Source of the DNA: Desulfobacterales bacterium
GTDB taxonomy: Bacteria > Desulfobacterota > Desulfobacteria > Desulfobacterales > JARGFK01
Reading direction: 5' to 3'
Length of the DNA: 47,589 bases
Assembly (NCBI GenBank): GCA_029211065.1
Contig: JARGFK010000027.1
Coordinates: 1 to 47,589, forward strand
The notes under the pieces were generated by a model, which saw only the letters and a list, made by a program, of their open reading frames with translations, did no database searches and was not told the origin of the DNA. The position numbers and the translations under genes were made by a program. This document shows positions 1 through 47,589 of the stretch, piece by piece; the stretch's first letter is position 1, and every line of letters begins with the position of its first letter.

Positions 1-147
1 GCCTGTGTCGCGCCAAATGATTATTGGAGGTAACCCTCTACATATAGTGGGCGGTTGAGTTAACTGCATACCCAGTTTTTGAATAAAGTACACATTTTAG
101 TCGGGAAATACAAGGGGGCTGCCGGTCAACCGCCCGATTATAAAATA

Positions 148-178
148 TTGACACTCAAGGACTTTGTATATACATGAT
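148..178 (+). promoter_or_regulatory. Candidate sigma-70 promoter upstream of the rubrerythrin remnant
   Basis: A perfect TTGACA hexamer at 148-153 is followed after 17 bases by TACATG (171-176), a weak -10 match. It lies about 70 bases before the remnant ATG at 245, which has an AGGGGAG-type ribosome site. An inverted repeat of about 10 bases (GGGCGGTTGA at 49-58, TCAACCGCCC at 127-136) lies just upstream. Inference only. Confidence 0.4.
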
Positions 179-244
179 AAAAATTCGCATTAAAACGATC
201 CCAAAACCGCTCCGGAACTCATTGCAACAAAGGGGAGAAAAATC

Positions 245-473
245 ATGACGCTGGAAGAGGCCATCAAAACAGCCATTTCATATGAAACCAAAATTCAAAA
301 ACTTTTTTTACGAACAGATGGTTGCTGAGATGCAGGCGGAAGGTCGAAAGATGTTCGCTCGATTTCTGGAAATCGAAGCCGGGCACATTGCGATCGTCCA
401 GGCTGAGCTGGACTATATCAGCCATACAGGCTACTGGTTTGATTTTAAAGAGTTTGATATGGAAGAGCTTTAA
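245..473 (+). pseudogene. Rubrerythrin-like (ferritin-like diiron) protein, internally deleted and frameshifted
   Basis: The ATG at 245, behind a good ribosome site, starts a typical first helix (MTLEEAIKTAISYETKI) of a two-half ferritin-like/rubrerythrin family protein that normally has about 165 residues. After about 20 residues the frame runs out at a T-run (302-309). The +1 frame continues with the typical last helix of the same family: YEQMVAEM, then ARFLEIEAGHIAIVQAE (an ExxH-type diiron motif), and the end GYWFDFKEFDMEEL. About 90 residues between the two parts are absent. Correcting one base in the T-run would give a 75-76 residue mini-protein with one helix of each half, so a short expressed product cannot be excluded. 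Decay by internal deletion is more likely. The intact family protects anaerobes against peroxide. Confidence 0.75.
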
Positions 474-503
474 GGAATACTTTAGTTAAGGAGAAGATAC
501 GCT

Positions 504-1778
504 ATGCCCATGACGGATCAGTTCAAGGACCGCCTTTTTCCTGTTTTAGCGGCGGTCAGCGCCCATTTCGGAACCCCTTTTCATATTTATGATGAGGCCG
601 GTATCCGCGCCACTGCCGAGTCGCTTACAAAGGCCTTTTCCGGGATAAAAGGGTTTCGGGAGTTCTTTGCCGTAAAGGCTCTCCCGAATCCGAGTATCTT
701 AAAGATTATGGAAAACATGGGGTTCGGGTTCGACTGCAGTTCGATTCCGGAAATCCTGCTGAGCCGAAAAGTCGGGGGATATGGCGAAGACATCATGTTG
801 ACGTCCAACAATACCAGCAGGGAAGAATTCAGGGTTGCAGCCGCAGATGGCGGATGCATTCTGAACCTGGACGATGTATCGCTGATTCCCAAGGTGCCGG
901 AAATGCCCGAGCTCATCTGTTTTCGATACAATCCGGGTCCCCTACGAACCGGAAATTCGATTATCGGCAATCCGGTTGAGGCCAAGTACGGCGTCAGCCA
1001 TGAACAGATCCTGGCTGCCTACCGGGATGCCCGGGCCCTGGGGGCAAAACGGTTCGGTCTTCACACCATGCTGGCCTCAAATGAACTCAATTATGTTTAT
1101 ATGGTGCAGACCGCTGAAATGATTTTGGAACTGGCCGGGTGGATCGGAAACGAACTCGGCATCCGTTTTGAGTTTTTAAATATCGGCGGCGGTTTCGGCA
1201 TCCCTTACAAACCAATGGATGCACCGCTCAATATAGATGTTATGGCAAAGGAGATTACGCAGAGGTTCCATCGATTCGGTGAGCAGAACGGTTATATGCC
1301 GAAGCTGTTTATTGAAAGCGGCCGCTATATGACCGGACCCCACGGGGTGCTGGTGACCAAAGCGATCAATCACAAAAACATATACCGGAAATATATCGGG
1401 GTTGATGCCTGCATGTCGGCCCTGATGCGACCCGGCATGTACGGCGCGTATCACCACATCAGTGTCCTGGGGAAGGAAGATAGCGCCAAACGAGTGACCG
1501 TGGATGTGGTGGGGTCGCTCTGTGAGAACAACGATAAGTTTGCGATCCAGCGGGATCTGCCGGAAATAACCGAGGGCGACATCCTCATTATCCATGACAC
1601 CGGCGCACACGGGCATGCCATGGGGTTTAATTACAACGGCAAACTGAGGCCCCAGGAGCTTTTACTGCGGGTCGACGGTCGGGTGGAGTTGATTCGCCGG
1701 GCAGAAACCGTTGACGATTATTTCAGCACCTTTAATTTTGATGAAAAGATTTTCACACCGGCAGCCGGTTCGCGATAG
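504..1778 (+). CDS. lysA: Diaminopimelate decarboxylase-like PLP enzyme (LysA family, fold III)
   Basis: 424 residues, the family's usual length. The PLP lysine is K58 in FFAVKALPNP. The glycine-rich phosphate loop is NIGGGFGIPY, followed by ESGRYMTGP. The C-terminal sheet domain carries VDACMSALMRPGMYGAYH and GSLCENNDKFA, the Cys-Glu pair that reaches into the partner active site. The family forms L-lysine from meso-diaminopimelate. The segment normally HCHIGSQ reads HTMLASNE here, and the final motif is HDTGAHGHAMGFNYNG instead of the usual GAYG form. This is therefore a divergent subclade and the substrate is less certain (another D-amino acid or carboxy-polyamine decarboxylase is possible). 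AAGGAG at 488-493 supports the ATG at 504. The HAD/AIR fusion follows after 34 bases, probably in the same transcript. Confidence 0.85.
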   Translation: MPMTDQFKDRLFPVLAAVSAHFGTPFHIYDEAGIRATAESLTKAFSGIKGFREFFAVKALPNPSILKIMENMGFGFDCSSIPEILLSRKVGGYGEDIMLTSNNTSREEFRVAAADGGCILNLDDVSLIPKVPEMPELICFRYNPGPLRTGNSIIGNPVEAKYGVSHEQILAAYRDARALGAKRFGLHTMLASNELNYVYMVQTAEMILELAGWIGNELGIRFEFLNIGGGFGIPYKPMDAPLNIDVMAKEITQRFHRFGEQNGYMPKLFIESGRYMTGPHGVLVTKAINHKNIYRKYIGVDACMSALMRPGMYGAYHHISVLGKEDSAKRVTVDVVGSLCENNDKFAIQRDLPEITEGDILIIHDTGAHGHAMGFNYNGKLRPQELLLRVDGRVELIRRAETVDDYFSTFNFDEKIFTPAAGSR

Positions 1779-1812
1779 CGTGAAATCGTCGACAACCAGA
1801 TAGAGATCTTTC

Positions 1813-3441
1813 ATGATACCCCATAAGCCTTTCCATGTTAAGGCTGTTCTGTTCGACTTTGACGGCACGCTGACCGAGCCGGGGGCCCTGAATTTCACCA
1901 GGATCAAAAAGGCCATCGGCTGCCCCGCCGACAAACCCATCCTGGAATATATCGAGACCCTGAAGGATCCCCATCACCGCCGGGAAGCAATGGATAAACT
2001 GGTCCGGTTTGAAATCGAAGGGGCTGAGAAATCCGTTCCCAATTCCGGTGCGGAAGAAACAATTTCCTATTTGCGATCCAAGGGCCTTCGGGTCGGCATT
2101 ATCAGCCGCAATGGCCGCGAATCCATCCTGCGGGCGCTGCAGAATTTCAGCCATCTGAACGCTGCCGACTTTAGTCTGATCATATCCCGGGACGATCCGG
2201 TCCGACCGAAACCCAACCCGGACGGCATCCTGCTGGCTGCTAAGACTTTTGGGATAAATACCGCCGAGTTGTTAATGGTGGGAGATTATGTCTTTGATAT
2301 TCAGGCCGGGCTTCAGGCCGGCGCTGTCACGGTACTGCTGGATAATCGAACCGAACCGGATCCCGCCATGCCGCCCAGCGATTATAAGATTTCACGCCTG
2401 GCCGATTTGAAAAAAATCATCCGCCCGGGACTGCCGCTGTCGATCGGCAAATTGCCCAATGAACTCCTGGGTGAATTTCTGGGCAAGGTCGCTTCCCGGG
2501 ATCCTGCGATTCTGATCCATCCGGGAATCGGTGAAGATACGACTGCCGTGGATGTGCAAAAGGAGGAAGTGGTTGTTCTCAAGTCAGATCCCATCACGTT
2601 TGTTACGGATTCCATCGGGCGATTCGCCGTTCTGATAAATGCCAATGATATTGCTACATCCGGGGCCCGGCCGCGCTGGTTTCTGACGTCGCTGCTGTTT
2701 CCCTGCGGGACGACCGCTTCGCAAATCTGGCAGGTCATGCATGAACTCAAAACCGTCTGTCAACAGTGGGGGATCCTCTTGTGCGGCGGCCATACCGAGG
2801 TTACCGATGCGGTTTTGCGGCCGGTGGTGACGGGGATGCTGGCGGGAACGGTTTTGCGAAAAGATTTGATTGATAAACGCAACATTCAAACCGGAGATGT
2901 GGTGTTACTCAGCAAGGCCGTTGCCGTGGAAGGAACCGCCATCATTGCCGCCGAGTTCGGCGATAAACTCAAACGGCAGGGGCTGACGGACAAGGAAATC
3001 GACGCCTGTAAAGGCTTCCTGGAGAGCCTCAGCGTCTTGGAAGAAGCACGACTGGCCGGGGGCAGCAAAGGGGTGGTCGCCATGCATGACGTTACCGAAG
3101 GGGGGCTGGCCACGGCGTTGGATGAATTGAGCATTGCCGGCGGTCATGAAATCCGCGTCGAGATGGACAAAATCCCTGTTTTCACCGAAACCCATAAGCT
3201 TTGCAAATTGCTCAAGCTGGATCCCCTGGGTCTGATCGGATCCGGCAGTCTGCTGATCTGTTGTCGCAAAAACGCACTGGAGACCCTATTGGCGCGTATC
3301 CGGAGGGCCGGAATACGGATAACCCCCATCGGCGAGATATTGGAGAAAGGCCAAGGTGTGAAAGCCTTTCGACAGGGTCTTCCGGTTGAATGGCCCGCCT
3401 TTGAGGTGGATGAAATCACCCGCCTTTTCCGTCCTTTATGA
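1813..3441 (+). CDS. HAD-family phosphatase fused to an AIR-synthase/HypE-like ATP-binding domain
   Basis: 542 residues in two parts. Residues 1 to about 205 form a complete HAD hydrolase: motif I DFDGTLT (D15, D17), motif II IISRNGRES, the lysine in RPKPNPDG and motif IV VGDYVFDIQAG, with a cap like phosphoglycolate phosphatases. Residues about 210-542 are an AIR-synthase-related domain of the PurM/HypE/SelD/ThiL superfamily: GKLPNELLGEFLGK, the phosphate/metal loop GIGEDTTAVDV, NANDIATSGARPRWF, LCGGHTEVTD and HDVTEGGLATALDEL. The PurM-type fold usually activates a carbonyl or carboxylate with ATP, and the HAD part usually removes phosphate. The joint substrate is unknown. It follows the LysA-like gene closely. 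The continuous frame and full-length domains argue against a chance read-through. Confidence 0.8.
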   Translation: MIPHKPFHVKAVLFDFDGTLTEPGALNFTRIKKAIGCPADKPILEYIETLKDPHHRREAMDKLVRFEIEGAEKSVPNSGAEETISYLRSKGLRVGIISRNGRESILRALQNFSHLNAADFSLIISRDDPVRPKPNPDGILLAAKTFGINTAELLMVGDYVFDIQAGLQAGAVTVLLDNRTEPDPAMPPSDYKISRLADLKKIIRPGLPLSIGKLPNELLGEFLGKVASRDPAILIHPGIGEDTTAVDVQKEEVVVLKSDPITFVTDSIGRFAVLINANDIATSGARPRWFLTSLLFPCGTTASQIWQVMHELKTVCQQWGILLCGGHTEVTDAVLRPVVTGMLAGTVLRKDLIDKRNIQTGDVVLLSKAVAVEGTAIIAAEFGDKLKRQGLTDKEIDACKGFLESLSVLEEARLAGGSKGVVAMHDVTEGGLATALDELSIAGGHEIRVEMDKIPVFTETHKLCKLLKLDPLGLIGSGSLLICCRKNALETLLARIRRAGIRITPIGEILEKGQGVKAFRQGLPVEWPAFEVDEITRLFRPL

Positions 3442-3895
3442 TAACCGCAAAATCCAGCAGGGCATCGTCAACGTCAGCCTAAACTGATTCAGATGGAAAC
3501 GATTTGCTTTCCCGGTTAAGGCACTCAACTTCCAAATCACAATACTCAATTTTCAAGCAATATCAAAATTCCAAATTCCAATGAAGATGGTCTCGTAAAA
3601 AGTATTCCAATTGTCATGCCGGACTTGATCCGGCATCCAGAACCGTCTGAAATTCCTGGATTCCCGCCTTCGCGGGAATGACGAAAGAGGCGCATTTTCG
3701 ACTTTTTACAAAATCATCAATGAACAAACTTATTTATTTCAAAATGTTGTCTGGTTAAGTGAAGTGACCTTGTTAAATCAAGAGATGAGATTGACCTTGC
3801 CGCAGGTATCGTGTATAAAAAAACTATCAGCAATTAATACAGATTTTTGATAATTTTGTAACACTTGCTCACAAATCAGATTCGAGGGTGCGGGA
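3442..3895. other. Intergenic region with a palindromic repeat element and no gene
   Basis: No convincing ORF. The first part is A/T-rich and contains short iterations of the AATTCCAA type. A terminal-inverted-repeat element at 3586-3719 is annotated separately. The ribosome site of the next gene (GAGGGTGCGGGA) lies at the right edge. Confidence 0.7.
3586..3719. repeat. MITE-like element with two internal palindromes
   Basis: The ends are imperfect inverted repeats (GATGGTCTCGTAAAAAGT at 3586-3603 against the complement of ACTTTTTACAAAATCATC at 3702-3719). Inside are two hairpins: ATGCCGG..CCGGCAT near 3616-3636 and TTCCCGC..GCGGGAA near 3661-3678. A related block lies at 7224-7305. No ORF inside, so it would need a transposase supplied elsewhere. 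Confidence 0.7.
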
Positions 3896-5056
3896 ATGGA
3901 CAGCCATTTAGAAAAATTACCATCCATGGTTGATGCCATCAGGGCCATCAAGGAGATTATTATCACCAATATCGTTCTGATCGGCCAGATTCCCTCTCCG
4001 ACATTCAAGGAAGAAAAGCGCACCCGGATTTTTATGGAACGCCTGGCAGAAGCACAGGTTGATGAATGCACGACCGATGCATATGGCAACCCCATCGGAA
4101 TTGTCAAAGGGACTTCCGAAGCCAACCCGCCGATTTTTGTGGTGGCGCACCTGGATACTTTCTTTGGTGAGGATGTCGACCACAACTTCACCGTCAAAAA
4201 AAAGACCATTTCAGGGCCGGGGATACTGGACAATTCCGCCGGCGTCGGGGTGTTGGCGTCCTTGCCGGAAATTATGCGCACATTGGGCATTGGCTTTAAA
4301 TCGGATATCGTCCTGGTCGGCGATATTCAATCCATCGGCAAGGGGAATCTTCGCGGCATCCGCAACCTCTTAAAAACCTGGCCGACGCCCATCCGGGGGG
4401 CTGTCTGCATCGAGGGGGGGGAACTCGGACGGCTTAATTACTACTCGGACGGAATGCGGCGATGTGAAATCACCTGCAGCATACCATCGACATTCAGATG
4501 GACACACAAATTCAGGCCCAACGCGATCCTGATATTACATGAAGTCATCAATCAAATTTTAAAAATGCGCCTGCCGCAAAAACCGCGCGCACGGGTCATC
4601 ATCGGCAAAATCGCCGGCGGCGTTGATTATGGGGAGATCGCCCAGGACGCCATCCTGGGATTTGAAATCCAAAGTGATACCGATAAAATGGTCAAAGCCA
4701 TTTATCGGGATATCAAGGACATTAAGAACGGCATCAGTCACGAACACGAGGTCGAGCTGCAGCTGCGAACCGTCAGCAGCCTGAATGCCGCCCGACTCAG
4801 GTTCAACCACCCGCTGGTGAAAAGCGCCGCCGAAGTCCTCAAAAAACTGGAGTTAAAGCCGGTCAGCGTTTCCAGCGAAACAGAGCTTTCCATTTTTCTC
4901 TTTCACAAGATACCGGCCGTCACCATCGGCATTACCAAGGGGGAAAATTACCATCTGGAAAACGCCGTCATCAAGATCGCGCCCATCTATAAAGGGATTG
5001 CTCAGTTGATCGGCATACTGATGGCGATTGACAGCGGGGTATGCGATGAACAATAG
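3896..5056 (+). CDS. M20-family metallopeptidase homologue lacking the catalytic Glu pair
   Basis: 386 residues with the M20 (PepT/CPG2-like) layout. Metal-site residues visible are H85 and D87 (VAHLDTFF), D112 (GPGILDNSAGVGVL), E173 (CIEGGELGRL) and a C-terminal His (ENYHLENAV). The dimerisation domain lies between about 185 and 290. The segment that in active members reads VGEEGLGNLRG aligns without gaps to DIQSIGKGNLRG, so the general-base Glu and the following metal-ligand Glu are S146 and I147. Normal peptidase chemistry is therefore unlikely. It could be a binding protein or a changed hydrolase. The ATG at 3896 follows GAGGGTGCGGGA. The 3' end overlaps the gpgS start by 11 bases, which indicates translational coupling. 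Confidence 0.75.
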   Translation: MDSHLEKLPSMVDAIRAIKEIIITNIVLIGQIPSPTFKEEKRTRIFMERLAEAQVDECTTDAYGNPIGIVKGTSEANPPIFVVAHLDTFFGEDVDHNFTVKKKTISGPGILDNSAGVGVLASLPEIMRTLGIGFKSDIVLVGDIQSIGKGNLRGIRNLLKTWPTPIRGAVCIEGGELGRLNYYSDGMRRCEITCSIPSTFRWTHKFRPNAILILHEVINQILKMRLPQKPRARVIIGKIAGGVDYGEIAQDAILGFEIQSDTDKMVKAIYRDIKDIKNGISHEHEVELQLRTVSSLNAARLRFNHPLVKSAAEVLKKLELKPVSVSSETELSIFLFHKIPAVTIGITKGENYHLENAVIKIAPIYKGIAQLIGILMAIDSGVCDEQ

Positions 5057-6020
5057 CTGGCTCAATAAAAACACGTTCCACTACGCCGAGTTCCGCGATC
5101 TGGAGCGGCTGGTGACGGAAAAACAAAAAAAGAAAATTACAATTTCGCTATGCCTGCCGACCTTGAATGAAGAGAAAACAATCGCAAAGGAAATCGTGAT
5201 CATGAAGTCGGAGTTGATGACGCGATATCCTTTGCTGGACGAAATTGTTGTGGTGGACTCCGGATCAACCGACCGGACCCGTAAGATTGCCAGGGAATAT
5301 GGCGCCGATGTTTACGAGGCCGCAAATATCCTGCCGCAGCAGGGTCATTTTAGAGGTAAGGGCGAGAACCTGTGGAAGGCGCTTTACGTTACCCGGGGCG
5401 ACATTATCGTCTACCTGGATGCCGATATTAAAAATATTCATCATCGGTTTGTCTATGCGCTGGTGGCCCCGCTGCTTCTTTACGACGGGATTAAATTTTG
5501 CAAGGCGTTTTATGACCGGCCCATCGCCACCGGGGAAAAAAAGATGCGCCAGACCGGCGGCGGCCGGGTAACCGAGCTGGTCATCCGGCCGCTCTTTTCG
5601 CTGTTTTTTCCGGAATTGACTCAAATCATTCAGCCGCTCTCGGGTGAGTATGCCTGTTTCCGGGATGTGCTGGAAAAAATTCCATTCCCCATCGGATATG
5701 GTATAGAAACCAGTATGATACTGGATATCTATGAACGCTGGGGGCTGGATGTCATGGCCCAGGTAGATCTTGAAAAGCGAGTCCACAGAAATCAGGGCAT
5801 AAAGGCGTTGGGAAAAATGGCTTTTGTCATTCTGAATACATTTGCGCGGCGTATCGAAAAGCAGGGATTTATCAAAATAAACAAATCAACCTATTCCGAA
5901 ATGATTCAATATAACCTTGTCAAGTCGCAGTACCAGGCGGATATTTTTAAAATTGAGGGGGTTGAGCGGCCGCCCATGATCGAAATCCCGGAATATCGCG
6001 AAAAATTCAATATCCATTAA
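5046..6020 (+). CDS. gpgS: Glucosyl-3-phosphoglycerate synthase (GT81)
   Basis: 324 residues from the ATG at 5046; a TTG at 5028 would add six. Transfers glucose from an NDP-glucose donor to 3-phosphoglycerate, the first step to the compatible solute glucosylglycerate. Family signatures: SLCLPTLNEEKTI, VVDSGSTDRT, GKGENLWKAL, the metal motif YLDADIKNIHHRFVY, TGGGRVTELVIRPLFSLFFPEL, QPLSGEYA and GYGIETSMILDI. Cytosolic, with no membrane segments. The phosphatase GpgP that completes the pathway is not recognisable in the window, unless the HAD domain 1.6 kb upstream takes that role, which is speculative. Overlap with the M20-like gene ties the two in expression. Confidence 0.9.
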   Translation: MNNSWLNKNTFHYAEFRDLERLVTEKQKKKITISLCLPTLNEEKTIAKEIVIMKSELMTRYPLLDEIVVVDSGSTDRTRKIAREYGADVYEAANILPQQGHFRGKGENLWKALYVTRGDIIVYLDADIKNIHHRFVYALVAPLLLYDGIKFCKAFYDRPIATGEKKMRQTGGGRVTELVIRPLFSLFFPELTQIIQPLSGEYACFRDVLEKIPFPIGYGIETSMILDIYERWGLDVMAQVDLEKRVHRNQGIKALGKMAFVILNTFARRIEKQGFIKINKSTYSEMIQYNLVKSQYQADIFKIEGVERPPMIEIPEYREKFNIH

Positions 6021-6101
6021 CGCCGGCGATTGTTTTTAGTGCGGTGTGCATTAGTTTATGCTAAGTCAAGGTAAATTTGCTGCTGGAAAGGAGCGGTCTC
6101 A

Positions 6102-7094
6102 TTGCTGAATCAGAAACTCATCGACCCATACAACCGGGTCCTGAATTATCTGCGGGTATCCATCACCGATCATTGTAACCTCCGGTGTATGTATTGTGTC
6201 CCGCAGGAGGATATTCCCTGGCTGTCCCATGACCAGGTTTTAAGATATGAAGAGATCCTGCGCCTGATAAAAATCGGGGCAGGCATGGGCATCGCAAAGG
6301 TTCGCATCACCGGGGGCGAGCCGCTTGTCCGCAAAGGTGTTTACGATTTTCTAACAGATCTGAAAAAAATCAACGGCCTTTCCGATATATCCCTGACAAC
6401 CAATGGCGTTCTGCTGGCTGAAAATATTGTTCGAATCCAGGCTGCCGGCATCCGAAGAATCAACGTCAGCCTGGACACCTTAAACCGTCAGAAATATAAG
6501 GAAATAACCGGGCATGATCAGTATGAAAAGGTCTGGCGGGGTATACTCTCCGCCCATGAGATGGACCTGGGACCGATTAAGATCAATGTCGTGGCACTTA
6601 AAGGCATCAATGATGATGAACTGGTCGATTTCGCCAGATTGAGCTTTTTATACCCCTTTCATATCCGGTTTATCGAACACATGCCCATCGGCACTTCCGG
6701 CGCAAAGATCGGGCAGCACCTGCTGGCGCCGGAGATAAAAGCCCGCCTCGGTTCCTTGGGTCAGTTGATCCCCATCGAAAAAGGGACACTTGACGGCCCG
6801 GCCGAACGGTTCAAATTAAGGGATGCCGTTGGAGAAGTCGGTTTTATACGCCCCCTGAGCAGGCACTTTTGCGCCCACTGCAACCGCTTAAGACTCACTG
6901 CCAGCGGCCAGTTGAGAACCTGCCTTTTATCGGACAACCAGGTAGACCTGAAGGGACCGCTGCGCAGGGGCTGTTCGGACAACGAACTGGCTGAAATTGT
7001 ATTGAATGCCGTCCGGCACAAACCTTCCGAGCACCACCTGTCCGACGATTGCCCCGGAAACGTTAACAGCCATATGTCGGCCATCGGGGGCTGA
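6102..7094 (+). CDS. moaA: GTP 3',8-cyclase (molybdenum cofactor biosynthesis)
   Basis: 330 residues. Radical SAM enzyme that starts molybdopterin synthesis from GTP. The N-terminal cluster ligands are C25, C29 and C32 (DHCNLRCMYC), followed by GGEPLVRKG. The second 4Fe-4S site is in FCAHCNRLRL and LRTCLL. The protein ends in Gly-Gly, the C-terminal tail needed for activity in the family. The start is TTG at 6102, with AAGGAG at 6088-6093. It stands alone, without moaC, moaD or moaE nearby, 81 bases after gpgS. Confidence 0.95.
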   Translation: MLNQKLIDPYNRVLNYLRVSITDHCNLRCMYCVPQEDIPWLSHDQVLRYEEILRLIKIGAGMGIAKVRITGGEPLVRKGVYDFLTDLKKINGLSDISLTTNGVLLAENIVRIQAAGIRRINVSLDTLNRQKYKEITGHDQYEKVWRGILSAHEMDLGPIKINVVALKGINDDELVDFARLSFLYPFHIRFIEHMPIGTSGAKIGQHLLAPEIKARLGSLGQLIPIEKGTLDGPAERFKLRDAVGEVGFIRPLSRHFCAHCNRLRLTASGQLRTCLLSDNQVDLKGPLRRGCSDNELAEIVLNAVRHKPSEHHLSDDCPGNVNSHMSAIGG

Positions 7095-7223
7095 GGCACA
7101 GTGGCGGAAGGAATTTTCAACCGCTTTGACCTTCTAAGGGTTTTTGCCCGGGCTTTATTCAAAGAGAGAATACCCGGCTCTTTGAGGCTGTGTCACAATA
7201 AAAAAGCCGAGTTCCAAGATTTT

Positions 7224-7305
7224 TCGTCATTCCGGGCCTGACCCGGAATCCAGAACATTTTCAAGTCCATCTGCTTTTGGATGCCGGATCGAGTCCGGCA
7301 TGACG
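7224..7305. repeat. Palindromic repeat related to the element at 3586-3719
   Basis: Starts with CGTCATTCCGGGCCTGACCC and ends with a GCCGGATCGAGTCCGGCATG hairpin; the outer CGTCAT/ATGACG ends are inverted. It shares the CCGGCATGAC and AATCCAGAAC blocks with the 3.6 kb element but in a different order. It fills the 271-base gap between moaA and xth. Confidence 0.65.
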
Positions 7306-7365
7306 TGAAGAAAACAAATCAATATTACAATTACGACACAGCTGAAATTACGAGAGGCGACAATA

Positions 7366-8148
7366 GTGAGGCTTGCCAGTTTTAACGCCAACGGAATCCG
7401 GGCCCGATTGCCGGTGATCCTTTCCTGGCTCCAAAAAGAAGCGCCGGATGTCCTTTGCCTGCAGGAGACCAAGGTGCAGGATCCAGATTTTCCGGCCGGG
7501 CCATTCAAGGAAAAAGGGTACCATTGCACCTATCGGGGGGAGAAAAGTTATAACGGTGTGGCGGTCCTGTCGAAAATTGCACCGCAAGAGGTTCGCTTCG
7601 GCTTTGACGACAGCCTTGAATTCGAAGGGACGCGGCTTGTTTCAGTCAAGATTGAAGGTCTCCATATCGTCAACGCATATGTCCCCCAGGGGCAGGCGCC
7701 GGATTCGGAAAAATTTCGCTATAAACTGGACTGGCTCAAGCGTCTGGATCAATATTTCAGGACCCGTTTCAGCGCTGCATTGCCGGTTATCTGGACCGGA
7801 GATTTCAATGTTGCGCCGGAGCCCATGGATGTCTATGATCCGGAGGGTTTGACGGGGAGCATCGGTTATCACCCGGCGGAACACCAGGCACTTTCTATAC
7901 TGAAAAAATGGGGCTTTGTTGATATATTTCGAAAACACAACCCGGAAGGCAAGGCGTTTACATTCTGGGACTATCGGATTCCCAATGCGGTCAAGCGGGG
8001 TTTGGGCTGGCGTATCGATCATATCTGGGCCACCCCGAGTCTGGCTGAAAAATCCCTGTCGGCCTGGATCGACAAAGACGCCCGCCTGATGGAGCGGCCT
8101 TCGGACCATACGTTTATCGTGGCGGAATTTGATTTGTCTGTGGCGTAA
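7366..8148 (+). CDS. xth: Exodeoxyribonuclease III
   Basis: 260 residues, the usual length of the AP endonuclease/exonuclease III family, which cuts at abasic sites and degrades 3' ends. Motifs in order: SFNANGIRARL, LCLQETKVQD (metal Glu), YNGVAVLSK, NAYVPQG, GDFNVAPEPMDVYDP (catalytic Asp-Asn), WRIDHIWATPSL and SDHTFIVAEF (catalytic Asp-His pair). The start is GTG at 7366 after GAGAGG. It is convergent with serC, leaving one base between the genes. Confidence 0.95.
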   Translation: MRLASFNANGIRARLPVILSWLQKEAPDVLCLQETKVQDPDFPAGPFKEKGYHCTYRGEKSYNGVAVLSKIAPQEVRFGFDDSLEFEGTRLVSVKIEGLHIVNAYVPQGQAPDSEKFRYKLDWLKRLDQYFRTRFSAALPVIWTGDFNVAPEPMDVYDPEGLTGSIGYHPAEHQALSILKKWGFVDIFRKHNPEGKAFTFWDYRIPNAVKRGLGWRIDHIWATPSLAEKSLSAWIDKDARLMERPSDHTFIVAEFDLSVA

Positions 8149-8149
8149 A

Positions 8150-9238
8150 TTATCCGTGTTTCTGCTCGAATGCCTTCATAAAATCGGACAGTGCTTCAAC
8201 CGCGTTTAAACTCACGGCGTTGTAGAGCGATGCCCGGCAACCCCCCACCGAGCGATGCCCCTTGAGGCCATCCAGATCGTTTTGCGTTGCTTCCATTACA
8301 AATATTTTTTCGAGCGCTTCGCCGGGAAGGCGGAAGGTTACGTTCATCAGAGAGCGACTGGCGGGTTCGGCCGTACCCCGGTAAAAGTCACCGCTGTCGA
8401 AAATGTCATAGAGGACTTTGGCCTTTTTTCGGTTCAGCGCTTCCATCTTGGCAAGTCCGCCGATGGTCTCTTCCAGCCATTTCAATACGAGCTGCACCGT
8501 ATATACCGCGAAACAGGGCGGGGTGTTATACATGGAGTTGGTTGAAACAAAGGATTTATAAGACAGCATCGCCGGCATTTTATCGGGGATCCCGGCGAGC
8601 ATATCGTCCCGGATGATGACCATAGTGACACCGGCCGGGCCTATATTTTTCTGGGCGCCGGCGTAGATCAGTCCGAACGGTGCGGCCTTAAACGGTCGGC
8701 TCATCATATCCGACGACATGTCCGCGATGATCGGCACCCCGCCGGTATCCGGAAAGGTTTGCCACTGGGTGCCTTTAATGGTGTTGTTGGACGTGATATG
8801 GACATAAGCCGCGTCTTTATTCACGGTAACCGTTGAGGGTATATAAGAAAAGTTTTTATCCTCGGACGATGCAATCACTTTAACGGCTTTCCCCAGAACT
8901 GCAGCTTCTTTGATGGCTTTGGTCGACCATGTGCCGGTATTGATATAATCGGCTGATTTTCCATCCGGGAGAAAGTTCATGGGCACCATGTTAAACTGCA
9001 GGCTGGCGCCTCCCTGGAGAAAAACAACATGGAAGTCTTTACCCAGATTGAGCAGCCGCCGGGTTCGGGCAACGGCATCGTTGACGATATCGTCAAACCA
9101 TTTGGATCGATGACTGATTTCGGTAATGGACATGCCCGATCCGGCATAATTTAATAATGAAGCCTGAATTTCTTCGAGAACAGGCAGGGGCAATGCCGCC
9201 GGTCCCGGGTTAAAATTATAGATCCTGTTTTTTTTCAT
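8150..9238 (-). CDS. serC: Phosphoserine aminotransferase
   Basis: 362 residues, full length. PLP enzyme that makes 3-phosphoserine from 3-phosphohydroxypyruvate for serine synthesis. Motifs: YNFNPGPAALP at the start, FLQGGASLQFNMVPMN, DMSSDMMSRPF, the PLP lysine in GAQKNIGPAGVTMV, and the C-terminal GHRSVGGCRASLYNAV. GGAG lies seven bases before the ATG. It is transcribed away from hisD; the shared upstream region 9239-9469 holds promoters only. Confidence 0.96.
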   Translation of the reverse strand: MKKNRIYNFNPGPAALPLPVLEEIQASLLNYAGSGMSITEISHRSKWFDDIVNDAVARTRRLLNLGKDFHVVFLQGGASLQFNMVPMNFLPDGKSADYINTGTWSTKAIKEAAVLGKAVKVIASSEDKNFSYIPSTVTVNKDAAYVHITSNNTIKGTQWQTFPDTGGVPIIADMSSDMMSRPFKAAPFGLIYAGAQKNIGPAGVTMVIIRDDMLAGIPDKMPAMLSYKSFVSTNSMYNTPPCFAVYTVQLVLKWLEETIGGLAKMEALNRKKAKVLYDIFDSGDFYRGTAEPASRSLMNVTFRLPGEALEKIFVMEATQNDLDGLKGHRSVGGCRASLYNAVSLNAVEALSDFMKAFEQKHG

Positions 9239-9359
9239 CTCGTCACTCCCGATTTAAATTCGTTGGTACCAAAAAATTGAACTATTTCCTAAAGCAGATC
9301 GATCTGGATAAGTCAATCAGTATTTAGATGCGGCAACGGACGACAACATGCGCTTGTTG

Positions 9360-9388
9360 TTGACAATCCGCCCTGTTTTGTCTAAATC
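9360..9388 (+). promoter_or_regulatory. Candidate hisD promoter
   Basis: TTGACA at 9360-9365, a 17-base spacer and TAAATC at 9383-9388 (weak -10). About 80 bases upstream of the chosen hisD start. Weak support. Confidence 0.3.
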
Positions 9389-9469
9389 CTGTTTGTCGGG
9401 TTCATGTTTGATAATTTTCGGATCTGTTTCTTAAACCTGACCAGATTTATTGCGCTGAGGCAACCATTG

Positions 9470-10786
9470 ATGAAACCGAAAACGACTCTCATGAAAACGT
9501 ATCATTATCCGTCCAAGGCAGCGGAGTTGCGGTTGGCTGCAATCGTGAACCGGGGCCTGGGGTTTAAGAAAAAGGATCTGGCGGCCGTCACCCGCATCAT
9601 TGCGGATGTTGAAAAGAATGGCGATAAGGCCCTGATAAAATACGCGAATCGATTTGATTCACCCAAGCTGGACATCCGATCGCTTCAGGTTACGCCGGCG
9701 GAATTTAAACAAGCTGCCAAAAAAGTGGGCAAACCTTTTATGCGGGCTTTGAATCGGGCGTTTGCCCAGATTGAGGCTTTTCATCAAAAGCAACTGACCC
9801 GATCATGGCTGGACACCTCCAATGCGGGAAAGCTGCTGGGACAGCTGGTCAATCCGGTGGACTCGGCCGGGGTTTACGTCCCCGGAGGTACCGGCGGCAA
9901 AACGCCCCTGGTATCCTCTGTGTTGATGGGGGCGATTCCAGCCAAAATCGCAGGGGTAAGAAAGATTTCACTGGTGACGCCTCCCGATAAGGATGGTGCG
10001 GTGAATCCGCATATCCTGGCTGCGGCCAAAAAGGTCGGGGTTGACGCCGTGTATAAAATCGGCAGTGCCTGGGCCATTGCCGCCCTGGCATACGGCACCG
10101 AAACCGTACCGCAATGCAATGTCATCGTCGGACCCGGCAATATTTATGTAACCCTCGCCAAAAAAATACTGGCGGGAACCGTGGGGATCGATATCATCGC
10201 CGGCCCCAGCGAAATTCTGATCATTGCAGACAGCACGGCAACGCCGGCGTTCATTGCCGCGGACCTGTTGTCCCAGGCCGAACATGACCGTTTTGCTTCG
10301 GCCGTGATGGTGACGACTTCCGTAAAACTGGCCCAAGCGGTCGCCGATGCTGTCGACAGCCAGCTCCGGAATTTAGCCCGTAAAGACATTGCCGCAAAAT
10401 CCCTTGAAACATACGGCGCCATCATGATCGTGCCGGATATCGAGACGGCCTTTGAATTTGCGAACCGGATCGCACCGGAGCATTTGGAGCTTCATATTCA
10501 GCATCCCCTGGAGCAGATCGGCCGGATTCAAAATGCCGGGGCTGTTTTTATCGGCGATTATACACCGGAGCCTGTGGGCGACTACATTGCAGGCCCCAAT
10601 CACGTTCTGCCCACGGCTGGAACCGCCCGGTTCGCTTCGGCCCTGTCGGTTGACAATTTCATCAAAAAGACCAGCCTGATATACTATTCCAAAGAGGCAT
10701 TCAGGAAAGAGGCCGTGGATATCATGCGTCTGGCCGAGACGGAAGGGCTGGATGCCCACGCCAATTCCGTAAAGGTGCGGTTGTAG
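9470..10786 (+). CDS. hisD: Histidinol dehydrogenase
   Basis: 438 residues from the ATG at 9470, which has GAGG nine bases ahead. An upstream ATG at 9404 would add 22 atypical residues, and one at 9491 is also possible. Zinc enzyme catalysing the last two oxidations of histidine synthesis. Motifs: VDSAGVYVPGGTGGKTPL, GVRKISLVTPP, NVIVGPGNIYV, GIDIIAGPSEILIIAD, the zinc-binding DLLSQAEHD, RIAPEHLELH, and GPNHVLPTAGTARF near the end. No other his genes are in the window, so it is an isolated biosynthetic gene. Confidence 0.95.
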   Translation: MKPKTTLMKTYHYPSKAAELRLAAIVNRGLGFKKKDLAAVTRIIADVEKNGDKALIKYANRFDSPKLDIRSLQVTPAEFKQAAKKVGKPFMRALNRAFAQIEAFHQKQLTRSWLDTSNAGKLLGQLVNPVDSAGVYVPGGTGGKTPLVSSVLMGAIPAKIAGVRKISLVTPPDKDGAVNPHILAAAKKVGVDAVYKIGSAWAIAALAYGTETVPQCNVIVGPGNIYVTLAKKILAGTVGIDIIAGPSEILIIADSTATPAFIAADLLSQAEHDRFASAVMVTTSVKLAQAVADAVDSQLRNLARKDIAAKSLETYGAIMIVPDIETAFEFANRIAPEHLELHIQHPLEQIGRIQNAGAVFIGDYTPEPVGDYIAGPNHVLPTAGTARFASALSVDNFIKKTSLIYYSKEAFRKEAVDIMRLAETEGLDAHANSVKVRL

Positions 10787-10896
10787 GCGGCACTGAAGGA
10801 TATGTTTTTTGAAATTTCAGCTCGAAATGGTTCTTCATACTTAGCGCAGATGAAAATGTAGATTTTGCACCTATCCCGTTTGAGAGGGGGCCAAAC

Positions 10897-11958
10897 ATGC
10901 TGAAACCCAAGGTCTTTATTTTCTCTCCGGCTGATCCCACCGGCGAAACCTACCGCCAGATGGCGTCCGACGGTTGCGATGTTGTTTTAGGGGATGCGTC
11001 CTGGCATACACCCATGGGGAACAACGAGGAAGATATGTGCGAGATGGCAAAGGGGGCCGACGCCCTTTCCGGCACGTCCATCCGCAGCAGTCCCATCACA
11101 GCCCGGATCATGGCCAGTGCGCCCGAACTTCGCATCATCGCAAAGACGACGATCGGGGTGGATGACGTTGATTTGACGGCCGCAACCGAACGGGGTGTCC
11201 TGGTGACCCACTGCCCGGCGGAGGCCAACTGGAGCGGCGTTGCCGAAGGCACTCTGGCGATCATCCTGACGCTGCTGAAAAAACCGCGTGAAAGGGATGA
11301 GGCCGTCAAGCGGGGTGAGTGGCGCGATCCGGCGCTCCAGGGGCGATATATCGGAAGGCGGCAGGACGGTTACGCCGGTTTGACGGTGGGCATCATCGGG
11401 TTGGGAAGAATTGGTTGCCGTCTGGCCGAACTGCTGGGGCCTTGGCGGGTTCGGATCCTGGCCTGTGATCCCTATGTGGACCTTTCGCGCTTTGTTCTCT
11501 GTAACGCCGAACGGGTCGATCTCGATACCCTGCTGCGGGAATCCGATATTGTCAGCCTGCATGTCACCCTGACCGAGGAGACCCGTATGATGATCGGGTC
11601 GAGGGAGCTGGGGCTGATGAAACCGGATGCGATCCTGGTGAACACCGCGCGGGGGCAGGTAATCGATGAGGACGCCATGATAAGGGCCCTGCAAAACGGC
11701 AAACTGGCGGCAGCCGGGCTGGATGTATTCCAGAACGAGCCCCTGCCGCCGGATTCATTGCTGCGCGAGCTGGGACACAAGGTGCTGCTGTCGCTCCACA
11801 TGGTGACTTCGAACCTGAACAGCGGACTGAAACCGGGGATCGAATGGGCAACCCGTTCGATGTTCAGCGCTTTAAGGGGCGAGGTTCCGGACAACGTTTT
11901 CAACAAGGAGGTTATTCCCAAGTGGCTGGAGCGTTTCGGAGGACGTAAAGTTCTTTAG
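10897..11958 (+). CDS. D-isomer-specific 2-hydroxyacid dehydrogenase
   Basis: 353 residues. NAD(P)-dependent oxidoreductase of the phosphoglycerate dehydrogenase/D-lactate dehydrogenase superfamily. The N-terminal part has TTIGVDDVDL. The Rossmann motif is GIIGLGRIGCRLAE at about 165. Catalytic Arg is in NTARGQVIDE, Glu in VFQNEPLP and His in LSLHMVTSN. It lacks an ACT domain, so it is not a classical full-length SerA. Its 2-oxoacid substrate cannot be told from sequence. The ATG follows GAGAGGGGG. Confidence 0.9.
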   Translation: MLKPKVFIFSPADPTGETYRQMASDGCDVVLGDASWHTPMGNNEEDMCEMAKGADALSGTSIRSSPITARIMASAPELRIIAKTTIGVDDVDLTAATERGVLVTHCPAEANWSGVAEGTLAIILTLLKKPRERDEAVKRGEWRDPALQGRYIGRRQDGYAGLTVGIIGLGRIGCRLAELLGPWRVRILACDPYVDLSRFVLCNAERVDLDTLLRESDIVSLHVTLTEETRMMIGSRELGLMKPDAILVNTARGQVIDEDAMIRALQNGKLAAAGLDVFQNEPLPPDSLLRELGHKVLLSLHMVTSNLNSGLKPGIEWATRSMFSALRGEVPDNVFNKEVIPKWLERFGGRKVL

Positions 11959-12182
11959 GGAATCATGTGCGGCCAGGCGTGCGTAAGGCAATATCCGACC
12001 CTATGAGGGTTATCTTTGTTGGAATTTCATTCCCATATTGATATTCCAAATGTCAAATTTCAAACGGTTCGGCTGACTCACCGCCCTGAGCCAACTCGAA
12101 GGGCAAATTCAAATGACCAAAATTCGAAAATATAAACAACCATGTTTAACCAACTTGGGGGCGTCTGCAAAAGGGGGAGCAC

Positions 12183-12677
12183 ATGACGGATACCAGAATA
12201 TTGGAGGGAAAAAAACTTCTGATCGTTGATGATGAACCGGACGTGCTGGACACTTTAAAAGAGTTGCTGGATACGTGCTTGATTGATACGGCAACCGATT
12301 TTAGATCAGCCCGAACGCTTCTTGACCAGAACGAGTATGACGCTGCCGTATTCGACATCATGGGGGTTAAGGGGTATGACCTGCTGGATATCGCCAATAA
12401 AAAAGGGATTCCATCCCTGATGCTGACTGCGCATGCACTGAGTCCGGACAATTTCGCCAAATCCATTTTGGCCGGCGCCAAGGCTTACCTACCCAAAGAA
12501 AAAATGACGGATATCGCTTTTTATCTGGCGGATTTTCTCCAGGCGCAGATGAACCCCAAAAAGCCCTTTAAATGGTTCTATCGCCTCAAGGATTTTTATG
12601 AATCGCAGTTTGGAAAGGACTGGCTCGAAAAATACAGGGAACTGAGGGATAAGTACGGGCCTTTTTACGATGATTAA
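12183..12677 (+). CDS. Single-domain response regulator with a conserved C-terminal tail (copy 1)
   Basis: 164 residues. A complete receiver domain occupies 10-125: acidic pair D16-D17, phospho-acceptor D58 (AVFDIMGVKGYDLL), T82 (LTAHA) and K105 (LPKEK). There is no DNA-binding or enzymatic output. Instead there is a roughly 40-residue tail, FYRLKDFYESQFGKDWLEKY, ending in acidic residues. The paralogue at 31748 has the same layout and tail. No histidine kinase is adjacent, so it is an orphan that probably works through protein binding. The ATG follows GGGGGAG. Confidence 0.9.
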   Translation: MTDTRILEGKKLLIVDDEPDVLDTLKELLDTCLIDTATDFRSARTLLDQNEYDAAVFDIMGVKGYDLLDIANKKGIPSLMLTAHALSPDNFAKSILAGAKAYLPKEKMTDIAFYLADFLQAQMNPKKPFKWFYRLKDFYESQFGKDWLEKYRELRDKYGPFYDD

Positions 12678-12711
12678 ATGAGGACTATCTGCCCCAAAAG
12701 AGAATTGAATC

Positions 12712-12914
12712 GCTGTCGGATTATCCCCGAAAAGGGCATGAAAAACTCGGGTCTAAGTGACCGTAAGGCCGAACAGGATCTTACAGTTGAGATTTTTTTC
12801 TGGGCAAATCGAGTGAGATGAGTGCTACGAGAGAAGGTGACACATCTGTTCGGCCTAACGTTCACTAAGCCCCTCAAACAGTTTCATACCCTTTTCGGGA
12901 ACAATCCGCCAGCT
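12712..12914. repeat. Large imperfect inverted repeat, MITE-like, about 203 bp
   Basis: The left arm (12712-12777) and the complement of the right arm (12846-12914) share CGGATT, CCCGAAAAGGG, ATGAAA, CTTAGTGA/CTAAGTGA and AGGCCGAACAG in the same order, giving arms of about 66-69 bases around a 68-base centre. No ORF is credible. It sits between the convergent response-regulator and VWA genes. It could be a non-autonomous element or form a large transcript hairpin acting as a bidirectional terminator. Confidence 0.75.
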
Positions 12915-12976
12915 TGCATGAGCGGCCTGGCCTTTGTTTCAAACCATTCCGTGATTAATTCGAGAACTTCGCAAAA

Positions 12977-14167
12977 TCAGCGGGATATGATCCGGGCCAT
13001 CAGATGCGCCGTCTTGTTGAGATTTTTCAGACTGTCGGCCGGCAGCAAGTAGTCGATATAGGGAAGGGCTGTTTTCATTCCCTGGCAAAGAGGCTGATAA
13101 TCCGGGTCCCCGGCCAGGGGGTTTATCCAGATGATCCGGTTGGCCCTGCGTCGCAGGCGCTGCATTTCATGCTGCAGCAAATCCTTTTCCCCCAGGTCCC
13201 AGCCGTCGCTTAAAATAACCACCACGGTCCGCCGGCTTAAAAGCTGTCGGCCCTGATCCTGGTTAAACTGGTGCAGGGATTGGCCGATGCGGGTTCCCCC
13301 CGACCAATCCGGGACATGCCGGCAGATGGTATCCATCACCTGTTCGATACGCAACCTTCGGACAATAGCGGTGATGTTAACCAAAGCGGTGGAAAAAACA
13401 AATATTTCCGATTTAAGGCCGACCATTCTGAGGCTGGGGATAAGTGGCAGGACCATCCGGGCGTAACGGTCCATGGAGCCGCTGACATCGATGAGGAACA
13501 CCACGCGTTTGAGTTTTTTTCTGCGCGTTTTATAATAAAGCGCCAGCGGCAGGCCGTCATATTTCAGGCTGCGCCGCATGACGCTGGGAAAGTCGATATC
13601 CGCCGTTTTACGTGTCTTTTTAAAACGGCGGGATGGGAAGGGCCTGAAAGGGTTGAGAATATTTTTTATGGCGCGTTCTGCAGAGGGAATGTCGGCTTTG
13701 TCGAAACAGGACGTGATTTTTTTTTCAACAGCCGGCAGTGGGCTGTATGAGGTTTCATGGTCGGCTCCGCTATGATCGGCGCTTGTATCTGCTGAGAGCT
13801 CTCCGACAACGGACTGAAGATCGGTTTCGCAGGCTGCCGGTTGATCCATGGGGGGGGCTTCAGGGAATCCGGTGATGGGGGTGGGGTCCGGCGCACCCAT
13901 CGGCTCGTCCCAGAATGCGTGAAAGCAATCGGCAAACTGATGCCATTCCTCTCTATTTTTAGCCAGGTTCGAGCGCAGCGAAGAGAAGAAATCTTCCCGG
14001 ATAAACGGATCAATTTCCAACAAGCTGCAAACGGCATCCCGGGTTGCGCTGGGCGACACTTTAAAACCGCGGCGGTTGAGAAAATCGGAAAACCGGATAA
14101 TCTTTTCCGTCAACCCCCCCGGATTTTTTTCTTTGATGGGATCAAATGAATTCGGACCGCTGGTCAT
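12977..14167 (-). CDS. VWA-domain protein, CoxE-like
   Basis: 396 residues. The N-terminal half is poorly conserved and charged. The C-terminal half is a von Willebrand A domain with an intact MIDAS metal motif (FLIDVSGSMDRYARM), the threonine segment WSGGTRIGQSL, and VVVILSDGWDLGEKDLL. This matches the CoxE group that pairs with MoxR-type AAA+ ATPases in maturation or remodelling of metalloenzymes. The MoxR partner lies directly upstream and the two overlap by 26 bases. No CO dehydrogenase or other obvious client gene is adjacent, so the target is unknown. Confidence 0.88.
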   Translation of the reverse strand: MTSGPNSFDPIKEKNPGGLTEKIIRFSDFLNRRGFKVSPSATRDAVCSLLEIDPFIREDFFSSLRSNLAKNREEWHQFADCFHAFWDEPMGAPDPTPITGFPEAPPMDQPAACETDLQSVVGELSADTSADHSGADHETSYSPLPAVEKKITSCFDKADIPSAERAIKNILNPFRPFPSRRFKKTRKTADIDFPSVMRRSLKYDGLPLALYYKTRRKKLKRVVFLIDVSGSMDRYARMVLPLIPSLRMVGLKSEIFVFSTALVNITAIVRRLRIEQVMDTICRHVPDWSGGTRIGQSLHQFNQDQGRQLLSRRTVVVILSDGWDLGEKDLLQHEMQRLRRRANRIIWINPLAGDPDYQPLCQGMKTALPYIDYLLPADSLKNLNKTAHLMARIISR

Positions 14168-15038
14168 GGTCGGCCCATATCTCCTCTTTAAATTTTTGGA
14201 TATCCTCGTGATATTTCAAGATACAACCCAGGGTCTCCAAAACAATCTCTTCGTCCAGATGGTCTTTGTGCATCGCCAAGAGCGCCCGGGCCCAGTCCAG
14301 TGTTTCCGAAATGCCGGGCTTTTTTAATAAATCGGCCGTTCGCATCTTCTGCATAAACCCGGTTATCTGTTCGGCGAAACGGCCTTCAATGCCGGGCAGG
14401 CGGGTTGTGATGATGCGGTATTCTTTTTCAAAGCCGGGGTATTCAATCCAATGGTACAGGCATCGCCTTTTGAGGGCATCATGGATGTCACGGGTTCGGT
14501 TCGATGTGATGACCACCAGGGGCTTTGTTTTTGCAGCCAGGGTGCCGACCTCGGGAATCGTTACCTGAAAATCAGAGAGGATTTCCAGTAAGAACGCTTC
14601 GAATTCTTCATCGGACCGGTCAAGCTCATCGATCAGTAGAATCGTCGTGTTGCCGGCCGGCCGTAAAATAGCCTCCAGCAGCGGACGTTTAATCAGAAAT
14701 TTAGGGCTGTAAATGGCCTGTTCAATTTCTTCCCTGATCTTCTCGCCCTTTTCTTCCATTCTGATGTGCAGGAGCTGTTTGGGATAATTCCATTCATAAA
14801 GGGACGTACGGACATCAAGTCCTTCATAGCACTGCAACCGGATAAGCTCCGTCCCGAACATTTTTGCCAAAACAATCGCCACCTCAGTTTTGCCGACACC
14901 CGGTTCGCCTTCAAGGAAAACCGGCTTCTCCAGGCGGTCGGCCAAAAAAAGAACCGTTGCCAGGGAGCGTTCGGCAATATAGTGGACATCGGCAAGCCTG
15001 GACATGACATGGTCGATGGATGTGAAACGTGGGGCCAA
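14142..15038 (-). CDS. MoxR-family AAA+ ATPase
   Basis: 298 residues. Walker A GEPGVGKTE (residues 44-52), Walker B ILLIDELDRSDEEFEAFLLEIL, sensor 1 VVITSNRTRDIHDALKRRCLYHWIEYP with the arginine finger. This is the MoxR/CoxD type of chaperone-like ATPase that works with VWA proteins. The start is TTG at 15038, with AAGGAG eight bases ahead. It is the first gene of a two-gene minus-strand unit with the VWA protein. Confidence 0.9.
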   Translation of the reverse strand: MAPRFTSIDHVMSRLADVHYIAERSLATVLFLADRLEKPVFLEGEPGVGKTEVAIVLAKMFGTELIRLQCYEGLDVRTSLYEWNYPKQLLHIRMEEKGEKIREEIEQAIYSPKFLIKRPLLEAILRPAGNTTILLIDELDRSDEEFEAFLLEILSDFQVTIPEVGTLAAKTKPLVVITSNRTRDIHDALKRRCLYHWIEYPGFEKEYRIITTRLPGIEGRFAEQITGFMQKMRTADLLKKPGISETLDWARALLAMHKDHLDEEIVLETLGCILKYHEDIQKFKEEIWADHDQRSEFI

Positions 15039-15400
15039 AGGCGTCTCCTTAACGATGAGGTTATCATACGAATTGTCTGCTGAGACTGTGATTTCAATCA
15101 GAATAAAAATCAGCAGGCTGAAATGTCAACATAAAAAGCATGAATATGAATTATAGGCCGTTTTAACTTATGGCTTTTAATTGGCCCGATTGAATGCTAA
15201 GACCCTATATTCTGGTTGAAAATGGGTGAGAATCGAGCTGGTACAAAATTCAGGCGTGAAATTTTTTGTATGTTACTTATAGCGGTTGTCAAAAAAGCGT
15301 TCCGTTATCCCAACGTTTTTTTCTACAACCGCTTATACCGCCATTCATTGTTACGGACCTTTATTATGAAAAGCGGTATAGATCAAAGTGATTTTTTCCG
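15039..15400. other. Intergenic region with repeat family A, copy 1
   Basis: No gene seen. This is the upstream region of the MoxR/VWA unit on the minus strand. On the right it contains the direct repeat annotated at 15278-15380. Confidence 0.65.
15278..15380. repeat. Repeat family A, copy 1
   Basis: A 103-base element starting TATAGCGGTTGTCAAAA and ending AAGCGGTATA. It contains two nested inverted pairs: AGCGGTTGT with ACAACCGCT, and TATACCGC with GCGGTATA. A near-identical copy in the same orientation lies at 15817-15919, with most differences single substitutions. Confidence 0.85.
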
Positions 15401-15725
15401 ATGACCAAATTTCTTGCGATATTTCTTTCTTTCTACACCGCAATGCATGCAGTGTTCTATTTTCGTGTGAGAACGCTTCTGCCTGGGCGCCGGTATATTC
15501 ATGTTCTTTTTATTTTGTTTCTCTACCCACGGCGGTCAAATTTATCCTTTCAACTACCTGGTGTCCCTGCAATACCCGCTGCCGATGGGCATGGTGGCGC
15601 TTCAAGCAGAATCGTTTCTCTATACCAACCGGGGTTCCGGCACATGGGGCCCGCAAGTACGGTTGTTATCCCCGCCGGAAGTAACCGTCATAGAGCTGGT
15701 AAGGAAAAAGAGTCGTTCGGGTTAG
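15401..15725 (+). pseudogene. Metallophosphoesterase (YkuE-like membrane type), middle deleted
   Basis: The ATG at 15401 starts a typical membrane-anchor segment (MTKFLAIFLSFYTAMHAVFY, then FRVRTLLPGRRYIHVLF). From about 15520 the frame changes, and the other frame carries the end of the same family: STHGGQIYPFNYLV (the final GHTHGGQ metal motif), TNRGSGTWGPQVRLL and SPPEVTVIEL. About 200-250 residues with all the other metal ligands are gone. The remnant lies exactly between two direct copies of repeat family A. The first His of GHTHGG and the preceding metal motifs are missing, so no activity is expected. Confidence 0.8.
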
Positions 15726-15816
15726 TGCTAAGTGGAAAACAGATTGAGCGGTTGACAAAGATAAAACGCATCATGTAATTTAGGGCGGATATTTAAAACG
15801 GCTATTACATTTATTT

Positions 15817-15919
15817 TATAGCGGTTGTCAAAAAAACGCTCCGTTATTCCAACAGTTTATTCTACAACCGCTTATACCGCAATTCATTGTTTCGAAACTT
15901 TATTATGGAAAGCGGTATG
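15817..15919. repeat. Repeat family A, copy 2
   Basis: Direct copy of 15278-15380 with the same nested inverted pairs (AGCGGTTGT/ACAACCGCT and TATACCGC/GCGGTAT). It occupies the nadE upstream region and overlaps a spurious upstream extension of the nadE frame. Confidence 0.85.
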
Positions 15920-16006
15920 GTAATAAAACAGAATTGTCCGGCTGCAAAACAAAATGTTATTTTGACAACGGGACAAATTAAAACCCGCTTAACCGAAATG
16001 CTGAAA

Positions 16007-17653
16007 ATGAAAATTGCGATTGCACAGGTTAATACGATAGTCGGCGATTTTAGTCATAATTTTAACCGGATAACCCATTTCGCCGAACAGGCCAAGGGGC
16101 TTGCCTGCGATCTGGTTGTATTTTCCGAACTGGTTATTTCTGGGTATCCCTCCCGGGACCTTCTGGAAAAGAAGGACTTCATTGAGGCGAACCTGGCCTG
16201 CTTTGCCAAACTCGTCGATTCCATCAGGGGAATCGGCGTTATCTGCGGTTACGTCGACAAGAGCACGGCAGACGCGGGCAACCCGCTTTTTAATGCGGCC
16301 GCGCTTTTTGAAAATGGCGCTATCCTGCACAAGGTAAATAAGCGACTGCTGCCGACGTATGATATTTTTGATGAGGGGCGATATTTTGAGCCCGGGACCC
16401 AGTGTGCTGCGTTCCCCTATCATGGCCATCAGATCGGGCTGACCATCTGTGAAGACGTCTGGAACGATAAGGATATTTTTAAGCGCAGAATTTACCACAG
16501 CGATCCGGTCAGCCAGATGATCGGGCAGGGGGCCGATCTGGTTGTCAATATATCGGCCTCGCCGTTTTATGTCGGCAAAAGAGAGTTCCGGCAACAGATG
16601 CTGGGATCCATCGCCCGAAAATACGGGGTGTCATTGGTATACGCCAATCAGGTCGGCGGTAATGACAGCGTCCTTTTTGACGGCATCAGCTGCGCTTTCG
16701 ATCAAAAAGGCCATTTGATCGCAAGGGCGAATGATTTCAGGGAGGACCTGGTCGTATTTGATACGGACAATAACAGCGGCGACATACATGAAATTGCGGT
16801 ATCGGACCCTGAAAGTATTTTCAGGGCGCTGGTGATGGGGACGCACGATTATGTTGCCAAATGCGGCTTTTCAAAAGTGGTGGTGGGACTGAGCGGCGGG
16901 ATTGACTCTGCTCTGACCGCATGTATCGCCGTCGAAGCGCTAGGCAAACAAAATGTGTTAACCGTGTTTATGCCTTCTCCTTACACGTCGAAAGACAACT
17001 ATGAAGATACCCAAAAACTAGCGCGGAATCTGGATGTTGAGCTCTTGAATATCCCCATTGACGGTATGTTCAAAGAGTTTGTCCGGTTTCTATCGCCTTC
17101 TTTTAGCAAAGAAGATCCCGGTGTCGTGGAGCAGAATCTGCAGGCCCGCATTCGGGGCACCATTTTGATGGCCCTGTCGAACAAGCATGGTTCGTTGCTG
17201 CTGTCCACCGGAAATAAATCCGAACTCGCGGTGGGGTATTGTACGCTATACGGCGATATGAGCGGCGGGCTGGCCGTGATTTCGGATGTCCCCAAGACCG
17301 TTATCTATAAACTGGCACATTATTTCAACAGCGATAAAGAAACGATTCCGGAAAGGATCATCCATAAGGCGCCTTCGGCGGAATTGAAGCCCGGCCAGAC
17401 GGATCAGGACGACCTGCCTCCGTATGAAGCGCTGGACCCGATATTAAAAAGCTATATTGAAGATGCCAAGGGGGCGGACGAGCTGGTGAAAATGGGATAT
17501 GATAAAACGCTGGTGACGGACATTATCCAAAAAGTGGATCGAAATGAGTATAAGCGACACCAGGCGGCCCCTGGTCTGAAGGTGACATCAAAGGCCTTTG
17601 GTTATGGCCGAAGGTATCCCATCGCCCAGAGATTTAAGCCTGAATTGGTATGA
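16007..17653 (+). CDS. nadE: Glutamine-dependent NAD+ synthetase
   Basis: 548 residues from the ATG at 16007 (MKIAIAQVNTIVGDF), where family conservation begins. The frame is open upstream to 15887 but runs into the repeat, so those 40 residues are not credible; ATG 15998 is an alternative. The N-terminal nitrilase-like glutaminase domain has the triad E41 (SELVISGYP), K112 (NKRLLPTYDIFDEG) and C148 (LTICEDVW). The C-terminal synthetase has the PP-loop VGLSGGIDSALTA, followed by TGNKSELAVGYCTLYGD and KAPSAELKPGQTDQDDLPPY. It makes NAD from deamido-NAD, ATP and glutamine. It is intact, although both neighbours are decayed genes. Confidence 0.95.
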   Translation: MKIAIAQVNTIVGDFSHNFNRITHFAEQAKGLACDLVVFSELVISGYPSRDLLEKKDFIEANLACFAKLVDSIRGIGVICGYVDKSTADAGNPLFNAAALFENGAILHKVNKRLLPTYDIFDEGRYFEPGTQCAAFPYHGHQIGLTICEDVWNDKDIFKRRIYHSDPVSQMIGQGADLVVNISASPFYVGKREFRQQMLGSIARKYGVSLVYANQVGGNDSVLFDGISCAFDQKGHLIARANDFREDLVVFDTDNNSGDIHEIAVSDPESIFRALVMGTHDYVAKCGFSKVVVGLSGGIDSALTACIAVEALGKQNVLTVFMPSPYTSKDNYEDTQKLARNLDVELLNIPIDGMFKEFVRFLSPSFSKEDPGVVEQNLQARIRGTILMALSNKHGSLLLSTGNKSELAVGYCTLYGDMSGGLAVISDVPKTVIYKLAHYFNSDKETIPERIIHKAPSAELKPGQTDQDDLPPYEALDPILKSYIEDAKGADELVKMGYDKTLVTDIIQKVDRNEYKRHQAAPGLKVTSKAFGYGRRYPIAQRFKPELV

Positions 17654-17713
17654 CGGGCTTTTGCAACAACAGGGTAAATATTTTCAAGCCGAAAAAATAG
17701 AAAGGTATATTTT

Positions 17714-18345
17714 ATGGCGGATGTGTTAAATCAAGACAGCGGGGGGAAAGGGTTTGCCCCGGAGGAAATGTTTACCGGCTCCAAGCATCGCAAACGATTG
17801 AACCAGTGGCTGGCTACCGGAATTTGCGGAAATGACATTACCTCTTCCTGCCTTTATGTATCAGCCATAGCGGCGGTCTTTGCCGGTGTATTGACCCCGC
17901 TGGTTTTGTTGCTGGTGGTTGGCGTACTTTATCTCTACAAGAAGGTCTATATTGAAGTTGTAGAGGCTTTGCCGTTAAACGGCGGCACCTACAATTGTCT
18001 GCTGAACTGCACGTCCAAGTTTGCCGCTTCAATGGCCGCCTGCATGCCGCCTTTAATTACATCGTCAGAAATGAATCCAGCCGGTCCGTTGTGGTCATCC
18101 ATCTCTATTCCAATCCGGAAAGCAATGAAAGTGAAGACCTTAAAAAGAGCCTGAAGACGATTCAGGATATTTTCCCGGAGCTGCGGGTTGAACTGGATGT
18201 GCGCCAGGGTAAATTCGGACCCCAGATCATCGACGAGGTTTCCAAGGAATTCGGCGTGGCCAAGAATAATATTTTCATCGGCGCGCCGGAAGAAAAGCAT
18301 TCCTTTTCGATACAGGATCTGGGCGGGGTCCGGGTTATCTTTTAA
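17714..18345 (+). pseudogene. APC-superfamily permease with cytosolic tail, middle deleted
   Basis: The ATG at 17714 opens a strong permease N-terminus: KHRKRLNQWLATGICGND, a first helix ITSSCLYVSAIAAVFAGVL, a second helix TPLVLLLVVGVLYLYKKVY, and EALPLNGGTYNCLLNCTSKF. At about 18046 the frame shifts, and the other frame gives the typical cytosolic end of the same transporter group: AFNYIVRNES, SVVVIHLYSNPES, PELRVELDVRQGKFGPQII and QDLGGVRVIF. Roughly ten membrane helices are missing. No transport function is possible. The ribosome site and both termini remain recognisable, so the deletion may be recent. Confidence 0.8.
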
Positions 18346-18349
18346 TGAG

Positions 18350-18631
18350 ATGCCGACAATTCGCCGACAGATGATTGATTTGTTGTCCCAAGAACCCTGC
18401 GGGGTCCGCGACCTCTCCCGCATGTTGAGGATTTCTGAAAAGGAAGTTTATACCCATCTGCCCCACGTCCAACGCACCATCACATCCAGCGGCCTGCGGT
18501 TCCATTTAACGCCGGCGGAATGTCTTTCGTGCGGGTATGTTTTCAGCAAGCGTTCCCGCTTTACCCGACCAAGCCGATGTGTCCGATGCAAAAATGAACG
18601 GATTTCAGAGCCGGTCTATCAGATCATTTAA
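18350..18631 (+). CDS. Small HTH regulator with C-terminal zinc ribbon (COG3357-like)
   Basis: 93 residues. The first 55 residues resemble a winged helix-turn-helix (MPTIRRQMIDLLSQEPCGVR, LSRMLRISEKEVYTHLPHVQ). The rest is a Cys4 ribbon: CLSCGYVF and RPSRCVRCKNERI. This matches predicted transcriptional regulators of COG3357, often found as small single genes. The ATG is four bases after the permease remnant's stop, so the two were probably one unit, and the regulator may have outlived its permease. Its ligand and targets are unknown. Confidence 0.78.
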   Translation: MPTIRRQMIDLLSQEPCGVRDLSRMLRISEKEVYTHLPHVQRTITSSGLRFHLTPAECLSCGYVFSKRSRFTRPSRCVRCKNERISEPVYQII

Positions 18632-18995
18632 AAATTCTCTATTTTGGAAAAGGGGTGCAAATCAGGGTCGGGCGGCGGGCACGGCGGCGACTCGCACCGG
18701 CGGGCGCGGTGGCCCCGCCCTACGACAAATGGTCGTATAATTGGACGTAGTCGGCCACCGCGCCGATCAACAAACAAAACGATCGCAAAATCCGTACGTT
18801 GTCGTCGGCGGGCACGGAGGCGCCGCCCTACGATGGATGGTGCGATTTTTCGTAGGGTCGGCCACTGCGCCGACCCATAACGGGGGGCCGGTGGCAAACG
18901 ATGTAGGCGGTCACGGTGGCCCCGCTTTACGGTAAAATGGTTTTATACCCCAACGTAGGGTCGGCCACAGTGCCGACCAAGAAGGGAGACTAACA
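18632..18995. repeat. Array of three hairpin-forming repeat units
   Basis: This 364-base gap has no credible gene. It holds three related units, about 18700-18768, 18803-18875 and 18903-18980. Each starts like GGCGGGCACGGTGGCCCCG, continues with CCCTACG, then a variable A/T-rich loop, then CGTAGGGTCGGCCAC and GTGCCGACC. Each unit can fold into a long GC-rich hairpin. The right-hand unit lies directly before the DapA-like remnant. Frames through the array are artefacts of the repeats. Confidence 0.8.
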
Positions 18996-19503
18996 ATGAA
19001 CGAAGATCAGTTTCATGGTGTATTTCCGTATCTGGTGTCACCCGTAGATCACGACGGAAATGTTAGCAGACGTGCTCAGACGGCTGGTGGATCATCTGAT
19101 AAGCGCCGGTGTCCATGGGCTTACCCCCCTTGGCAGTACCGGTGAATTCGCCTATTTGAACTGGGAACAGCGCCGTCGGGTGGTTAGAGTCGTTTTAGAT
19201 GCAACCGCCGGGCGTGTGCCGGTTGTCGCCGGGGTTGCCGCCACAACAACGGCAGAGGCTGTCCGACAGGCGCGCGAATTCGAGCTGATGGGGGTGGACG
19301 GCATCCTGGCAATTATGGAAGCCTATTTCCCCGTACCGGAAACCGGCATTATCCGCTATTTCAGCGAAATCGCCCGTGCGGTTACCTGCCCCCTGACGCT
19401 CCAGGGTTTTGAGGTGGGTGATCCCTTGCCGCCCCAGGAACCGTTATCTTTAAAAGCCCGGGACGAAATCCGGCAGGCACTCATGATGGTGGGCGGATTA
19501 TAA
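18996..19503 (+). pseudogene. DapA/N-acetylneuraminate lyase-family protein, frameshifted and internally deleted
   Basis: The ATG at 18996 ([20 protein letters not shown]) starts a typical member of the DHDPS/NAL family (usually 290-300 residues). Near 19060 a frameshift moves the reading to a second frame: [59 protein letters not shown]. After TCPL the text jumps in frame to [17 protein letters not shown], which in intact homologues is the extreme C-terminus. About 130 residues are lost, including the Schiff-base lysine. It cannot be an active aldolase. Confidence 0.82.
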
Positions 19504-19516
19504 TCCATATTTTTTC

Positions 19517-19546
19517 TTGACACAGCCCGTATTTTCTAAGTATCTT
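19517..19546 (+). promoter_or_regulatory. Sigma-70-type promoter for the universal stress protein
   Basis: TTGACA at 19517-19522, an 18-base spacer and TATCTT at 19541-19546; an overlapping TATAAA follows. About 80 bases before the uspA start. Confidence 0.5.
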
Positions 19547-19627
19547 ATAAATCAGGTAATTTTATTAATTCAGGTATGGTTTCCCACAACGGAGTTCTTT
19601 AACTTACCATAATTCGAGGAAAAGAAG

Positions 19628-20158
19628 ATGAAACTGCCAAAAGTTGAAATCAAAAAAATTCTTTATGCCACCGACCTGTCTGAAAGTGCACGCCATGCCT
19701 TTGCCTATGCGGTAAGCCTTGCCAATGCCTATGGGGCCTCCATTACAATCCTGCATGTGCTATTCAAAGTGCCGAATGTGGATTCGATTGCTTCATTCTA
19801 TATCGGGCAGGAAGAATGGAAGAAAATCAAGCAGCGTACCGTGGATGATGCGCGCCAAGCCCTGATCGGCAAGAAGCGGGAGAATGTCGCCATCCAGGAA
19901 ATCTTAACCCGGATCAGCGAAACCGCATCGGCTGCGGCCCAATCCCCTGCCAGCATTACGGATGAAATTATCATCAAAAAGGGAAATCCGGAAGACCACA
20001 TTCTGCAACAGGCAGAAGAGCGTAACTGCGACATCATCGTGATGGGGTCCCATGGCCATAGCGCCATTGCCGAAGCCGTGATCGGAAACACCGCGCGAAA
20101 AGTGCTGCGGCGCTCAAAGATACCCGTCTTGGCGGTGCGGCTGCCCCAGGACTTTTAG
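19628..20158 (+). CDS. Universal stress protein, single UspA domain
   Basis: 176 residues, one Usp domain. It has the first strand KKILYATDLSESARHAF and the ATP-type end motif VMGSHGHSAIAEAVIGNTAR, followed by KIPVLAVRLP. The G-2x-G-9x-G(S/T) nucleotide signature is nearly complete (GSHGHSAIAEAVIGNTA), so this is probably an ATP-binding type. It has a longer variable middle (about 75-115) than minimal Usp proteins. Likely a cytosolic stress or starvation protein. A good promoter precedes it. It is convergent with the TIGR01212 gene. Confidence 0.93.
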   Translation: MKLPKVEIKKILYATDLSESARHAFAYAVSLANAYGASITILHVLFKVPNVDSIASFYIGQEEWKKIKQRTVDDARQALIGKKRENVAIQEILTRISETASAAAQSPASITDEIIIKKGNPEDHILQQAEERNCDIIVMGSHGHSAIAEAVIGNTARKVLRRSKIPVLAVRLPQDF

Positions 20159-20225
20159 TTGCAGTTGGGTTCCGGTTTTTTTCGGAAAAAACATATTGCC
20201 CCGACACGTTGGCCGGCGGATTTAC

Positions 20226-20343
20226 TTAGTGCTTCGACGCGCAATTACCGTGACGTATTTTTCAACCCGATCAATAAAATTGCTTGCTCAGCACTAAGTC
20301 CTGAGCAAATAAATTCATCATCGAATTTATGCGTCGATGGACC
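20226..20343. repeat. Repeat family C, copy 1
   Basis: A 118-base element starting TTAGTGCTTCGACG and ending GCGTCGATGGACC, so the outer ends are inverted (TCGACGC/GCGTCGA). It contains a central hairpin TGCTCAG..CTGAGCA. A copy with roughly 85-90 percent identity lies at 35296-35415. This copy supplies the last codons and stop of the minus-strand TIGR01212 gene. Confidence 0.85.
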
Positions 20344-21253
20344 CAGGCGCCAGCCGGCCCTGCCAGGTATTTCTCTTTGCGAGCCTTTCCTGAATTAATG
20401 CCAGGGTCCTGTTTTTATCCAGGGACCATATGGGTGCTGCCAGCTCATCCGGATGCGGGTCTCCGGTAAGCCGCTGGATGACCATATCCTTGGGGAGGTG
20501 TTCCAGAAAATCGCAGACAAGATCGACGTATTCCTGCTGACCCAGGGTGCGATACTCGCCGCGCTCGTACATTTTTTCGAGTCGGGTTCCCTTGACAACA
20601 TACAGGAGATGGAGCTTTACTCCGTCGATTTCCATGGCGGCGATGGTTTTGGCCGTTTCCAACATATGTTTTTTTTCTTCCTGGGGAAGGCCGAGGATGA
20701 CATGGGCGCAAATTTTAATCCCCCTGTTCCGGGTGGCTGCAACAGCGGCCTCGAAACTATGGAAGTCATGTTTCCTGTTGATCAGCAGCAGGGAACGGTC
20801 ATGAACCGACTGCAGCCCATATTCGATCCATATCAGGTACTTTTCGGCATACGCCTGCAAGAGGTCTAGAACCGGCTCGGTAATACAGTCCGGTCGCGTT
20901 CCAATGGATAGACCCACCACGTCTTTTATTGCCAGGGCTTCCTCATAAAGCGCTTTCAGGGTTTTAACAGTGGCGTAAGTATTTGTAAACGATTGAAAAT
21001 AAGCGATAAACCGTTCGGCCTTGTAACGCCGCGACAGTATGGTTTTACCGTTTTCGAGCTGCTCTGAAATACTGAGGCCGCGGGAATGGGCCCCGGTGCC
21101 GGACCCCTTGGCATTGCAGTAGATGCATCCCTCCTTTGAAAGGGTGCCGTCCCGGTTTGGGCAGGATAGACCTGCGTCAAGGGATATTTTCTGGACCCGG
21201 CAGCCAAATAGACTGCGAAGATAGGTATTGAAATCAAAATACCTTTTTTCCAT
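20327..21253 (-). CDS. TIGR01212-family radical SAM protein (YhcC-like)
   Basis: 308 residues. Radical SAM protein with cluster ligands in SCPNRDGTLSKEGCIYCNAK (residues about 30-50), the SAM segment YFQSFTNTYA, GTRPDCI, WIEYGLQS, and the elongator-type HVILGLPQEEKKHML. The TIGR01212 family is widespread and resembles the Elp3 radical SAM core, but its reaction is not established. The last residues (about SIDA) are encoded by repeat family C, so the insertion appears to have replaced the original end without destroying the gene. The mnmG gene is divergent on the right. Confidence 0.9.
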   Translation of the reverse strand: MEKRYFDFNTYLRSLFGCRVQKISLDAGLSCPNRDGTLSKEGCIYCNAKGSGTGAHSRGLSISEQLENGKTILSRRYKAERFIAYFQSFTNTYATVKTLKALYEEALAIKDVVGLSIGTRPDCITEPVLDLLQAYAEKYLIWIEYGLQSVHDRSLLLINRKHDFHSFEAAVAATRNRGIKICAHVILGLPQEEKKHMLETAKTIAAMEIDGVKLHLLYVVKGTRLEKMYERGEYRTLGQQEYVDLVCDFLEHLPKDMVIQRLTGDPHPDELAAPIWSLDKNRTLALIQERLAKRNTWQGRLAPGSIDA

Positions 21254-21356
21254 GATGGGGACACCTTTACGCTACCATTGCAACGTTAGGGTTTATTGAC
21301 GTTCGGTTTCTATAAGTATATACATTGCGTATAAAAATAAAAGAGACAATTTTATA

Positions 21357-23252
21357 GTGACCAATATGAGTTCTCAACAAAACGGATATGATGTGATTGT
21401 GGTGGGCGCAGGCCATGCCGGCTGCGAGGCTGCCCTGGCTTCAGCCCGGATGGGATGCCGGGTCCTGCTCCTGGCGATCGATCTGGACAAGGTGGCGGCC
21501 ATGCCCTGCAGCCCCTCCATCGGGGGGATGGCAAAAGGCCAGCTGGTGAAGGAAGTGGATGCCCTTGGCGGTGAAATGGCTAAAGTTACTGATAAAACCG
21601 CTATACAATACAAGACGCTGAACACCAAAAGAGGTCCGGCCGTCCATTCAACCCGAACGCAAAACGACAAAAAGCGCTATCATATGGCGATGAAGGCAGT
21701 GGTTGAAAAGCAGCCGGGCTTGGAGCTCAAGCAGGCCCTGGTTGAAAGGCTGATTGTGGCGGACGGGCAGGTCGCCGGTGTTGTGGATTCCACCGGATTT
21801 GAATATCCGTCCCAAAGCGTTGTGCTGGCCACCGGAACTTTTTTAAGCGGCTTGGTCCATATCGGCTTCAGTTCATTCAAGGCCGGCAGGGCAGGAGAGT
21901 TTGCCTCCTATGGACTTGCCGCCGATTTGAAGCGTTTGGATTTCAGGCTTGGGAGAATGAAAACCGGCACCCCACCCCGAATCAAAAAATCCAGCATCGA
22001 TTTCACTAAATTTAATGAACAAGCGGCGGATCCGGCGCCCGTTCCCTTTTCCATTTTTACCGAGAAGATAACCCTGCCGCAGCTTTCCAGCTATATCGGC
22101 CATACCAATGAAAAGAGCCACAGAATTGTGCGGGAAAACCTGGATCGGTCTGCCTTGTATGGCGGCATCATCAAAGGGGTATCGGCAAGGTACTGTCCTT
22201 CTTTTGAGGACAAGATCGTTCGGTTTCCTGAAAAAAACGCTCACCAGGTTATCCTGGAACCCGAAGGCCTCGATACCGATGAAATTTATGCAAGCGGACT
22301 GGGCAACAGCCTTCCCCTTGAAATTCAGCTCCAGTTTGTCCATTCAGTGGACGGCTTGGCTTGCGCTGAAATCATGCGGCCGGCGTATGCCATCGAATAT
22401 GATTATATCAATCCGATAGAGCTCAAGCCGACCCTTGAAACAAAGAAAATCAAGGGCCTGTTTTTAGCCGGACAGATCAATGGCACGTCCGGATATGAAG
22501 AGGCTGCGGCTCAGGGGCTCTGGGCCGGCATCAACGCTGCCTGCAGGGTGCAAAAAAGGCCTCCCTTTGTTTTGGACCGATCCGAAGCTTACATGGGAGT
22601 GATGATAGACGATCTCGTCACCAGGGGAACGCAGGAACCTTATCGGATGTTTACCTCCAGGGCCGAGTATCGCCTAATGTTGCGGGAAGACAATGCAGAT
22701 CTGCGGCTGGTGGATAAAGGGTATGCCCTGGGGCTTATCGCTGAGGACAGAATGCTGGAAGTAAGGGAGCGTAAAAAGCAGATTAAGGCGGAAATCAACC
22801 GGATCCGGCAGACGGTGATAAAGCCATCGGGAAAAGTTAATGCATACCTGTCTGAAAAGAGAACCCAGCCGATAGCCAGCGGCACCTTTCTGGACCAACT
22901 TTTAAAAAGAACAGAACTCGATTACGGCATGGTCGAAGATCTGGCAAAGAAGCCTGAGTTTATTGATGATAAAGTGTCTCGTCAGGTTGAAATTGAGATC
23001 AAATACGAAGGGTATATCCGTAAGCAGCTTAAAGAAATTGATAAATTCAAGAACTTGGAAAAAATAATCATCCCGGAAGCATTCGACTATATGCACGTAC
23101 ACGGACTCTCAAATGAATTAAAATCAAAACTTTCTTCCATAAAACCGAAATCCTTAGGGCAGGCGTCCCGCATTGACGGTATGACACCGGCGGCACTATC
23201 CGTGCTCATGATATCGCTTAAAATGTCTGAAAAGCCCAATTCGAAACCATAA
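21357..23252 (+). CDS. mnmG: tRNA uridine-5-carboxymethylaminomethyl modification enzyme MnmG
   Basis: 631 residues, full length. FAD enzyme that, with MnmE, modifies wobble U34 of several tRNAs. FAD-binding [19 protein letters not shown] at the N-terminus, then [70 protein letters not shown], and the C-terminal [13 protein letters not shown] at 21357 is chosen because of an AGAGA stretch ahead of it; ATG at 21366 is the alternative. MnmE is not in the window. Confidence 0.96.
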
Positions 23253-23338
23253 ACCAAACCGATCTGCAGTCTGCTTGTGCTTTAGATCAGATATTTATTA
23301 CGGTGATAAAAACTTCCTTCATTTTACAAGCACTTATC

Positions 23339-23367
23339 CTTGACACCTTGTATTTTTCACCTTATTC
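23339..23367 (+). promoter_or_regulatory. Candidate promoter of the DnaJ-type gene, heat-shock-like
   Basis: CTTGACA starts at 23339 and CACCTTATT follows about 13 bases later, resembling a sigma-32 pattern (CTTGAAA, then CCCCATnT). The TTGACA could equally serve sigma-70. Placed about 75 bases before the chaperone gene. Tentative. Confidence 0.3.
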
Positions 23368-23438
23368 TTTTTAAAACAAACAAGTTAAGTTGTTAAAATT
23401 TATTAGATTGCAAGAGAAAACGACGGGAAGAGAGAACA

Positions 23439-24350
23439 ATGCCTGAAACAGATTATTATAAAACACTCGGCGTAGATAAAAACGCCACCGATACGGAAAT
23501 CAAAAAAGCTTATCGAAAGCTTGCGATGAAATATCATCCGGATCATACCAAAAACGATAAGTCTGCCGAGGAAAAATTTAAACAAGTCAGCGAGGCTTAC
23601 GCCGTTCTGAGTGACAAGGAAAAACGCAAACAGTACGATCAATTCGGCTCCAGCGGATTTCATCAACGGTTTTCACAGGAGGATATTTTCAGAGGGTTTG
23701 ATTTCTCGGATATTTTCAGGGAATTCGGTTTCGGCGGTGCAAATGCTTCCGGCAACCGCAGGGGGGGCGCCCGCTTTTCCTTCGGCGGGAACAGCCCGTT
23801 CGGCAATTTTCAGCAACCGGCGCCGGCAAAAGGATCCGATCTGGTGTATGAGCTGCCGCTGACGTTAATTGAAGTCTCCACCGGGGCAAGCAAGACCATC
23901 AGTTTTCAGCACAAAGGGCGGAGTGAAAAGATTACCGTTAAGATTCCCAAGGGAATGATTACCGGAAAAAAAATACGCCTGGCCGGAAAAGGCGAAACGA
24001 GCCCCTATGGCGGACCGGCCGGTGATCTGTATATCCAATCGAAAGTCATGGATGACCCGGTTTACCGGTCGGAAGAGTATGATCTTTATGTTGAACGAAA
24101 AATCAAACTGACCGAAGCGATTTTAGGCACCAGCATACCGGTTCCGACAATCACCGGCAAAGCGTTGAGTCTTAAAATCCCCCCGGGCACAAAACATAAG
24201 ACCAAAATGCGTCTCTCCGGGCATGGATTGCCCCATATGCAGGGAAGGGCAAAGGGCGATCTTTATGTTATTATCGATGTAGACATTCCAAATAAACTTA
24301 CCCCCGAACAGGCAAAGCTGATCGACAAATTGGCCGACTCCGGGTTGTAA
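23439..24350 (+). CDS. DnaJ/CbpA-type co-chaperone without zinc finger
   Basis: 303 residues. J domain 1-70 with the HPD motif (H33-P34-D35) that stimulates DnaK. A Gly/Phe-rich linker of about 75-130 ([20 protein letters not shown]) is followed by two beta-sandwich client-binding domains ([20 protein letters not shown], then [41 protein letters not shown]). There is no CxxCxGxG zinc finger, so this is a class II DnaJ/CbpA rather than DnaJ proper. It stands upstream of hpt with 112 bases between. Confidence 0.92.
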
Positions 24351-24363
24351 CAAATTAAAATTA

Positions 24364-24392
24364 TTGACAAGTGGAACAAATAGAGGTACTTG
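24364..24392 (+). promoter_or_regulatory. Candidate hpt promoter
   Basis: TTGACA at 24364-24369, a 17-base spacer and TACTTG at 24387-24392. It lies 70 bases before the chosen hpt start and argues against translation beginning further upstream. Confidence 0.4.
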
Positions 24393-24462
24393 TGTGCAGT
24401 TAGAGAGGGGCTGCCGTCGGTTTCGGCGGGAGGTATTTCGGTCATATCACGCAACAAAAAGT

Positions 24463-24981
24463 ATGCCTGAATTAATATCGGTTTTGACAAAAGGAGAAAT
24501 TCAAAAACGGGTTGCCCATGTGGCCCAAAGCATTTCTTCCGACTATCGGAATGGCGAGTTGATTTTAATAGGTGTTTTAAAAGGCGCTTTTATTTTTCTG
24601 TCGGACCTGGCACGGGAAATTACAGTGCCGGTCAAGATAGATTTTGTGGAAACCTCCAGTTATGGTGATAAGACCTGCTCCTCGGGCCGGGTGCGCATAA
24701 CCAAAGAAGTCGAGATTGACATCGCCGACAAAAACGTTCTTTTGGTGGAAGATATTGTTGACACCGGTTTAACGCTGACGGTTTTAATTGATTATATAAA
24801 ATCTCTAAATCCGAAGACGGTTAAGGTTTGCACGCTGCTTTCCAAACATGAGCGGCGCGGGACTGATATTCATATTGATTACGCCTGCCATGAAGTCCGA
24901 AATGGATATTTGGTCGGTTACGGACTTGACTATGCCGGCGACTATCGGCATTTGCCGCAAATCTATGAATTGAAATTATAA
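24463..24981 (+). CDS. hpt: Hypoxanthine phosphoribosyltransferase
   Basis: 172 residues from the ATG at 24463 (MPELISVLTKGEIQKRV). The frame is open upstream to 24364, but that part is unlike the family and contains a promoter-like TTGACA. Purine salvage enzyme joining hypoxanthine or guanine to PRPP. PRPP loop VLLVEDIVDTGLTL, substrate loop LIGVLKGAFIFLSDLAR, flexible loop VETSSYGDKTCSSG and VGYGLDYAGDYRHLP at the end. The large acidic-repeat gene follows after 16 bases. Confidence 0.94.
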   Translation: MPELISVLTKGEIQKRVAHVAQSISSDYRNGELILIGVLKGAFIFLSDLAREITVPVKIDFVETSSYGDKTCSSGRVRITKEVEIDIADKNVLLVEDIVDTGLTLTVLIDYIKSLNPKTVKVCTLLSKHERRGTDIHIDYACHEVRNGYLVGYGLDYAGDYRHLPQIYELKL

Positions 24982-24997
24982 GCAATGAGGATACGCC

Positions 24998-27025
24998 ATG
25001 ATTATTACCTGTGAGCAATGTGAAACGAGTTTCAATTTGGATGAAGGCCTTTTGAAACCAGCCGGTTCAAAGGTTCGCTGTTCAAAATGCAAACACATAT
25101 TCGTAGGCTATCCACCAGGACCGGCGGAAAAAGGTGAAGATGCCGCAGCGGGACTGATCGAGACGGACATTGCCGGGGAGGGTGTTGAAGACTTATCGGC
25201 GGAAACAAGCGGTGCGGCCGAAGAGGAAGAAATAGACCTTTCTGATTTGGATAAAGAGCTGAAGGCGTCAGAAGAACCTATAGAAACAGCAGCAGCCGAA
25301 TCCGAGGAAGAGTTGGATCTTTCCGGTTTGGATGAAGGGTTAGAACTGGCAGATGAAACCGCAGAAGCGGAAGCAGGCGAGCCGGCCGAGGAAGAGTTGG
25401 ATCTTTCCGATTTGGAAAAAGAGTTAGATCTGGGCGATGAAGCCCCGGAAGCGGCAACAGACGAACCGACCGAGGAAGATTTGTCCCTGGATTTTGATCT
25501 GGATGTCGAAGGAGAGGAGCCGGTCTCGGCCGAAGCTGCCGAGGAAGAGTTGGACCTTTCCGGTTTGGATGAAGCGTTAGCGCCGGCAGATGTTGAAGCG
25601 GAAGCGGCAACAGACGAACCGGCCGAGGAAGATTTGTCCCTGGATTTTGATCTGGATGTCGAAGGAGAGGAGCCGGCCTCAGCCGAAGCTGCCGAGGAAG
25701 AGTTGGACCTTTCCGGTTTGGATGAAGCGTTAGCGCCGGCAGATGGAGCTGCAGAAGCGGCAACAGGCGAACCGGCCGAGGAAGATTTGTCCCTGGATTT
25801 TGATCTGGATGTCGAAGGAGAGGAACCGGTCTCAGCCGAAGCTGCCGAGGAAGAAGAGCTTGACTTGTCGGATATTGAAAGTATGCTCGAAGAAGAGGCT
25901 CCGGTTAAAGCTCCAAAGAAACCTGTCGAGGATAGTGCCGGGAGTGAAGTCGAAACTGAGGAAATAGATCTGTCTGAACTGGAAAAGATGCTGGATGTTG
26001 AGGAAGAGAGTGAGCCCGCGGCAGAGGCTGCCGAAGAGCACGAGGATATGGAACTTGATCTCGATATCGACATTGAACCCGAGCCTGAAACAGGCGCACA
26101 AACCAGTGGGAAGGAAACAGCACTGGAAACCGAAGATCTGGACCTAACCGATTTAGAGACGAAATTGGAATTGGATGAAACACCGGCGGCTGGGGTTCAG
26201 GCCGATCTCTCCGAAGACCTTGAACTGGAATTTATAACCGAGGAACCGCAAGAGGAAGAACTGCAACCCGATGAAGTTCCTGAAGAACAGTTTTCAGATG
26301 GTGCAACGGAAGAACTCTTGATGACGGTTGAAGATGAGCCTGCCGTCGGGAAGGAGAAAGCCGATGAAGCGGTTGATTCCGAGCAGGCGGCCGAAGAAAA
26401 AGTGGTGGAAAAACGTCGCAAGAAAGCGGGTTCTTTCAAACCTAAAAAACGTGTCAGCCCGCTACTGGTAGCCCTTTTGGTGATTTTACTGCTGGTCGGG
26501 GGGGTGGTGGCGCTGCCGAATTTCGGGATTCAGGTTCCGTATGTGGGCGACTTTATAAAAAATATTCCGATAGGGGATTACCTCAGAAATATTCCTTATG
26601 TCGGCGACCTGTTGGGATCCAAAGTGGACGAACGCGGCAACCTGAAAATGACCACGTCCGATATTGACAGTAAATTCGTTGAAAACGAGAAAAGCGGCAG
26701 GCTTTTCGTTATATCCGGTAAGGTCAGAAATGGTTATGATCACCCTCGCGGCTTTATTAAGGTGACCGGCAGGCTATACGCCAAAGGGAAAAAACTGTCA
26801 AAGGTGCAAACCGTTTTTTGCGGTAATGCGCTGACAGATGAAGAGGTGTCCAATTTAGATATGGAGGCTGTCAGAAAAAAACTATTGGAACGCACGGGTC
26901 AAAAGCAGTCAAATGTCAGGGTGCCGCCCGGCATGCATATTCCCTTTATGCTGGTTTTTTCAAACCTGCCGCCCGATCTGGAAGAATTTGACATACAAAT
27001 CGAGGAATCCATTCCGGCCTCCTAA
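24998..27025 (+). CDS. MJ0042 zinc-ribbon, acidic-repeat membrane protein with DUF3426-like C-terminus
   Basis: 675 residues. An N-terminal Cys4 ribbon (C5, C8, C28, C31: ITCEQCETSFNL, RCSKCKHIF) is of the MJ0042 type. Residues about 50-465 are extremely acidic and contain about eight copies of a short motif like EELDLSGLDEAL, including a 51-residue tandem repeat (see separate entry). One membrane helix lies at about 486-507 (SPLLVALLVILLLVGGVVAL). A C-terminal beta-rich domain (FVISGKVRNGYDHPRGFIKV, PPGMHIPFMLVF) resembles DUF3426. Probable topology: ribbon and acidic part in the cytosol, C-terminus in the periplasm. Function unknown. The motif repeats suggest a multivalent docking protein. 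Its start 16 bases after hpt suggests cotranscription. Confidence 0.85.
   Translation: MIITCEQCETSFNLDEGLLKPAGSKVRCSKCKHIFVGYPPGPAEKGEDAAAGLIETDIAGEGVEDLSAETSGAAEEEEIDLSDLDKELKASEEPIETAAAESEEELDLSGLDEGLELADETAEAEAGEPAEEELDLSDLEKELDLGDEAPEAATDEPTEEDLSLDFDLDVEGEEPVSAEAAEEELDLSGLDEALAPADVEAEAATDEPAEEDLSLDFDLDVEGEEPASAEAAEEELDLSGLDEALAPADGAAEAATGEPAEEDLSLDFDLDVEGEEPVSAEAAEEEELDLSDIESMLEEEAPVKAPKKPVEDSAGSEVETEEIDLSELEKMLDVEEESEPAAEAAEEHEDMELDLDIDIEPEPETGAQTSGKETALETEDLDLTDLETKLELDETPAAGVQADLSEDLELEFITEEPQEEELQPDEVPEEQFSDGATEELLMTVEDEPAVGKEKADEAVDSEQAAEEKVVEKRRKKAGSFKPKKRVSPLLVALLVILLLVGGVVALPNFGIQVPYVGDFIKNIPIGDYLRNIPYVGDLLGSKVDERGNLKMTTSDIDSKFVENEKSGRLFVISGKVRNGYDHPRGFIKVTGRLYAKGKKLSKVQTVFCGNALTDEEVSNLDMEAVRKKLLERTGQKQSNVRVPPGMHIPFMLVFSNLPPDLEEFDIQIEESIPAS
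25472..25860 (+). repeat. Tandem 153-bp coding repeat, about 2.5 copies
   Basis: Copies start at 25472, 25625 and 25778, an exact 153-base spacing (51 codons), with almost identical DNA. Each encodes EEDLSLDFDLDVEGEEP, then a linker, then EELDLSGLDEALAPAD. Near-identity at silent sites points to recent expansion, so copy number probably varies between strains. Confidence 0.9.
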
Positions 27026-27116
27026 AAGCGAGTTTGGGTTTTGTGCTTGACTAAAAAGGAATGAACTGTTAGAGGAACCCTGCTTTAAACCGGCAGACAT
27101 TTCCACCCCGGGTGTT

Positions 27117-27146
27117 TGCGATAGTCTCTGGTTCAGCAGTGATAAT
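27117..27146 (+). promoter_or_regulatory. Candidate tRNA-Met promoter
   Basis: TTGCGA at 27117-27122, an 18-base spacer and GATAAT (27141-27146), about 17 bases before the tRNA. Confidence 0.4.
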
Positions 27147-27162
27147 TTGTCAAAGCAATAAT

Positions 27163-27239
27163 GGCGATGTAGCTCAGGTGGTCAGAGCATGCGGCTCATA
27201 TCCGCAGTGTCCGGGGTTCAAATCCCTGCATCGCCACCA
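27163..27239 (+). tRNA. tRNA-Met (CAT), probably elongator
   Basis: 77 bases with encoded CCA. Acceptor GGCGATG pairs with CATCGCC. The anticodon stem is TGCGG/CCGCA with loop CTCATAT, giving anticodon CAT. The TpsiC arm has GGTTCAAAT. The paired first base and the lack of three GC pairs in the anticodon stem exclude an initiator. A lysidine-modified tRNA-Ile(CAT) cannot be fully excluded. Confidence 0.95.
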
Positions 27240-27254
27240 CAGCTGTCAGCCCAG

Positions 27255-27287
27255 GCCCCTTTGTGAAATACCAGAGGGGCTTTTTTT
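27255..27287 (+). terminator. Intrinsic terminator after tRNA-Met
   Basis: Stem GCCCCT (27255-27260) / AGGGGC (27275-27280) with a 14-base loop, followed by seven T. Position and T-run fit a Rho-independent terminator for the tRNA transcript. Confidence 0.85.
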
Positions 27288-27672
27288 ATGCCTAACCTAA
27301 ATTATGGGGTTGAAATAAACAAAGTTATTATATTATATAGCGGTTGCCAAAAATACGTTTCGATTCAGCCGCCGGATAATTCCGTTTCAATCGGCAAAAA
27401 CTCGCAAATAAAAGCGCGTAACAATTGAACCCGGCGCGGATATCAAGACCGTTTAAAGCGGATCAGTTTTTGAATAAATTTAGTCAAATGGATAATGTTC
27501 AATTGAACGCGCTCTAATTTGCTCAGACAGTTTGCCGACTGAAACAGAACCATCGGCGGCTGACGTAGCAGATACATGGAGATCATTCAACCGGAACATA
27601 TTTATGACAACAACTCTATTCATCTTTTAATAGAATTTCGCATAGCGGTAACCCTAAGGCGATATATCGGCC
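27288..27672. other. Intergenic region with repeat family B and no gene
   Basis: 385 bases between the tRNA terminator and the DUF1992 gene. Repeat family B copy 1 lies at 27336-27403. The rest is A/T-rich, with stops in all frames. Confidence 0.65.
27336..27403. repeat. Repeat family B, copy 1
   Basis: Starts TATAGCGGTTGCCAAAAA and continues through CAGCCGCCGGA and CCGTTTCAATCGGCAAAAAC. A close copy lies at 34303-34370. The first 30 bases also match family A, so A and B probably share an origin. Confidence 0.8.
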
Positions 27673-28062
27673 ATGCTGAAAGGTTTCCAGAAAATAATCG
27701 AAGAGCGTATCCGCAAAGCTCAGGAGGAGGGTGAATTTGAAAACCTGCCGGGTTCCGGCAAACCCTTGTCTATGGATGAACCGAATGTTCCGGACGAACT
27801 TCGATTGGCCTATAAGATTCTTAAAAATGCGGAATGCCTCCCGCCCGAAATCGAATTAAAGAAAGAAATCACTCAAGTCGAAGATATTTTGTCAGGCATG
27901 ACGGATACTGCTGAAAGGTACCGTATTTTAAAAAAGCTAAATTTTTTGATTCTGAAATTAAATTTGTCCCGCGGCGGGTCCGTTAGATTTGAAATGCCCC
28001 AGCACTATGAAGCCAAACTGGCGGCGCATATGGACACCCGAAAAACGCCTTGCCAAAAATAA
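27673..28062 (+). CDS. DUF1992 (DnaJ-homologue subfamily C member 28-like) protein
   Basis: 129 residues. The conserved DUF1992 signature is at the start (ERIRKAQEEGEFENLPGSGK, PLSMDEP), then LRLAYKILKNAECLPPEIEL and a helical C-terminus. The family is cytosolic and widespread, but its role is not established. No signal peptide or membrane segment. It is 24 bases upstream of ddl and likely cotranscribed. Confidence 0.88.
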   Translation: MLKGFQKIIEERIRKAQEEGEFENLPGSGKPLSMDEPNVPDELRLAYKILKNAECLPPEIELKKEITQVEDILSGMTDTAERYRILKKLNFLILKLNLSRGGSVRFEMPQHYEAKLAAHMDTRKTPCQK

Positions 28063-28086
28063 ACCTTCAATATTGAGCTGAAACAG

Positions 28087-29049
28087 ATGAAAAAAATAAC
28101 CCTAGCGCTTTTGTCCGGCGGCATCTCAACCGAACGGCGGGTTTCGCTAAACAGCGGCGATCAGGTTTATGCGGCCCTGGACAAAGAAAAATACAACGTG
28201 GTGCGATATGACCCCAAAACAGATCTCAACCGCCTGATTGCCGACGCATCTCAAATTGATGTTGCCCTGATTATTCTGCATGGACCGTTCGGGGAGGATG
28301 GGACCATCCAGGGGTTGTTGGATTTGCTGAATATCCCCTATCAGGGCGCCGGTGTTTTGGGAAGCGCCCTTTCCATGAATAAACTGGCTTCAAAACAGCT
28401 GTATGAACTGGCAGGTCTGCCGATTCCCGCTTATCTGGCGGTCAAGTGCGGTGAACCCTTTGATCCGGCAGGTTGTGTCGAGGCGTTGGGGCTGCCGCTG
28501 GTGATCAAACCCGCAACCGGCGGATCCAGCATCGGGATGTCTATCGTAAAAAAGAAAGATGAATTAAATCATGCCATGGCAGAAGCGTTCAAGCATGATG
28601 AAATGGTTTTGATTGAGACCTATATCAAAGGGGTTGAGTTGACCGGAGCTGTGATGGGGAATGAACATCTGGAAGCCTTGCCCATCGTCGAAATCATTCC
28701 GGACAAATCCCATGAATTTTTTGACTACACAGCCAAATATACGGCCGGTGTTACCGAGGAAATTTGTCCGGCCCGGATCGATAATGATTTGACCACTAAG
28801 GCCCAGGACTTTGCGTTGAGGGCGCACAAGGCGCTGTTTTGCAAGGGTTACAGCCGGACCGACATGATCCTGAGGGGGAAAGAGTTATTTGTGCTTGAAA
28901 CCAATACCATCCCCGGGATGACGGCAACCAGCCTGCTGCCCCAGGCGGCGGCAGTAGCCGGGATTTCATTCAGCCGGCTCCTTGACAGGCTGGTTCAGTT
29001 AAGTATCGAGGCATATCACAAAAGCAAACAGCACCAGGTTTTGGAATGA
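28087..29049 (+). CDS. ddl: D-alanine--D-alanine ligase
   Basis: 320 residues, full length. ATP-grasp enzyme producing the D-Ala-D-Ala end of peptidoglycan precursors. Motifs: LLSGGISTERRVSLNSG, ILHGPFGEDGTIQGLLD, GVLGSALSMNKLASKQ, VIKPATGGSSIGMSIV, and the C-terminal metal-binding LFVLETNTIPGMTATSLLPQ. It stands outside a mur/fts cluster. The purDE fusion follows after 33 bases. Confidence 0.95.
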   Translation: MKKITLALLSGGISTERRVSLNSGDQVYAALDKEKYNVVRYDPKTDLNRLIADASQIDVALIILHGPFGEDGTIQGLLDLLNIPYQGAGVLGSALSMNKLASKQLYELAGLPIPAYLAVKCGEPFDPAGCVEALGLPLVIKPATGGSSIGMSIVKKKDELNHAMAEAFKHDEMVLIETYIKGVELTGAVMGNEHLEALPIVEIIPDKSHEFFDYTAKYTAGVTEEICPARIDNDLTTKAQDFALRAHKALFCKGYSRTDMILRGKELFVLETNTIPGMTATSLLPQAAAVAGISFSRLLDRLVQLSIEAYHKSKQHQVLE

Positions 29050-29082
29050 ATTCGGCAAAATTCAGGTATTGGGAGGTTTCTT

Positions 29083-30855
29083 ATGAAAGTTTTGGTAATC
29101 GGCGGCGGCGGTAGAGAGCATGCGCTGGTCTGGAAAATTGTCCAAAGCCCCAGGGTTAAAAAGATATTTTGCGCACCCGGAAATGCCGGAATCGCCCAGT
29201 TGGCGACCTGTGTGCCGATCGGTTCGGATGAAGTCGAAAAACTTCTGGGATTCGCAAAAGAAAACCGTATCGATCTAACGGTGGTGGGACCCGAATCTCC
29301 TTTAACCAGAGGGATTGTAGACATATTCGGCGAACAGGGTCTGAAGATTTTTGGCGTAAACCGCAAGGCTGCCGAATTGGAATCCAGCAAATCTTTTGCC
29401 AAAACCCTGATGAATAAATATGGGATCCCCACGGCCAAGGGCCAAACTTTTACCAGCTTCAAGAAGGCCGAAAGCTATGTCCGTCAGATCGGGGCCCCGC
29501 TGGTTGTTAAGGCCGACGGTCTTGCCGCCGGTAAAGGCGTGATCGTATGCGATACGGTAAAACAGGCCATCAGCGCTTTAAAACGCATCCTGATCAAAAA
29601 AGAGTTCGGCGAGGCCGGCAACAAAGTCATTGTGGAAGAGTGCCTGAAGGGGGAGGAAGCTTCTTTTCTGGCCTTTACGGATGGAGAGACGGTCTTGCCG
29701 CTGCCGTCTTCCCAGGACCACAAGGCCATATTCGACAACGATGAGGGGCCGAATACGGGGGGAATGGGCGCCTATTCGCCGGCGCCGGTCGTAGACGCGT
29801 ATTTTCACCACCGGATCATGCAGGAAATCATGATTCCAACCGTGCGGGCGATGGCGGCTGAAGGAAGGCCGTACAAGGGGATTTTATATGCAGGCCTGAT
29901 GATTGACAAAGACCAAATCAAGGTTCTGGAATACAATGCAAGATTTGGTGATCCCGAGGCCCAGCCGCTTTTGATCCGTATGAAAAACGATATCATCCCT
30001 GTTATGGAAGCCGTCATTGCCGGCAGACTGGCCGGTTGTAAACTGGAGCTCGATCGGCGCGCATCGGTTTGCGTTGTCGTGTCCGCAGGCGGCTACCCGT
30101 CATCTTATAAAAAAGGGGAATCGATTTCAGGGCTCGACAACGTCCGTCGCATTAAAGACGTTGTTGTTTTTCACGCCGGCACCGCCCGAAAAGAAAATAC
30201 TATTGTAACCAACGGCGGGCGCGTACTGGGTGTGACCGCACTTGGGGATACGATTGAAAAAGCCATTGAAAAGGCATACCAGGCGGTGCCAAAAATATCG
30301 TGGAAAGGTGCTTACCACCGCAGGGATATCGGTCAAAAAGCCTTAAAGCGGATCCAAACCCCGCCAAAGGTCGCCATATTGATGGGAAGCGATTCCGATT
30401 TGAATGTCATGAATGAAACGGTCGCCGTTTTGAAAAAATTCGGGGTTTCCTACGAGATGACGGTCGCTTCAGCCCACCGCACACCGGCGCGGGCTGCCGA
30501 TATTGCCACGACCGCCCGTAAACGGGGAATAAAAGTGATTATCGCCGGCGCCGGTCAGGCTGCCCATCTTGCAGGTGTAATTGCAGCGCACACCACGCTT
30601 CCGGTTATCGGGGTGCCCATCGATGCTTCAGCCCTGCAGGGGCTTGACGCGCTTCTTGCCACCGTGCAAATGCCGCCCGGGATACCGGTGGCCACGGTCG
30701 CCATCGGAAAACCGGGTGCTCGAAACGCAGGCATTTTGGCGGTTCAGATATTATCCGTTTCAGATGATGATTTGGCTGAACAATTACGCGTGTTTAAACT
30801 GGAGATGGCTAGACAGGTTGAACAAAAGGCCCAAAAAATCAGTGTTATTCAATAA
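29083..30855 (+). CDS. purDE: Bifunctional phosphoribosylamine-glycine ligase / N5-CAIR mutase (PurD-PurE fusion)
   Basis: 590 residues in one frame. Residues 1 to about 422 are a complete PurD ([25 protein letters not shown], the ATP-grasp [49 protein letters not shown]), which makes GAR. From about 427 there is a complete class I Pur[54 protein letters not shown] and [17 protein letters not shown]. Both act in de novo purine synthesis but at non-consecutive steps (2 and 6b). The conserved GAGxAAHL and GxxGAxNA motifs argue that both halves are active. The Sua5-type gene overlaps its 3' end. Confidence 0.95.
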
Positions 30856-31486
30856 GGTCAGGCAAGTTAACCCGAGGGATCCGGAGTCCGTTTTCATCAA
30901 CGAGGCAGGGCAGGTGATTGCATCAGGAGGGATCGTCGCGTTTCCAACCAGAAACCTGTACGGACTGGGGGCCGATGCATTTGATTGCGAAGCGGTTGAG
31001 AAAATATTCACTATCAAACAGCGGCCGTCCCAAATGCCGCTGTTGATATTGATCAAAGATCGAAACGAGCTTCACCGTGTCGTGCGGAAAGTTCCATCCG
31101 TTGCGGAATATCTCATGGACTGTTTCTGGCCGGGCGGTCTTACCATTATTTTTGAGTCAAAAGCGGAATTGCCCCTAAATCTGACGGCAAATTCCGGAAA
31201 AATCGGCGTTCGCCAGCCGGCTCATCCGGTGGCCGCTGCATTGGTGAACGCTGTTGTAAATCCGATAACGGGGACGAGCGCCAATATTTCCGGGGATGCC
31301 GGTTGCTCCAGTGTATCGGAATTGGCGACGGCCATTAGAGATAGTGCGGATATCATCCTTGATGCCGGTCCGTTGCCTCCCGGCATCGGTTCGAGTATTG
31401 TTGATGTGACGGTTGAACCGTTTCGGATTTTGCGGGAAGGTTCGATATCTGCACAACATCTCTATGAAACGTTGAACGATCGCTGA
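30842..31486 (+). CDS. L-threonylcarbamoyladenylate synthase (YrdC/Sua5 family)
   Basis: 214 residues from the GTG at 30842, overlapping purDE by 14 bases. TTG at 30818 is the alternative; the long frame upstream is a shadow of purE. It makes the activated intermediate for the t6A37 tRNA modification. Motifs: GGIVAFPTRNLYGLGADAF, the KxR in FTIKQRPSQMPLLILI, PVAAALVNAVVNPITGTSAN with SANISG, and PSSIVDVT-like GSSIVDVTVEPFRILREG. The usual PTETVYGL is PTRNLYGL here, a small deviation. It lacks the Sua5 C-terminal domain, so it is TsaC-like. Confidence 0.9.
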   Translation: MLFNKVRQVNPRDPESVFINEAGQVIASGGIVAFPTRNLYGLGADAFDCEAVEKIFTIKQRPSQMPLLILIKDRNELHRVVRKVPSVAEYLMDCFWPGGLTIIFESKAELPLNLTANSGKIGVRQPAHPVAAALVNAVVNPITGTSANISGDAGCSSVSELATAIRDSADIILDAGPLPPGIGSSIVDVTVEPFRILREGSISAQHLYETLNDR

Positions 31487-31495
31487 TCAATTATA

Positions 31496-31525
31496 TTGAC
31501 AACGATGAATGATATTGCTTATAAA
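31496..31525 (+). promoter_or_regulatory. Promoter of tRNA-Leu
   Basis: TTGACA at 31496-31501, then TTATAA (31519-31524, spacer 17) or TATAAA (31520-31525, spacer 18), 13 bases before the mature tRNA. A strong match. Confidence 0.7.
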
Positions 31526-31537
31526 TTTCAAAAAGTT

Positions 31538-31624
31538 GCCGGAGTGGTGAAACTGGTAGACGCAGAGGACTCAAAATCCTCCGGGGGCAACTCCATGTCG
31601 GTTCGATTCCGACCTCCGGCACCA
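31538..31624 (+). tRNA. tRNA-Leu (CAA)
   Basis: 87 bases with encoded CCA, the long variable arm of a class II tRNA. Acceptor GCCGGAG/CTCCGGC. Anticodon stem GAGGA/TCCTC with loop CTCAAAA, giving anticodon CAA for UUG codons. TpsiC arm GGTTCGATTCC. Confidence 0.96.
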
Positions 31625-31747
31625 CCAAGAAATATAGGGAATGTTGTTTTTAATAGAACAGCTCCTTTTGTGTTTGGGTGATGATTTTTTCAAGTGGATA
31701 TCGTGTTTGATGCTGGGGCATAAAATACAACAGCAAAGGAGGGTGCA

Positions 31748-32251
31748 ATGACGGAAGATCTGAAGATACTGGAAGGCAAAAAGATCCTGATTGTTGATGA
31801 TGAACCGGATGTCCTGGAGACGCTGCTTGACCTGCTGGATATGTGCAATATCGATTCGGCGCCCGATTTTGAAACTGCTGAAAAATTTTTGAATAAAAAC
31901 AACTATAACATCGCGATTTTTGATATTATGGGTGTCAGGGGGTACGACCTGCTGGAAATCGCTAATAAAAGAGGTATACCGGCACTCATGTTTACCGCCC
32001 ATGCGCTGAACCCCGATGCCTTTGTAAAATCCATGAAAGGCGGCGCCAAGGCGTACATCCCCAAGGAGAAGATGTCGGAAATCGCCAGCTATGTGGCGGA
32101 CCTGCTGCAGGCGCACGCGGAAGGGATTGAACGCCCCCGAAACTGGTTTGACCGGCTGGAATCTTTTTTTGAAAAGCAATTCGGAAATGACTGGCTGGAC
32201 AAGTATACCGCGGCCCATAAAAAATATGACTGGCTCGACTTTGATGATTAA
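31748..32251 (+). CDS. Single-domain response regulator with a conserved C-terminal tail (copy 2)
   Basis: 167 residues, a close paralogue of the gene at 12183. Receiver residues: D17-D18, phospho-acceptor D59 (AIFDIMGVRGYDLL), T83 (FTAHA) and K106 (IPKEK). The tail WFDRLESFFEKQFGNDWLDK mirrors copy 1 (FGKDWLEKY) and ends in acidic residues. No kinase or output domain nearby. Strong ribosome site AAAGGAGG. It follows tRNA-Leu by 123 bases and probably has its own promoter. Conservation of the tail suggests it binds a shared partner. Confidence 0.9.
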   Translation: MTEDLKILEGKKILIVDDEPDVLETLLDLLDMCNIDSAPDFETAEKFLNKNNYNIAIFDIMGVRGYDLLEIANKRGIPALMFTAHALNPDAFVKSMKGGAKAYIPKEKMSEIASYVADLLQAHAEGIERPRNWFDRLESFFEKQFGNDWLDKYTAAHKKYDWLDFDD

Positions 32252-32394
32252 TTAAAGGCGCCCATATTTCAATATCAGCGCGAATTGGTCGGAAAAAGCG
32301 CATCCAAACATTCAGTTGTTTGATCGGCAGTGTGGCGTTCATTTTTTTTCTGAGGTTGTCTTTATGAACAGCACCCCAACAGGGAGAGAATAAA

Positions 32395-33006
32395 ATGGAA
32401 CTTATTTGGCATATATGTTTACAGTCTCTTTCCATTTTCGTGCTGATATTGGGCATTGTAGGTTTGGCGGTATCTCTTTTACTGGTCATTTCTCCGAACA
32501 CAGCCAAATCTTTGAGCAATACTTTCAATAAATATGTAATTATCGACAAGAAACTCACCTACCTCAATAAACCCATTCAAACAGACAGCTTTACTTATCA
32601 GCACAATATCCTGACCGGCCTGTCTTTGGTTTGCGGGTCTATCTTCTTTCTTGTTTTTTTATTTTTTCGATTTGATATGGCCAAAACTCTTAATGTGTTT
32701 CTTGGCCATAATTATCTGTTTTTATATGAGATCGTATTGAAAACAACCGTACTGATCGGGAAGATAGCCGGTTTTACAGGCGTTGTGATCGGCCTTTGCC
32801 TTTTATTCCTGCCTGACATAATGGTAAAGATTGAAAACCGGATGGACGCTTGGATTGCGACCCAGGATATTGCAGACAAACTGGATGAATTTCACCTGGG
32901 TATCGACAACATCATATTGCGTTTCCCATTGCTTTTTGGGTTTACCGGCCTGATGACATCTGCAGTTTTAATTATCCTTTCCATTGCAAGCTTGCTCAGT
33001 AAATGA
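32395..33006 (+). CDS. Four-helix membrane protein made of two similar halves, unknown function
   Basis: 203 residues. Predicted helices are near 10-33, 72-92, 115-142 and 178-200. The two halves align: GIVGLAVSLLLVISPNTAKS, a loop with NKYVIIDKKL, then a helix; and GFTGVVIGLCLLFLPDIMVK, a loop with MDAWIATQDI, then a helix. This is an internal duplication of a helix-loop-helix unit of about 100 residues. I do not recognise a family. The ATG follows a GGGAGA ribosome site. It is convergent with mltC, five bases apart. Confidence 0.8.
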   Translation: MELIWHICLQSLSIFVLILGIVGLAVSLLLVISPNTAKSLSNTFNKYVIIDKKLTYLNKPIQTDSFTYQHNILTGLSLVCGSIFFLVFLFFRFDMAKTLNVFLGHNYLFLYEIVLKTTVLIGKIAGFTGVVIGLCLLFLPDIMVKIENRMDAWIATQDIADKLDEFHLGIDNIILRFPLLFGFTGLMTSAVLIILSIASLLSK

Positions 33007-33011
33007 CCCGA

Positions 33012-34274
33012 CTAAAAATTTACAAAAGATTTTTGGGCGTTGACCACCTTTGCAATATAGCGGCGCGATTCGTCCGAAGGAAGCTGCGTTCTGAGGGTCT
33101 GATAGACTTCAAGGGGAGTGATACTGTTGATGCGGCCCGGCGCACGATTTCGGTCGCGATCAAATGTACGCAGAACATTCCCGGCGCCGGTGTTGTATGC
33201 TGCGATTACACAATATTGTCGTGAAATCGGATGTTCGATTTCTTTTAAATATCTGTCGCTCAGCAGGAAGAGGTATGCCGAACCATATTGAATGTTATTT
33301 TCCGGTACAAAGAGAAATTTGTCGGAAGGCGCTCCTTGTTTATTCAGAAAGATATTGACGTCTCTCCCTGCCGTGGCCGGTACGATCTGCATGAGCCCGA
33401 AAGCCGGTGCCTGGCTGACGGCATACGGGTTAAAATCACTTTCGGTTTTCATGATGGCATATATCAGGTTTTTACTGAGATTGTATTGGCCGGCAAAGTT
33501 TTCTACCATTGGACGAAACTTTTTGGCGCGGATGTTATGATGGTCGACAAGCATCGACAGGGTTACGAAACGAATGCTTTCAACCTTCCGGTCGTTATGA
33601 ATGCTGCGGGTCTGAAGGCTTTTTTCAATCAGGTGATCTGCAAACCGTTCCGCCCGCCAGGCCCATCGGATGGGTTGTCCCTCAGCGTCAACGACTTCTC
33701 CGAATAGAAAAGGGGTATCCCCAAGTTTGACGGTTTGAGCGGAATAAAGGTCAACGGCTCTAGGGTCATTCGGGGTCATCAGGGTTGTTGTAATGGCGTT
33801 TTTCAGGCTTTGCAGGGGATTTTGCTGATCGATGGTTTCCACGGTAATCAGCCCGCTGTCGAAATCAACCATGGCGCGGCACAGATAGTTCTGGGTGTAT
33901 TTGACATATTCTTTGGGGTTGGGTTCCCTGGCCTCTTTTTTGCCCCAGACATGCTCGACCGCTTTTTTAAAATTTTTCATCAGAACATCGAAGTTTTCCT
34001 GAAACTGCCTGATATCCCGGTCCAGGGTCTTTGGGTTGACGGCGTAGCCCACCGCTTTTTCCACTGCCATTCCCTGGGCCGACGAGATATCACCGGTCGC
34101 GGCGATTTTGGTTATACGAATAACATCCCTTTTAGAGCATCCATAAATAATCGTACATACGGATGCGGCGATTGCAAGAAGGATTATGATGAAATACGTT
34201 CGATTGGCTGAACTGCGTTTCCGGCCTGGAGTCGATTTGGTTTTAAAATTATGACGTAAGATAGGTTCGTGCAT
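33012..34274 (-). CDS. mltC: Membrane-bound lytic murein transglycosylase C
   Basis: 420 residues from the ATG at 34274, which has CAGGGA ahead; TTG at 34298 is the alternative. A long basic N-terminus precedes a hydrophobic segment (YFIIILLAIAASVCTIIYGC) whose final Cys fits a lipobox-like site, so it is probably an outer-membrane lipoprotein. A DUF3393-type domain (about 60-230) precedes the SLT catalytic domain: the Glu in AIMKTESDFNPYAVS, APAFGLMQIVPATAG, IQYGSAYLFLL, and VIAAYNTGAGNVLRTF. It cleaves glycan strands to 1,6-anhydromuropeptides. The full MltC layout is present. Confidence 0.92.
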   Translation of the reverse strand: MHEPILRHNFKTKSTPGRKRSSANRTYFIIILLAIAASVCTIIYGCSKRDVIRITKIAATGDISSAQGMAVEKAVGYAVNPKTLDRDIRQFQENFDVLMKNFKKAVEHVWGKKEAREPNPKEYVKYTQNYLCRAMVDFDSGLITVETIDQQNPLQSLKNAITTTLMTPNDPRAVDLYSAQTVKLGDTPFLFGEVVDAEGQPIRWAWRAERFADHLIEKSLQTRSIHNDRKVESIRFVTLSMLVDHHNIRAKKFRPMVENFAGQYNLSKNLIYAIMKTESDFNPYAVSQAPAFGLMQIVPATAGRDVNIFLNKQGAPSDKFLFVPENNIQYGSAYLFLLSDRYLKEIEHPISRQYCVIAAYNTGAGNVLRTFDRDRNRAPGRINSITPLEVYQTLRTQLPSDESRRYIAKVVNAQKSFVNF

Positions 34275-34302
34275 TTGAATATTTCCCTGACGGATCAAAT
34301 AT

Positions 34303-34370
34303 TATAGCGGTTGACAAAATTATGTTCCGATGCAGCCGCCGGACAAGTCCGTTTCAATCGGCAAAAACGC
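34303..34370. repeat. Repeat family B, copy 2
   Basis: TATAGCGGTTGACAAAA at the left edge, then GATGCAGCCGCCGGA and CCGTTTCAATCGGCAAAAAC, matching 27336-27403 in the same orientation. It lies in the divergent mltC/EamA promoter region, so it may affect expression of both. Confidence 0.8.
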
Positions 34371-34393
34371 TTAACAAATATAAGACGACTATA

Positions 34394-35299
34394 ATGATCA
34401 ATGTCAAGTTATTATTAACCGCTTTTTTTTGGGGGGGAACCTTTATTGCCGGCAGAGTCGTTGCCGGAACCATTGAGCCATACTCCGCTGCTTTTTTAAG
34501 ATTCTTCGTTGCGTTGTTGTTTTTAGTTTTTTTTGCCTGGCGGATTGAAGGAAGGCTGCCTTTGATTAAAAAAAATCAAATTTTTCCGATCCTCCTTCTC
34601 GGGGCCAGCGGCATTTTTATCTATAATGTTTTCTTTTTCAAAGGACTTAGACTGATCGAGGCGGGCCGGGCGGCCATTATCATCGCGAATAATCCAATTG
34701 TTATTTTCCTTTTATCCGTCCTTTTTTTTAAGGAAAAATTGACCCCAGTAACGGCTGTCGGCGTTTTACTTTCTGTTTTTGGGGCCCTGCTTGTGATTAC
34801 AAAGGGGAGCCCGTTTGAAGCGTTAAATGCAAATATCGGGCGGGGTGAATTGTTTATTTTCATCTGTGTTTTAAGTTGGGCGGCTTTCTCATTGATCGGA
34901 AAGACGATCCTGAAAGGCTTATCTCCTCTGGCGGCCATTACCTATGCAACCCTGGCCGGAATGGTTTTATTATTTATACCGGCCTGTATGAACGGGTTTT
35001 TACAAAATATCCGGCACTATCCGCTCAAGGCCTGGCTGGCTGTTTTTTATCTGGGATTTTTTGGAACCGTCCTCGGGTTTGTCTGGTACTATGAAGGCAT
35101 CCGGACAATCGGCCCCACAAAGGCGAGCCTGTTTATCAATTTTGTCCCCATAAGCGCCGTTGCCCTGGCATTTATCGTGCTGGGAGAGCCGCTGACGACA
35201 TCCTTATTGACCGGAACGATATTCGTGAGCCTCGGCGTATTTCTGACCCACTGGGACCCAAGGGGTAATGGTCGGGTGTTGCGTCATCCTAAGATTTAG
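34394..35299 (+). CDS. EamA/DMT-family transporter
   Basis: 301 residues from the ATG at 34394 (MINVKLLLTAFFWGGTFIAG). The frame is open upstream into the repeat, but that part is atypical. About ten membrane helices in two EamA halves, with signatures FFWGGTFIAGR, EAGRAAIIIANNPIVIFLLS and GPTKASLFINFVPISAVALA. Likely an inner-membrane exporter of small metabolites or amino acids; the substrate is unknown. The stop codon TAG lies within the first bases of repeat family C. Confidence 0.9.
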   Translation: MINVKLLLTAFFWGGTFIAGRVVAGTIEPYSAAFLRFFVALLFLVFFAWRIEGRLPLIKKNQIFPILLLGASGIFIYNVFFFKGLRLIEAGRAAIIIANNPIVIFLLSVLFFKEKLTPVTAVGVLLSVFGALLVITKGSPFEALNANIGRGELFIFICVLSWAAFSLIGKTILKGLSPLAAITYATLAGMVLLFIPACMNGFLQNIRHYPLKAWLAVFYLGFFGTVLGFVWYYEGIRTIGPTKASLFINFVPISAVALAFIVLGEPLTTSLLTGTIFVSLGVFLTHWDPRGNGRVLRHPKI

Positions 35300-35415
35300 T
35301 GCTTCGACGTGAAATTACTGTGACATATTTTTATACATCCGATCAATAAAATTGCTTGCTCAGCACTAAGTCCTGAGCAAATACATTCGTTATCGAATTT
35401 ATGAATCGATGGACC
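35296..35415. repeat. Repeat family C, copy 2
   Basis: Matches 20226-20343 over about 120 bases: TTAGTGCTTCGACG, ATCAATAAAATTGCTTGCTC, the TGCTCAG..CTGAGCA hairpin, and TCGATGGACC at the end. It starts on the stop codon of the EamA gene. Same orientation as copy 1. Confidence 0.85.
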
Positions 35416-35541
35416 TGACAGCCGCGTTTCTGGGGTGTGAAATAAAATGGTTTTTCCGACCAATTAAACCTGTTATAAACCATTAGGGTTAGACCTTGAT
35501 AGTTGTGAATAAAAAAACCGGAACCCAAACCAAAGGTGGCG

Positions 35542-36243
35542 ATGAAAACAATTCCATCGGAATATCTGCAACCCACAGCCATCATAGAAAGTGACCATCC
35601 CGAAGTCGTGGCGTATGCCGGGAAAACCGTGGGCGGGTCCGGCAGCGATCCCCGGCAGCAGGCGGTAAAGCTTTTCTATGCGGTCCGGGATGGGATCTGG
35701 TATGATCCGTACTATCCGTTTTATCTGCCGGAACATTATCGCGCCAGCCGGGTGCTGGCGAGTAAAAGAGGATATTGCGTGAGCAAGGCTGCACTGCTGT
35801 GCGCCCTCGGGCGGGCGCGCGGGATTCCATCGCGGCTTGGATTTGCAACCGTCCGAAACCACCTGGCCACCAAACAGCTGGTTGAACTAATGGGCTCTAA
35901 TCTGTTCGTCTACCATGGCTTTACGGAATTTTTTCTTTCGGGGCGATGGGTCAAGGCAACCCCCGCGTTTAATGTGGAGTTGTGTCAAAAGCATCGGGTC
36001 GCTCCGCTTGAATTTAATGGACGTGACGATTCTGTCTTCCATCCGTATAATTCGGAAAAAAAACCATTTATGGAATATGTTGAAGATCACGGAACCTTTG
36101 CGGATGTCCCGCTGGACCGAATTGTCAACGCCTGGAAAAAAGCCTATGGCAGCGAAAGGGTGCGTCAATGGATCGATGCTTTTGAAAAGGCCGGCGGGGG
36201 ACGGTGGCGGGATTTTGACAAGGAAGACATCATTACCGGTTAA
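35542..36243 (+). CDS. Transglutaminase-like cysteine protease-fold protein
   Basis: 233 residues from the ATG at 35542, five bases after AAAGG; GTG 35536 is the alternative. TGc core: catalytic C79 in SKRGYCVSKAALLCALGRA, H125 in VYHGFTEFFLSG. The third residue, usually Asp in VDPT, is not obvious in WVKATPAFN. No signal peptide, so it is cytosolic, unlike many Tgl proteins. It overlaps the convergent MFS gene by 11 bases. Function (peptidase or amide hydrolase) unknown. Confidence 0.85.
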   Translation: MKTIPSEYLQPTAIIESDHPEVVAYAGKTVGGSGSDPRQQAVKLFYAVRDGIWYDPYYPFYLPEHYRASRVLASKRGYCVSKAALLCALGRARGIPSRLGFATVRNHLATKQLVELMGSNLFVYHGFTEFFLSGRWVKATPAFNVELCQKHRVAPLEFNGRDDSVFHPYNSEKKPFMEYVEDHGTFADVPLDRIVNAWKKAYGSERVRQWIDAFEKAGGGRWRDFDKEDIITG

Positions 36244-37459
36244 ACCGGTCGGGCAGTTTTTTTGAAAACAACAGATAGCCGATTCCTGAAACCACTGCCA
36301 GTGATGATATGCTGATCCAGGCCAGGGGATGATGATAACTGAAATGGTCTAAAATTAAACCGCCGTAAAGCGGCCCGAGCGACCATCCCGAGGTTATAAA
36401 AAAACCGTAAATACCCATATACCGTCCCATCCTGCCGGCGGGAGCCAACCTTGAGGTTAAGGCCAGGGCCGGCGGCGACATCAATATTTCACCCAGCGTA
36501 ACGATCATTATGATACCCACAAAATGTTCAAATTTGCTTCCAAAACCCATCATCCCATAACCGATGGCATAAAGAAACGCTCCCAGCGCCAGTTGAATCG
36601 ACAGCTTGTATTTCGATAAAAGGCCGGTTACCGGCATCTGCAGCGCAGCTACGGTTATACCATTAAGGGTATAGAGAAGCCCCAGCTGATATTCGCTGAT
36701 GCGCACCATTTCAACGGCGTAAACGGAAAACGGAGCGATCAGCTGCGATACCACCAAATATAACAAAAAGGTCAGAAAACAATGCCGCGCCAGATAGGGG
36801 TCATTTTTTATGGCGAATAAATCCCGGAATTTAAACTTGTCCGGAGGAATGTTCGTCTGAGGGATTTTCAGGAACATCCAGAAGACAAGGCAGGAAAGAA
36901 ATGTGATCGCAGAAGAAATGACGAACAACAATCCATAATTGTAACCGGCCAGGAATCCACCGATGGCAGGACCGGCCGCCCAGCCGAGATTTCCGGCGGA
37001 ACGGGTCAGGGCATAGCCGTCCAGGCGTTTGGCTGGCGGGAGAAGATCCGACACCAGCGCGTTTGCGGTTGGCTGAAAGACGGCCCCGAAAATGGAATTG
37101 ATCAACAGGAAAATAGAAATTGCCAAAAAGCCCCATTGTTGATAGATAGAAATTGCCAGCAGTATAAAGGCAACAGCTCGAAAGAGCTGGGAAAAAATCA
37201 AAATGTGGCGTCTTTCGACATGGTCGGACATCTCGCCGCCGATGGCTTGAAAGAAGGAGCGGACAACCGCCATAAACCCAAAAAACAGTCCTATCTGAGT
37301 GATGGTTAAGCCCAGCTCGGAGTGGAAATAGATCGAGATAAAGGGGATCGAAATCCCGAAGCCCAGTGCGCTGACAAACCAGCCGAAAGACAGCACCCAG
37401 AGGTCCTTGTTGAACTGCCGAATATATTTCATGCTCCCGGTTATCATCGTCCGGTGCAT
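36233..37459 (-). CDS. Major facilitator superfamily transporter
   Basis: 408 residues from the ATG at 37459; ATGs at 37447 and 37432 are also possible and no start has a well-spaced ribosome site. Twelve predicted helices. The loop 2-3 signature is near GEMSDHVERRHILIFSQ, and GWAAGPAIGGFLAGYNYGLL marks helix 5. Resembles drug-efflux type MFS proteins. Substrate unknown. It is divergent from the aminotransferase gene and could serve that pathway, but nothing proves it. Confidence 0.88.
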   Translation of the reverse strand: MHRTMITGSMKYIRQFNKDLWVLSFGWFVSALGFGISIPFISIYFHSELGLTITQIGLFFGFMAVVRSFFQAIGGEMSDHVERRHILIFSQLFRAVAFILLAISIYQQWGFLAISIFLLINSIFGAVFQPTANALVSDLLPPAKRLDGYALTRSAGNLGWAAGPAIGGFLAGYNYGLLFVISSAITFLSCLVFWMFLKIPQTNIPPDKFKFRDLFAIKNDPYLARHCFLTFLLYLVVSQLIAPFSVYAVEMVRISEYQLGLLYTLNGITVAALQMPVTGLLSKYKLSIQLALGAFLYAIGYGMMGFGSKFEHFVGIIMIVTLGEILMSPPALALTSRLAPAGRMGRYMGIYGFFITSGWSLGPLYGGLILDHFSYHHPLAWISISSLAVVSGIGYLLFSKKLPDRFNR

Positions 37460-37575
37460 ATAAAAGAATTTAAATAAAAATAAAAGAAAAATATGACATC
37501 TTGACTGTCGCACGGTGTCCTGAACCCTGCAGCAACAGTTTGAAATGAAAGATATAATCAGCGGTGAGGGGTAAA

Positions 37576-38889
37576 ATGAAAATCGAAATTAAAACAGTCC
37601 TGCCCGGCCCCATAGCAGCCGAACTGATCGAAAAAGATCGCTTATTTGTTTCCCCCTCCTATACCCGGGTGTATCCGCTTGTGGTGGACAAAGCCCAGGG
37701 ACTCTGGGTTCAGGATGTGGACGGCAATGTGTTTCTTGATTTTACCGCCGGGATCGCCGTCTGCGCCACCGGTCATTGTCACCCGCGGGTTGTGGCTGCG
37801 ATTAAAGATCAGGCGGATCAGTTGCTGCACATGTCCGGCACCGACTTTTTTTATGTCCCCCAGATCGCCCTGGCTGAGAAGCTGGCCTCCCTTGTAGGAA
37901 ATTATAAGGTTTACTTTGGCAATTCAGGGGCTGAAGCGGTGGAGGCGGCTTTTAAATTGGCCCGCTGGCATACCCAGCGGGAATTGAATATTGCGTTTTA
38001 CGGGGCGTTTCACGGGCGAACCATGGGCGCGCTTTCTTTGACGGCCAGCAAGGCCATCCAAAAAAAACATTACCACCCCTTTGTTCCGGGAATTACCCAC
38101 ATTCCATATGCCTACTGTTATCGCTGCGCCTACAACATGCGTTATCCGCAATGCGGCCTGTGCTGCGTTGAATGGATCGAAAACACCCTTTTCCGTACCG
38201 CCCTGCCGCCGGAAGAAGTGGCCGCCATATTTGTGGAACCGATTCAAGGGGAGGGCGGCTATATTGTGCCGCCGCCGGAATTCCATCAGAAATTGCATCA
38301 AATCGCCCAGAAATACGGGATCCTCTATGTTGCCGACGAGGTGCAGTCGGGGATGGGGCGCACCGGCAAAATGTTTGCCATGGAACATTTTGGCGTTAAA
38401 CCGGATATCATCGCATTGGCAAAGGGAATAGCTTCCGGCATGCCCCTGGGGGCCATGGTGGCGAGGGCTGAAATCATGGACTGGGAAGCCGGTTCACACG
38501 CGTCCACATTCGGCGGAAATCCGGTCTCCTGTCGGGCTGCCCTGACGACCATTGAAATGCTCCAGGAAAGCCTGATGCAAAATGCGCACATCCAGGGTGA
38601 GCGACTGATCCAGGGGCTGCAGGCGCTTCAAAAATCCCACGAGTGTATGGGAGATGTCAGGGGAAAAGGGTTGATGGTTGCGGTGGAGCTGGTCTTTGAC
38701 CGCGAAACCAAGGCTTCCGCCAAAATCTGGCGTGAGGCTATTATCAGTAAGGCTTTCCAAAAGGGATTGCTGCTTTTGGGTTGCGGTGAAAACAGCATCC
38801 GGTTTTGCCCGGCCTTGACGGTAACTGCCCAGCAGATCGATGAATGCCTCAGCATATTCGAGGAAGCGGTTCGGGAAGGGATTCGGTAA
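37576..38889 (+). CDS. Class III aminotransferase (4-aminobutyrate/lysine 6-aminotransferase-like)
   Basis: 437 residues from the ATG at 37576, with GAGGGG five bases ahead; GTG 37564 is the alternative. PLP fold I enzyme: FGNSGAEAVEAAFKLAR, AFHGRTMGALSLT, VEPIQGEGGYI, D254 in VADEVQSGMGRTGK, PLP lysine K283 in IIALAKGIASG. A five-Cys stretch, C181 to C197 (YCYRCAYNMRYPQCGLCC), occurs in related archaeal and bacterial enzymes. The ALDH gene starts 28 bases later. An omega-amino acid or lysine would give a semialdehyde that the next enzyme oxidises. Exact substrate is an inference. Confidence 0.92.
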   Translation: MKIEIKTVLPGPIAAELIEKDRLFVSPSYTRVYPLVVDKAQGLWVQDVDGNVFLDFTAGIAVCATGHCHPRVVAAIKDQADQLLHMSGTDFFYVPQIALAEKLASLVGNYKVYFGNSGAEAVEAAFKLARWHTQRELNIAFYGAFHGRTMGALSLTASKAIQKKHYHPFVPGITHIPYAYCYRCAYNMRYPQCGLCCVEWIENTLFRTALPPEEVAAIFVEPIQGEGGYIVPPPEFHQKLHQIAQKYGILYVADEVQSGMGRTGKMFAMEHFGVKPDIIALAKGIASGMPLGAMVARAEIMDWEAGSHASTFGGNPVSCRAALTTIEMLQESLMQNAHIQGERLIQGLQALQKSHECMGDVRGKGLMVAVELVFDRETKASAKIWREAIISKAFQKGLLLLGCGENSIRFCPALTVTAQQIDECLSIFEEAVREGIR

Positions 38890-38917
38890 ACAAATTTCAG
38901 ATTCAAGAGAGTGAACA

Positions 38918-40447
38918 ATGAAAAAAATATTGGAAGCGATCGACATGCTGGGCAATTACACCGGCGCCGGCAACGGATCATGGTTGGAATGCAGTGGGAA
39001 GGAACTATCATCTCTTTCCCCGATCAATGGTCAGGTAATCGGAAAAATTCAATCGGCCACACGCGACAGTTATGAACATATCGTCGCCGACAGCGTTGAG
39101 GCTTTCCGCCAATGGCGTCTGGTTCCGGCTCCCAAAAGAGGTGAGATCGTCCGGCAGATCGGCGAGGCCCTGCGCCGTCATAAAAAAGAATTGGGTGCAC
39201 TGGTGAGCTTGGAGGTGGGCAAGATTCGGGCCGAAGGGGAAGGGGAAGTTCAGGAGATGATCGATATCGCGGACTTCAGCGTGGGCCAGTCACGGATGCT
39301 CTACGGGTTGAGCATGCACAGCGAACGCCCCAGGCACCGCATGCTTGAACAGTGGCACCCCTTGGGCCCTGTCGGCGTCATCACGGCCTTTAACTTTCCG
39401 GTGGCGGTGTGGGCCTGGAATGCCATGCTTGCGCTGGTTGCCGGTGATACGGTCATTTGGAAGCCCTCGTCCAAAGCCTTTTTGTCCGCCATCGCCACCA
39501 TGAAAATTGCATGGCAGGTACTCTATGAAAATAAACTGCCCGACGGGATTTTGAATATCATCATCGGAGATCGCAATGAGGTCGGCGAACCCCTGTTACG
39601 GGACAGACGGGTGCCGCTGATATCAGCGACGGGCAGTGTCCGCATGGGGCGACATATTGCCGAGGTCGCCGGCTCCCGCCTGGGTAAAACCATTTTAGAA
39701 CTGGGCGGCAATAATGCCGTCATCGTTACCCCCAGTGCCGATTTGGACCTCGCCGTCCGCGCCATCCTTTTCGGAGCAGTGGGAACTGCTGGCCAGCGCT
39801 GCACAACAACGCGCCGTGTGATTGCGCACCAGGATATCTTTAATCCCCTGAAGGAATCTCTGGTTAAGGCCTATGGGCAGGTTCGGATCGGTTCCCCCCT
39901 TGAAGACGGCACCCTGATGGGTCCGCTGATTGACTGCGATGCAGTGGCTTCCATGCAAAGGGCGCTGGAAACGATAAAGCGCCAGGGGGGTCGTATACTT
40001 TCCGGCGGCGAGGTGCTTTCCGGCGGTATTTATGATGCCGGCACCTATGTAACGCCCTGCATCTGCGAGGTGAAACCCGATTGCCCGATTGTAAATGAGG
40101 AAACCTTTGCGCCGATCCTGTATTTAATACAATACAAAACCCTTGAAGAGGCCATCCAGTACCACAACGATGTCCCCCAGGGTCTTTCCTCGGCTATCTT
40201 CAGCAACAATATCCGGGAAACCGAAGCGTTCCTGAGCCATTCGGGAAGCGACTGCGGTATCGCCAATGTGAATGTCGGGACCTCCGGGGCTGAGATCGGC
40301 GGCGCCTTTGGCGGTGAAAAAGATACCGGCGGCGGCAGAGAAGCCGGATCGGACGCGTGGAAAGCATATATGCGGCGGCAAACCAATACCATCAACTGGT
40401 CAAGTGAAATTCCGCTGGCACAGGGGATACGGTTTGAAATCGACTAA
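38918..40447 (+). CDS. ALDH7-type aldehyde dehydrogenase (aminoadipate-semialdehyde dehydrogenase-like)
   Basis: 509 residues. NAD-dependent oxidation of an aldehyde to an acid. Catalytic C295 (TAGQRCTTTRR) and E261 (LELGGNN), with VGVITAFNFPVAVWAWN and ATGSVRMGRHIAEVAGSRLG. The long N-terminus (LGNYTGAGNGSW) and the C-terminal GAFGGEKDTGGGREAGSDAW with YMRRQTNTINW are typical of ALDH7 (antiquitin, AmaB), which oxidises alpha-aminoadipate semialdehyde/piperideine-6-carboxylate. With the upstream aminotransferase this suggests lysine catabolism to 2-aminoadipate. A repeat element begins at the stop codon. Confidence 0.92.
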   Translation: MKKILEAIDMLGNYTGAGNGSWLECSGKELSSLSPINGQVIGKIQSATRDSYEHIVADSVEAFRQWRLVPAPKRGEIVRQIGEALRRHKKELGALVSLEVGKIRAEGEGEVQEMIDIADFSVGQSRMLYGLSMHSERPRHRMLEQWHPLGPVGVITAFNFPVAVWAWNAMLALVAGDTVIWKPSSKAFLSAIATMKIAWQVLYENKLPDGILNIIIGDRNEVGEPLLRDRRVPLISATGSVRMGRHIAEVAGSRLGKTILELGGNNAVIVTPSADLDLAVRAILFGAVGTAGQRCTTTRRVIAHQDIFNPLKESLVKAYGQVRIGSPLEDGTLMGPLIDCDAVASMQRALETIKRQGGRILSGGEVLSGGIYDAGTYVTPCICEVKPDCPIVNEETFAPILYLIQYKTLEEAIQYHNDVPQGLSSAIFSNNIRETEAFLSHSGSDCGIANVNVGTSGAEIGGAFGGEKDTGGGREAGSDAWKAYMRRQTNTINWSSEIPLAQGIRFEID

Positions 40448-40619
40448 CAGGTTGATGAAAAACTGCGCCTGAGGCCGCCATGTCCCGCTGAAAGCGGGAT
40501 TGCGCGGCTCTCACCAAAGTACTTGCTCATCCCGCCTTGGCGGGACTGCGCTTGCCGAGTCGCCGCGCTCCAGCCTTTGGCGGGACTGACGACCTCATTC
40601 TTGTTTTTCAGCAGCCTGT
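40447..40619. repeat. MITE-like element with about 40-bp terminal inverted repeats
   Basis: The left end ACAGGTTGATGAAAAAC and the complement of the right end, ACAGGCTGCTGAAAAAC, match at 15 of 17 positions, and the similarity continues with TGAGGCCG/TGAGGTCG and CCCGC. Inside are hairpins (TCCCGC..GCGGGA twice). It starts on the last base of the ALDH stop codon and fills most of the gap before mutY. No ORF. Confidence 0.75.
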
Positions 40620-40657
40620 GATGGTGGCGCTATTAAAAAACAACTTTACAAACGATT

Positions 40658-41764
40658 ATGAAAGACCTGATCTCTGAAAAAGAAGTCAATTTGCTCCAGC
40701 GGCGTCTCATCCAATGGTATCAAAAAAACCAGCGAAAACTGCCCTGGCGTCAGACAAGAGACCCGTTTTACATCTGGATCTCAGAGATCATGCTGCAGCA
40801 AACCCAGGTTAAAACGGTCATACCGTATTATTTGAAATTTTTAGATCGCTTCCCCGACGTTGCAAGCCTGGCTGAAGCGGACATGCAAACGGTTCTAAAA
40901 ATTTGGGAGGGGCTGGGGTATTATGCCCGGGCCCGCAATCTGCACCGTGCGGCCAAAATAGTTCTGGAAAGGCATGGCGGCGAGGTCCCTTCCTCGCAAC
41001 AGGGATTTCGCAAACTGCCCGGCGTGGGCCCCTATATTGCATCGGCGGTACTCAGTATCGCCTATGGGCTTCCCTATGCGGTCGTCGATGGAAATGTGAA
41101 GCGGGTCCTGTCCCGCCTTTTTTTAATAGATCTGCCGGTAAACAATGCATCTTCATATAGAACTTTTGAGGAAATCGCCTCAGGATTGCTCCATACCCGC
41201 CAACCGGGAATTTTCAACCAGGCAATGATGGAACTGGGGGCAATGGTCTGCCGATCTTCCACCCCCTCCTGCAGCACGTGCCCGTTGATAAAAAACTGCC
41301 GGGCGTTTAAAAAACAGCAGGTGGCAATATATCCCAAGCGGATCAAGACAAAACCCGTCCCCACCCATCATATTGCTGTCGGGGTTGTTTATAAAAAAGA
41401 CCGGGTTTTAATCACACGCCGAAAGTCGGAAGGGCTTTTGGGAGGTTTGTGGGAGTTTCCGGGCGGGAAAATCAAAAAGAAGGAAGATGCGCAAGAAACC
41501 TGTATTCGGGAGATTAAGGAAGAGGTCAATCTGAACATCAAAATAGATTCATTTATCACTCGGGTCAGACATGCCTACACGCATTTCAAGATTGTTTTAG
41601 ATGTTTTTTGCTGTAGCTATCTTTCCGGCCGGGTCAAACTCAATGGTCCGGTGGATTATCGCTGGATCAGACTCGGTGAAATTGATGACTATCCATTTCC
41701 AAAAGCCAACCGGAGGTTTATCCCCTTGCTTGAACCTTCAACCCCCGGCCTCCCTGAACCCTAA
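40658..41764 (+). CDS. mutY: A/G-specific adenine glycosylase with C-terminal NUDIX domain
   Basis: 368 residues. Removes adenine opposite 8-oxoguanine. HhH-GPD domain: catalytic Glu in IWISEIMLQQTQV (E43), GLGYYARARNLH, helix-hairpin-helix LPGVGPYIASAVLS, AVVDGNVKRVLSR, and the 4Fe-4S ligands in CRSSTPSCSTCPLIKNC. The C-terminal MutT-like domain has an almost perfect Nudix box at about 269-291 (GGKIKKKEDAQETC, then REIKEEVNL), unlike the degenerate box of many MutY proteins, so it may also hydrolyse a nucleotide. It ends 27 bases inside the convergent membrane gene. Confidence 0.95.
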   Translation: MKDLISEKEVNLLQRRLIQWYQKNQRKLPWRQTRDPFYIWISEIMLQQTQVKTVIPYYLKFLDRFPDVASLAEADMQTVLKIWEGLGYYARARNLHRAAKIVLERHGGEVPSSQQGFRKLPGVGPYIASAVLSIAYGLPYAVVDGNVKRVLSRLFLIDLPVNNASSYRTFEEIASGLLHTRQPGIFNQAMMELGAMVCRSSTPSCSTCPLIKNCRAFKKQQVAIYPKRIKTKPVPTHHIAVGVVYKKDRVLITRRKSEGLLGGLWEFPGGKIKKKEDAQETCIREIKEEVNLNIKIDSFITRVRHAYTHFKIVLDVFCCSYLSGRVKLNGPVDYRWIRLGEIDDYPFPKANRRFIPLLEPSTPGLPEP

Positions 41765-44146
41765 AAGCGTTATTATATAGGCCCCCAAATAAGCCAGTCC
41801 GGCACACGCCAGGATAGCGGGGAGCCCAATGCCAAGTGCGATCTGAACCGCAACGATGGCAGCGAGCACGGAAGCGCATCCGTTGGCCGCCCAAGCTTTT
41901 GCCCGCCCATAGGGGCTTTTCAGCAGCAGCCGCATCCCATTGGGAAAGGGGAGTCCCATGAGGATGCCCGGCGGCAGTAAAAGCAAGAAGGCAAAGAGAT
42001 AGCGTCCGTAATCCGGCAGGTTGAGACTCCACTGGGTCACTTGGTTCAAGACAAGAAACAATCCGACCAGCGTCAGCAACAATGCAGCCAGTCCAAATTT
42101 GAGCTTCCGGCGATCCATGTTTCGTGAGAAATACCCACCGAAACTCGAGAACACCAGCATTCCGGAAAGCACCACGGTAAGACTGACGACAGGATTACCG
42201 AAGAGTAAAACAAACCGCTTAATAAAATAGATTTCAACCAGCATGAACCCGGCGCCGATGGATAGAAAATAAAGCGTTTCCATAGATGCCGGCGCGTTGT
42301 TGCTTCTTGATGCAAGAATCCGGGGTATCAGCAGGAGTACCAGGGTAATGGCAATTGCTTCAAGTAAAACTGCCGCTGCTACCAATTCACCGGAAATAAA
42401 AAGTGCGTCAAATCGGCTGCCGGTGCTTTTATAAAACTCATTGAGCCGGGTCCATTTGAGAAAACTGCTCTGAAATGGACGCTGATCGTTTTGTGGGGCG
42501 ATGTCCAGCGGGTAGAGAGCGAAAAAAGCTTTTTCCATTCCGGATTGATATGCTTCAGCCAACCGCTTGATTTCGTTATAAAGATAGGGGTGCTCAAATA
42601 TATTGAAACGGTTGACCATATTTTCCTGAATGCCGGGAATATAGACCAGATCGAAATTTTTATGAAGGGTGTAGTCCCCCAACATTGTTGTGTCAGTAAA
42701 AGGCCTGGCTGAAATAATAAGAACAACCGTGTCCCAATTGCGGAGAACAGCCAGATGCCTTTGGGGATTTTGGGCCCCATTGAATCTGAGGCTTTCGTAG
42801 GCGGTGGCCCACAATCTCAGCATGTCGGCGGGCGGCAAGAGGAGCTTGCGGGCGATGATGACAACACCGTTTTCTGTCAGGTGCTGAAGATAAGCCGTCA
42901 TGGCTTCAAAGGTAAAAAAATGTTCCTGATTCAGGGCGTCTGAACCGGGCAGCGAACTCCCCCAGTTTTCGATCTGGATAATGCCGTATCGATGCTGCGT
43001 TTGTGCAAGGAATGCCCGGTGGTTTTGATTCATCACCGTGAGGTCGTAATGCCTTCGAACCATTTCGGCAATATTAGGGTCCTGTTCCACCACCGTGATG
43101 TCCTGTTTGCCGGATGCCATGGCGCAAAGGATTCCCAAACCGCCGTTTTTCTGGATTACCAGCACCTCTTCATCTGCCGGGTTTAATTCATGCCCCGTAT
43201 AAGCGAGCGTATATTTTACGAACTCGGCATCTTTGGAAGAATTTAAATGGTACAACGCAAAAGGGCTGTCGCCGTCTTTGAATAAAGCGCTTTGACCGGG
43301 CAGCGGACCTGAAAATTTTAGGCTCAACCCCGGCGCAAATCGAACAAACCGGCTTGTAACATGGTCAATTCTGCCATGAAGGCCGGTCAGGGTTTCCGCT
43401 ACGTGAGTGTCCGGATATTGAAGCGTCTGGCGGATCGCTTTGTATGGTGAAGGCGGTATGGAAACGAGGGAGTCGCCGCCAGGCATGATGAGAAAAGCAG
43501 CAACACCCAACACACACGCGCCGAAAGCTGGGAGAGTGCATTTACTCCAAGACGAAAGGCGGTTGCCGGAAAGCCGGCTCCACACGGATTTTAAGGCAGC
43601 GAAAAGAACGACCAAAAGGGGCGCCATCCCTGCGAAAACAATCAGACGGCCTTCATCCCAATAAGGCAAGAGCAGTGCCGGAATTACCGCACCGAGGGCC
43701 GAGCCTGCCATACTGACAAAATAGACGATGCCGGACTGATGCGGAACCGAAGTGTACGCAACGGAAATGACAAAGCCTGCGAAAAAGAAAGGCATGGCTG
43801 CCAATACGTAGGACAACAATAGATAGCCTATCTGAACGATTTCAAGGGTCAGTCTGAAGTAATCAAGCGGAATGTGGTTCAACATCAGCAAGGAGACAAT
43901 TACGGAGACGGTATAGAGGATGACACAAAAGGATATCGCTCCATTAGATGACAGCCTTCGGATCGGGAATTTTTGAGAGGTGTCGACGAGTTGAAGCACG
44001 ACCCCGCTGGCGGCAAAGCCGAAAAGTGCAATACTGATCACCATAAAGGTAAGATGGTTCCACTGGCTGATTGAATAAATTCGGGCGAGCAGTATTTCAA
44101 AGGTGATGGAAGATAGCGACAGCATGAAAACAGATAGATGAATCAT
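41738..44146 (-). CDS. Large polytopic membrane protein with a spermidine-synthase-like SAM domain
   Basis: 802 residues. N-terminal helices (about 1-235), a soluble domain (about 240-570) and C-terminal helices (about 585-795). The soluble part has the Rossmann features EVLVIQKNGGLGILCAMASG and ITVVEQDPNIAEMVRRHY of the spermidine synthase/methyltransferase fold, and HFFTFEAMTAYLQHLTENGV. The catalytic region of true SpeE (usually VDSSDP) reads IENWGSS, and the first loop lacks GGGDG, so polyamine synthesis is doubtful. The pcm gene lies six bases upstream in the same unit. Inner membrane. Function unknown. Confidence 0.82.
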   Translation of the reverse strand: MIHLSVFMLSLSSITFEILLARIYSISQWNHLTFMVISIALFGFAASGVVLQLVDTSQKFPIRRLSSNGAISFCVILYTVSVIVSLLMLNHIPLDYFRLTLEIVQIGYLLLSYVLAAMPFFFAGFVISVAYTSVPHQSGIVYFVSMAGSALGAVIPALLLPYWDEGRLIVFAGMAPLLVVLFAALKSVWSRLSGNRLSSWSKCTLPAFGACVLGVAAFLIMPGGDSLVSIPPSPYKAIRQTLQYPDTHVAETLTGLHGRIDHVTSRFVRFAPGLSLKFSGPLPGQSALFKDGDSPFALYHLNSSKDAEFVKYTLAYTGHELNPADEEVLVIQKNGGLGILCAMASGKQDITVVEQDPNIAEMVRRHYDLTVMNQNHRAFLAQTQHRYGIIQIENWGSSLPGSDALNQEHFFTFEAMTAYLQHLTENGVVIIARKLLLPPADMLRLWATAYESLRFNGAQNPQRHLAVLRNWDTVVLIISARPFTDTTMLGDYTLHKNFDLVYIPGIQENMVNRFNIFEHPYLYNEIKRLAEAYQSGMEKAFFALYPLDIAPQNDQRPFQSSFLKWTRLNEFYKSTGSRFDALFISGELVAAAVLLEAIAITLVLLLIPRILASRSNNAPASMETLYFLSIGAGFMLVEIYFIKRFVLLFGNPVVSLTVVLSGMLVFSSFGGYFSRNMDRRKLKFGLAALLLTLVGLFLVLNQVTQWSLNLPDYGRYLFAFLLLLPPGILMGLPFPNGMRLLLKSPYGRAKAWAANGCASVLAAIVAVQIALGIGLPAILACAGLAYLGAYIITLLGFREAGG

Positions 44147-44152
44147 AGTGCC

Positions 44153-44899
44153 TTACCTGGGGGCATCATCGGTCGCAGAAGGGGACCGATCCATGGCATA
44201 GCCGGTCATGGGAACAAACAAAACCCCTGTGATTTGTCTGACCGTATAATTCTCAGCCAGTTTGGTGACCAGGGTGAGGTTTTGGTATCTAAACGGGTTT
44301 CCCAGGGGCAGAATCAGCCTTCCGCCGTCTTTTAGTTGTTGCAGGAGTGGCGGGGGTATATGATCGATGGCCGCCGTAATCATGATCGCATCAAATGGCG
44401 CGGCATCCTTCCATCCGAAATATCCGTCGCCCAGTCGACTTTTGATATTGGTATACGGCAACGACTGCAGGATTCGGTTTGCCTGGTTAAAAATGTTTTC
44501 CTTAATTTCAATGCTGTATACTTCCTTTACAATTCTGGAAAGCACGGCTGCCTGATAGCCGGAACCGGTTCCAATTTCCAGAACACGGGCATCTTCGGAA
44601 AGCTTAAGGCCCTCCGTCATAAGGGCAACGACATAGGGCTGAGAAATCGTCTGGCCTTCCCCAATGGGAAGCGGCCGGTCGGCATATGCCTGGTGCTGAA
44701 GCGACTTTGGAACAAAATGGTGCCGTGGGACTTCTGTCATGGCTGCAAGGGTTTGCGGGTCCGTAATCCCCCGTGCGCGGATCTGGTCGGCGACCATTTT
44801 TTCTCTTGCCAGTCGAAATTGGGGACTGTCTTCTATGATATCAGCGAGGATCAGATCAGGCAGGAAAAGGAGGAAGATGAGTAAACAGATTCTTTTCAT
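44153..44899 (-). CDS. pcm: Protein-L-isoaspartate O-methyltransferase with signal peptide
   Basis: 248 residues from the ATG at 44899, with AGGAG seven bases ahead. Repairs isoaspartyl residues with SAM. Core motifs: [40 protein letters not shown], the SAM motif [21 protein letters not shown], and [12 protein letters not shown]. The first 19 residues ([19 protein letters not shown]) form a clear signal peptide, so the enzyme is probably exported or membrane-tethered, although its cofactor SAM is cytosolic. It is the first gene of a unit with the SpeE-like membrane protein. Confidence 0.93.
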
Positions 44900-45105
44900 C
44901 AGGCTGCTCCTGTATAAACCCTGTAACAACGGGGTAAATGTAATCCTTCATAACATAAAATGGCTAAGTTGTCAGGTTCTGAGTTATACAGGAATAAATA
45001 AGGACAAGGCGTTGCCGGTCAATATTATTGTTTTAAACCCTTTAGAAAAATGATACATACAAACAAACCGACACCCCTTAATTCGGCTTTAACAGGTTGA
45101 AAAAA

Positions 45106-46032
45106 ATGAACAATGTAAAGGTTTCCATTATTATCCCGGTCTTCAATGAAGCCTCCACCATCGGCGGTCTTGTTCAAAAGATCAAAACGCTTCATCCTGA
45201 TTATGAAATCATCGTCATCAACGATGGATCGGGGGATGATACTGCCGCTGTTGCGGGCAAATCAGGGGCGACGGTTTACAATCACCCCTACAATATCGGC
45301 AACGGGGCTGCCATCAAAAGCGGCATAAGGGTTGCGAGGGGCGATGTTCTGGTCTTTATGGATGGGGATAACCAGCATGAACCGGAAGATATTGCAAAAT
45401 TACTTGAACATTTTCCTGCCTACGACATGATTGTGGGCGCACGTTCAATGGGTTCGCATGCGTCCTGGACCCGCGCCCTCGGCAACAAGTTATATAATTG
45501 GATGGCATCGTATGTGGCCAAATTTTCAATAAAAGATCTGACATCCGGTTTTCGTGCCGTAAAGGCGGATATCGCCCGTAATTTTTTATATCTACTGCCC
45601 AATACCTATTCTTATCCCACCACCCTGACCCTCGGGGTGCTGCGAAACGGCGGCAGCGTAAAATATGTCCCCATCAAAATGTTAAAACGAAAAACAGGAA
45701 AGAGTAACATCAATCTGCTTCGGGACGGCGTGCGTTTTTTTATGATCATTTCCCGAATCAGCACCCTCTATTCCCCCATGAGGGTATTTTTACCGGTCAG
45801 TTTCCTGATGTTTGTCCTGGGGATGGCAAATTATATTTATACGTTTGTGACCGAGGGGCGCTTCACCAACATGAGCGCCCTGCTTTTTGTAACTTCCATC
45901 CTCATCTTCATGATGAGCCTGATTTCCGAGCAGATCTGCCAGATGCGGTTTGAGCGGCGTGGTGGAGACCGGCCGGTTTTGGATCCAGGGGCCGGCTCAG
46001 ATCGAACCCAACCTGACCGCCGTAGCCGTTAA
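45106..46032 (+). CDS. Family 2 (Dpm1-like) glycosyltransferase with C-terminal membrane helices
   Basis: 308 residues from the ATG at 45106; TTG 45097 is possible. GT2 fold: VSIIIPVFNEASTIGGLV, IVINDGSGDDT, GNGAAIKSGIRVARGDVLVF, the metal motif MDGDNQHEPED, DLTSGFRAVKADIA. Two hydrophobic segments (about 225-246 and 258-280) anchor it in the inner membrane. Resembles polyprenyl-phosphate sugar transferases. The last 25 residues are Arg-rich and unlike the family, perhaps a changed end. The acceptor is unknown. Confidence 0.9.
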   Translation: MNNVKVSIIIPVFNEASTIGGLVQKIKTLHPDYEIIVINDGSGDDTAAVAGKSGATVYNHPYNIGNGAAIKSGIRVARGDVLVFMDGDNQHEPEDIAKLLEHFPAYDMIVGARSMGSHASWTRALGNKLYNWMASYVAKFSIKDLTSGFRAVKADIARNFLYLLPNTYSYPTTLTLGVLRNGGSVKYVPIKMLKRKTGKSNINLLRDGVRFFMIISRISTLYSPMRVFLPVSFLMFVLGMANYIYTFVTEGRFTNMSALLFVTSILIFMMSLISEQICQMRFERRGGDRPVLDPGAGSDRTQPDRRSR

Positions 46033-46177
46033 CGGCAGCCCAATGAATAAGTTGTACCCTAATTGATCGTAAACGAAATGAAAAAGTGAGGTAACATTCC
46101 CCTTCCTTAGAAAGCCAATTGTTTAACTTTGCCAATCCGGACTTAAGCGGTCAGTCGCCCGCCTGATTTAAAAAAGA

Positions 46178-46206
46178 TTGATAAAAAATTATGAACATGA
46201 TATGAG
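46178..46206 (+). promoter_or_regulatory. Candidate promoter of the winged-helix gene
   Basis: TTGATA at 46178-46183, a 17-base spacer and TATGAG at 46201-46206, each a partial match. It overlaps the palindrome at 46204-46220. Confidence 0.4.
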
Positions 46207-46220
46207 TAATAAAACTACTC
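46204..46220. promoter_or_regulatory. Possible operator of the winged-helix regulator
   Basis: GAGTA (46204-46208) and TACTC (46216-46220) form a palindrome with a 7-base centre overlapping the putative -10 and ending just before the ribosome site of the regulator. The position suits autorepression. Inference. Confidence 0.35.
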
Positions 46221-46236
46221 AAAAAGGAGTCAAAAT

Positions 46237-46785
46237 TTGAACGACCTTTTTGCAGGGCTTATATCCTCCAAAACCAGAATTAAATTGCTGGTCAGATTCT
46301 TTTTCAATCCCAAAACCCGTTCTTATTTGCGCGAACTATCCAATGAATTCAACGTTTCCACCAACTCGGTGCGTGAAGAGTTGAATCAGCTTACCCGCAC
46401 CCATTTGCTGAAATCCCAGCGAAGCGGCCGGCAGGTCTTTTATACGGCCAACCCGGATCACCCGCTGTTTAATGAACTTAAATCGATGGTCGGTAAAGTC
46501 ATGGGAATCGATCAGGTCGTCGACGGGATTGTTAGCCGGCTGGGTGAACTGGAAAAGGCGTATCTGATCGATGATTACGCCGAAGGTAAAGACAGCGGAA
46601 TTATCGACCTTGTCTTAATTGGAAATATCGACCAGTTTCATCTGAATGATCTGAGCAGAAAAACTGAACGCTATATTAAAAGAAAAATAAGAACTATGGT
46701 GGTAAGCTGTGAGGAATTTAATGATTTTTTCCCAAAACTAAAGAACCGCCCTCGAATATTGATCTGGGAAAAAACAGATACATAA
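46237..46785 (+). CDS. Winged-helix transcriptional regulator with nucleotidyltransferase-like C-terminus
   Basis: 182 residues. TTG start at 46237, six bases after AAAAAGGAG. An ArsR/MarR-like winged helix covers about 1-75 (TRIKLLVRFFFNPKTRSYLR, STNSVREELNQLTRTHLLKS, and the wing QRSGRQVFYTAN). The C-terminal half, KAYLIDDYAEGKDSGIIDLV, then LIGNIDQFHLNDL and a long helix, resembles a MNT-type nucleotidyltransferase fold without clear catalytic GSxxxxxxDxD residues. Such proteins occur near cell-surface and glycosyltransferase loci. The target is unknown; a GT2 gene lies upstream. Confidence 0.82.
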   Translation: MNDLFAGLISSKTRIKLLVRFFFNPKTRSYLRELSNEFNVSTNSVREELNQLTRTHLLKSQRSGRQVFYTANPDHPLFNELKSMVGKVMGIDQVVDGIVSRLGELEKAYLIDDYAEGKDSGIIDLVLIGNIDQFHLNDLSRKTERYIKRKIRTMVVSCEEFNDFFPKLKNRPRILIWEKTDT

Positions 46786-46898
46786 GTTTTCGAACACTAT
46801 CTATAACTATTTGTATTATAATATAATTAATTCTTTGTAGCCTGTAATTCAAGGGGCGGAGCTATATATAAAGCCACAACTGCTAAATCATAAATATG

Positions 46899-46933
46899 TT
46901 GACAATAAAATATTATGCTGCATATAATATTTT
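46899..46933 (+). promoter_or_regulatory. Promoter and operator of the toxin-antitoxin pair
   Basis: TTGACA (46899-46904) and a perfect TATAAT (46923-46928) with 18 bases between. A perfect 10-base inverted repeat (AAAATATTAT at 46907-46916, ATAATATTTT at 46924-46933) spans the spacer and covers the -10 box, as expected for autoregulation by the antitoxin. Confidence 0.7.
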
Positions 46934-46958
46934 TACAACATAAATGGAGGATTGCAGC

Positions 46959-47204
46959 ATGAAACCAATCAGCGTTACAGTTTCCGGCAGAGGATATGTT
47001 GTTTTGCCTGCACATCTAAGAAAGGAAATGAAGATCACATCCGGATCAAAAATTCTAATTAATAAAGAAAAAGACAAACTTATTCTGGAAATAGTTCCGT
47101 CCTTTACAAAAAAATTATCCGGACTCACAGGGAAGACAATAGGCGACAGGCCTGAAACCGTGGATGAATTCATCGACGGGGAACGGGAAGAGAGGCTTCC
47201 TTGA
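46959..47204 (+). CDS. AbrB/SpoVT (MazE-like fold) antitoxin
   Basis: 81 residues from the ATG at 46959, with GGAGG ahead. The N-terminal swapped-hairpin DNA-binding fold is KPISVTVSGRGYVVLPAHLR, KEMKITSGSKILINKEKDKL, and the C-terminal tail (about 45-81) probably binds the toxin. The stop overlaps the toxin start by four bases (TTGA), the usual arrangement of VapBC-type modules. Confidence 0.88.
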   Translation: MKPISVTVSGRGYVVLPAHLRKEMKITSGSKILINKEKDKLILEIVPSFTKKLSGLTGKTIGDRPETVDEFIDGEREERLP

Positions 47205-47589
47205 TTTCATTAAAGAAGCTGAAAAGTACCGTCTACGGGAAAAAAGTGCTTATTGACAGCAATATCATCATATATTTAACGGATATGATTCAGCCCTATG
47301 ACGCTTTATCAAAAGAATTATTTACCATTATAGAAGAAGGAAAAGCGGAAGCGGTCATCTCTATTATCTCTGTCGTTGAAGTCATGCAGGGCCCAATAAA
47401 AGCCGGAAAAGCGGATATTGCAATTGAGGTGAAAGATTACCTTGTTAATTTCCCGAACTGTCAATGCCTGAACATAACCTACGATGTTTTGGAAAAAATA
47501 GGAAATGATGGCAGGATAAACTGGAAAGCGCTGCGATCCATTGATAGCCTGATAATTGCTTCCGGTCTCTATTCCGAAGTCGATCTTTT
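47201..47589 (+). CDS. PIN-domain toxin (VapC-like), partial at window end
   Basis: At least 129 codons from a TTG at 47201, running off the right edge. Acidic PIN residues are visible: KVLIDSNIIIYLTD near residue 19, SVVEVMQGP near 67, and SIDSLIIASGL near 118. Typical VapC proteins have about 130-140 residues, so nearly all of it is present. Probable RNase toxin neutralised by the AbrB-like partner upstream. All three acidic positions that can be seen are intact. Confidence 0.85.
   Translation, partial: MISLKKLKSTVYGKKVLIDSNIIIYLTDMIQPYDALSKELFTIIEEGKAEAVISIISVVEVMQGPIKAGKADIAIEVKDYLVNFPNCQCLNITYDVLEKIGNDGRINWKALRSIDSLIIASGLYSEVDL

Follow-up and report, generated by a model that had tools for sequence, protein, structure and literature searches.

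The window analysed here, a 47,589-nucleotide stretch of contig JARGFK010000027.1 (assembly GCA_029211065.1) from a Desulfobacterales bacterium, carries at 3896–5056 (+) an ORF that raises a simple question: what does a protein that looks like an M20 hydrolase do when it lacks the catalytic Glu-Glu pair and its gene runs into gpgS, the gene for glucosyl-3-phosphoglycerate synthase? A first-pass annotation, made from the letters alone, had suggested a role tied to glucosylglycerate, either as a regulator or as an unusual hydrolase of a glycosylated or phosphorylated product.

The ORF begins with ATG and encodes 386 amino acids; we call its product M20L. Pfam PF01546 (M20) scores 22.2 bits on it against a cut-off of 24.6, a match to Pfam M28 is also below cut-off, and in an NCBIfam scan all models remained far from their cut-offs. 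The best PDB match is the poly(aspartic acid) hydrolase PahZ2 (7ljh; phmmer, E 6e-31). Modelling of the structure, which the first-pass annotation had proposed as a check, gave an AlphaFold model with a mean pLDDT of 91.1 (72 aligned sequences) and the fold of the M20 catalytic and lid domains. Among the matches listed for this model, 7ljh reaches Z 42.9 over 375 residues (24% identity), and the 49 other structures lie at Z 29–35, the best of them at 34.8. The phmmer match, the model and its best fold match thus agree in making M20L, as modelled, a full-length M20-fold protein of PahZ2-like type.

PahZ2 and M20L share their fold across those 375 residues and align without gaps through the catalytic motif (GEEGSGDLRG in 7ljh, QSIGKGNLRG in M20L), so the Glu-Glu of 7ljh lies opposite Ser146-Ile147 (codons TCC and ATC, 4331–4336 (+)), as had been read from the sequence by eye. 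Unlike PahZ2, which has Glu-Glu and GGHS at these places, M20L has a Ser followed by a hydrophobic residue at the pair and lacks both GGHS, the motif of the lid-domain His, and the Asn of GGxxxN. In what follows we take the M20 residue roles to be catalytic Glu, bridging Asp, lid His and substrate Asn, and Asp112 to be the bridging metal Asp. The window protein keeps the His85-x-Asp87 motif (4148–4156 (+)), Asp112 (4229–4231 (+)), Glu173 (4412–4414 (+)) and His353, the last metal His (4952–4954 (+)). The six canonical relatives closest to M20L have Asp at residue 173, and the change to Glu there may be linked to the Glu-Glu loss.

The replacement is a property of the family. We compared 103 distinct M20L sequences, comprising those of 43 relatives, an 80-locus genome-scan set and a few others; one row is gapped at 146/147, and one sequence (L136, also read as L182) belongs to the second clade described below. 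Among the 102 homologues with letters, position 146 is Ser in 100, Thr in one and Met in one, and position 147 is Ile in 47, Leu in 42, Met in 11, Ser in one and Val in one. The Ser is therefore conserved as the first-pass annotation had wondered, while the Ile as such is not, position 147 being Ile, Leu or Met in 100 of 102. Glu occurs at neither position in any of the 102, so Ser146-Ile147 is not a product of chance or of assembly error; misalignment of the motif is likewise ruled out by the ungapped 7ljh match together with this conservation. The other metal ligands had been said to remain, which is correct for the window protein (H85, D112, E173, H353) and fails for the family at one place: residue 85 is H in 98, N in three and R in one of 102, residue 87 is D in 102/102, residue 112 is D in 99 and E in three of 102, and residue 173 is E in 102/102, but only 67 of 103 sequences have H at residue 353. 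The GGHS and GGxxxN strings are absent from all 117 distinct M20L proteins, some of which are cut by contig ends; GGHS is present in all six nearest canonical relatives. A neighbouring Glu might have stood in for the lost pair, and it was looked for: no conserved acidic residue is found at 143–149 in the window's clade.

M20L orthologues at ≥56% identity are present in 43 of the 96 relatives searched (window genome counted). Beyond these there were only weak matches, in eight further genomes of the 96 and at another site in G053. The motif was read in five of these nine places (L046–L050, the others being G009, G081, G024 and the G053 site); Glu-Glu is present in all five, and the proteins are canonical M20s. 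A genome scan with patterns derived from this first clade kept 80 of 134 confirmed relatives, and occurrence beyond the phylum was covered by that scan and a plasmid search. The latter returned 21 records, all at <60% identity, and the three that were read keep the Glu pair and lack gpgS in the surrounding stretch; gpgS for its part is present in three plasmid records. A phylum-wide draw of 395 genomes yielded clade 1, canonical M20s (G240, L137; G268, L138) and one distant M20L relative (G181). Within the order of G181, 15 of 242 genomes carry what we term clade 2, which is ~33% identical to M20L of the window's clade. Its pair is Ser-Leu in 14/14 readable sequences, so that no M20L homologue with the standard Glu pair was found in either the 102 or clade 2. 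Position 148, adjoining the pair, is Glu or Asp in 13/14, and residue 353 is H in 3/14 and N in 11/14.

In a quick tree with long branches among the other sequences, the two M20L clades form one group (SH-aLRT 100) against 21 other M20- or M42-type sequences; these 21 "canonical" rows include five of another type that are gapped at the pair and one with Asp-Glu. At the seven places, the six closest canonical relatives read His, Asp, Asp, Glu, Glu, Asp, His, and they carry GGHS and GGxxxN besides. L137 and three plasmid homologues likewise keep Glu-Glu together with both motifs, and a look for gpgS in the stretches around all ten found none. The grouping of the two clades, combined with the Glu-Glu of canonical relatives, points to a loss that is old, single and maintained, and on present evidence the pair would have been lost once, before the M20L clades split.

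Downstream, gpgS occupies 5046–6020 (+). Its product scores 382.6 bits against NCBIfam PRK13915 (cut-off 262; scanned from a TTG at 5028), has solved relatives 3f1y, 3e25 and 4y6n, and carries the DxD motif (D125, D127), which is conserved in at least 95% of 96 and at least 90% of 13 paired GpgS and in 4/4 unpaired ones; score and motif together place it in the GpgS family. The mycobacterial GpgS (Rv1208, PMC2674218) shares its enzyme name and function with the matching family model, and the available text of that source names no M20-type partner and does not contain the word "peptidase". The ATG at 5046 encodes a Met conserved in paired GpgS, although a same-frame TTG lies earlier, at 5028. 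With this start, and with the M20L stop ending at 5056, the two genes overlap by 11 nt (5046–5056 (+)), which bears out the overlap that the first-pass annotation had pointed to.

The arrangement recurs throughout: gpgS lies directly downstream of M20L in 43/43 relatives, and all 111 distinct M20L-gpgS pairs are on the same strand with gpgS downstream. Overlap is seen in 109 of the 111, over 8–26 nt, lengths that are approximate since start codons were picked by nearness; the other two pairs are 29 and 70 nt apart. Six loci were dropped from this count, five in which the sequence ends 4 to 193 bases past M20L (L089, L096, L121, L126, L190) and one in which the contig breaks off within M20L (L196). 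In clade 2, gpgS follows M20L in 13 of 15 loci, the remaining two being loci where the contig stops on that side. gpgS matches at E <1e-130 occur in the same 43 of the 96 relatives as M20L (Fisher 2.6e-28, uncorrected for kinship), and wherever the contig extends far enough no M20L without gpgS was seen.

The wider surroundings bear on what M20L may do. In eight clade-2 loci compared, we found a GH13 sucrose-phosphorylase-like gene in five, a mannose-6-phosphate-isomerase-like cupin in six, a weakly GT4-like gene in six, a HAD phosphatase in six and a mannosylglucosylglycerate-synthase-like GT4 in four. These counts derive from automatic ORF picking, in which longer antisense ORFs hid some genes (M20L, for one, was picked in five loci), and the GH13, HAD and GT4 NCBIfam matches are below those models' cut-offs. 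A mannosylglucosylglycerate-synthase-like GT4 (E ≤1e-40, none over cut-off) is present in 43/43 M20L genomes versus 7/53 others, and a close GH13 homologue in 33/43 versus 6/53; the window genome has two such GT4 genes and no such GH13. The co-presence with gpgS in the 96 genomes, the overlaps and the clade-2 cluster, with its phosphorylase-like GH13, GT4-type transferases and HAD phosphatase, strongly support the proposed tie to glucosylglycerate.

A tie to the pathway could mean that M20L is still one of its enzymes, acting with changed chemistry on a glucosylglycerate derivative, through a mononuclear metal site (H85, D112, E173) or through Ser146 with His85-Asp87. H85, D87, D112, E173 and S146 hardly vary in either clade, and the clade-2 surroundings resemble an osmolyte pathway, as such an enzyme would have it. 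Yet the residues are not beyond change: H85 is N or R in four, D112 is E in three and S146 is T or M in two of the 102, and all nine of these genes still adjoin gpgS. The lid His and the GGxxxN Asn are gone as well, and the last metal His is variable. We consider a remaining enzymatic role unlikely, if worth keeping in mind. Of the two roles first suggested, that of regulator is favoured, and that of unusual hydrolase is disfavoured because M20L has lost the Glu pair along with the lid His and the substrate Asn, and often also the last metal His.

M20L might alternatively be functionally separate from GpgS, for instance by binding a ligand or by catalysing a step of some other pathway, in an operon that was merely inherited. 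Around clade-1 M20L the upstream neighbours vary, with a hemD-like gene in 39/80 loci, a hemC-like gene in 36/80 and other genes at other loci. Downstream, 47/80 loci, as well as the window, have a moaA-like gene, with many of the loci being short (neighbours named by eye). These recurring genes look unrelated to osmolytes, as a separate function would predict. Against it, the M20L-gpgS pair stays constant while the clade-1 upstream genes change, it is kept in two clades whose surroundings differ, and M20L does not occur without gpgS where the contig allows the reading. We regard this as somewhat less probable still than a residual enzyme. In the window itself, the upstream genes include a diaminopimelate-decarboxylase-like ORF at 504–1778 (+) (286.2 bits versus a lysA cut-off of 297.9) and a single ORF at 1813–3441 (+) that combines a HAD phosphatase domain with an AIRS (HypE/SelD-like) domain. 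A palindrome-like intergenic stretch lies 5′ of M20L at ~3620–3690, and two short strings taken from it occur on the + strand only at 3630, 3675 and 6445.

M20L is under purifying selection. Over 12 close pairs each, dN/dS is 0.06–0.26 for M20L and 0.07–0.18 for GpgS, the pairs being the closest of equal length, with each locus used once, from 138 (M20L) and 167 (GpgS) in the identity range. No internal stop lies within the M20L match in any of the 43 relatives, and 57 positions are invariant in 43 rows and 54 in 72 rows. A decaying pseudogene, a frameshift or a sequencing artefact, for which only the active-site losses and two broken-looking copies speak, is refuted for the M20L family by the dN/dS values well below 1, the absence of stops within the matches and the invariant positions, and we give it practically no credence. 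One of the two copies, in G061 (L041, before 4994), lacks its first 48 residues mid-contig with gpgS intact downstream, and is either a broken copy or an assembly fault; the other, a clade-2 copy in G683, has an internal stop and is also cut by a contig end. In G006 a 73-aa remnant of the gpgS C-terminus was seen (L203:8914–9132 (−)), with no M20L in the stretch.

The reading we think probable is that M20L is a pseudoenzyme, a former M20 hydrolase that now serves as a dedicated non-catalytic partner of GpgS, stabilising it or controlling it allosterically. The loss of Glu-Glu, the fixed pairing, the matching presence and the low dN/dS together argue for a conserved pseudo-hydrolase tied to GpgS, and suggest that the former enzyme is now a helper or sensor for it. 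Several observations count against a partner role. Two of them are the broken-looking copies in G061 and G683 and the strong retention of H85, D87, D112 and E173, which could reflect residual chemistry. A third is the mirror-tree distance correlation, which is 0.72 for M20L-gpgS and thus below the 0.82 of gpgS-moaA (partial correlations 0.34–0.52, a weak test). Short gene overlaps, besides, are common in operons.

The fourth is that GpgS persists without M20L. GpgS over cut-off is found in 12 of the 395 phylum genomes, eight of which have M20L; the four others are G402, G219, G367 and G146. In G219, gpgS sits between a GT4 gene and a phosphatase of phosphoserine or ribazole-phosphatase type, and in G367 and G146 it is beside a weakly GT4-like gene. 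In G402, a 604-aa ORF (L152:1474–3288 (−)) has GpgS C-terminal to what by eye is a universal-stress-protein-like part, and this fusion adjoins a GT4-like gene. The G367 locus (L206) has flanking genes in common with clade-2 loci, and M20L, the cupin, GH13 and HAD were not found there. In a tree whose bootstrap is unsettled and in which both rows have an unusual letter make-up, GpgS of G146 and G367 fall with clade 2 (97/95), where they occupy a branch of ~2 changes per site; a topology holding all paired GpgS apart from G146/G367 is only marginally rejected (p 0.039), and the data do not reject one in which clade-2 GpgS forms a clade that leaves both out (p 0.35). G367/G146 reads as loss of M20L with fast change of GpgS, though other cluster genes are also missing at the G367 locus. 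A syntenic locus without M20L whose GpgS lies on so long a branch counts in favour of a partner role. Eight positions conserved in paired GpgS are absent from all four unpaired ones (M1, C36, E49, S55, E56, Y123, R168, F266); M1 is a mere alignment gap, and since four unpaired sequences are too few, the remaining seven are merely a lead for an interface.

A partnership of this kind could have arisen as follows. A PahZ2-like M20 hydrolase would have lost metal catalysis before the clades split and been retained as a partner of GpgS. The overlapping genes, probably with coupled translation, would supply the two proteins together, and M20L most probably binds GpgS without catalysing anything itself, lending it stability or exerting allosteric control. 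The old metal pocket (His85, Asp87, Asp112, Glu173, Ser146) may have been reused for a ligand, candidates being a glycerate-type or sugar metabolite, or one metal ion. More tentatively, and with the balance of our judgement leaning against it, the entire clade would have become the regulatory subunit of GpgS, its dimetal site rebuilt, by Glu-Glu to Ser-hydrophobic and Asp to Glu at 173, into a polar, metabolite-sensing pocket that gates osmolyte synthesis. In a bolder form, a metal-free Ser146-His85-Asp87 catalytic triad possibly arose inside the M20 site.

To our knowledge, pseudoenzymes that control glycosyltransferases are few, EryCII being one. EryCII lacks the haem ligand, and HisZ is a relative of histidyl-tRNA synthetase. 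As the available text of PMC3391682 has it, the P450 homologue EryCII stabilises and allosterically activates the glycosyltransferase EryCIII. The likeness to M20L-GpgS lies in a homologue of a different enzyme kind coupled to a glycosyltransferase; the fold and the transferase are other ones, and the EryCII-EryCIII complex is proven, whereas that of M20L and GpgS is inferred from genomic linkage. In short-form ATP phosphoribosyltransferase (HisZ-HisG), the accessible part of PMC9734150 describes HisZ as a regulatory protein with no catalysis of its own that activates HisG and carries the effector pocket. This resembles the proposed pairing of a non-catalytic regulatory protein with a catalytic subunit, and differs from it in folds and reaction and in that control of GpgS by M20L is a proposal from our data. 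In the open-access literature, outside which most subscription journals lie, we came across nothing published on GpgS having an M20-type partner, and nothing on PahZ2. The kind of arrangement, a pseudoenzyme tied to a glycosyltransferase, is already known; within the literature searched, an M20 fold acting in this way seems not to have been described.

For annotation, these results are a warning that resemblance to M20 alone is insufficient to call gpgS-adjacent proteins hydrolases. If our reading is true, M20L would be a glycosyltransferase-controlling pseudoenzyme that has the M20 peptidase fold as its scaffold and has persisted in two bacterial groups, the Desulfobacterales and a second group of the same phylum, and it would make a testable prediction for these bacteria: that it controls GpgS, which catalyses the first step of glucosylglycerate synthesis.
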